Source of the DNA: a bacterium
GTDB taxonomy: Bacteria > Bacteroidota > Ignavibacteria > Kapaibacteriales > UBA2268
NCBI GenBank assembly: GCA_030431515.1
Contig: JAUIIX010000035.1
Location: forward strand, 1 to 34,832
Length of the DNA stretch: 34,832 nucleotides
Reading direction: 5' to 3'
The translations under genes and the position numbers were made by a program. Below are positions 1 to 34,832 of this stretch, piece by piece (the first letter of the stretch is position 1; each line of letters begins with the position of its first letter). The notes beneath the pieces were generated by a model. That model worked only from the letters and a program-made list of their open reading frames with translations, made no database searches and was not told where the DNA came from.

Positions 1-20
1 TTTTGGGGTGGAATATTTTT

Positions 21-112
21 TCAGAATCACAGATTTAATGGATTACGCAGATTACACGGATTTAAGATGTCGGTAATTTCTGGGAGATTCTTCGGCTACG
101 CCTCAGAATGAC
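21..112 (+). repeat. Composite dispersed repeat, full copy
   Basis: The element starts with TCAGAATCAC, continues with imperfect AGATT/GGATT repeats, then AAGATG..GGTAATTT, and ends with GAGATTCTTCGGCTACGCC followed by TCAGAATGAC. Its last 50 bp (63-112) match the reverse complement of 16328-16377 at 46 of 50 positions. Other copies with the same module order lie at 16473-16556 (minus) and 34251-34322 (plus). It has no coding capacity, so it resembles a short non-autonomous repeat. Confidence 0.8.
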
Positions 113-140
113 GTAGGGGGTTTAAATAAGCCACGAATAT

Positions 141-167
141 GAAGTGATGGGCATTTGCGTTGACTAC
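141..167. repeat. Degenerate copy of the 28-bp palindrome
   Basis: The right half (GCATTTGCGTTGACTAC) resembles the right arm of the palindrome seen intact at 16432-16459 and 33544-33571. The left half has decayed. It follows the composite repeat at 21-112, the same association as in the 16.4-kb gap. Confidence 0.5.
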
Positions 168-275
168 ACTATTATTAATAGGCAAAATTTCTTTTAAGTT
201 GCTATTATTATCATTATTTATGATTATGTTGATTTTTTTTTCAGATTGTTTTCTAATTATATCTGCAATAATTAT

Positions 276-283
276 TAAATTTG
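276..283 (+). promoter_or_regulatory. Bacteroidota-type -7 promoter element before the C1 peptidase gene
   Basis: TAAATTTG matches TAnnTTTG, the -7 consensus read by the Bacteroidota primary sigma factor. It ends 22 nt before the GTG at 305, similar to the spacing before other genes in the window. No clear -33 TTTG was found at 19-21 nt upstream, so this rests on the -7 box alone. Confidence 0.4.
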
Positions 284-304
284 TAAATTCTTCTAATTAA
301 AAAA

Positions 305-1453
305 GTGAAAATTATGTTATTTTTATTAATTTTATGTAATCTTACATTTGCAAAAGTTGATTATGAACTTCTTAACAAAATAGATAGTGTTTATGAGTTT
401 ACTGAAGTAGTGAATATTGAAAATACTGATGTCAAAAATCAAAATAAAACTGGTACTTGTTGGTCGTTTGCGGGTAATTCTTTTATCGAATCTGAACTAC
501 TAAGACTTGGTAAAGGGCAACACGATTTATCTGAAATGTTTGTAGTGAGAATGATGTATCCTGAAAAAGCTGATAATTTTGTGAGATTTCATGGAAAAGC
601 TCAATTCGGACAAGGTGCTTTAAGTCATGATTTGATACATAGTATTGAGAGATATGGAATTGTGCCAGAAGAAGTTTATAGTGGCGAGAGTTCAAGTGGA
701 GAGCATAACCACTCTGAAATGTTTGGGATATTAAATGACATAGTTAATAGAGTAGTAAATACTAATCCTAATGATAGAACAAATAAATGGAAAGATGCTT
801 TTAATGCCGTATTAGATAGCTATATTGGAACTCCTAAAAAAGAGTTTGAATATAGAGGAAAAAAATATACTCCAAAATCTTTTGCCGAAAGTTTAGGTAT
901 AAAAGCTAATGACTATGTTGATTTTACTTCATTTACTCATCATGATTTTTATGATAAGTTTATTTTGGAAGTACCTGATAATTTTTCTCGTGGTTTTTAT
1001 CATAATGTAAAAGTTAATGAAATGCTTGAAATTGCTGAGAATGCTTTAAAGAATGGTTTTTCTGTTGACTGGGGTGCAGATGTTTCTGAAGATTCTTTTA
1101 ATTCTGATAATGGTTTAGCTATTAATCCGAAGGATATGAAAGAAATTCAGAAAAACAAGGAGAAAATCAAGTGGGATAGTATATATGTGGAACGTGAAAT
1201 TAATCAAGAATTAAGACAAGAAGACTTTGACAATTACTTAACACAAGATGACCACGGTATGCACATTGTTGGTATTGTTAAAGATAAATTAGACAGAAAG
1301 TACTTTATAGTTAAAAACTCTTGGGGTAGCAAACTAAGAGGTAGAGATGGTTTCTTATATGTGTCATACTCTTACTTTATGCACAAAACTACTTCTATTA
1401 GTGTACATAAAGACGCTATTCCTAATAATATTAAGTCAAAATTAAAATTATAA
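305..1453 (+). CDS. Secreted C1 family cysteine peptidase (bleomycin hydrolase / aminopeptidase C type)
   Basis: This is a papain-fold cysteine peptidase, probably exported. Residues 1-16 form a hydrophobic signal peptide ending LTFA. The oxyanion Gln46 and nucleophile Cys52 sit in NQNKTGTCWSF, the catalytic His320 in HGMHIVG, and Asn338 in KNSWG. The long insert between Cys and His and the KNSWG context fit subfamily C1B (bleomycin hydrolase / PepC). At 382 residues it is shorter than the usual 440-490, and a signal peptide is unusual for this mostly cytosolic family. The start is GTG at 305, which supplies a Lys to the signal peptide and suits the upstream TAAATTTG; ATG at 314 is the alternative. 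Its stop overlaps the convergent yraN stop by 6 bp. The exact substrate cannot be told from sequence. Confidence 0.85.
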   Translation: MKIMLFLLILCNLTFAKVDYELLNKIDSVYEFTEVVNIENTDVKNQNKTGTCWSFAGNSFIESELLRLGKGQHDLSEMFVVRMMYPEKADNFVRFHGKAQFGQGALSHDLIHSIERYGIVPEEVYSGESSSGEHNHSEMFGILNDIVNRVVNTNPNDRTNKWKDAFNAVLDSYIGTPKKEFEYRGKKYTPKSFAESLGIKANDYVDFTSFTHHDFYDKFILEVPDNFSRGFYHNVKVNEMLEIAENALKNGFSVDWGADVSEDSFNSDNGLAINPKDMKEIQKNKEKIKWDSIYVEREINQELRQEDFDNYLTQDDHGMHIVGIVKDKLDRKYFIVKNSWGSKLRGRDGFLYVSYSYFMHKTTSISVHKDAIPNNIKSKLKL

Positions 1454-1807
1454 AGCATTTTCTATGTGATTGATTTTTGGTTTGTCGTAAAACATATCAA
1501 TACTTATAAAATCAAACCTACAATCTTTATCTGTGATTTTATTTACATATAGATAGCCCTCTATTGTTTTTAAGATTGACCTACGTTTTTTGTTGCTAAA
1601 AGTGAGAATAGGATCGATAGAATTTTGAGAATATCGTGATCTGACTTCTATAAAAACTAAAAGATTGTCCTTTTCGGCAATAATATCTAACTCTCCAACT
1701 TTGCCAAAGTGGAAATTTCTTTTTTTTATAAGATATTTATTTTTTTGAAGATATTCGGCTACTATTTCTTCTGCTTTGTTGCCCAGTTCTCTTTTATTTG
1801 CTTCCAT
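1448..1807 (-). CDS. yraN: YraN family protein (UPF0102, endonuclease-like fold)
   Basis: This is a small (119 aa) protein of the YraN/UPF0102 family, predicted to adopt the Holliday-junction-resolvase / restriction-endonuclease-like fold. The family pattern is clear: an N-terminal helix (GNKAEEIVAEYLQKN), then RNFHFGKVGELDIIAEKDNLLVFIEVRSR, which contains the conserved Glu, Asp and ExR/K residues of a PD-(D/E)XK core. The family's biochemical role is still poorly defined. The ATG at 1807 gives the family's normal N-terminus; an upstream in-frame ATG at 1834 would add nine residues and lacks support. It is convergent with the peptidase gene, the two stops overlapping by 6 bp. Confidence 0.85.
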   Translation of the reverse strand: MEANKRELGNKAEEIVAEYLQKNKYLIKKRNFHFGKVGELDIIAEKDNLLVFIEVRSRYSQNSIDPILTFSNKKRRSILKTIEGYLYVNKITDKDCRFDFISIDMFYDKPKINHIENAL

Positions 1808-1885
1808 ATTATAAATAATTTTGATTATTTTCATTAAATGCTGTAAATTATATTTTAAAATTAAACAAAATATTATTTTAATACA

Positions 1886-3652
1886 ATGATTTTCATACTT
1901 TTTTTTACTTCTTTACTTTTTAGCCAATATTCTGAGCCAATAAATTTAGAGAATTTTAATTCAAACCAAAATGAATTTGGTTTAGTTTTTAATAGTTATG
2001 AGTCTAAATTTTACTTTCACTCTGATAGGAGTAAAGTCTCAAAATTTTATTATTTTAATTCGATAAATGATTCTGAAGCAAAATATTTAAATAGTCCTAT
2101 AAATTCAGGCAATTCTAATGTTTCTTACATTCGTTTTATTGATACAGCACATGGTATTTATTCTAAATTTGAAGAATATAAATCTCAAGCATATTTGAAT
2201 TTATATTCTACTAACTTTCAAAAGCAAGTTTGGGGTAAAGGTAAGTTAATAAGTAGCATTTGTACTGATAATTTTTACTCACAGTCAACAATATCGAGTG
2301 ATGGCTCATTTATGATTTTTGTATCTGATGTTAATTCTGAGAGCAAAGATACTGACTTATTTATTTCATACCGGAATCAATTAAATGGATGGGATACACC
2401 TATACCACTTTCTGAGATAAATTCTACAGGTAATGAAATAACTCCATATTTAGTTGGTAATGATACTTTGCTATTTGCAACTGATGGACAAGGTGGTAAA
2501 GGTGGCTTTGATATTTTTATTTCAAAGAAAATATTAGGCAAATGGCAAAGACCTCACCCAATTAATGAGATAAATACTATAAACAATGAATCTGACCCCT
2601 GTGCAATTACATTAGATACTTTATTCTTTTCTTCTGATAGACCAGGAGGTAAAGGTAAGTATGATTTATATTTTACTAGTAAAATTAATACTCGGAAAGT
2701 TGAATCCAAATTAAATGAAATTGATATTTCATTCTCAAGTTTTGTTAGTAATATCAATGTGAAAACTCAAACTAAAATCAAACATAAAGCATTATATCCT
2801 TATATTCATTATGATAATAATGAACTGAACTTCAATAACTCTCATAAAGAAAGAAATTTAGAAACTATTAAAAATATTTCTAATTTTATTAAGTCAGGTA
2901 ATAAAATAAAATTAGCGGTGTGGACAAAAAGTGAAGTTGAAGTAGAAAATACTAAAAATAGTAAGTATATTACAGATGAAAGAATATCGTTTATTCAAAA
3001 ATTGTTTAATGAAAATCATAATATTTCTAAAGATAAAATTGAAATAAATTATTTCTACTCTAATGATAATATTAATTACTTATACTTTTATAGCGATGAT
3101 GCTTTCTTAGAGTCTTTTGTTGAGTTTGATAAAGAGATAACAATAGAACCGAATGATTTATATTTTCAATTGGATATTCATCCTAAGTCAGTAGTAGAGA
3201 AATATAGTATTGAATTAGTAATTAACGACAATACCCCTAAACAAGTTTTAGTTGGTAAGGAAACTCCAATTAATTCTAAAGTTGAATTTAGCAAATTACT
3301 GAATGAAATTTCTGGTAGTGATTCTCTTAAAGTAATGATTAATATTTTTGATGTAAACGGAAATTCAATCACAAAAGATTATTCATATACAATTAGCAAC
3401 TCTTATGAAAAGATTAAAGACCAAGAAAATGAGGTCTTGAGCTTTTTCTTAATTTCTGTAAATGATATCAAATCAAAAGAGATATACTCTAATATTATCA
3501 AAAAAGTCAAATCGAAATATACAAAGAAGGAGTTTGTAATAGAATCTTCATTTAATATAAATAGTTTTATTCAAGTATTAGAATCTATTAGTGATTTAAA
3601 ATTTAAGTATAAACTAAATGATGAGATTGGTAAAGAAATAAGAATTAGGTAA
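1886..3652 (+). CDS. Secreted PD40 / WD40-like beta-propeller protein
   Basis: This 588-residue protein has a short signal peptide (FILFFTSLLFSQ). Its N-terminal half consists of TolB-like PD40 blades. The clearest are around residues 145-165 (DLFISYRNQLNGWDTPIPL), 200-222 (DGQGGKGGFDIFISKK) and 249-268 (FFSSDRPGGKGKYDLYFTS), the SSDRPGGxGxxDLY pattern being typical. Bacteroidota proteins with these blades often carry a C-terminal OmpA-like peptidoglycan-binding domain, as PorE does. Here the C-terminal half (residues about 290-588) has no OmpA signature that I can recognise. The stop is directly adjacent to the convergent stop of the histidine kinase. A periplasmic or envelope-associated role is inferred; the precise function is unknown. 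Confidence 0.75.
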   Translation: MIFILFFTSLLFSQYSEPINLENFNSNQNEFGLVFNSYESKFYFHSDRSKVSKFYYFNSINDSEAKYLNSPINSGNSNVSYIRFIDTAHGIYSKFEEYKSQAYLNLYSTNFQKQVWGKGKLISSICTDNFYSQSTISSDGSFMIFVSDVNSESKDTDLFISYRNQLNGWDTPIPLSEINSTGNEITPYLVGNDTLLFATDGQGGKGGFDIFISKKILGKWQRPHPINEINTINNESDPCAITLDTLFFSSDRPGGKGKYDLYFTSKINTRKVESKLNEIDISFSSFVSNINVKTQTKIKHKALYPYIHYDNNELNFNNSHKERNLETIKNISNFIKSGNKIKLAVWTKSEVEVENTKNSKYITDERISFIQKLFNENHNISKDKIEINYFYSNDNINYLYFYSDDAFLESFVEFDKEITIEPNDLYFQLDIHPKSVVEKYSIELVINDNTPKQVLVGKETPINSKVEFSKLLNEISGSDSLKVMINIFDVNGNSITKDYSYTISNSYEKIKDQENEVLSFFLISVNDIKSKEIYSNIIKKVKSKYTKKEFVIESSFNINSFIQVLESISDLKFKYKLNDEIGKEIRIR

Positions 3653-5614
3653 TTAAGAAACAATAATATCTTTAGAAAAGATAAGTTTTACTATTGTTCC
3701 TACATTTTCTTCACTTTCATATTCTATTTTACCTTTGTGAACTTTAATAAAATCTTTACATATCAGAAGACCATATCCAAAACTATTGTTATTGTCACCA
3801 TAGTTTCCACTACTAAGATCAGTGTTGTTAGTTCTTAGTTGCTTTAAAATTTCTTTATTCATACCAAAACCTTGGTCTTCTATAAAAATAATGAAAGTTG
3901 AATCTGTATTCTTAGAGTAGATTTTTATATTTTTTCCATTATTAGAATATTTAGAAGCATTAGTAATTATATTTCTAATTATCGTACTCATCAAATTTGA
4001 ATCAACATTTAAAACAACATCTCTATTCAAATCATTAATTAATTTCTGGTCTTTGTTTTCTAATTGTAAATGAAGATGCTCATAAATATTCTGAACTAAA
4101 TTAAATATTTTAGTTGGCATTGGGTTATAATTATATATTTTGTCATTACTTACTTTCAACCAATTAAGAATATCTTTTAACAAATCATAAGTATTAATAG
4201 AAGCTCTGCTTAATTCAAGTATTATTTCTAACCTTTCTTCATCCGACATATTATTATAGTCTTGCTTCAAAATAGTTAGAAGTTGCATAGAAGAATTAAT
4301 AGGATTTATCATATCGTGTGATAAAATTGAAAGTAACTTGTTTTTATTGTTGATTTCAATTTCTAATTTTTTCAATGTTTCAATTTTATCAGAGATTAAT
4401 GTATTTTGTTTTTTTGATACTTCTTTTAATCTAAGTGCATAATACAAAGCAAATATAATAAACAAAGTTATAAGAATAGTTAGTACAATGAGTATTGTAA
4501 TAAACAACTCATAGTCTTCATTTTTCTTATTAGATTCTTCAAGTTTAATATTTGTTTCGTACAACTTAGTTAATAAATTAACTTTATGAATTTGAAGTTT
4601 ATTGATAGAATCATTATCATAAGACAATAAATTCAATTTTTCAAGTCCTTCTGAATCGTGTGTTAAACCATATAGTTTTTCTAAATGTTTAATATTTAGT
4701 TTTATTAGATGAACATTTTTTGTTAATTGAAGAGAATCACGTGCAAGTTCTAAATAATATTTAGCTGAATCAAGTTGACCATTCTCCATAAATGCCTCCC
4801 CCAAATTATTCATTCCAGAACTTCTTAGGATAAGGTTATCAATTGATTGCCTTGCGTACAAATCTTTCCTACCATAATGAATTGAACTGTCAAGATTACC
4901 TATTAAAAAGTAATAGTAACCCATAGACACATAATAACTTGAACTATAATAACTATTTGCTAAATATTCTTCTTTATGGTATTTTTGTAAAAAGAAGAAG
5001 GCCGAATCTGGAACGCCTTTTGAGAAATAGACATTAGATAAAAAACGAATTGAATTTCCATATAATTGTGGATTATCCATACTCGACAATAATTGAATTG
5101 ACTCAAAAACATAATATTTCGCAGAATCCATTTCATTTTTTACTCTGTAAATATCTGAGATTCCATTTAAAGCAGTAATATAATAATAACTATTCTTCTT
5201 TATATTATTTAATGATAATGTTTTTCTAAAATAATGCTCCGTTAAATCGTACATTCTATAAGATGAATACCTTTGAGCAATTTTATTATAATAAAATCCT
5301 TTTATATCATCACTATATTTGCTTAAATTGCCTAACAAGAATTTAAGCGAATTGCGAGAAGATTCAATCTCCCCATAATTCATTTCAAATTCCCATTTTA
5401 ATACGTAATAACGTAATCTAAAAACAGAAGTCGTATCATGCTTTGTCACTTCATCTAAGTGATTAAGCATTTGTTTTGATCTTCCTTTGTCAGTGTATAT
5501 TTTTTGATTAAATATCTTTACATACTCTTCAAAATGCTCGATATCAACATGAGCTTTTATTGCTTGAGTAGGTAGAAATAGATAAATTGTGATAATTAGT
5601 AAAATATATTTCAT
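3653..5614 (-). CDS. TPR-containing membrane sensor histidine kinase
   Basis: A 653-residue sensor kinase. A signal peptide (residues 1-21) is followed by a helical tetratricopeptide-like region to about residue 340, which would be periplasmic. A transmembrane helix (about 370-393, LFITILIVLTILITLFII) and a short coiled segment follow. The dimerisation/phosphoacceptor helix has His433 in LSHDMINPI. The HATPase domain shows the N box (RNIITNASK, about 547-555), G1 (DQGFGMN, about 580) and G2 (GYGLLICK, about 613). This is the common Bacteroidota TPR-kinase architecture. No response regulator gene is adjacent, so it is an orphan kinase with an unknown partner and signal. TAAATTTG lies 23 nt upstream of the ATG. 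Confidence 0.9.
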   Translation of the reverse strand: MKYILLIITIYLFLPTQAIKAHVDIEHFEEYVKIFNQKIYTDKGRSKQMLNHLDEVTKHDTTSVFRLRYYVLKWEFEMNYGEIESSRNSLKFLLGNLSKYSDDIKGFYYNKIAQRYSSYRMYDLTEHYFRKTLSLNNIKKNSYYYITALNGISDIYRVKNEMDSAKYYVFESIQLLSSMDNPQLYGNSIRFLSNVYFSKGVPDSAFFFLQKYHKEEYLANSYYSSSYYVSMGYYYFLIGNLDSSIHYGRKDLYARQSIDNLILRSSGMNNLGEAFMENGQLDSAKYYLELARDSLQLTKNVHLIKLNIKHLEKLYGLTHDSEGLEKLNLLSYDNDSINKLQIHKVNLLTKLYETNIKLEESNKKNEDYELFITILIVLTILITLFIIFALYYALRLKEVSKKQNTLISDKIETLKKLEIEINNKNKLLSILSHDMINPINSSMQLLTILKQDYNNMSDEERLEIILELSRASINTYDLLKDILNWLKVSNDKIYNYNPMPTKIFNLVQNIYEHLHLQLENKDQKLINDLNRDVVLNVDSNLMSTIIRNIITNASKYSNNGKNIKIYSKNTDSTFIIFIEDQGFGMNKEILKQLRTNNTDLSSGNYGDNNNSFGYGLLICKDFIKVHKGKIEYESEENVGTIVKLIFSKDIIVS

Positions 5615-5636
5615 TATATTTAGTTTTTTTATATTA

Positions 5637-5644
5637 CAAATTTA
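5637..5644 (-). promoter_or_regulatory. Bacteroidota-type -7 element before the histidine kinase gene
   Basis: Read on the minus strand, this is TAAATTTG, matching TAnnTTTG, 23 nt upstream of the kinase ATG. It lies in the divergent gap with the Pgi/Pmi gene. No -33 TTTG is visible at the expected spacing, so the call depends on one box. Confidence 0.4.
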
Positions 5645-5674
5645 ATAATTTTTTTGAAAATTAATGTTAATCTT

Positions 5675-6718
5675 ATGAATTTAATAGAGAATGATAAAAA
5701 TAATATGCTTGATGTTTTGAAAAACTTCCCAGAACAAGTAAGAGAAGCATGCAAAATAGGCGAGCAGTTGGTAGATATTGATAATACTAAATCTGATAAG
5801 ATATTAGTACTTGGTATGGGTGGTAGTGCGATTGGAGGAGATTTACTTAGAAATTATTTATCAAATCTGAAAGGTGGCAAACATATTCAGATAATTATCA
5901 ACCGAGATTACTCTATTCCAGAATATATAAATAATGATTGGTTAGTAATTGTAAGTTCTTATTCTGGAAATACTGAAGAAACTTTATCTGCATTTAATCT
6001 TGCTTTAGATTTAACTAAAAATATTATTGGAATTACTACTGGTGGAAAGTTAGAGCAAATGCTTAATCTTAAGAATTTGCCAGTAATCAAATTGCCAGGT
6101 GGTTTGCAACCAAGAGCTGCAATTGGATATTCATTTTTTCCAATGCTTTATTTATTAATGTTAAATGGAACTATCAAGAATGATGGTGTAGAGGAAATCG
6201 CTAAATCCATTAACAAACTAATCCCCCATCTTGAAGAAAAAAGTAAGTCTTATTCTATTGAAGATGAGTACAACAACGCTTATATAATAGCACGTAATAT
6301 ATTTAAAAGAATACCTTTAATATATTCTTCTACTAAATATGAAGTAGTTAACCTAAGATGGAGAGGTCAATTTCAAGAGAACTCAAATATTCCATCATTT
6401 GGGAATATACTTCCTGAGATGAATCATAATGAGATTAATTGTTTAGATAGTGAGTTATTAGGAAATTTCTATTCAATAGTAATTAAAGATAATGATGAAA
6501 ATGAAAGAATTGAAAAACGATTTCAGTTTCTAATTGACTTATTCAAATCTAATGATAGAAAATACGCTGAAATTAATCCTGAAAACACTTATACTTTAAC
6601 TAAATATTTTGAATTAATCTATTTAGGCGACTGGATAAGCTATTGGGTAGCACTTATGAGAGGAGAAGATCCTACTGAAATTAAGAATATTATGAATTTA
6701 AAAGAGTATATGGCTTAA
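5675..6718 (+). CDS. Bifunctional phosphoglucose/phosphomannose isomerase
   Basis: A SIS-domain sugar isomerase (347 aa) of the bifunctional Pgi/Pmi family, interconverting glucose-6-phosphate, mannose-6-phosphate and fructose-6-phosphate. The first SIS domain has the phosphate-binding motifs GMGGSAIGGDLL and VSSYSGNTEETL. The second domain has the PEMNHNEI motif carrying the catalytic Glu/His region. ATG at 5675 gives the usual family N-terminus (NLIENDKNNM); a TTG 21 nt upstream is the alternative start. It is the first gene of a plus-strand group with a sugar transferase and a DUF1015 protein. With the guanylyltransferase at 24411 it could supply GDP-mannose, though no phosphomannomutase is seen in the window. 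Confidence 0.9.
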   Translation: MNLIENDKNNMLDVLKNFPEQVREACKIGEQLVDIDNTKSDKILVLGMGGSAIGGDLLRNYLSNLKGGKHIQIIINRDYSIPEYINNDWLVIVSSYSGNTEETLSAFNLALDLTKNIIGITTGGKLEQMLNLKNLPVIKLPGGLQPRAAIGYSFFPMLYLLMLNGTIKNDGVEEIAKSINKLIPHLEEKSKSYSIEDEYNNAYIIARNIFKRIPLIYSSTKYEVVNLRWRGQFQENSNIPSFGNILPEMNHNEINCLDSELLGNFYSIVIKDNDENERIEKRFQFLIDLFKSNDRKYAEINPENTYTLTKYFELIYLGDWISYWVALMRGEDPTEIKNIMNLKEYMA

Positions 6719-6767
6719 TATTTATAACAATCAATAAACTATTACGTTATATTAATTAGATACAAAA

Positions 6768-6798
6768 TTTAAAAATATAGATATTATTCTTAAATTTG
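6768..6798 (+). promoter_or_regulatory. Possible internal promoter before the sugar transferase gene
   Basis: TAAATTTG at 6791-6798 matches the Bacteroidota -7 box TAnnTTTG. TTTA at 6768-6771 sits 19 nt upstream, a three-of-four match to the -33 TTTG. The gap after the isomerase is 108 bp, long enough for the transferase and DUF1015 genes to form their own transcript. Confidence 0.45.
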
Positions 6799-6826
6799 TA
6801 AGTTTATATTCACAAATATTATAAAA

Positions 6827-8266
6827 GTGGAAAATCTTTTAATCGAGAATAAAATAGAAAAATCTAAAAATATCGATAAAATTAAAAATCGATTTTTTCC
6901 TATTATCTTGCAAATGATTTCAGATACATTATCTGTTAGCATATCATTTGTGATTCAGTATCTATTTGTGTTTACTTCTGGAATTATCAATAGCCCCTCA
7001 ATTACAAATTATTGGATTGTTCTATTAGGTTTAGTTTTTACAAACATTTATTGGTTTGTAATGTTCTACTTTTCAGGACTTTATAAAAACTGGTATGAAC
7101 GTTCCCCATTTGAAGAATTCTTTACAATTATTAAAACTACTTTTGTAGGTATTCTAATTTTTTATTTAATTGTATTATCAGATACTACTAAAGCACCAAG
7201 GTTAACTTTTTTGATTTATTTTGTTTCAATTACTCTACTCACAATTGTATTTAGAATGATTGCCAGAAAGATTCAAAAGGGATTAAGAACAAAAGGACTT
7301 ATAAACTCTTCTGCAATTGTAATTGGTAAAGAAGATAAAATTATGAGTATTATAGAAGATACTAAAAAATCTCCAAGTTGGGCGATTAGCGTTATTGGTG
7401 GAGTATCCACTACAAATGACTATCCTTTGACAGCTAACATTATTGGGAATATTTCTGATTTATCTAATATAATTGAAACTTATAATCCTGAAGTTATTAT
7501 TATGGCTGACTCTGATATGAGCCATAAATTGATGTTTGAAATTGTAAACTTATGCTCGGAAAATAATATTAGATGTAAGATTGAACCTGATTTATACTCT
7601 GTATTCACTGGTCAAACTAAAACTCATAATATTTATGGTATTCCGTATATAGAAATTAGTCCTCAATTAATGAGAAATTGGGAACAATCAACTAAGCGTA
7701 TATTTGATATTATTTTCTCATCAATTGTATTATTACTTGGATTACCAATTTGGATTATCTTTGGACTAATTGTTAAATTTACTTCTGGTGGAAAAATCTT
7801 TTATACTCAAAGTAGAGTTGGAAAAGATGGCAAACATTTCAAAATGATTAAATTTAGATCTATGGTCGAAAATGCTGACAAATTGGGAGCTGGTTGGACT
7901 GAAGTAAATGACAAAAGAGTTACTTCTTTTGGTAAGTTTCTAAGAAAAACTCATCTTGATGAGATTCCTCAATTCTGGAATGTAATTATCGGCGATATGT
8001 CTATTGTAGGTCCAAGACCAGAACAGCCGAAGTTAGTAGAAGAGTTTTCTAAAACTTATCCTTACTACAAAAGAAGACTTAAAGTAAGACCTGGGATTAC
8101 TGGCTGGTGGCAAGTAAAATATAGACCTTATACTTTTGATATAGGTGAAATAGAAGGTCGATTGAAAGATGATTTTTATTATATAGAAAATATGTCAATA
8201 AAATTTGATGTTGAAATTGTTATTCGTACTGTTTGGTGTGTTATAAAAGGACACGGCCAAGCTTAA
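6827..8266 (+). CDS. Polyprenyl-phosphate sugar-1-phosphate transferase (WcaJ/WbaP type)
   Basis: This membrane enzyme starts exopolysaccharide or glycan assembly by moving a sugar-1-phosphate from a nucleotide sugar to undecaprenyl phosphate. Four hydrophobic helices occupy about residues 25-145. A Rossmann-like CoA-binding-type domain (SAIVIGKEDKI, about 160-260) follows. The C-terminal bacterial sugar-transferase domain (about 285-479) starts with a membrane re-entrant helix and contains the signature KMIKFRSM, then LRKTHLDEIPQFWNV, GDMSIVGPRP and PGITGWWQV. At 479 residues it has the normal full length. The GTG start at 6827 lacks a Shine-Dalgarno sequence, common in Bacteroidota. No Wzx/Wzy genes are nearby, so the glycan is unknown. 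UDP-glucose or galactose is the usual family substrate. Confidence 0.92.
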   Translation: MENLLIENKIEKSKNIDKIKNRFFPIILQMISDTLSVSISFVIQYLFVFTSGIINSPSITNYWIVLLGLVFTNIYWFVMFYFSGLYKNWYERSPFEEFFTIIKTTFVGILIFYLIVLSDTTKAPRLTFLIYFVSITLLTIVFRMIARKIQKGLRTKGLINSSAIVIGKEDKIMSIIEDTKKSPSWAISVIGGVSTTNDYPLTANIIGNISDLSNIIETYNPEVIIMADSDMSHKLMFEIVNLCSENNIRCKIEPDLYSVFTGQTKTHNIYGIPYIEISPQLMRNWEQSTKRIFDIIFSSIVLLLGLPIWIIFGLIVKFTSGGKIFYTQSRVGKDGKHFKMIKFRSMVENADKLGAGWTEVNDKRVTSFGKFLRKTHLDEIPQFWNVIIGDMSIVGPRPEQPKLVEEFSKTYPYYKRRLKVRPGITGWWQVKYRPYTFDIGEIEGRLKDDFYYIENMSIKFDVEIVIRTVWCVIKGHGQA

Positions 8267-8286
8267 ACTATTATAGGAGTAAAATA

Positions 8287-9528
8287 ATGCCTGTTTTCAA
8301 ACCTTTTAAAGCTTTTAGACCTAAGTCGGATTTAGCAAAACAAATTGCTGCTTATCCTTATGATGTAATTAACTCAGATGAAGCAAGAAACATTGTTAAA
8401 GATAATCCCCTATCTTTCCTTAGAGTTGGAAAACCAGAAGTAGATTTAGCAAAAGATGTTGATTTATATGATTCTTCTGTTTATTTAAAAGGGAAAGAAA
8501 ATCTTAATAATTTGATTAAAGATGGAAACTTGATAGAAGATTCTTCTTCTAATTTTTATGTTTATGCTCAAACAATGAACGGCAGAACTCAATACGGATT
8601 AGTTGGTTGTGCTGCTGTAGAAGATTACTGGAATGATAAAATCAAAAAGCATGAATTTACTCGTAAAGTAAAAGAAGAAGATAGATGTGAGCATGTTAGA
8701 GTTACAAATGCTCATACTGGTCCTATTTTCTTGACTTATAAAGATAATGATATGATTAATGCTATCGTCAAGAGAACAATCACATCAAAACCTGATAATG
8801 ACCATACTGCTGATGATGGAATTAGACATACTACTTGGATTATAAATAATGAAGATGATAAAAATTTAATTGAAAGTAAATTAAAAGAAGTTGATTCTTT
8901 CTATGTTGCTGATGGACATCACAGATCTGCTGCGGCTGCAATTGTCGGTAGAGAAAGAGCTAAAGCTAATTCAAATCACAATGGTAACGAAGAGTATAAC
9001 TTTTTCCTAGCCGTATTATTCCCAGCGAGTGAATTATTTATTATGGATTACAATAGATTAGTTAAAGATTTATACGGAAATACAACAGAAGAATTTTTTG
9101 ATAAATTATCTAAAAACTTCTCTATAGAAAAAGTTAATATAAAATACTCTCCTTCTAAAAAGGGTGAATATGGTTTATATATTGATAAACAATGGTATAA
9201 ATTAAATGTAAACGATTCTTTTGTTGAGATTGACGACCCTGTTGAATCTTTAGATGTTGCTATTCTTCAGAAATTAGTACTGAATGATATTCTCGGAATT
9301 GCTGACCCAAGAACCGATAACAGAATTGATTTTGTTGGTGGCATCAGGGGCTTAGCTGAATTAGAATCTAGAGTTGATTCTGGTGAAATGAAACTTGCTA
9401 TCTCTATGTTCCCTACTTCTATCGAAGAATTAATGAATATTGCAGATGCAGGTGAAGTTATGCCTCCTAAATCTACTTGGTTTGAACCAAAACTTAGAGA
9501 TGGCTTGTTTGTTCACTTCTTAGATTAA
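8287..9528 (+). CDS. DUF1015 family protein
   Basis: A 413-residue cytosolic protein of the DUF1015 family (PF06245). It is recognisable by the N-terminal FKPFKAFRP and AYPYDVINSDEAR segments, the central VADGHHRSAAA motif and the C-terminal MPPKSTWFEPKLRDGL. The family is widespread in Bacteroidota, Chlorobi and Firmicutes and is sometimes found near serine-biosynthesis genes; its biochemical function is not established. The start is ATG 8287, preceded by a good Shine-Dalgarno AGGAG at 8275-8279. It is 20 nt after the transferase stop, so cotranscription is likely. A strong terminator follows at 9554-9589. Confidence 0.92.
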   Translation: MPVFKPFKAFRPKSDLAKQIAAYPYDVINSDEARNIVKDNPLSFLRVGKPEVDLAKDVDLYDSSVYLKGKENLNNLIKDGNLIEDSSSNFYVYAQTMNGRTQYGLVGCAAVEDYWNDKIKKHEFTRKVKEEDRCEHVRVTNAHTGPIFLTYKDNDMINAIVKRTITSKPDNDHTADDGIRHTTWIINNEDDKNLIESKLKEVDSFYVADGHHRSAAAAIVGRERAKANSNHNGNEEYNFFLAVLFPASELFIMDYNRLVKDLYGNTTEEFFDKLSKNFSIEKVNIKYSPSKKGEYGLYIDKQWYKLNVNDSFVEIDDPVESLDVAILQKLVLNDILGIADPRTDNRIDFVGGIRGLAELESRVDSGEMKLAISMFPTSIEELMNIADAGEVMPPKSTWFEPKLRDGLFVHFLD

Positions 9529-9553
9529 TTAATAAAATATTTTGAACTATAAT

Positions 9554-9589
9554 AAGCTTACATTAATAAACTAATGTGAGCTTTTTTTT
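9554..9589 (+). terminator. Rho-independent terminator after the DUF1015 gene
   Basis: Arms AAGCTTACATTA (9554-9565) and TAATGTGAGCTT (9572-9583) pair over 12 bp with one G-T wobble and a 6-nt loop. A run of T follows to 9589. It closes the Pgi/Pmi - sugar transferase - DUF1015 group. Its proximity makes the TTG at 9593 an unlikely start for the next gene. Confidence 0.9.
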
Positions 9590-9610
9590 AAATTGAGATT
9601 AACTAATAAT

Positions 9611-12004
9611 ATGTTAGAAAAAGATTATAATAATTGCTATCATTGTGGAGATGTCTGCAGCACAGATGATATTAGTGTTGATGATAAACATTTCTGTTGC
9701 AATGGCTGTAAAACTGTTTTTGAAATACTAAATGAAAGTGGTTTAAATTCATATTATAATCTTGAAATGGACGCTGATAAACGCAGAAGAAGTGTTGATG
9801 CATCTGATAAATATGAGTTTTTAGATGATGAAGATGTAGAAGATAAAATACTTGATTTCAAAATCTCAAATAAATCTCAGTTAACTGTTGACTTGCCTGA
9901 TATTCACTGCTCGGCTTGTTTATACTTACTTGAAAATATTTATAAATTAAATCCTGCAATCTTAGAATCCAAAATTAACTTTGTTAGAAAAGAAGCAACA
10001 ATTTTATTTGATAATGAGCAATTTAGTCTTAGAAAATTATCAGAACTATTACATTCAATTGGTTATCCACCGAAGTTTAATTTATCATCTATTGAGGGTA
10101 AAAAGTCAAATCCAAATAGATTACTTTACTTCAAATTAGCAGTTGCAGGTTTTTCATTTGGAAATGTAATGTTATTTGCTTTTCCAGATTATTTATCAGG
10201 CGGAACACTTGACTCCGAAACTAAAACATTTTTATCCTACATTTCACTTTTACTTTCTCCTTTAGTGCTATTTGCAAGTAGCGATTATTTTAAGTCAGCG
10301 TGGGCTGGGCTTAAAATCAAACATATTAATATTGATGTTCCTATTTCAATTGGAATAGTTGTCCTTTTCCTACGTAGTGCTTTTGAGATTATCGGAGATT
10401 TTGGAACTGGCTATATTGATTCGTTAACAGGACTTATTTTCTTTCTATTAATAGGTAAAGTATTTCAAAAAAAGACTTATGACAAAATGTCTTTTGAAAA
10501 TGATTATTCTTCTTATTTTCCATTATCTGTAACCCTCAAAGGAAAAAATAATGTGAAGAATAAAGTAGTTGCTTTAACTAAATTAAAAGCAGGCGATAGA
10601 ATTATTCTCAAAAATGGTGATATAATTCCTAATAATTCTATCTTATTTTCAGATAAAACATATATAGATTATTCTTATGTTTCTGGCGAATCAATGCACA
10701 TCGAATGCAAAAAAGGAGATAAAATATTCGCTGGTGGTAAAATAATTGGACAAATGATTGAAGTAGATTTGCTAAGTGATTTTGACCAAGATCATTTGAA
10801 TAAAATATGGCTTGGCGATAACAAAAACGTTAAGAACAACAATTTAAGTCATTTATCAGATTCTGTTTCTAAATATTTTACTTTTATAATAATTTCAATT
10901 GCATTAATTTCATTTATTTATTGGTTTAATATTGACCCAGCAATATCTTGGGATACATTAACTGCAGTACTTATTATTACTTGTCCTTGTGCATTGGCAA
11001 TGACAATACCATTTACTTATGGAACTGCTTTAAGAGTTCTTACTACTTATGGTTTCTTTATTAAAGAAACTAATATAATAGAGACTATTAGTAGAACTAA
11101 ACAAATTGTTTTTGATAAAACAGGTACTCTGACCGATACTTCTGGCTCGAATATAGAATATTTTGGGTCTGAAATTAACATTGAAATACTCGAACTAATT
11201 AAATCTGGTGTTGAAAATTCAAATCATCCACTTTCTAAAATGCTTTTTGATTATTTGAAAGTTAGTAAAGGAGAAATAACTTACTTCAATGAATTACCTG
11301 GCTTAGGGATTGAAATTTATAATGACTCATACAAAATTAGAATTGGCAGTAAAAATTGGCTTAATTTCGATGAAGTAAATCAAATCAATGAAAGTAGTGT
11401 AGTAATTGAAGTTAATAATGAATATTATGGATATTTTATTTTCAAACAAAAATACAGAGATAATATTTTTGGAATGATAAAAAATTTAATACCGAATCAT
11501 AAATTATTTTTAATCTCTGGTGATAATGATTCTGAGAAAGATTTGCTTCAGGAAGAATTATCAAATAATATCGAAATGCAATTCAATATGTTGCCAAATG
11601 ATAAATATAAATTTATCGACGAAATCAAAAACGACAATTTCACTACAATTATGGTTGGTGATGGCTTAAATGATGCAGGTGCTTTAAAAAGTGCTGATGT
11701 CGGCATATCTGTTTCAAATGACTCCAGTTCTTTCACACCTGGTTCTGATGCAATTATAACTGGCAATAGATTAATGTATTTAGATTCATTCTTAAGTTTT
11801 ATTAAATCTACACGAAAGATAGTTATTATTTCATTTACTTTGTCCTTTTTGTATAATATAGTTGGCTTATCTTTCGCAGTAACTGGCAATTTATCGCCAA
11901 TAGTTGCAGCTATACTTATGCCATTGAGTTCTATAAGTATTATAATATTTACTACACTTTCTACGATTTTAATTTCCAAAATAAAATTAAATTCTGTAAT
12001 TTAG
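9611..12004 (+). CDS. Heavy-metal (copper) translocating P-type ATPase, FixI/CcoI type
   Basis: A P1B-type ATPase (797 aa). The N-terminus has a Cys-rich metal-binding domain (CYHCGDVC, then FCCNGCKTVF; the PF12156 type found in FixI/CcoI pumps). An HMA domain follows with the metal site HCSAC (Cys100/Cys103). The catalytic elements are SGES (about 358, actuator), the transmembrane metal site CPC (458-460), DKTGTLT with phosphorylated Asp502, the SNHPL motif of heavy-metal pumps, and GDGLNDAGAL. CcoI-type pumps export Cu(I) for cytochrome cbb3 oxidase assembly. No ccoNOP, ccoG or ccoS gene is near, so this role is inferred. ATG 9611 is preferred over TTG 9593, which abuts the terminator. The next gene, an outer-membrane barrel, starts 33 nt downstream. 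Confidence 0.92.
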   Translation: MLEKDYNNCYHCGDVCSTDDISVDDKHFCCNGCKTVFEILNESGLNSYYNLEMDADKRRRSVDASDKYEFLDDEDVEDKILDFKISNKSQLTVDLPDIHCSACLYLLENIYKLNPAILESKINFVRKEATILFDNEQFSLRKLSELLHSIGYPPKFNLSSIEGKKSNPNRLLYFKLAVAGFSFGNVMLFAFPDYLSGGTLDSETKTFLSYISLLLSPLVLFASSDYFKSAWAGLKIKHINIDVPISIGIVVLFLRSAFEIIGDFGTGYIDSLTGLIFFLLIGKVFQKKTYDKMSFENDYSSYFPLSVTLKGKNNVKNKVVALTKLKAGDRIILKNGDIIPNNSILFSDKTYIDYSYVSGESMHIECKKGDKIFAGGKIIGQMIEVDLLSDFDQDHLNKIWLGDNKNVKNNNLSHLSDSVSKYFTFIIISIALISFIYWFNIDPAISWDTLTAVLIITCPCALAMTIPFTYGTALRVLTTYGFFIKETNIIETISRTKQIVFDKTGTLTDTSGSNIEYFGSEINIEILELIKSGVENSNHPLSKMLFDYLKVSKGEITYFNELPGLGIEIYNDSYKIRIGSKNWLNFDEVNQINESSVVIEVNNEYYGYFIFKQKYRDNIFGMIKNLIPNHKLFLISGDNDSEKDLLQEELSNNIEMQFNMLPNDKYKFIDEIKNDNFTTIMVGDGLNDAGALKSADVGISVSNDSSSFTPGSDAIITGNRLMYLDSFLSFIKSTRKIVIISFTLSFLYNIVGLSFAVTGNLSPIVAAILMPLSSISIIIFTTLSTILISKIKLNSVI

Positions 12005-12037
12005 GAAAATATTTTTTGAAATTTTAATAGGTTAATT

Positions 12038-12736
12038 ATGAAAAGAGTTATTATCGCAATTTCTATATTAATTTTTTCTACTACTTCATTGTTCTCTCAA
12101 AGTTTTGGAGGAGTTAGAGCACTTAGAACACAAGCTACTTTTGGATTTCAAAATGGAGCAGGTCTTGATGTCGAATATTTAACACCACTTGGACCAAATA
12201 GATTAGCAGTACGTGCAGGATTTAGTATTTTGCCAATGCCCGCAGGTGAATTAGAATTTGCTGGATTGAATAGTGATTTAGAATTGTCTGCATCTACTTT
12301 TGACTTTGGAGTAAAATATTATGTTTCGGGTCCTACTCAAGGTCTTTTCTTAGGTGTTGATGTTGCTTTTGATAATAAAAATGTGCTTTTATCAAATATA
12401 AATGGGACTGCGGATGGTAGTTTAGTAAGTGAAGATGGTCTTTCAGCAGAAGGACAACAAGTTGATAATGGTAAAATTGATGAAACAATTTCGTCAATGA
12501 TGATTACTCCAAAATTAGGTTGGACTAAAGTATCAAAAACCGGTTTTACTTGGTCTTTCGAGTTAGGATATTCACTTATCAATGTTGATCCTTTAAATGC
12601 TACTTTGCTAGATGGGACAAATGAATACACTTACGAATTTAATAATATTTATGATGATTTATTTGGTATGACTGGACTTCCTTATGTTAGATTAGGGTTT
12701 GGTTATTCATTCAAATTAACTAAAAATACTTATTGA
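12038..12736 (+). CDS. Outer-membrane beta-barrel protein
   Basis: A 232-residue exported protein. The signal peptide (MKRVIIAISILIFSTTSLFSQ) is followed by alternating hydrophobic/polar strands and Gly-rich turns typical of small 8-stranded barrels of the OmpX/OmpW or outer-membrane beta-barrel (PF13505-like) type. Examples are GLDVEYLTPLGPNRLAVRAGFSI, FDFGVKYYV, LFLGVDVAF and the final YVRLGFGYSFKL. A loop around residues 125-150 (NGTADGSLVSEDGLSAEGQ) is polar and probably extracellular. It starts 33 nt after the metal-pump gene and ends at a strong terminator, so it may share that transcript. The ligand or function is unknown. Confidence 0.75.
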   Translation: MKRVIIAISILIFSTTSLFSQSFGGVRALRTQATFGFQNGAGLDVEYLTPLGPNRLAVRAGFSILPMPAGELEFAGLNSDLELSASTFDFGVKYYVSGPTQGLFLGVDVAFDNKNVLLSNINGTADGSLVSEDGLSAEGQQVDNGKIDETISSMMITPKLGWTKVSKTGFTWSFELGYSLINVDPLNATLLDGTNEYTYEFNNIYDDLFGMTGLPYVRLGFGYSFKLTKNTY

Positions 12737-12761
12737 TATTATTTTTACTTTTTTAAGATTT

Positions 12762-12796
12762 ATCCTCAATTACATTTAGTAGTTGGGGATTTTTTT
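12762..12796 (+). terminator. Rho-independent terminator after the barrel gene
   Basis: Arms ATCCTCAATTAC (12762-12773) and GTAGTTGGGGAT (12779-12790) pair over 12 bp with two G-T wobbles around a 5-nt loop. A T run reaches 12796. It ends the ATPase - barrel transcript. Confidence 0.9.
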
Positions 12797-12807
12797 GTGG
12801 AAATTAG

Positions 12808-12862
12808 TATCACTGATTTTATGGATTAAACTGATTTTATAAATTAAGATGTTGATTGGTAC
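12808..12862 (+). repeat. Partial copy of the composite dispersed repeat (left half)
   Basis: ATCACTGATTTTATGG, then GATT repeats and AAGATGTTGATTGGTA, follow the same order as the left two thirds of the element at 21-112. The right-hand TCTTCG...GAATGAC module is missing. It lies directly after a terminator. Confidence 0.55.
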
Positions 12863-12912
12863 AGTTACCAATGACTATAGTCAAAACTTGATCTTTCTCA
12901 TAACAAAGTTTT

Positions 12913-12963
12913 AAAAATATTTAGTAATCTATTTCGTTAAAACTTTAGTTATTAAATAAGGAA
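12913..12963 (+). repeat. 51-bp leader repeat, copy 1 (upstream of SRPBCC gene 1)
   Basis: This 51-bp block matches 13951-14001 at 48 of 51 positions. Both copies end within a few bases of a start codon and carry the gene's purine-rich ribosome-binding region (AAGGA here). It therefore looks like a duplicated promoter/leader. AGTAATCTATTTCG and GTTATTAAAT are the conserved cores, but no clean TAnnTTTG is present. Confidence 0.8.
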
Positions 12964-12967
12964 CCTA

Positions 12968-13411
12968 TTGAAATTATTAAAATTTAAAGAAAGAATATCA
13001 ATTAAATGTAGCCAAGAGAAAGCTTTTGATTATACTCAGGATTATAATAACAGACTAAAATGGGATACATTTTTAAAACAAGCTGAATTAATAGATGCAA
13101 AAAATGCTAATAAAGGTGTTAAGTCTTATTGTGCTTCCAAAAATGGACTTGGAATGACAACAGAATATTTAACCTTTAATAGGCCTCGGACTACTGCAAT
13201 TAAAATGACTAAGGGTCCATTTATGTTTAAAGAATTTCTTGGTTCTTGGACATTTAAAATTTTAAGTGATTACAATACAGAAGTTATATTCATGTATGCT
13301 TTTAAATTGAGGTTTCCGTTTAGTCTTTTTTCAAATATTGTTTTAAATAATCTACGGAAAAATGTAAAACAAAGATTAATAGATCTCAAAACTAATTTGG
13401 AATTAAATTAG
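12968..13411 (+). CDS. SRPBCC (START-like) superfamily protein 1
   Basis: A 147-residue protein with the helix-grip pattern of SRPBCC / polyketide-cyclase-like domains. The N-terminal strand KFKERISIKCSQEKAFDYTQDYNNRLKWDTF is the classic opening (beta strand, short helices, then the W-D motif). The C-terminal long helix is LRKNVKQRLIDLKTNLE. Such domains bind hydrophobic ligands; the ligand cannot be predicted here. It uses a rare TTG start, supported by AAGGA at 12959-12963 and the absence of any nearby ATG. The stop is one nucleotide before the next ATG, so the two SRPBCC genes are coupled. The upstream 51-bp leader is duplicated before 14007. Confidence 0.75.
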   Translation: MKLLKFKERISIKCSQEKAFDYTQDYNNRLKWDTFLKQAELIDAKNANKGVKSYCASKNGLGMTTEYLTFNRPRTTAIKMTKGPFMFKEFLGSWTFKILSDYNTEVIFMYAFKLRFPFSLFSNIVLNNLRKNVKQRLIDLKTNLELN

Positions 13412-13412
13412 T

Positions 13413-13934
13413 ATGATCTATAATATTTTTAATATTAAGTCTTCGATTATAATAAATTCAAATGTTGATATAATTTGGGAAAATATAACAAATGTTGATA
13501 TAAATAATTTTAAACATCCAATATATTTTAAATTGCTAGATATACCTCAACCCTTAAGTGCTGATATATTAGTAAAAGGAGTAGGAGGAAAAAGGATTGC
13601 AAATTTTAGCAATGGGAAAAAATTTATTCAAGAAATAATAATTTGGGAGCAAAATATTGAGTATGCTTTTACTTTTAACCCAGAAAATGATTTTAGAATT
13701 TGTTTCTTTTTTGACTTGACAAATGGAGTATTTCAAATTCCAGAAGGTGCTTATTTAATTTCTCCATTATCAGTTAACAAATACAAACTTAAATTATATT
13801 CAACTTATAAAATTGATAAAAGGGTATCTTTTCTATTAAAAATCCCTATTACTTTTATATTAAAGTTATTCCAGAAATACTTATTAAACTCAATAAAAAG
13901 AAATTGTGAGAGACAAACTGAGAAATCAAAATAA
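13413..13934 (+). CDS. SRPBCC-like protein 2
   Basis: A 173-residue protein with a likely SRPBCC fold. The opening IKSSIIINSNVDIIWENITNVDINNF resembles the first strand and helices of the family. LLDIPQPLSADILVKGVGGKRIANFSNGKKFIQEI matches a pattern I associate with Bacteroidota SRPBCC proteins (GVGxxR followed by F..G..F.E). The C-terminal helix (ILKLFQKYLLNSIKRNCERQ) is amphipathic. It follows gene 1 by one nucleotide (TAG, G, ATG) and is likely cotranscribed. No catalytic residues can be assigned. Sequence similarity between the two SRPBCC proteins is low, so a recent duplication is not evident. Confidence 0.6.
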   Translation: MIYNIFNIKSSIIINSNVDIIWENITNVDINNFKHPIYFKLLDIPQPLSADILVKGVGGKRIANFSNGKKFIQEIIIWEQNIEYAFTFNPENDFRICFFFDLTNGVFQIPEGAYLISPLSVNKYKLKLYSTYKIDKRVSFLLKIPITFILKLFQKYLLNSIKRNCERQTEKSK

Positions 13935-13950
13935 ATTAGGAATTTTTACA

Positions 13951-14001
13951 AAAAATATTTAGTAATCTAATTCGTTAAAACTTTTGTTATTAAATAGGGA
14001 A
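13951..14001 (+). repeat. 51-bp leader repeat, copy 2 (upstream of 14007 gene)
   Basis: This block is 48/51 identical to 12913-12963. It ends 5 nt before the ATG at 14007 and includes GGGAA, part of a strong purine-rich ribosome-binding site (GGGAAAAGGG). The three differences are two A/T swaps and one A-to-G change that strengthens the ribosome-binding site. Confidence 0.8.
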
Positions 14002-14006
14002 AAGGG

Positions 14007-14543
14007 ATGATATATTTCCTCATTCTAATGTCTTATACATTTTCTAACCCAAAGTTAGAAATTATTAAGTCAGAATTAAATATTTTTAAAAATGCGATTG
14101 TTAATGATGATTTTGAAGAGATTTCAAAGTTTTTTAAATTTCCTATCATTCATAAAGAATCAGTTGAAAATTTCTTTTATGGTGATAAAATAGATAATAT
14201 CGATAAAGAATATTTTAAAAATAACTATAAGAGAATTTTTGACTCTGACCTTATAGATTTATTTAAAATTGTTAATATTGATTCAATTCAAGATGGGGAT
14301 TCCATCTTTGAATTATTGACAGATGACCCTTTATGTAGTAGAAATACAATATCTTTTGACATTAATAAAGACACAATCAAAATTACTTGTTACTTTGAGT
14401 CAAGTGGGTATGATTCACTTTCTGATATTAATTTAGAAGATATATACGAAGGGGATTTCTTTTGTAATGAACATAATTATATATTTTTTTTCCATCTGGT
14501 TGATGAAAAACTAATCTTCAAAGAATTATATTTTGCAGGTTAA
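14007..14543 (+). CDS. Hypothetical secreted protein
   Basis: A 178-residue protein I do not recognise. The N-terminus (MIYFLILMSYTFSNPK) is a short hydrophobic leader, probably a signal peptide cut after FS. The mature part is acidic and mixed alpha/beta: helix ELNIFKNAIVNDDFEEISKFFKFPI, then strands ending KLIFKELYFAG. The opening helix followed by FKFPI recalls SnoaL/DUF4440-like or similar alpha+beta folds, but this is only an impression. A very good Shine-Dalgarno (GGGAAAAGGG) sits directly before the ATG. Its leader is a near-copy of that before the SRPBCC pair, which suggests shared control. Confidence 0.6.
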   Translation: MIYFLILMSYTFSNPKLEIIKSELNIFKNAIVNDDFEEISKFFKFPIIHKESVENFFYGDKIDNIDKEYFKNNYKRIFDSDLIDLFKIVNIDSIQDGDSIFELLTDDPLCSRNTISFDINKDTIKITCYFESSGYDSLSDINLEDIYEGDFFCNEHNYIFFFHLVDEKLIFKELYFAG

Positions 14544-14646
14544 ATAAATGTTTTCTTCTTATGTAATTCATAAAGTAAATTACCACTTGATACACCTATT
14601 ATCAATGCAAAGAGAAAGGCAACTAAAGCATCTTAATATTCTATTT

Positions 14647-16179
14647 TTACCCCCAAAACTCTCTGTCTAAGGTTCTGTATTGGATTGCTTCAGAAATATG
14701 TTTTGCTTCGATTTTATCGCTGCTATCCAAGTCTGCTATTGTACGTGATACTTTTAATACTCTGTCATAAGCCCTTGCAGATAAACCAAACTTAGCCATT
14801 GCCATTTTTAATAAATTTTGAGATACATCATCCAAATCACAATACTCCCTAATTACCTTAGTAGGCATATCAGCATTTTTGTATATATTCTTGTATTTTG
14901 AAAAACGTTCAATCTGTATTTGTCTTGCTTTTATAACTCTTTTTCTAATTTCAGAACTTGCTTCTCCTTTTCGTTTAGACGACAAATCGTCATACTTTAC
15001 TGCTGGTACTTCGATATGAATATCAATTCTATCTAATAAAGGTCCAGATATTTTGCTTAAATAGTTCTTAATTTGTTGTGGTGAAGATTGAGTTTTATCA
15101 AAACTTTCCCCGTCTGGAGTTGGATTCATAGAGCATACTAACATAAAATTAGCAGGATACTCTACATTCATTTTAGTTCTGGCAATACTAATCGTTTTAT
15201 CTTCAAGTGGTTGACGTAATACTTCAAGTACATTTCTTGCAAATTCAGGTAATTCATCTAAAAATAAAACGCCGTGATGTGCGAGTGATATTTCTCCAGG
15301 GCGTACATTTCCAACACCTCCACCAACTAATGCGGCATTAGAAATTGTATGATGTGGCGAACGAAATGGTCTAATTCTGATAAGAGCTTCATCTTTGCTA
15401 AGTAGCCCAGATACAGAATGAATCTTAGTAGTTTCGAGCGATTCTTCCAAACTTAAAGGAGGTAAAATACCAGGTATTCTTTTAGCAATCATAGTTTTAC
15501 CAGAACCGGGAGGTCCTATCATCAAAATATTATGACCACCTGCTGCTGATACTTCCAATGCACGTTTTACATTCTCTTGACCTTTTACATCAGCCAAATC
15601 AAGAATCGCCATATCACTAAAATTATCAAAGATTTGGTCAAGCTCTACAACAGTAGATTTTATTTCATATCGACCATTAAGATAATCAACCACATCTTTC
15701 AAAGATTCTGCAGGAATAACATCTAACTTACCTGTAAGAGCGGCTTCTTCTGCATTTTCTTTGGGTAATATTATACGTTTAAATCCACGTTTAGCACATT
15801 CAACTGCAATGCTCAAAGCTCCATGAATTGGTCTTAAAGTTCCTTCTAATGATAGTTCACCCAAAGCAATCGTATGCTCCAAACTTTCTTGTGGAACAAT
15901 ACCCAAAGAAGTTAAAACACCAAGTGCAATTGGCAAATCAAATGCCGAGCCCTCCTTTCTAACATCAGCAGGTGCAAGGTTTACCGTAATCTTCTTTTGT
16001 GGAAAAGCTAAGTCTGAATTTTTAATTGCAGCAGTTACCCTTTCTTTAGATTCTTTAACTGCCGAATCAGGCAAACCAACTATAACCATTCCAGGCATAG
16101 CAGGGTCAAGATGAGTTTCTATTTCAACGATAAAAGCATCAATACCAAATACAGATGCTGAAAATACTTTTGAATACAT
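14647..16179 (-). CDS. yifB: YifB family Mg-chelatase-like AAA ATPase (ComM-like)
   Basis: A full-length (510 aa) member of the YifB/ComM family. The N-terminal ChlI-type domain has the typical opening MYSKVFSASVFGIDAF and LPDSAVKESKERVTAAI. The AAA+ domain has Walker A GPPGSGKT (222-229) and Walker B GVLFLDELPEF (about 303-313). The conserved C-terminal helical domain contains ARAYDRVLKVSRTIADL. ComM is a hexameric helicase that promotes branch migration during natural transformation in Haemophilus and Vibrio; whether it does so here is unknown. The gene stands alone on the minus strand. Downstream, only about 100 bp separate it from the convergent hypothetical gene, and no clear terminator is visible there. 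Confidence 0.95.
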   Translation of the reverse strand: MYSKVFSASVFGIDAFIVEIETHLDPAMPGMVIVGLPDSAVKESKERVTAAIKNSDLAFPQKKITVNLAPADVRKEGSAFDLPIALGVLTSLGIVPQESLEHTIALGELSLEGTLRPIHGALSIAVECAKRGFKRIILPKENAEEAALTGKLDVIPAESLKDVVDYLNGRYEIKSTVVELDQIFDNFSDMAILDLADVKGQENVKRALEVSAAGGHNILMIGPPGSGKTMIAKRIPGILPPLSLEESLETTKIHSVSGLLSKDEALIRIRPFRSPHHTISNAALVGGGVGNVRPGEISLAHHGVLFLDELPEFARNVLEVLRQPLEDKTISIARTKMNVEYPANFMLVCSMNPTPDGESFDKTQSSPQQIKNYLSKISGPLLDRIDIHIEVPAVKYDDLSSKRKGEASSEIRKRVIKARQIQIERFSKYKNIYKNADMPTKVIREYCDLDDVSQNLLKMAMAKFGLSARAYDRVLKVSRTIADLDSSDKIEAKHISEAIQYRTLDREFWG

Positions 16180-16327
16180 AATAATTATTTTTCTTAATTT
16201 TCATTTTATAAAATGTAAAATAGTGAAAATATTTAAAACATAAAGAATATTTGACTTTTTATTTTGAAAACTGGCTTGAAATCAGTTCAACTTACCCCGT
16301 TATTTTGAACTTGTTTCAGTACCTCTT

Positions 16328-16377
16328 GTCATTCTGAGGCGTAGGCGAAGAATCTCCCAGAAATTACAACCATCTTA
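16328..16377 (-). repeat. Composite dispersed repeat, right half
   Basis: On the minus strand this reads TAAGATG, GTAATTTCTGGGAGATTC, then TTCGCCTACGCC and TCAGAATGAC. It matches 63-112 at 46 of 50 positions. It lies 54 bp before a perfect palindrome copy. Confidence 0.85.
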
Positions 16378-16431
16378 ATACCGTGTTTTTTCAATAGTCA
16401 TTCAGAGCGAAGCTATGAATCCATTGTATTC

Positions 16432-16459
16432 GTAGTGAACGCAAATTTGCGTTCACTAC
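16432..16459. repeat. 28-bp perfect palindrome
   Basis: Arms GTAGTGAACGC and GCGTTCACTAC flank a self-complementary AAATTT core, so all 28 bp form a perfect inverted repeat. An identical copy is at 33544-33571, and variant copies are at 19112, 21786 and 26785. Confidence 0.95.
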
Positions 16460-16472
16460 ATTTTCATCGTTA

Positions 16473-16556
16473 CGTCATATTGAGCGAAGCAAAATATCTC
16501 GTCAAAATTACCAACATCTCAATCCATGAAATCCATCTTATATCCATGATTCTGAA
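16473..16556 (-). repeat. Composite dispersed repeat, full copy (minus orientation)
   Basis: On the minus strand it reads TCAGAATCATGG, GGATT-type repeats, GAGATGTTGGTAATTTTG, then GAGATATTTTGCTTCGCTC and AATATGACG. Its right module is closest to the copy at 34251-34322 (GAGATATTTCGCTTCGCTC, AATATGAC). It starts 14 bp after the palindrome. Confidence 0.8.
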
Positions 16557-16848
16557 ACAAAAAATAATCACGCAAAAATGTAACAAAATCGCCTCTAAAA
16601 AGTTAATTGGATATAGAAGAATTACAATTTTAAAAAAATGTTTTTTATTTAGAAATATTATTTATTTTTGTAGAAAGTAAAAGAGCAAATTTATGATTTA
16701 TACATTTTCATATATTGACTTAAACAACCCTATATATATAGTTATGTATATATGGCTCTTGCTTTGCCTGTCATTTTTGTACTCCAATCTCAATATACTT
16801 TTGATTTTATCAAAAACTATCAGGGTATTTCTTTCAACAGTTTATCAA

Positions 16849-16971
16849 AAATCAACTTAGAGATTGAATATTTATTCAATTTAAAGAAACAAAGATTTCG
16901 GCGTTAATTAATATTACTAAAATAGTTTCGATTTTTTTAAATTTTTAATATTATTAACAAAAAGGTAAGCA
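16849..16971 (+). promoter_or_regulatory. Conserved leader of the first Asp-box protein gene
   Basis: From AATCAACTT through GGCGTTAATTAATAT (16900-16914), AGTTTC and TTTTTAATAT to AAAAGG before the ATG, this leader aligns with 19432-19549. Leader conservation points to duplication of the whole transcription unit and suggests shared regulation. The promoter boxes are uncertain; TAGTTTCG at 16923-16930 is one mismatch from TAnnTTTG. Confidence 0.6.
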
Positions 16972-19104
16972 ATGAATAAAATTTTTATATTAATTTTATT
17001 ATTCCCATTCTTGACTTTACAAAGTCAAGAATGGGTTGATTATAATTCTCCTAAGTCGCCTATCAGAGTAAAAAAAATACAAGGTAACCAAGATATACTT
17101 CTACTTGAAAATTTTCCAGACATTTATAAGTTTAATATTAATAATCAAAATTATAGTTTAATAAACACTGATGAAATTAAAGATAAAATTAGTTTTAGTG
17201 ATATTAAATTATATGGTGATACATTATTTATTAGCTCATATTATAGTTTAGAAAAAAATGGTGGGGTTTACAGGTCAACTGATTATGGAAAAAATTGGAC
17301 AAATCTAATTAATACTGAAAAAATAAGTGTGGAAAAAATAGAAATGGATAACAACAATTACTACTTATTGTGTTCAAACTTTATTTTAAAATCAAGTAAT
17401 TATGGATTTGATTGGGATACTTTATTTCTCAAAAATTACTTTAATCAATTATATGCAAAAAATGACACAGTTATTTGTTTTGATAAAGGTTATTTTACAA
17501 ATAATGCCTATAAAAATAATGGTTTAATTTATTCTATAGATAATGGAATAAGTTGGGTAAGTCCAAAAAATACAATTCAAAATTTAAAAATAAATGACTT
17601 TGCTTTTTCAAATAATAAAATTATTATTGGGACTAATGAAGGATTTTATATAAGCGAAAATTTTGGAACTGATTGGAACAGAAAATTAATAAATTCAAAA
17701 ATAATAGAAATAACAGCTGTTAATTTTATAAATAATAAATATATAGCAGGCACAATAAATGGAGAAGTATTTGAGTCAACTGATTTAATAAACTGGGAAT
17801 TAATTTACAACAACTCTACTATTGGAATAATAAATGATATTTTTGTTAATAATGATAAATATTATTTTTCCTCAAATCCAGGTATTTATGAAATTAACAA
17901 CAAAGTGGGATTATTAAATATAACAAGTAATTCAATTATCTATGAATTAAATTATAATGAATATAATGACAAAATATTTGTATCAACTATTAGTCCTGGT
18001 TTGTTAACCATAGATAATTCTAATAATTGGATTCTTGTTAATGACTCTTTAAATAAAGTTAAATCAAATTATCTAAATTTTACTATTAGCGATTCAATTA
18101 TATTAACATATAATCCAGCTTATTACATTGGAAATTCAGTGTCAGTTTCTTTTGATAGTGGAAAATCTTTCAATGAAAATCAAGTTGGAATAAATAACCG
18201 AATAATTAATGCATTTATAAATGAAGAAAAACTTTTTACAATAGATAATTTTGGAAGTTTGTATTTTTCACAAAACAAAGGAATTGATTGGATCAAGTTT
18301 CAAAGTGAATTAAGATTTAATACGCTAAAAAACTTTAATAAACTTATATTAGCAGCTACTAATTCTGGTATTTATTATTCAGAAAGTAATGGAAATCATT
18401 GGAATATATTTACAAACGATGATTTAATTAAGAACTTAAATATCATTGATATAACTTATTACAATAAAATAATTATTGCCAACAATGGAACAAATTTATT
18501 CGCAAGTTATGATTCAGGTATTAATTGGGAAGTTATTAAATTTCCTAAACAAATTAATAATATTAATAAAACCCTTGTTTATAAAAACAATATTTTTATT
18601 ATAACTTTTGATGAATTTATTTATTCAACTAATTTAGGCAAAGATTGGAAAAGTATAAGTAATGGAATAAGTAATTTAAATTTTGATAAAGAATTTTCAG
18701 AATTTATCGATTTAGATTTAGTTGAAGATAATTTATTTTTAACTTTTTTAACTTATGGATTATACACTCTTCCACTTTCCGAACTCGGTATAGAATATAC
18801 CTCTGTCGAAAAAACCGAGCAACGAAATTATCTCTATACATTTCAACCATTTCCACAACCGACAAAACAAGAAGTAAAGATAAATACATATTGGGATAGT
18901 CCCTTGCCATTTACTGTCGATGATGTAGAGATTTACAACTTAGCAGGTGTAAAAATAAATACTACAAACAAACTTAGCATCGACAAAGAATCGAACTACA
19001 ACGGACATATAATTTGGGATACAAGTGGCGAACAAGCAGGAATATATATAGTGAATATAAAACACGGAACTGAAACAAGAACGCAGAAGATTATTGTTGA
19101 GTGA
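16972..19104 (+). CDS. Secreted Asp-box/YCF48-like protein with type IX secretion C-terminal domain, paralog 1
   Basis: A 710-residue exported protein. The signal peptide (MNKIFILILLFPFLTLQSQ) is followed by about ten Asp-box-like motifs of form S.D.G..W, such as VYRSTDYGKNW, YISENFGTDW, YYSESNGNHW and FASYDSGINW. Together these should form one or two beta-propellers of the sortilin/YCF48/BNR type. The last 80 or so residues (FPQPTKQEVKI...VEIYNLAGVKI...GIYIVNIKHGTETRTQKIIVE) form a Por-type type A sorting domain that directs type IX secretion and surface anchoring. The C-terminal 113 residues are about 90% identical to those of the gene at 19550, whereas the propellers are divergent. Ligand or adhesive function is unknown. 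Confidence 0.88.
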   Translation: MNKIFILILLFPFLTLQSQEWVDYNSPKSPIRVKKIQGNQDILLLENFPDIYKFNINNQNYSLINTDEIKDKISFSDIKLYGDTLFISSYYSLEKNGGVYRSTDYGKNWTNLINTEKISVEKIEMDNNNYYLLCSNFILKSSNYGFDWDTLFLKNYFNQLYAKNDTVICFDKGYFTNNAYKNNGLIYSIDNGISWVSPKNTIQNLKINDFAFSNNKIIIGTNEGFYISENFGTDWNRKLINSKIIEITAVNFINNKYIAGTINGEVFESTDLINWELIYNNSTIGIINDIFVNNDKYYFSSNPGIYEINNKVGLLNITSNSIIYELNYNEYNDKIFVSTISPGLLTIDNSNNWILVNDSLNKVKSNYLNFTISDSIILTYNPAYYIGNSVSVSFDSGKSFNENQVGINNRIINAFINEEKLFTIDNFGSLYFSQNKGIDWIKFQSELRFNTLKNFNKLILAATNSGIYYSESNGNHWNIFTNDDLIKNLNIIDITYYNKIIIANNGTNLFASYDSGINWEVIKFPKQINNINKTLVYKNNIFIITFDEFIYSTNLGKDWKSISNGISNLNFDKEFSEFIDLDLVEDNLFLTFLTYGLYTLPLSELGIEYTSVEKTEQRNYLYTFQPFPQPTKQEVKINTYWDSPLPFTVDDVEIYNLAGVKINTTNKLSIDKESNYNGHIIWDTSGEQAGIYIVNIKHGTETRTQKIIVE

Positions 19105-19111
19105 GAAAATA

Positions 19112-19139
19112 GTAGTGAACGCAAATTTGCGTTTGCTAT
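19112..19139. repeat. 28-bp palindrome, variant copy
   Basis: The left arm is intact (GTAGTGAACGC) and the right arm has changed to GCGTTTGCTAT. It starts 8 nt after the stop of the first Asp-box gene. The same 8-nt offset follows the second paralog. Confidence 0.85.
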
Positions 19140-19291
19140 ATTTATATTAACATCATTAAGCGAAATTGAAATTTAATTTGCATTTAATAATTAAAATTAT
19201 TAATTTGTAAAGTAAATAACTGGCAATAATAAAAACTATTTTATATTTTGCATATTATGATAAATACACAAATAAACAATTTTGGCTTAAC

Positions 19292-19347
<56 letters not shown>

Positions 19348-19431
19348 TATATTTGTGTATCTCAACTAATCTAACTTGTGAAAATCCAACTAAAAAATCA
19401 AGAAAATGACTGTAAAATTAAACATACAAAT

Positions 19432-19549
19432 CAATCAACTTGGGATTTATATAACTTAATAAAACAAAAATTTAGGCGTTAATTAATATCTCTAAACAGT
19501 TTCAATTTTCGTAAAAATTTTTAATATAATTAAAAAAAAAGGTTTTAAA
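19432..19549 (+). promoter_or_regulatory. Conserved leader of the second Asp-box protein gene
   Basis: This aligns with 16849-16971: AATCAACTT, GGCGTTAATTAATAT (19475-19489), AGTTTC, TTTTTAATAT and a final AAAGG. It probably carries the promoter and ribosome-binding region common to both paralogs. Confidence 0.6.
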
Positions 19550-21778
19550 ATGAAAAATATTATTTTATTGTTATTATTTAATATTCCATTGCTATCCCAA
19601 TGGAAAGAAATAGAAAGTCCAAATGGAAGAATTCCAATTAAAAATTCGGATTATTCTAATAGTACTTTATCTATGTTTACAGATTTTGATATTTATTATA
19701 CTGAAGATGCTTGGAGCACATATAATAAATCAAGTTTAAGTAAAATAGATTCAGTTGGAATAATAAAAAAATGTATAAAATACGAAAATACTCTTTATGT
19801 ATTAGTACTTGAAAGCATTTATTACAATGGAAAAGGTGGCTTTTATAAAAGCACTGATAATGGTAAAAATTGGAGTTTGGTAGATAGTCTTTTACAAAAT
19901 CATAAAATTTTAGATTTTGATGTTGATGAAAAAGGATTTCATTTCCTAACACAAATATCTTACGCATATATTAATTCAGTCTATACTGTAGTTAACTATG
20001 GTGGCTATATTAATTATAAAAATGGAAATATTGAGCAACACACAATAAAATATTATAATAATGTCTTAAAAGATTCAAGTAATATAACAGGTCAAAACAT
20101 TCAAAGGTACAAAAACAAAACTTTTATTTTTGATAATAAACTGGCATCGGGTAGTGGACAATCATCCAGTAAAGTTTTGATTTCTAAAGACAATGGAATA
20201 AGTTTTACTCATAAAGGCAGTGAAATAAGCGAAGATGTTATTAGTGCGTATTGTTTTGCAGGTGATACATTAGTTGTTGGAAAAACATCAATACATATTT
20301 CTACAGATATTGGTGAAACATGGAAGCGTCAACAACCCAAAACACCATTTTATGTAGGTTTAGGTGTTCTGAGTATGGTTTATCATAAAGATTTTTTGTA
20401 TGTAAGTAATATAGATGGTCAAATATATAGAAGTAGTGATTTGGGTATTAATTGGACTAAAATATTTGACAACAAGGAATATGGTGGAGTTAATTTAATT
20501 TCAGATGATAATTATATTTACTTTTCATGTTTTAATGGTTTATTTTCTTCATCAGATAATGGAGATACATTTGGAGAAGTAGCAATTTTTGATAAAAGTT
20601 TAAATTTTCAATTTAGTCAAGATGCAAGTGATTTATACTTATTAACTTATAATACAAGTATTTTTAAAAAAGAAAATATAAATTCATCTTGGGAAAAGTT
20701 AAATGATTCACTTTATAATACAGTTTTTGCTCAATCTTGTATATCAGTAAAGGAAAATAGCATATTAACAGCATATACTTCAAATGGGGAATTATCATAT
20801 TCAAATGATAAAGGCAGAACATGGAATAGTAAAATAGTTGATGAAATATCAAATTCCTTTAATAAAGTGTTAATTAATAAAAATAGATTTATTGCTTTAT
20901 CAAATAGATTTGGCTTTACTTATTCAGATGATTTTGGGGAAACTTGGAATAAATTAAACGATGTTCCATTAGCTCAAATATTCAACAATATTGAAGTATA
21001 TAATGATACGTTATTTGCAGGATTAAGATCTGGTGGGATTTTAGTTTCAGAAAATAATGGAGATAGTTGGAATAAAATAGAAAGTGCAAATGACTCAATA
21101 ATTAAATTCAAACAAATTAATAATATAGCTAAAAATAAAAATGTGCTTATTGCAAGTTCGAATGGAATTTCTATATTCAAATCAGAAGATTATGGAAAAA
21201 ATTGGAAAATAGTTGAAAATTATCAAAATAAAGGAAACAATAGAAAACTAATTAATTATAAAGAAAACTTCTTTGCATATACAAATGATGGATTCTACTA
21301 TTCTACTAATAATGGAAATGATTGGGAAAAATATGATATCGGTATAGAGCAATTTAATAATTCCAAAAATTATATATTTAAAGACCTTGTAGTATATAAC
21401 AGTAACATTTTATTATGCTTCTACAAAGGAATCTATACTCTTCCACTTTCCGAACTCGGAATTGAATACACCTCAGTAGAAAAAACTGAAAAACGAAACT
21501 ACCTTTATACATTTCCACCATTTCCACAGCCAACAAAACAAGAAGTGAAAATTAGTATTTATTGGGATAGTGCTTTACCTTTTACAGTTGATGATGTAGA
21601 AATTTATAACTTAGCAGGGGTTAAAATAAACACTGAAAATAAACTAAGCATCAACAAAGAAACGAACTATAATGGACATATTATCTGGGACCTAAGTGGC
21701 GAACAAGCAGGTATTTATATAGTGAATATAAAACACGGAACTGAAACAAGAACGCAGAAAGTGATGGTGGAAAAGTAA
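19550..21778 (+). CDS. Secreted Asp-box/YCF48-like protein with type IX secretion C-terminal domain, paralog 2
   Basis: A 742-residue exported protein with the same plan as the gene at 16972. A short signal peptide (MKNIILLLLFNIPLLSQ) is followed by about ten Asp-box-like motifs (FYKSTDNGKNW, HISTDIGETW, IYRSSDLGINW, TYSDDFGETW, LVSENNGDSW, YYSTNNGNDW) consistent with sialidase/sortilin-like propellers. The C-terminal sorting domain ends GIYIVNIKHGTETRTQKVMVEK. Its last 113 residues differ at only 11 positions from paralog 1. The gene is preceded by a leader shared with paralog 1 and followed, 8 nt after the stop, by a variant palindrome. It is probably exposed on the outer-membrane surface. 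Confidence 0.88.
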   Translation: MKNIILLLLFNIPLLSQWKEIESPNGRIPIKNSDYSNSTLSMFTDFDIYYTEDAWSTYNKSSLSKIDSVGIIKKCIKYENTLYVLVLESIYYNGKGGFYKSTDNGKNWSLVDSLLQNHKILDFDVDEKGFHFLTQISYAYINSVYTVVNYGGYINYKNGNIEQHTIKYYNNVLKDSSNITGQNIQRYKNKTFIFDNKLASGSGQSSSKVLISKDNGISFTHKGSEISEDVISAYCFAGDTLVVGKTSIHISTDIGETWKRQQPKTPFYVGLGVLSMVYHKDFLYVSNIDGQIYRSSDLGINWTKIFDNKEYGGVNLISDDNYIYFSCFNGLFSSSDNGDTFGEVAIFDKSLNFQFSQDASDLYLLTYNTSIFKKENINSSWEKLNDSLYNTVFAQSCISVKENSILTAYTSNGELSYSNDKGRTWNSKIVDEISNSFNKVLINKNRFIALSNRFGFTYSDDFGETWNKLNDVPLAQIFNNIEVYNDTLFAGLRSGGILVSENNGDSWNKIESANDSIIKFKQINNIAKNKNVLIASSNGISIFKSEDYGKNWKIVENYQNKGNNRKLINYKENFFAYTNDGFYYSTNNGNDWEKYDIGIEQFNNSKNYIFKDLVVYNSNILLCFYKGIYTLPLSELGIEYTSVEKTEKRNYLYTFPPFPQPTKQEVKISIYWDSALPFTVDDVEIYNLAGVKINTENKLSINKETNYNGHIIWDLSGEQAGIYIVNIKHGTETRTQKVMVEK

Positions 21779-21785
21779 ATTAAAA

Positions 21786-21813
21786 GCAGTGAATGCAAAT
21801 TTGTGTTCACTAC
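21786..21813. repeat. 28-bp palindrome, variant copy
   Basis: Arms GCAGTGAATGC and TGTGTTCACTAC-type sequence flank the AAATTT core. Several substitutions are paired G-T wobble or compensating-looking, but one arm end is mismatched. It lies 8 nt after the stop of paralog 2. Confidence 0.8.
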
Positions 21814-21835
21814 TAAATTTATTGAATTATTATTT

Positions 21836-22720
21836 TCACCCCTCCAATGCACCTAACTCTTCATCTCTTTTCTCCTTTTTCTCAAAATACATTTGACTAA
21901 TTTCGGCTGAGATTAAGAATATAAAAGCAAAATAATATATCCACAAAGCAATGGAAACAATAGCTGCATAAGTTCCGTAGTATTTGCCATAATTACTAAT
22001 GCTAACAAGATACCAAGCAAATACATTTCTGGAGATTTCAATAAGTATTGTATTCAATAAAGAAGCAAATATTCTCTTTTTTCTTTCTACTTTTGCACTC
22101 GGTACATAACTATAAACAAAATAGTAAATAACAAATCCTGTGGCAAGTGATGTTATCGACAGCAAAGAATTTGATATAATTGGGTTTGCTGCATCAGGAG
22201 ATAATTCGTACAATATTTTGACAATTAAATCAATTATAGGAAGTAAAAATGTATAAATAATAAATAGAAATGGAATAAGAATAACTAAAAGCATATCATT
22301 CAACATATCCAAAAATGCTGATTTTTTAGGAACTATTTTAAAAACCGTATTGATACTATACCTTAGACTTGAAATTAAAGCAGAAGATATCCAAATTAAT
22401 ATTCCCAAACCTATAATACCAAAGAATGAACTATGACTTACGATTTTTAAAATTTCATCTATTATAGTATCTATATATTTTTCAGAATTTGCAGTTGGAG
22501 GTAAAAAAGCTATCAAAACTTCTTCAAGTTGATTTCCTAATGTATCAAAGCCAATAAAAAAATCTACAACAAAAGTTACCAGCAAGAACAAAGGAATCTG
22601 GTACATAAGTATGTTAAATGCAATACCTGCTGAAATTAGATAGACATGATCCTTATCTAATTTATCTAAAAATTCCATTAGAAGTAGGTATATTTTTTTA
22701 ATATTCGTCTTAATTCTCAT
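21836..22720 (-). CDS. YihY/virulence factor BrkB family membrane protein
   Basis: A 294-residue inner-membrane protein of the YihY/BrkB family (PF03631). It has about six hydrophobic helices, the family opening AGIAFNILMYQIPLFLLVTF, a central ISSALISSLRYSINTVF segment and the C-terminal YGKYYGTYAAIVSIALWIYYFAFIFLISAEISQMY, a well conserved family motif. Members were once called ribonuclease BN in error; the real function is unknown, and a transport or envelope role is only suspected. The gene is divergent from the Ig-like lipoprotein gene, sharing a 35-bp gap. Confidence 0.92.
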   Translation of the reverse strand: MRIKTNIKKIYLLLMEFLDKLDKDHVYLISAGIAFNILMYQIPLFLLVTFVVDFFIGFDTLGNQLEEVLIAFLPPTANSEKYIDTIIDEILKIVSHSSFFGIIGLGILIWISSALISSLRYSINTVFKIVPKKSAFLDMLNDMLLVILIPFLFIIYTFLLPIIDLIVKILYELSPDAANPIISNSLLSITSLATGFVIYYFVYSYVPSAKVERKKRIFASLLNTILIEISRNVFAWYLVSISNYGKYYGTYAAIVSIALWIYYFAFIFLISAEISQMYFEKKEKRDEELGALEG

Positions 22721-22736
22721 TTTATTATTATATTTG
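22704..22736 (+). promoter_or_regulatory. Bacteroidota-type promoter for the lipoprotein - manC - hutI operon
   Basis: TATATTTG at 22729-22736 matches TAnnTTTG, and TTCG at 22704-22707 (three of four to TTTG) lies 21 nt upstream. The -7 box ends 20 nt before the ATG at 22756. The promoter overlaps the start of the divergent YihY gene. Confidence 0.5.
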
Positions 22737-22755
22737 TTTTCGATTTAAGGAAATT

Positions 22756-24414
22756 ATGAAAAAATTATTACTAATACTGCTTATTTATTTGATGTATTCG
22801 TGTGCTGTTATGGAAGCTCCAAGCGGTGGACCAAAGGACACCACGCCTCCTACAATCAGCGAATACTACCCAAAAAACTATACTACTAACTATAATGATG
22901 ATTATTTGTCAATTCAATTTGACAAATATATGAATAAATCTTCAGTTATTGAAAATTTTTCTATTTCACCAAAATTGAAGTATGATTTCTCTTGGTCTGG
23001 GAAGAAATTGAAAATCAAATTTGATGAAGAAATGGAGCCAGATGTAACTTACGTTGTGAAGTTAAAAGCAAATTATTCTGACTATAAAGGTAATAAACCA
23101 GAAGATGCCCTTACTTTTATTTTCACAAAAGGAAGTAAAATAGACAGCGGTAGAGTTTCTGGTAAATTAATAGATGCAAAACCCGAAGAAAAGTCTATTT
23201 TTGCATGGCGAGATAAGGATACACCGATTGATATTACTACTGAACCAGACTACACTGTTTCATTAGGTAGTTCAGGCGAGTTTGAATTAATTGGATTAAA
23301 AAAAGGGCTATATAGAATAGTAGCAGTTGATGATAAAATGAAGAATGAGATGTACGAAAGTGGAATTGATGGCTTTGGTGCCGCCCAGTTTGATGTAGAA
23401 GTATTTGATGAAATTTATCCTTATATTAATTTAAAAATTGCACCTCCATTCGATAGAAAAGGAGTTAGTTTAATTAATGCTTTCCCGATTGCGAATAATG
23501 TTTTGCAAATCGGATTATCTGAAGATGTTTATTTAGATTCAATTAATTTAGATAATTTTAAATTAATGGATAGTGTAAGTAATAATAATATTGAAATTAA
23601 AAGTATTTTCTCTGTTGATGAAATTCAATCAAAAAAATTATTTGCAATTACTGAAAATTTAGACACAAATAAAATCTTTAAATTTGAAATTAATAACATT
23701 AAAGATACTTTAGGAAATAATCAAAATGATAGTCTAACATTTTCTTTTTTTGGTGGAATTTCAAAAGAATTTAAAAACAAATTAAATTTGATGCCTAAGA
23801 AAATAGATAGTAAAATAAAAGATAATAAATTAAATTTTATTTTTTCACATTCCATTGCAGAGGTTAAAGATAGTGCGATTACAATTATTAATAAAAAAGA
23901 TTCTAATAATTTAGAATTTAATTATAAAATTAATTTTAATAAATTAAACATTACTTTTATTTGTCAAAAAGATGAAGAAGATTTAATATTAAAAATTAAT
24001 TTGAATAAAATAATTGATTTTAAAAATGAATCAGGAATTGACTCAATTTTCACTTATAATTTTAAATATTTAAAAAATAAAAGTGAAAGCAAAATAATTG
24101 GAAATGTAGTTGATTCTACTAATTGTGTTGGAGATATTTTATTAATATTAACGCAAAATAATAAATTAATAGATAAACAAAAATTAAATTCTGATGGTGG
24201 ATTTACCTTTTCTAATTTAGAAGAAGGTAATTATCAATTAGAAATAATTTGTGATGAAAATCAAAATAATAAATATGATTTTGGAAATGATATTCCATTT
24301 TTTCATTCAGAATTCTTTTATATTTATGATAAAGAATTAAAAGTGAAAGAAAATTGGGATATTAATGATGTAAAAATAATTTTAAAACAAAAAAATGAAT
24401 ACGAATTAAAATGA
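22756..24414 (+). CDS. Ig-like domain (SbsA type) lipoprotein
   Basis: A 552-residue lipoprotein. The signal peptide ends at a lipobox-like MYSC with Cys16. The following APSGGPKDTTPPTI..YYPKN is the hallmark of Bacteroidota SbsA Ig-like lipoproteins (PF13205; about residues 27-126, with IQFDKYMN and a strand pair ending VTYVVKL). A carboxypeptidase-regulatory-like segment follows (GEFELIGLKKGLYRIVAVDD), then further Ig-like strands and a second such segment near the C-terminus (GGFTFSNLEEGNYQLEIICDENQNNKYDFG). It is probably anchored in the outer membrane. A good Shine-Dalgarno (AAGGAAA, 22747-22753) precedes the ATG. Its stop overlaps the next ATG by 4 nt. The family's function is not established. 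Confidence 0.88.
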   Translation: MKKLLLILLIYLMYSCAVMEAPSGGPKDTTPPTISEYYPKNYTTNYNDDYLSIQFDKYMNKSSVIENFSISPKLKYDFSWSGKKLKIKFDEEMEPDVTYVVKLKANYSDYKGNKPEDALTFIFTKGSKIDSGRVSGKLIDAKPEEKSIFAWRDKDTPIDITTEPDYTVSLGSSGEFELIGLKKGLYRIVAVDDKMKNEMYESGIDGFGAAQFDVEVFDEIYPYINLKIAPPFDRKGVSLINAFPIANNVLQIGLSEDVYLDSINLDNFKLMDSVSNNNIEIKSIFSVDEIQSKKLFAITENLDTNKIFKFEINNIKDTLGNNQNDSLTFSFFGGISKEFKNKLNLMPKKIDSKIKDNKLNFIFSHSIAEVKDSAITIINKKDSNNLEFNYKINFNKLNITFICQKDEEDLILKINLNKIIDFKNESGIDSIFTYNFKYLKNKSESKIIGNVVDSTNCVGDILLILTQNNKLIDKQKLNSDGGFTFSNLEEGNYQLEIICDENQNNKYDFGNDIPFFHSEFFYIYDKELKVKENWDINDVKIILKQKNEYELK

Positions 24415-25499
24415 TTAGAACAGCAGTAATTATGGCAGGTGGAGTTGGCGAAAGATTTTGGCCTCTCTCAAGAAAAAATAAACCTAAACAATTATTAAAT
24501 TTAGGTAAATCTGATAAAACAATGCTTGAAGAATCTGTACTTAGAGCATTAAATGTTTTTGATGCAGATAAAATCTTTATTATAACAAGTGAAAATTTAG
24601 TTGAGCCAATTAGAAATGTCCTAAAAATTATCCCTGAAGAAAATGTTTTATCCGAACCAAATAAACGAAATACTGCACCGTGTCTGGCACTATCGGCGGC
24701 TTATTTAATTGATAAATTTGGACCAGCAGAAAATATTTCTATGGCAGTTTTGACTGCTGACCATATTATGGAAACTGACCAGCAATTCACTGATACAGTT
24801 ACAGATGCAATGGATTTTGTAGAAAAAAACAATGTTATTGCAACTATAGGAATTAACCCAAGCAGACCAGAAACTGGCTATGGATATATCGAACTTAGCA
24901 ATGAATTACAGACTAATAAAGCTAAGATTTATAAAGTAAATCAATTTAAAGAAAAGCCACAATTAGAAATTGCAAAAGAGTATTTATCTAAGGGTAATTA
25001 TTTATGGAATAGCGGAATGTTTTTCTGGAGATTAGACACATTTTTAAATCAATTATCTAAACACCTTCCAGCAGTCGGAAATACAATAACTGATTTATCT
25101 AAAAATATTAATGATAAATCATTTATCGAAAATACATATAATAATTATCCAAGCATTTCTATTGACTTCGGTTTAATGGAAAAAGCTGATGAAGTAGTTT
25201 GTGTAAAAGCACTTTTTGAGTGGGACGATTTAGGTGATTTGAATTCATTAGAACGCACAAAACAAATCGATGAATTTGGCAATATTAAAATCGGAAAAAA
25301 CTCTGTAATTAATTGCAATAATTCTACAATAATAAATGTTAGTTCAAATGAAAAAATAATAGCAACTGCACTTGGAATTGACAACTTAGTAATTGTAGTT
25401 ACTGATGATGCAGTGCTTGTAGCAAATAAAAATGACGTACAAAAAGTAAAAGAAATAGTCGAAGATATTAAGTTAAATTATGAAGGAATATATTTATGA
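24411..25499 (+). CDS. manC: Mannose-1-phosphate guanylyltransferase
   Basis: This enzyme makes GDP-mannose from mannose-1-phosphate and GTP. The nucleotidyltransferase signature GGVGERFWPLSRKNKPKQ (residues 10-27) is present, with Glu where many homologs have Thr. Also visible are AADHIM-type TADHIM, the ETGYGYIE loop, the FKEKP segment and YLWNSGMFFWR. At 362 residues it has only the transferase and its short beta-helix tail. The C-terminal mannose-6-phosphate isomerase half found in type II enzymes is absent; that step can be supplied by the Pgi/Pmi enzyme at 5675. Its start and stop both overlap neighbours by 4 nt (ATGA), so it is translationally coupled to the lipoprotein and hutI genes. 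Confidence 0.93.
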   Translation: MIRTAVIMAGGVGERFWPLSRKNKPKQLLNLGKSDKTMLEESVLRALNVFDADKIFIITSENLVEPIRNVLKIIPEENVLSEPNKRNTAPCLALSAAYLIDKFGPAENISMAVLTADHIMETDQQFTDTVTDAMDFVEKNNVIATIGINPSRPETGYGYIELSNELQTNKAKIYKVNQFKEKPQLEIAKEYLSKGNYLWNSGMFFWRLDTFLNQLSKHLPAVGNTITDLSKNINDKSFIENTYNNYPSISIDFGLMEKADEVVCVKALFEWDDLGDLNSLERTKQIDEFGNIKIGKNSVINCNNSTIINVSSNEKIIATALGIDNLVIVVTDDAVLVANKNDVQKVKEIVEDIKLNYEGIYL

Positions 25500-26743
25500 A
25501 ATTAGTATTTAATACCTCTGAAATAATTACAGTAAATGCTAACGGAAAAGGAAATAAAGTAAAAGATGAAATGCAGGATTTGGGGATTGTACCAAAAGGG
25601 GCTATGATATTTGACGAAAAAGTTCATTTTATTGGTAGCGAAGTAGAATGTAGAAAATATATTGCTGATAATAATATTCCTATTTATGAAGAAATTAATG
25701 CTCATAATAAAACATTGATGCCCGGTTTTGTAGATGCACACACTCACATTGTTTTTGGTGGCGATAGAACAAAAGAATTTGCAATGAGATTGCGTGGTGC
25801 AACATATAAAGAAATTGCAGCAATGGGCGGAGGAATCCAAACTACTGTGAAAGGAACTCGTGAAGCAAGTATCGAAGAATTGTACAAAACTGGCTTTGAA
25901 TTAGCTCAAAATGCAATCATACATGGCACGACAACAATGGAGGTTAAGTCGGGATATTCACTTAATTTCAAAGGTGAAATCAAGCAATTAGAAGCAATAA
26001 AACATTTAAATAATAACATAGATATTGATATTGTTCCTACATTTTTAGGTGCTCACGATTTTCCACTTGAATTAAAACATGACAGAGATAGATATATTGA
26101 TTCAATTACTCAAGAAATGCTACCTTACATAAGAGAGAATAACTTAGCACAATTTTGTGATGCCTTTATCGATGAAGGATATTACACAGTTGAAGAAGGC
26201 AGAAGAGTATTAAATGCAGGTTTAGCACTTGGATTTGACCTAAAAGTGCATTGCGATGAACTTGCAGATGTGGGTGCAGCAAAATTAGCAGCCGAATTAG
26301 GTGCTATATCAGCCGACCACTTGCTTTATATCAATGATGAGGGTATTGCAGCAATGCAAAAATCAGGAACTGCTGCTGGACTTTTACCAGGTACTGCTTA
26401 CTTCATTAGATTACCTTATGCACCTGCTCGTAAATTAATCGAACAAGGAGTAATCGTATCAATAGCAACAGATTGTAACCCTGGTTCATGCTTTACAGAA
26501 AATATGCAACAAATAATGTCATTATCAACAATAAATATGGGAATGACAGCCGAAGAAACAGTAGTTGCATCAACATTAAATGCCGCTTATGCACTAAAAA
26601 AACAAGACACAAAGGGCTCATTAGAAAAAGGAAAAGACGCAGATTTTATATTATTAAATGGCTCATCTTACGTAGATTTATTCTATCATTTCGGAATAAA
26701 CCACGTCGGCTCAGTCTATGCCCGTGGCAAGAAATTAGTGTGA
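25496..26743 (+). CDS. hutI: Imidazolonepropionase
   Basis: An amidohydrolase-superfamily enzyme (415 aa) that hydrolyses 4-imidazolone-5-propanoate to N-formimidoyl-glutamate, the third step of histidine degradation. The metal and substrate residues are in place: DAHTHIVFGG (His82, His84), GAHD (His187), KVHCDELAD (His252) and ATDCNPGS (Asp326). GGGIQTTVKGTR is typical of HutI. The length is normal. It overlaps the upstream guanylyltransferase by 4 nt, but no hutH, hutU or formiminotransferase gene is in the window, so the context is unusual. The stop codon falls in the first of two 24-bp tandem units (26740-26787), followed by a palindrome copy that may end transcription. Confidence 0.95.
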   Translation: MKLVFNTSEIITVNANGKGNKVKDEMQDLGIVPKGAMIFDEKVHFIGSEVECRKYIADNNIPIYEEINAHNKTLMPGFVDAHTHIVFGGDRTKEFAMRLRGATYKEIAAMGGGIQTTVKGTREASIEELYKTGFELAQNAIIHGTTTMEVKSGYSLNFKGEIKQLEAIKHLNNNIDIDIVPTFLGAHDFPLELKHDRDRYIDSITQEMLPYIRENNLAQFCDAFIDEGYYTVEEGRRVLNAGLALGFDLKVHCDELADVGAAKLAAELGAISADHLLYINDEGIAAMQKSGTAAGLLPGTAYFIRLPYAPARKLIEQGVIVSIATDCNPGSCFTENMQQIMSLSTINMGMTAEETVVASTLNAAYALKKQDTKGSLEKGKDADFILLNGSSYVDLFYHFGINHVGSVYARGKKLV

Positions 26744-26787
26744 GGGTGATAAAGAAAATTGTAGTGAGGGTGATAAAGAAAATTGAA
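26740..26787 (+). repeat. 24-bp direct tandem duplication at the hutI stop codon
   Basis: Two adjacent 24-bp units (26740-26763 and 26764-26787), each beginning GTGAGGGTGATAAAGAAAAT, differ only at their ends (TTGTA versus TTGAA). Unit 1 includes the hutI TGA. The next sequence, GTGAACGC, starts the palindrome, so the duplication borders that element. Confidence 0.9.
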
Positions 26788-26812
26788 GTGAACGCAAATT
26801 TGCGTTCACTAT
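26785..26812. repeat. 28-bp palindrome between convergent hutI and mreC
   Basis: The inner 24 bp are perfectly palindromic (AGTGAACGC...GCGTTCACT around AAATTT). ATATTTTT follows on the plus strand. The minus-strand exit has CAATTTTC. Between two converging genes, with the mreC stop only 4 nt away, it is well placed to act as a bidirectional terminator. Confidence 0.9.
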
Positions 26813-26816
26813 ATTT

Positions 26817-27662
26817 TTAATTATTAATATTTAATCTTTTTTCAAGTTGTCTAATTAAACTATCCATTTCAATATTTGGTAATTCCTTTACTACAAAAAC
26901 TTGTGTTAAACTATTATAATTCACGTAGGGTTTAACTCTAATATCTAAGAAAAGTGAATTTTTAGATTTATTCATATAGCTAATTTCACCAATTGGAATG
27001 CCTTCTGGATATCTATTTGAATAATTTGAAGTTGTAATTAAATCGCCCACTTCTACATCATAAGAATTAGGAATATTCGTAAGTAAATATTCTTCACCAC
27101 CTTCCCACTCTATCAAACCATAAACTGAAGTTCTTAGAACTTGTGCCGCTATTTTAGTATCTCTATTTTTTAACGATTCAACAATTGAATAATTTTCAGA
27201 AGTCAGAATAACAGTTCCAACTAAACCAGCATCAGTCCTAACAGGCATATTTCTTTCGATACCATCCTTTTTACCAACACTAATAGATAAATACATTTTG
27301 AAATTATATTGAGAAAAGCCATTAACTTCAGCCGGGATAATGTCTTTATCATAAGTTTCTTGGAATCCAATGATACCTCTCAACCTATCATTTTCCGCAA
27401 TTGCTTTTCTATTTTTAATTAATTCGTCAGAGAGTTGTAAATTATATTCACGGAGAGCTTCATTTTCAGCTTCAATTGAAGAGCTATTTGCTAAGAAAGG
27501 AGCAATATCTTGTAAAGCAACAATTTGGCTAATTAGAAAAAGTCTAAATCCGCTAATTTTGTTAGTATTTCCAAAATTTAGCATAGCCATAGAGATAATT
27601 ATTAGTACTAAGAATATAAAGTAATCTTTATATTTATTTAATATCTCTGTAAAATTGGTCAT
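26817..27662 (-). CDS. mreC: Rod shape-determining protein MreC
   Basis: A bitopic inner-membrane protein (281 aa) linking cytoplasmic MreB to periplasmic cell-wall synthases. It has a short cytoplasmic tail, a transmembrane helix (about residues 14-35), a coiled coil (about 60-100, SSIEAENEALREYNLQLSDELIKN) and the beta-barrel pair typical of MreC. These include the AEVNGFSQYNFKMYLSISVGKKDGIERNMPV, GLVGTVI and GLIEWEGGEEYLLTNIPNSYDVEVGDLITTS stretches and the ending VFVVKELP. It follows mreB by 3 nt, so the two are cotranscribed. mreD, penicillin-binding protein 2 and rodA, which usually follow, are absent: a palindrome and the convergent hutI come next. Confidence 0.93.
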   Translation of the reverse strand: MTNFTEILNKYKDYFIFLVLIIISMAMLNFGNTNKISGFRLFLISQIVALQDIAPFLANSSSIEAENEALREYNLQLSDELIKNRKAIAENDRLRGIIGFQETYDKDIIPAEVNGFSQYNFKMYLSISVGKKDGIERNMPVRTDAGLVGTVILTSENYSIVESLKNRDTKIAAQVLRTSVYGLIEWEGGEEYLLTNIPNSYDVEVGDLITTSNYSNRYPEGIPIGEISYMNKSKNSLFLDIRVKPYVNYNSLTQVFVVKELPNIEMDSLIRQLEKRLNINN

Positions 27663-27665
27663 TTA

Positions 27666-28691
27666 TCAAAATCTTGTACTTTTAATTAATACATCAGAAT
27701 ACTCAGAAAGATTTTCTAATACTTTACCAGCACCTCTAACTACTGCTAATAATGGTTCTTCAGCAACATGGACAGGAAGTTGAGTTTCAATTCTAAGTTT
27801 TTCGTCTAATCCTTTTAATAAAGCTCCTCCACCTGTAAGCATTATACCTCTATCATAAATGTCAGCAGATAATTCAGGCGGAGTAATCTCTAATAAGTTT
27901 AATACTTCTCTAACAATCAAAGCGATTGGTTTTTCTAATGCTTCACGAATATCAACCGATGATACTTGAATCATTTTAGGAACACTATTAAGTAAATCCC
28001 TACCTTTCACTTCAATCTCGATTTCTTCGGCAAGCGGAACAGCAGATCCTACTTCACATTTAATAGACTCAGCAGTTCTATCACCAATCAATAAATTATG
28101 ATCATTTTTGAAATACTCAAAAACGGCTTGTGTTAATTCATCGCCTGCAACTCTAAAAGAATTATCTTTAACAATACCAGATAATGCAATAACTGCTATT
28201 TCAGTAGTACCACCACCAATATCAACAATCATATTACCAAGAGAATCTTGCACATCAAGCCCAACGCCGATAGCAGAAGCCATTGGCTCAGCAAGAAGAT
28301 GAACTTCTTTTGCACCTGCGTGTTCACAGCTATCTCTAACTGCTCTTTTTTCAACTTCGGTTAGTCCAGAAGGCACAGAAACAACCATTCTACGAGCTGG
28401 TTGCCAAGACATTGAAATCTTCCTTATAAAAGCTCTGATCATACCTTCAGTAATCTCAAAATTTGCAATAGCACCATCAGATAATGGTCTTACAATTTCG
28501 ATATCCTTGTGAGTTTTGCCGAGCATCGCCTTTGCATCATGCCCAATAGCAATAATATTTTTTGAACTTTTGTTATAAGCTACTATCGAGGGTTCATTCA
28601 AAACAATACCCTTATTCTTCATCCAAATAAGTGTATTTGCAGTGCCTAAATCCATAGCTACGTCGTTTGAAAAAAAGTTGAATAATCCCAT
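27666..28691 (-). CDS. mreB: Rod shape-determining protein MreB (bacterial actin)
   Basis: An actin-fold ATPase (341 aa, normal length) that forms membrane-bound filaments guiding lateral cell-wall synthesis. Clear family elements are the phosphate-1 loop DLGTANTLIW, VVSVPSGLTEVEKRAV, the phosphate-2 loop IVDIGGGTTEIAVIALSGIV, RVAGDELTQAVFEYF and the adenosine motif LTGGGALLKGLDE. The N-terminal GLFNFFSNDVAM corresponds to the usual membrane-contact region. It is the first gene of an mreB-mreC pair, separated from upstream dapA by a terminator and a promoter-like TAATTTTG. Confidence 0.98.
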   Translation of the reverse strand: MGLFNFFSNDVAMDLGTANTLIWMKNKGIVLNEPSIVAYNKSSKNIIAIGHDAKAMLGKTHKDIEIVRPLSDGAIANFEITEGMIRAFIRKISMSWQPARRMVVSVPSGLTEVEKRAVRDSCEHAGAKEVHLLAEPMASAIGVGLDVQDSLGNMIVDIGGGTTEIAVIALSGIVKDNSFRVAGDELTQAVFEYFKNDHNLLIGDRTAESIKCEVGSAVPLAEEIEIEVKGRDLLNSVPKMIQVSSVDIREALEKPIALIVREVLNLLEITPPELSADIYDRGIMLTGGGALLKGLDEKLRIETQLPVHVAEEPLLAVVRGAGKVLENLSEYSDVLIKSTRF

Positions 28692-28729
28692 TTGTTGATT
28701 AACGATTAGAATTGTGAAGTATTAACTTA

Positions 28730-28737
28730 CAAAATTA
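28730..28737 (-). promoter_or_regulatory. Possible -7 element before mreB
   Basis: On the minus strand this is TAATTTTG, matching TAnnTTTG, 39 nt upstream of the mreB ATG. It lies downstream of the dapA terminator as expected for an independent mreBC promoter. No clear -33 TTTG is seen. Confidence 0.4.
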
Positions 28738-28812
28738 CTAATTTAATTTGAGAATTTAACATTTCTTTAAATTTTAATTTGAATAAATATTTTTTAGTAC
28801 TAATTTTTAAAT

Positions 28813-28838
28813 AAAAAAAGCTGAACAAATGCCCAGCT
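28813..28838 (-). terminator. Rho-independent terminator after dapA
   Basis: On the minus strand AGCTG (28838-28834) pairs with CAGCT (28823-28819) around a 10-nt loop, followed by a run of seven T. It ends the cdsA - dapA transcript before mreB. Confidence 0.75.
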
Positions 28839-28865
28839 ATTCAAATAAAATATTTAATTCACTAA

Positions 28866-29756
28866 TTAAATTATCTTTGCTTTACGCAATGCTTTTTCTA
28901 ATTTTTTTCTATTATCTTGATGAATTGGGAACATAGGAGAACGATAATTCTCTTCAATTTTACCCATAATAGCTAAAGCAGCTTTCACTGGAATAGGATT
29001 TGACTCAATAAAATTCATCTGAATTAAATCGAATAATTTATAGTGCATTCTTGCAGCAGTTTTGATATTACCTTTTAAAGCATGGCTAACTGCTTCTGAG
29101 AATTGTTTAGGAGCATAGTTTGGAATAACACCAATAACACCATCAGCACCCATAGCAATCAAAGGAATAGTCAAAGAATCTTCCCCAGACAGCACATAAA
29201 AGTCTTTTGGTCTTTTATTTATTATTTCCATCACCTGATCCATATTACCAGACGCTTCTTTAGTCGCAATAATATTAGGACAATCTTTAGCAAGTTTTAA
29301 TTGAACTTCTGCCTGCATATTTACACCAGATCTACCTGGAACATTATATAATATTTGAGGAATATCTACAGCATCAGCAATTTGCTTATAATGATAATAT
29401 AAACCTTCTTGAGTTGGCTTATTGTAATAAGGGCAAACTAATAAAAGTGCATCTGCACCAGCTTCTTTTGCGATAAGTGATAAATCAATAGTAGCTGCAG
29501 TATCGTTTGAGCCAGTTCCAGCAATTATCTGAGTTCTACCTCTTGCATGTTCAACTGCTAAAACAATAAGAGCTATTTTCTCTTTAGTTGACATTGTGGC
29601 ACTTTCACCAGTAGATCCACAAATCACGATACCATCAATACCATTTTCAATTTGAAAATCTATCAACTCTTTCACTTTGTCAAAGTCTATAGTTAAGTCC
29701 TTTTTGAAAGGAGTAACTAATGCAGTATAAGTTCCATTTAGTACTAATCCAGGCAT
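28866..29756 (-). CDS. dapA: 4-hydroxy-tetrahydrodipicolinate synthase
   Basis: This enzyme condenses pyruvate with aspartate semialdehyde at the entry to diaminopimelate and lysine synthesis. It is a class I aldolase TIM barrel of 296 residues. The signatures are GTYTALVTPF at the N-terminus, GSTGES (pyruvate carboxylate binding), Tyr137 in LYNVPGRSG and Schiff-base Lys166 in IIATKEASGN, followed by SGEDSLTIPLIAMGADGVIGV. ATG at 29756, with AGG 9 nt upstream, gives the normal family N-terminus; a TTG at 29765 is the alternative. Related aldolases such as N-acetylneuraminate lyase are less likely, given the length and motifs. A terminator lies 28 nt after the stop. Confidence 0.95.
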   Translation of the reverse strand: MPGLVLNGTYTALVTPFKKDLTIDFDKVKELIDFQIENGIDGIVICGSTGESATMSTKEKIALIVLAVEHARGRTQIIAGTGSNDTAATIDLSLIAKEAGADALLLVCPYYNKPTQEGLYYHYKQIADAVDIPQILYNVPGRSGVNMQAEVQLKLAKDCPNIIATKEASGNMDQVMEIINKRPKDFYVLSGEDSLTIPLIAMGADGVIGVIPNYAPKQFSEAVSHALKGNIKTAARMHYKLFDLIQMNFIESNPIPVKAALAIMGKIEENYRSPMFPIHQDNRKKLEKALRKAKII

Positions 29757-29812
29757 AATATTCAACCTAATTTAAAAAAAGTTTTTTTAATTCATTATTT
29801 ATAAAGGCAATA

Positions 29813-29846
29813 TAAGAGTTTTATTTTTAAAAAACAAAAACTCTTA
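29813..29846. repeat. Inverted repeat upstream of dapA
   Basis: TAAGAGTTTT (29813-29822) and AAAACTCTTA (29837-29846) are perfect 10-bp inverted arms around an AT loop, between the lipoprotein stop and dapA. Neither strand has a long T run directly after the stem in the gene direction, so it may be a weak terminator, an operator or an mRNA stem. Confidence 0.6.
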
Positions 29847-29870
29847 AAAAAAATTATTGTAATCTAAAAA

Positions 29871-30176
29871 TTATTCTCTACCCATCGAATCTTTTAATTG
29901 TTTAATAGAATCTCTTAAACCCTGCATTCTATTAAAAAATCTCTCTCTATCTTCCATTAATTCAAACATTAAATTTCTGAATTTCTTCTCACTTAAATCT
30001 CTACTTGCTAAAATAGAATCAATACTATTTTTAGCTAATATAGAATCAATACTAAATTCACGAGCAATTAAAATATCTTTATATGTTTCAAAAAATTCTT
30101 CGTATTTTTTATCATCTGTATTACAAGAGAATAAGAAGAATGTAATTACACTTATTATTATTATTTTAGAACGCAT
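29871..30176 (-). CDS. Small hypothetical lipoprotein
   Basis: A 101-residue protein that I do not recognise as a named family. The N-terminus MRSKIIIISVITFFLFSC is a lipoprotein signal with lipobox LFSC (Cys18). The mature part is highly charged and probably helical or coiled-coil, with a short internal duplication (SIDSILAKN / SIDSILASR) and an ending of LRDSIKQLKDSMGRE. The ATG at 30176 is chosen because it starts the signal peptide directly; longer in-frame starts would place extra residues before it. It overlaps the end of the DUF2142-like gene by 11 bp, suggesting translational coupling. Confidence 0.75.
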   Translation of the reverse strand: MRSKIIIISVITFFLFSCNTDDKKYEEFFETYKDILIAREFSIDSILAKNSIDSILASRDLSEKKFRNLMFELMEDRERFFNRMQGLRDSIKQLKDSMGRE

Positions 30177-31629
30177 AAAATAGTGCTTCCATTTCTGATA
30201 CAGCAAAAGATAACATAAACACCGCATAAAATCCAAGAATTACTGTTTGCCATTTCTCCCAAAACTCTAATTCAATTTTATTATTAAAAATAACAAATAA
30301 TAAGAAAGGTACTGCTGCTACAAAATATCTACCTTGGAATCCAAAAATAACATTAGAACCGACAGGTGAGCTAATAAAGAACCCAACTGTTACTGCTAAA
30401 AATGTAAGTAAACCTAGACTAAATATTCCATATTTTACTAATTTTGGAACTTCATATTTTGTTCCACTATCTAAAGCAGCTACTCCTATTAAAACCAAAC
30501 CATGAACAACAAAAAAACCATCAGACAAATTAGAATAAGAGTAACCAAATCTACCTATTGCACCTGCAAGCCATTCTTGTCTAAACCACATCCAGTTTTT
30601 CAAATAAAGCCCAATAAATCCAATTGGATCAGATAAAATCTCATTATTTTGTCTATATGCAGAATCAAATTTAAAATCTTTTTGGAATCCATGAACTTGC
30701 TTATATCCTTCTTTTACATCTGATAATGCAAAATTCCAAATTGAATATCCGAAATTAATTATTATTAATAAAGCTCCAAGAATAATAGCTTTAAACACCC
30801 AAGGATTAAGCGATTTATCAAACTTACCATTTGGAATAAATAAGAATATAAACGCTAATAAAAAGTAACCATTTTTAACTGTTCTTTGGAAATAAAACAA
30901 TACAATTAACCAAATTAAATCTTTTATTCCAAATTTCGCATCTTTATCAAAGATATAATACAATGCAAGTGCCATCATCAAATATGTCAAAGATGTACTC
31001 ATTACATCATAAGTAACTGATGCGGACTGGTATAAAACCATAGGAGTCAAGCCATAAAGGAAAAATACAGATTTCCAAACTGGTGTTGTTCTAATAATAA
31101 AAAACATAAAAATGATATAAAAAATCAACATCCCAATTCTACCGGCATACCCTAATTCAACTGGAGTAGTTTCTTCGGAATCAGCAATCATAATTGCTAA
31201 AGAAGCTGGAAGATATGGTACTGGAAAAGTACTCCACTGGAAATTATGTTCAAATTTCTTGTTATTTCTAAGTTGTGGAATTTTTGATAATTCTTCTACT
31301 CTTCTTTTATTTAATTTCTGTCCTTGGAAGTATGGAACCCCTTGAAATGACATTACAACAGCAGGAATATTCGCTGGAATCTCTGAGCCAACTTTTGTAG
31401 AGTCAGGGCTTAATTCTGGTACTAATCCCTCTTGAGTAATGTGATATGCTTTTAAAAAGTGTCTGTCTTCATCATTCGAGTGGAATGGTGGATTTAAATA
31501 AACGAACCACATCCCATAAATAAATGCAATGATTACAAATGTTAACTCATAAGACATTGGAAATGTAAACATTCCCTTAAATGGACTACTTTTTTTTACA
31601 ACTTGAGATTTCTTTTCTTTTTTTGACAT
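30166..31629 (-). CDS. DUF2142-like polytopic membrane protein (GT-C type)
   Basis: A 487-residue integral membrane protein with about ten or more hydrophobic helices and a long first extracytoplasmic loop after helix 1. That loop begins NPPFHSNDEDRHFLKAYHITQEGL, which resembles the PPDEPxHxxRAYxIS motif of DUF2142 proteins and acidic first-loop motifs of GT-C glycosyltransferases using polyprenyl-linked sugars. A role in envelope glycosylation is an inference. The start ATG overlaps the cdsA stop by one nucleotide (TAATG), so they are coupled. The N-terminus is Lys-rich (KKEKKSQVVKK) and cytoplasmic. Confidence 0.7.
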   Translation of the reverse strand: MSKKEKKSQVVKKSSPFKGMFTFPMSYELTFVIIAFIYGMWFVYLNPPFHSNDEDRHFLKAYHITQEGLVPELSPDSTKVGSEIPANIPAVVMSFQGVPYFQGQKLNKRRVEELSKIPQLRNNKKFEHNFQWSTFPVPYLPASLAIMIADSEETTPVELGYAGRIGMLIFYIIFMFFIIRTTPVWKSVFFLYGLTPMVLYQSASVTYDVMSTSLTYLMMALALYYIFDKDAKFGIKDLIWLIVLFYFQRTVKNGYFLLAFIFLFIPNGKFDKSLNPWVFKAIILGALLIIINFGYSIWNFALSDVKEGYKQVHGFQKDFKFDSAYRQNNEILSDPIGFIGLYLKNWMWFRQEWLAGAIGRFGYSYSNLSDGFFVVHGLVLIGVAALDSGTKYEVPKLVKYGIFSLGLLTFLAVTVGFFISSPVGSNVIFGFQGRYFVAAVPFLLFVIFNNKIELEFWEKWQTVILGFYAVFMLSFAVSEMEALFYAF

Positions 31630-32525
31630 TATAAAACAATCACTAAAATTAATAAAATGAAAGGAGAAACTGCTATTAAACTATCTACTCTATCTAATAC
31701 TCCACCATGTCCAGGTATCAGATTTGAACTATCTTTTACACCTACATCACGTTTTAATAAGGACTCGACTAAATCACCGATTTGTCCTATCGTTCCACAG
31801 ATAAATGCTATAATCAAATAGATATAATTAGCAGCAAAATCATCAGCAAAATAGAATATTGTACCTACAATAATTGCACCAATAAAACCACCAGCAGCAC
31901 CCTCGATTGTCTTTTTTGGACTAATTTTTTCGGCTAATTTATTCTTCCCAATTGCCTTTCCAACAAAGTATGCAAATGAATCGCACACCCATATACTTAC
32001 AAAAATACAAAAAAGAATTTTAGCACCAAAAAAAGATTTTATTTCTGCTAATTCTGATATGTTTTCTGAGTTAGTAATATTGCTAAATGTAGCACTAGGA
32101 TTGAGATATAAAATCAAATCATCAATTTCTCTTATGAAATAAAATGTGATAAGTGAAAATGTGATATATAAAAAGCCATGTAATCGCCCCGAAATACGAG
32201 TTAATCCCCAATTAGTATTTGACTTTAAATCAAAAAATGCATAAAAAATAGGTAATATCGGTATCACAAAAAGAAAGTAAATTAATGCTTGATTATTAAA
32301 TAGATAGTAGGCAGTCGCAAATAATATCTGCGAACTGAAAATATATAAAAATCTATAAAATAATGTTTCAGTTTTGAAACGAAGCATATTAAAATATTCA
32401 TCAATAGCAAAAGCATTTACTAAAAATAGCAATGTGTAAAAAAACCACCCACCAAACCAAATCGCTGCTATCACAAGCGGAATGCCTACAATTGCTACTA
32501 AAACTCTCTTTGTTAATTCACTCAT
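31629..32525 (-). CDS. cdsA: Phosphatidate cytidylyltransferase
   Basis: An integral membrane enzyme (298 aa) making CDP-diacylglycerol from phosphatidic acid and CTP, the branch-point of phospholipid synthesis. It has about eight hydrophobic helices. The CdsA core is DSFAYFVGKAIGKNKLAEKISPKKTIEGAAGG, then GDLVESLLKRDVGVKDSSNLIPGHGGVLDRVDSLI, which contains the PROSITE signature region with metal-binding Asp residues. It is the first gene of a coupled minus-strand set (cdsA, DUF2142-like, lipoprotein, dapA) and is divergent from the enoyl-CoA hydratase gene. Confidence 0.96.
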   Translation of the reverse strand: MSELTKRVLVAIVGIPLVIAAIWFGGWFFYTLLFLVNAFAIDEYFNMLRFKTETLFYRFLYIFSSQILFATAYYLFNNQALIYFLFVIPILPIFYAFFDLKSNTNWGLTRISGRLHGFLYITFSLITFYFIREIDDLILYLNPSATFSNITNSENISELAEIKSFFGAKILFCIFVSIWVCDSFAYFVGKAIGKNKLAEKISPKKTIEGAAGGFIGAIIVGTIFYFADDFAANYIYLIIAFICGTIGQIGDLVESLLKRDVGVKDSSNLIPGHGGVLDRVDSLIAVSPFILLILVIVL

Positions 32526-32547
32526 TTGAAAAATATTTTTGATTTTT

Positions 32548-32578
32548 TTTGTTTTAAGAAAGCATATTAATAATTTTG
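32548..32578 (+). promoter_or_regulatory. Complete Bacteroidota-type promoter for the enoyl-CoA hydratase gene
   Basis: TTTG at 32548-32551, a 19-nt spacer and TAATTTTG at 32571-32578 match the Bacteroidota -33/-7 consensus TTTG / TAnnTTTG exactly. The ATG is 52 nt further on, leaving room for a leader and the AAAAGGG ribosome-binding site (32618-32624). This is the best promoter in the window. Confidence 0.7.
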
Positions 32579-32630
32579 AACTTAAATAAAAAATTTTATC
32601 AAAAATTGTTTATAAATAAAAGGGATAAAT

Positions 32631-33392
32631 ATGAGCGAGAATGGATACGTTAAGTCAGAAATTTTAAATAATGTTGCGAGAATTGAGTTTTATCATCCGC
32701 AAAGTAATTCATTACCTTCAAAAGTTCTAAGCGAATTGGCTGAAACAATTACTTCAGTTTCCAATGACCCAAGTGTGAATGTAATTAAATTAGAATCAGC
32801 AGGAAGAAGAGCTTTTTGTGCAGGTGCATCATTTGACGAATTGATAGCAATTAATGATTTTGATAATGGAAAGAAGTTTTTCATGGGATTTGCGAATGTA
32901 ATTAATGCAATGAGAAAATCTCCTAAAATAATTGTTGTAAGTGTCCAAGGTAAAGCAGTAGGTGGCGGAGTTGGCTTAATAGCAGCCGCAGATTATGCAC
33001 TTGCAACTAAAGATTGCTCTGTTAAGTTAAGTGAACTAGCTTTAGGAATAGGACCTTTTGTAGTTGGCCCTGCAGTAGAAAGAAAAATAGGTAAATCTGC
33101 CTTTGCTCAAATGTCAATCGACTATGATTGGTATTCGGCTGAATGGGCTTTAACAAAAGGATTGTACAATCATATCTATGATAATATAGATGCTATGAAC
33201 GAACAAGTAGATGTTTTGGTAAACAAATTAGCAAATTCAAGTCAAGAAGCGATGGCTGATTTGAAAAAAGTAATTTGGGAAGGAACAGAAAATTGGGATT
33301 CATTACTTCCTGAAAGAGCCGAAATAAGTGGACGATTAGTACTTTCCGAATTTACTAAAAACTACATAGAAAACTTTAAAAATAAAAAGTAA
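32631..33392 (+). CDS. Enoyl-CoA hydratase/isomerase (crotonase) family protein
   Basis: A 253-residue crotonase-fold enzyme that acts on acyl-CoA thioesters. The two oxyanion-hole segments are present: RRAFCAGASFDEL (about 59-71) and VQGKAVGGGVGLIAAADYALA (about 104-124). The KLSELALGIGPFVVGP stretch carries a Glu typical of hydratases. The protein resembles methylglutaconyl-CoA or short-chain enoyl-CoA hydratases, but the substrate cannot be fixed from sequence. It is a single gene with its own promoter (32548-32578), a good Shine-Dalgarno AAAAGGG and a strong terminator 6 nt after the stop. Confidence 0.93.
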   Translation: MSENGYVKSEILNNVARIEFYHPQSNSLPSKVLSELAETITSVSNDPSVNVIKLESAGRRAFCAGASFDELIAINDFDNGKKFFMGFANVINAMRKSPKIIVVSVQGKAVGGGVGLIAAADYALATKDCSVKLSELALGIGPFVVGPAVERKIGKSAFAQMSIDYDWYSAEWALTKGLYNHIYDNIDAMNEQVDVLVNKLANSSQEAMADLKKVIWEGTENWDSLLPERAEISGRLVLSEFTKNYIENFKNKK

Positions 33393-33398
33393 AAATCT

Positions 33399-33429
33399 AA
33401 AGACAAGACCTAAAAAATCTTGTCTTTTT
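33399..33429 (+). terminator. Rho-independent terminator after the enoyl-CoA hydratase gene
   Basis: AAAGACAAGA (33399-33408) and TCTTGTCTTT (33418-33427) form a perfect 10-bp stem with a 9-nt loop, followed by T residues to 33429. Confidence 0.92.
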
Positions 33430-33543
33430 CTATTTAGAAAATAGCCCCGTCATTTCGAGCTTAGTCGAGAAACCCGTCATACATAGCGTCAAAAAACCAA
33501 CAAAAATGTAGAGATTTATCGTGTCTAAAACAAAACTATCAAA

Positions 33544-33571
33544 GTAGTGAACGCAAATTTGCGTTCACTAC
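33544..33571. repeat. 28-bp perfect palindrome
   Basis: This is identical to 16432-16459: arms GTAGTGAACGC / GCGTTCACTAC around AAATTT. Fragments of the TCATTTCGAGC...GTCGAGAAA and GAACTTGTTTCGGAATC type flank it at 33449 and 33617. Confidence 0.95.
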
Positions 33572-33933
33572 AGTTACATTTATAAGTATTGAGCATAGTC
33601 GAAATATCATAATTCTGAACTTGTTTCGGAATCAAGAATATAGTTGTGAACTTAATTTTGTATTTGTCAAAATTACTATTTTTTTTATTTTTTGGTTTTT
33701 GCACTTTTCTTGTAAATAGTTTTTATATCATTGCGTTACAAGGGAGAAAAAATCAGGGTCTAAAAAAAATTAGTGATTTTTTGTTTGATTTTCATGGTTT
33801 TGATTGTTTAGTCATTATTAGTTTATGTCGTTTTTATATATTATTTTCTTCTTCGTTTGTCTTTTTGGTTGTTTTTGTTTTGAAGATATGCCGAAAGAAA
33901 GCAAGAAATACACCGTCGGCAAGCCGACAACCA

Positions 33934-33981
33934 TTTTTACATTTCGACTACGCTCAATGACCGAGGGGAATTTTGAGAGAA
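33934..33981 (+). repeat. 48-bp direct repeat, copy A
   Basis: TTTTTACA, one variable base, then TTCGACTACGCTCAATGACC and GAGGGGAATTTTGAGAGAA. It matches 34380-34427 at 47 of 48 positions. Confidence 0.92.
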
Positions 33982-34087
33982 GCCCACCCTTATTCATAAT
34001 ACAATTTTTCTCTTCGCTTTGAATGACAATATTTCCAATTTTTTGTAGTGTTAATTATGTTGTTTTTTGTATTCAAATATCTATGTT

Positions 34088-34104
34088 CAACTTCTCCGAA
34101 GTTG
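34088..34104. repeat. Short hairpin repeat CAACTTC-TCC-GAAGTTG
   Basis: Perfect 7-bp arms surround a TCC loop. A second copy with the same core is at 34140-34156. Confidence 0.8.
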
Positions 34105-34139
34105 TGATATACTATTGATTTATATTTGCTATTAACATT

Positions 34140-34156
34140 AAACTTCTCCGAAGTTT
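34140..34156. repeat. Short hairpin repeat AAACTTC-TCC-GAAGTTT
   Basis: It has the same core as 34088-34104 and is followed by further T residues, so on the plus strand it also looks like a minimal terminator. Confidence 0.8.
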
Positions 34157-34217
34157 TTTAAGTAGCCATGACAAATAAATGATTTTGCGAAGAATAATGA
34201 AGGAGAGGTTTTTTTCT

Positions 34218-34244
34218 AGATTCTTCGCTTCGCTCTGAATGACG
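34218..34244 (+). repeat. Composite repeat, right-hand module only
   Basis: AGATTCTTCGCTTCGCTC followed by TGAATGACG is the right end of the composite repeat, placed just before a full copy that starts at 34251. Confidence 0.7.
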
Positions 34245-34250
34245 GGGAAT

Positions 34251-34322
34251 TCATTATCACAGATTGCACGGATTTAAAATGTTGGTAATTTAAACGAGAT
34301 ATTTCGCTTCGCTCAATATGAC
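34251..34322 (+). repeat. Composite dispersed repeat, full copy
   Basis: TCATTATCACAGATT, GCACGGATTTAAAATG, TTGGTAATTTAAAC, then GAGATATTTCGCTTCGCTC and AATATGAC, in the same module order as 21-112 and 16473-16556 (minus). Confidence 0.8.
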
Positions 34323-34379
34323 AGGCTAGTTTTTAAGAAAAACGGAATACAATCACCCCGTCGCTGACGTGACACCCCT

Positions 34380-34427
34380 TTTTTACAGTTCGACTACGCT
34401 CAATGACCGAGGGGAATTTTGAGAGAA
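34380..34427 (+). repeat. 48-bp direct repeat, copy B
   Basis: It matches 33934-33981 at 47 of 48 positions, about 446 bp apart and in the same orientation. Confidence 0.92.
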
Positions 34428-34472
34428 TATGGATTCCACGCTTTGCTCTGTATAACCTATTTTTATAGAAAA

Positions 34473-34488
34473 TTGCAGTATTTGCAGT
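34473..34488 (+). repeat. TTGCAGTA-TTTGCAGT pair, copy 1
   Basis: Two TTGCAGT heptamers 9 nt apart, start to start; the same 16-bp block recurs at 34576-34591. Confidence 0.75.
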
Positions 34489-34575
34489 TTTTTGCAATGA
34501 TTTTTTATAATATTTTATTATTTATAGCATTTTCCCTCATTGTAATTATTTAGTTTTTATGGCATTATACTAATT

Positions 34576-34591
34576 TTGCAGTATTTGCAGT
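34576..34591 (+). repeat. TTGCAGTA-TTTGCAGT pair, copy 2
   Basis: Identical to 34473-34488, 103 bp downstream and in the same orientation. Confidence 0.75.
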
Positions 34592-34644
34592 AAAAAGGGT
34601 GTTTTTTTCGTTATTCAAAGAACAATGTTTTAATGATTGATAAA

Positions 34645-34741
34645 GTAGGAACGGTTTTGAGCATTAAGGCAGTTTATATCATCTCATTTAGTCTTATAAT
34701 GGCTACGAGTTTTAGTTTGTTGTTTTCTAACCGTTCCCTAC
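34645..34741. repeat. 97-bp element with terminal inverted repeats
   Basis: GTAGGAACGGTT (34645-34656) and AACCGTTCCCTAC (34729-34741) are inverted repeats that differ by one extra base. Inside, CATTAAG and CTTATAATG can form a second stem. No coding capacity is seen. It could be a miniature transposable element or a structured small RNA. Confidence 0.55.
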
Positions 34742-34832
34742 AATACAATGAATTCCACGCTTTGCTCTGAATGACGAGAAATTGTAATAAACTTGGCTAA
34801 AGCTATCATTTTATACCGTTTAAATGGCTGGA

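What the first reader, a model, noticed from the sequence alone, without database searches (positions are those of the whole stretch)
18763..21778. Sorting-domain cassette far more conserved than the propellers it follows
The last 113 residues of the proteins at 16972 and 19550 differ at only 11 positions, and the nucleotide sequence is similarly close, whereas the preceding 600 residues are strongly diverged. Leaders before both genes are also alike, and both are followed 8 nt later by the palindrome. This points to gene conversion of a type IX secretion tail, or assembly of new effectors onto a fixed tail.
Basis: partly seen in the sequence, partly recalled or inferred. Interest (0 to 1): 0.6.

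Follow-up and report, generated by a model that had tools for sequence, protein, structure and literature searches.

The report
Swappable export tail on surface propellers
Many surface proteins of this environmental bacterium end in almost the same export tag although the rest of each protein is very different, because natural selection keeps the tag unchanged and the end of one gene is now and then copied onto another.

Summary
In detail: the two window propellers share 101 of 112 tail residues but 163 of 582 body residues. The tail is a type IX secretion C-terminal domain (CTD; PF18962); PorV, PorU and SprA are in the genome. Nine loci carry this tail; in 53 other genomes of the family the best match is 55%.

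Between the window genes synonymous divergence is alike in tail and body (p=0.88) and tail dN/dS is about 0.05: no recent conversion here, and selection does the conserving. Tail exchange is nevertheless real in the family: tail type does not follow body descent (AU p=1e-83); some pairs have tails 3-6 times less diverged at synonymous sites than their bodies, with abrupt edges near the CTD start; three show the reverse; one relative has a hybrid CTD. The palindrome is a genome-wide repeat (46 sites), and similar leaders stand before other genes.

Closest precedent: KLIKK proteases of Tannerella, whose shared CTD was left unexplained. New variant of a known kind.

The parts
16972..19104 (+). 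Gene A: 710-aa propeller-like protein with T9SS tail
   Evidence: ORF; PF18962 29.8 bits, weak BNR matches below cut-off; 28% identical to gene B body
18766..19101 (+). Shared tail of gene A (linker plus CTD)
   Evidence: 101/112 aa identical to gene B tail; PF18962 match 18850-19098
19550..21778 (+). Gene B: 742-aa beta-propeller protein with T9SS tail
   Evidence: Sortilin-Vps10 73 bits, PSII_BNR 45 bits, PF18962 30.2 bits; model: propeller strands to residue 632, low-confidence linker 641-661, CTD strands 665-740
21437..21775 (+). Shared tail of gene B (linker plus CTD)
   Evidence: ten places at 88-100% in own genome, itself included; PF18962 match 21521-21769
16870..16963 (+). Leader before gene A
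   Evidence: 81% over 96 nt to gene B leader; 90% over 119 nt to a site on contig C118 that lies just before a small gene upstream of a propeller gene with another tail class
19445..19539 (+). Leader before gene B
   Evidence: window 19425-19487 is 97% identical to the DNA before the small gene upstream of the C152 propeller
16561..16650 (+). Second, other leader type with no gene directly behind it (probable remnant)
   Evidence: matches sites on C135, C83, C152, C33, C118 and C133, before or near propeller genes in most
19114..19137 (+). Palindrome after gene A (genome-wide repeat, probable terminator)
   Evidence: 2 mismatches to the consensus
21788..21811 (+). Palindrome after gene B (same repeat)
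   Evidence: 2 mismatches to the consensus

Best explanation
The tail is the sorting signal (CTD) by which the type IX secretion system recognises these propeller proteins. Shown: it is under strong purifying selection while the propellers diverge fast; the same tail sits on propellers from different branches of the body tree; and in several pairs of this genome and of relatives, tails (with some linker, and in some cases the DNA after the stop codon) have passed between genes as 3'-end cassettes at different times, with edges at or upstream of the CTD start. Inferred: the agent is ordinary RecA-type homologous recombination (gene conversion or 3'-end replacement) between conserved tail DNA, and exchange is tolerated because CTDs are interchangeable within one species. 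For the two window genes the last exchange, if there was one, is too old to see, and selection accounts for their similarity.
For: Selection: window pair dN 0.05, dS 0.97 in the tail. Discordance: the seven type-1 bodies as one clade are rejected (lnL 180 lower, AU p 1.2e-83), and C117 (type-1 tail) joins C11 and C151 (type-2 tail) at 100/100. Young tails on old bodies: C11/C151 synonymous differences 5/70 in the tail, 59/179 in the body, p 1e-5; likewise one or more pairs in G008 (p 2e-5), G017 (p 2e-4) and G020 (p 2e-6); of 85 pairs compared 41 were printed, the least diverged first; 10 of these have p<0.05 and 5 pass Bonferroni for 85. Among the 150 scored PF18962 matches of this genome, 23 non-type-1 pairs could be tested: 7 at p<0.05, of which 5 have a younger and 2 an older tail; 4 pass Bonferroni for 23. 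Edges are abrupt (27 to 17 of 30 in C11/C151; 30, 24, 14 of 30 in C138). Reverse polarity in C83/C133b: 7/82 just upstream, 11/28 in the tail, p 5e-4, borders chosen after seeing the profile. L115: chance identity (3-13 of 30) up to the WDC codons, then 24-27 of 30 to L107 of the same MAG and 28 of 30 in the 30 nt after the stop. Type-1 tails as a set: four-fold difference 0.43 (95% CI 0.33-0.52), bodies 0.60 (0.55-0.64); saturation would be about 0.57 and 0.59.
Against: Of 15 type-1 pairs of full genes 13 were printed, and 11 of these, the window pair among them, show p>0.05 between tail and body. Of 23 other pairs 16 show none. Four MAG records of one related group share tails at 77-100% with four-fold sites near saturation (L107/L110: tail 95/100, 15/34; body 33/65), so selection alone can hold a tail. 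In L115 the coding part is as close to L110 of another MAG (26, 25, 27 of 30) as to L107; only the DNA after the stop singles out L107/L108. Runs tests within type-1 tails are weak (87 and 681 of 2000 shuffles as extreme for eight tails; 454 and 338 for six). AU tests on the tail tree do not reject body-like grouping (p 0.75, 0.35). C12/w16972 polarity is not significant (p 0.09). G005, G016 and G007 show no pair with a tail above 80% on a body below 50%. No recombination agent was identified.
Confidence: 0.76

Rival explanations
1. Purifying selection alone: the genes descend whole from one ancestor, the CTD is constrained and the propellers are not.
For: Equal synonymous divergence in the window pair; dN/dS about 0.05 in the tail; tails conserved across MAGs of one group with near-saturated four-fold sites.
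Against: Body tree contradicts tail type; young tails on saturated bodies; hybrid CTD in L115; reversed pairs.
Confidence: 0.17
2. Recent gene conversion between the two adjacent window genes.
For: Adjacent direct orientation; a 44-nt stretch near the 3' end without a difference; three of the five young-tail pairs of this genome are neighbours.
Against: Four-fold 14/30 and two-fold 14/42 in the tail equal the body (p 0.88); the nearest tail to gene B is on C117 (96%), not gene A (90%).
Confidence: 0.03
3. New propeller bodies arrive by horizontal transfer and are fused to a resident tail, so the tail stays and the bodies change.
For: In G008 one body groups with a body from another genus (99% SH-aLRT) but has the G008 tail; one clade of all five G008 bodies is rejected (AU p 5e-5).
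Against: In the window's genome the ten bodies form one branch in the larger tree (87% SH-aLRT; not resolved), which points to duplication at home.
Confidence: 0.2
4. Assembly artefact: the metagenome assembler joined bodies to a collapsed tail repeat.
For: Contigs C83 and C133 end inside the tail with an exact 76-nt overlap; the C12 and C117 tails lie within about 800 nt of contig ends; two of the pairs run off contig ends.
Against: Tails differ from each other at many synonymous sites; the C138, C128 and C151 pairs lie side by side on one contig; the pattern recurs in four other MAGs (G008, G017, G020, HKST-UBA125).
Confidence: 0.03

Closest known systems
KLIKK proteases of Tannerella forsythia (PMC4404884; abstract and passages seen)
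   Same: Several secreted proteins of one species share a nearly identical T9SS CTD while other CTDs of that species are variable; A/T-rich tracts precede the genes; the authors call the shared CTD unusual, guess at a recent common origin and say that its origin needs further research.
   Different: There six proteases of different families; here propellers of one fold. The C-terminal KLIKK motif is absent here. No synonymous-site or exchange analysis was in the passages seen.
T9SS CTD interchangeability (PMC11285876; abstract and passages seen)
   Same: CTDs are said to be exchangeable between cargoes within a species, while a foreign CTD failed in another species: the condition under which tail swapping is harmless.
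   Different: Engineered chimaeras, not natural exchange.
Porphyromonas gingivalis domain rearrangement and allelic exchange in surface proteins (PMC5266723; passages seen)
   Same: Recombination reshuffles domains of T9SS cargo.
   Different: Between strains and, in the passages seen, in catalytic and adhesin domains; here the exchanged unit is the sorting tail, between paralogs.
Polymorphic toxin and antigenic-variation cassettes (recalled, no call)
   Same: A constant part and a variable part recombine through shared DNA.
   Different: Here the constant export part is at the C terminus and is itself the exchanged unit; no expression site with silent donors was seen.

Membership tests
Type IX secretion cargo | C-terminal sorting domain PF18962 / Por_Secre_tail | tested here: met
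   29.8 and 30.2 bits, cut-off 27
Type IX secretion cargo | Secretion machinery in the same genome | tested here: met
   PorV 283.9 bits, PorU-type sortase 807.7 bits, SprA_N 166.7 bits, each over its cut-off; other components not searched
Type IX secretion cargo | Ig-like seven-strand CTD fold | tested here: inconclusive
   Model has six beta strands at 665-740, block pLDDT 57-81, 9 sequences; no CTD of known structure by sequence
Type IX secretion cargo | N-terminal Sec signal peptide | not tested
   A hydrophobic start is seen by eye in both; no predictor was run
Type IX secretion cargo | CTD-dependent secretion and cleavage | not testable with these tools
   needs an experiment
Gene-converted paralogs (window pair) | Lower synonymous divergence in the shared segment than outside | tested here: not met
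   Window pair p 0.88; met for other pairs such as C11/C151
Gene-converted paralogs (family) | Segment type conflicts with the tree of the rest of the gene | tested here: met
   type-1 bodies not one clade, AU p 1.2e-83; the tail tree itself is too short to test
KLIKK-type shared CTD set | C-terminal KLIKK motif | tested here: not met
   Tails end TQKIIVE and TQKVMVEK

The most novel reading that the evidence does not exclude
In this bacterial family each genus keeps one or a few house tails: address labels matched to its own secretion machinery, which spread from cargo to cargo by repeated 3'-end exchange, so that fast-diverging surface propellers, whatever their descent, are kept on, or brought back to, the current label. 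The sorting signal would then evolve in concert as a genome-wide unit, apart from the proteins it exports.
Probability: 0.35. Interest if true: 0.66.

Novelty: new variant of a known kind. Interest (0 to 1): 0.5.

Why it matters
T9SS tails are reported to be generally very unlike one another (PMC11285876), and why some sets of cargo share almost the same tail was left open for the KLIKK proteases (PMC4404884). Here one can watch the process at several ages in one genome and in relatives: old sets held by selection, young tail transfers with sharp edges, reversals, and a half-replaced CTD. That separates two explanations that look alike at the protein level and shows that the tail of a secreted protein can have another history than its body, which matters for family trees built from full-length cargo proteins.

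Tried and rejected
Recent conversion between the two window genes: rejected by the synonymous test. Palindrome as a cassette-specific site: rejected, 46 sites in the genome, 21 exact; it follows five of the nine type-1 tails and also tails of other classes (C15, C119, C123), so it may travel with some tails but does not mark them. Leader as part of a tail cassette: rejected, since a closely similar leader stands before a gene unit with another tail class. Runs tests for small mosaic tracts inside type-1 tails: weak. AU tests on the tail tree: uninformative with 105 columns and long branches. Known CTD structure by sequence: none convincing, best E 0.13. Fold search: the body looks like double propellers (GH74 xyloglucanases, TM about 0.5; PorZ, TM 0.36), but the model is weak (mean pLDDT 66), so I draw no function from it. 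Silent-donor antigenic variation: two truncated copies exist (C12, C152:14339), but no expression site was seen; I made no dedicated search for one. Paper searches for natural exchange or homogenisation of T9SS tails; none of the papers listed was such a report by title and abstract; open-licence library only. Passages of PMC5808330 and PMC7014623 were seen and gave nothing on exchange.
Full report
What is there. Window ORFs 16972-19104 and 19550-21778 code for propeller proteins with hydrophobic starts. Both end in PF18962, the type IX secretion sorting domain (29.8 and 30.2 bits, cut-off 27); gene B has clear Sortilin/BNR propeller matches, gene A only weak ones. The last 112 aligned residues differ at 11; the bodies are 28% identical. 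The DNA of the tails is 85.8% identical over 323 nt. The identity edge lies about 360 nt before the end, close to the linker that an AlphaFold model of gene B places at residues 641-661 between propeller and CTD (mean pLDDT 66, so only the domain order is trusted).

Copies in the genome. A search with the tail finds ten places at 88-100%, the window's two included, and then nothing above 48%. Contigs C83 and C133 overlap by exactly 76 nt inside the tail and are probably two ends of one gene, so nine loci carry this type-1 tail. Two of the nine are truncated: C12, and C152:14339, a remnant patched from pieces like C83 and C124. The genome has PorV, a PorU-type sortase and SprA. It has at least 150 PF18962 matches (150 of 215 candidates were scored; 148 over the cut-off). 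In 39 relatives no tail exceeds 46% identity to the window's, and in the 53 other genomes of the family that were searched none exceeds 55%. Named relatives are mostly Ignavibacteriae/Ignavibacteriota MAGs.

Selection or exchange in the window pair. Tail dN is 0.05 and dS 0.97; body pS is 0.59 and tail pS 0.54. At four-fold sites 14 of 30 differ in the tail and 26 of 51 in the body; at two-fold sites 14 of 42 and 29 of 85; p=0.88. As a set, the six type-1 genes with whole bodies and tails have a four-fold difference of 0.43 (0.33-0.52) in tails and 0.60 (0.55-0.64) in bodies, where 0.57 and 0.59 would be saturation. So the tails may be younger than the bodies, but slow synonymous sites in tails are not excluded. 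Pair by pair, 11 of 13 printed type-1 pairs (of 15) show p>0.05.

Exchange in the family. Body tree and tail type disagree. Bodies with the type-1 tail are not one clade (lnL 180 lower, AU p 1.2e-83), and C117 (type-1 tail) groups at 100/100 with C11 and C151, whose tails are type 2 (tail identities). C11 and C151 have bodies 41% identical and saturated, yet tails 94% identical with 5 of 70 synonymous differences (body 59 of 179; p 1e-5). Their identity drops from 27 to 17 of 30 at one step, about 330 nt before the end.

The whole set of tails. Of 65 pairs with tails at least 60% identical, 36 are within type 1. Of the other 29, six had no usable body and 23 were tested. Seven have p<0.05: five with a younger tail (C38/C91, C11/C151, C138, C128, C151:2127/658; the last four named pairs but C11/C151 are neighbouring genes) and two with an older tail on a young body (C41/C33, C108/C91). 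Four of the five pass Bonferroni for 23 tests. Sixteen have p>0.05. Two of the compared genes (C33, C91:10004) run off contig ends. In C128 the likeness runs on past the stop; in C11/C151, C138 and C151 it ends there (ungapped comparison). C83/C133b, with type-1 tails, also shows the reverse sign: 7 of 82 synonymous differences just upstream, 11 of 28 in the tail (p 5e-4); I set those borders after seeing the identity profile, so the p value flatters.

Relatives. Of the loci taken from ten relatives, G017 has eleven tails at 64-93% (ten of them at 82-93%) on bodies at 24-37%, apart from one pair of near-duplicates (81%); G008 has five tails at 83-96% on bodies at 23-33%, apart from one pair (89%); G020 has one pair with 91 of the last 92 residues alike on bodies at 31%; G005, G016 and G007 show no such pair. 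In synonymous tests 85 pairs were compared and 41 printed, the least diverged first; 10 of the 41 have p<0.05 and 5 pass Bonferroni for 85: C11/C151, one of G017, two of G008, one of G020. G008 tails form one branch (96), while its bodies as one clade are rejected (AU p 5e-5). AU tests in the tail tree did not reject body-like grouping (p 0.75 and 0.35); those trees need only attach a long branch to one tip, so I give them little weight, but they are not support. In the group of HKST-UBA125, HGW-Ignavibacteriae-4, LH_M33 and 3_bin.102, tails are 77-100% identical across records with four-fold sites near saturation, which is evidence for selection rather than exchange. In the same group, L115 (HGW-Ignavibacteriae-4) has a CTD whose first part is unlike all eight others compared (3-13 of 30) and whose last 29 codons match the tail of L107 from the same MAG at 24-27 of 30 per 30 nt, followed by 28 of 30 in the first 30 nt after the stop, hairpin included. 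L110 of another MAG is as close in the coding part (25-27) but not after the stop (14 of 30). A break inside the domain, with likeness that runs on into non-coding DNA, is hard to explain without recombination.

Other claims of the finding. The leaders are alike (81% over 96 nt), but a closer match to gene A's leader (90% over 119 nt) stands on C118, before a small gene upstream of a propeller with another tail class, and a second leader type lies at 16561-16650 with no gene directly behind it. The palindrome is found at 46 sites in the genome with up to three mismatches, 21 of them exact.

Known work. [quoted passage not shown] PMC4404884 (passages seen) reports the nearly identical CTDs of KLIKK proteases as unusual and of origin still to be explained. 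PMC5266723 (passages seen) describes domain rearrangement in P. gingivalis surface proteins. Searches listed no report of natural tail exchange between T9SS paralogs; subscription papers were not searched.

Verdict. The thing is real. Its conservation in the window is due to selection; exchange of the tail is real in the family, old if any for the window genes and more recent elsewhere. The recombination agent and the link to the secretion machinery are inferred.

Noticed in passing
Contigs C117, C152, C124, C133, C11, C151 (loci L021, L023, L022, L025, L028, L029), upstream of the propeller genes: A Cys-rich protein of about 200 aa with a hydrophobic start (two examples without Pfam match) ends some 55-75 nt upstream of five of ten propeller genes examined, with a sixth copy broken by stops at C151; nine places in the genome, also near C118 and C155. 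Both window genes lack it, and the DNA before gene B resembles the leader of the C152 copy instead. It may be a partner of the propeller.
   Followed up: partly
L026 (contig C138), ORF at 4536-4976: A 146-aa gene with a signal-peptide-like start followed almost directly by a CTD 47% identical to the window tail: a tail with almost no cargo.
   Followed up: no
L025 1510-3744 and L030 (C83): The two propellers are mosaics: stretches about 92-100% identical alternate with stretches near 60%, so exchange may not be limited to tails.
   Followed up: partly
window 16434-16457, 19114-19137, 21788-21811, 26787-26810, 33546-33569: Near-perfect palindrome AGTGAACGCAAATTTGCGTTCACT, 46 sites in the genome (21 exact), a REP-like or terminator repeat.
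   Followed up: partly
window 34004-34783, 48-112, 16328-16522: Another dispersed repeat (CGCTTCGCTC...AATGAC type) at both ends of the window and before gene A.
   Followed up: no
window 12913-12963 and 13951-14001: Two 51-nt copies, 94% identical, each just before an ORF (12968 and 14007): likely shared promoter or leader.
   Followed up: no
own genome, type-1 genes: The type-1 tails are richer in G+C than the bodies of the full genes (0.31-0.36 against 0.22-0.25; third positions 0.20-0.29 against 0.13-0.17).
   Followed up: no
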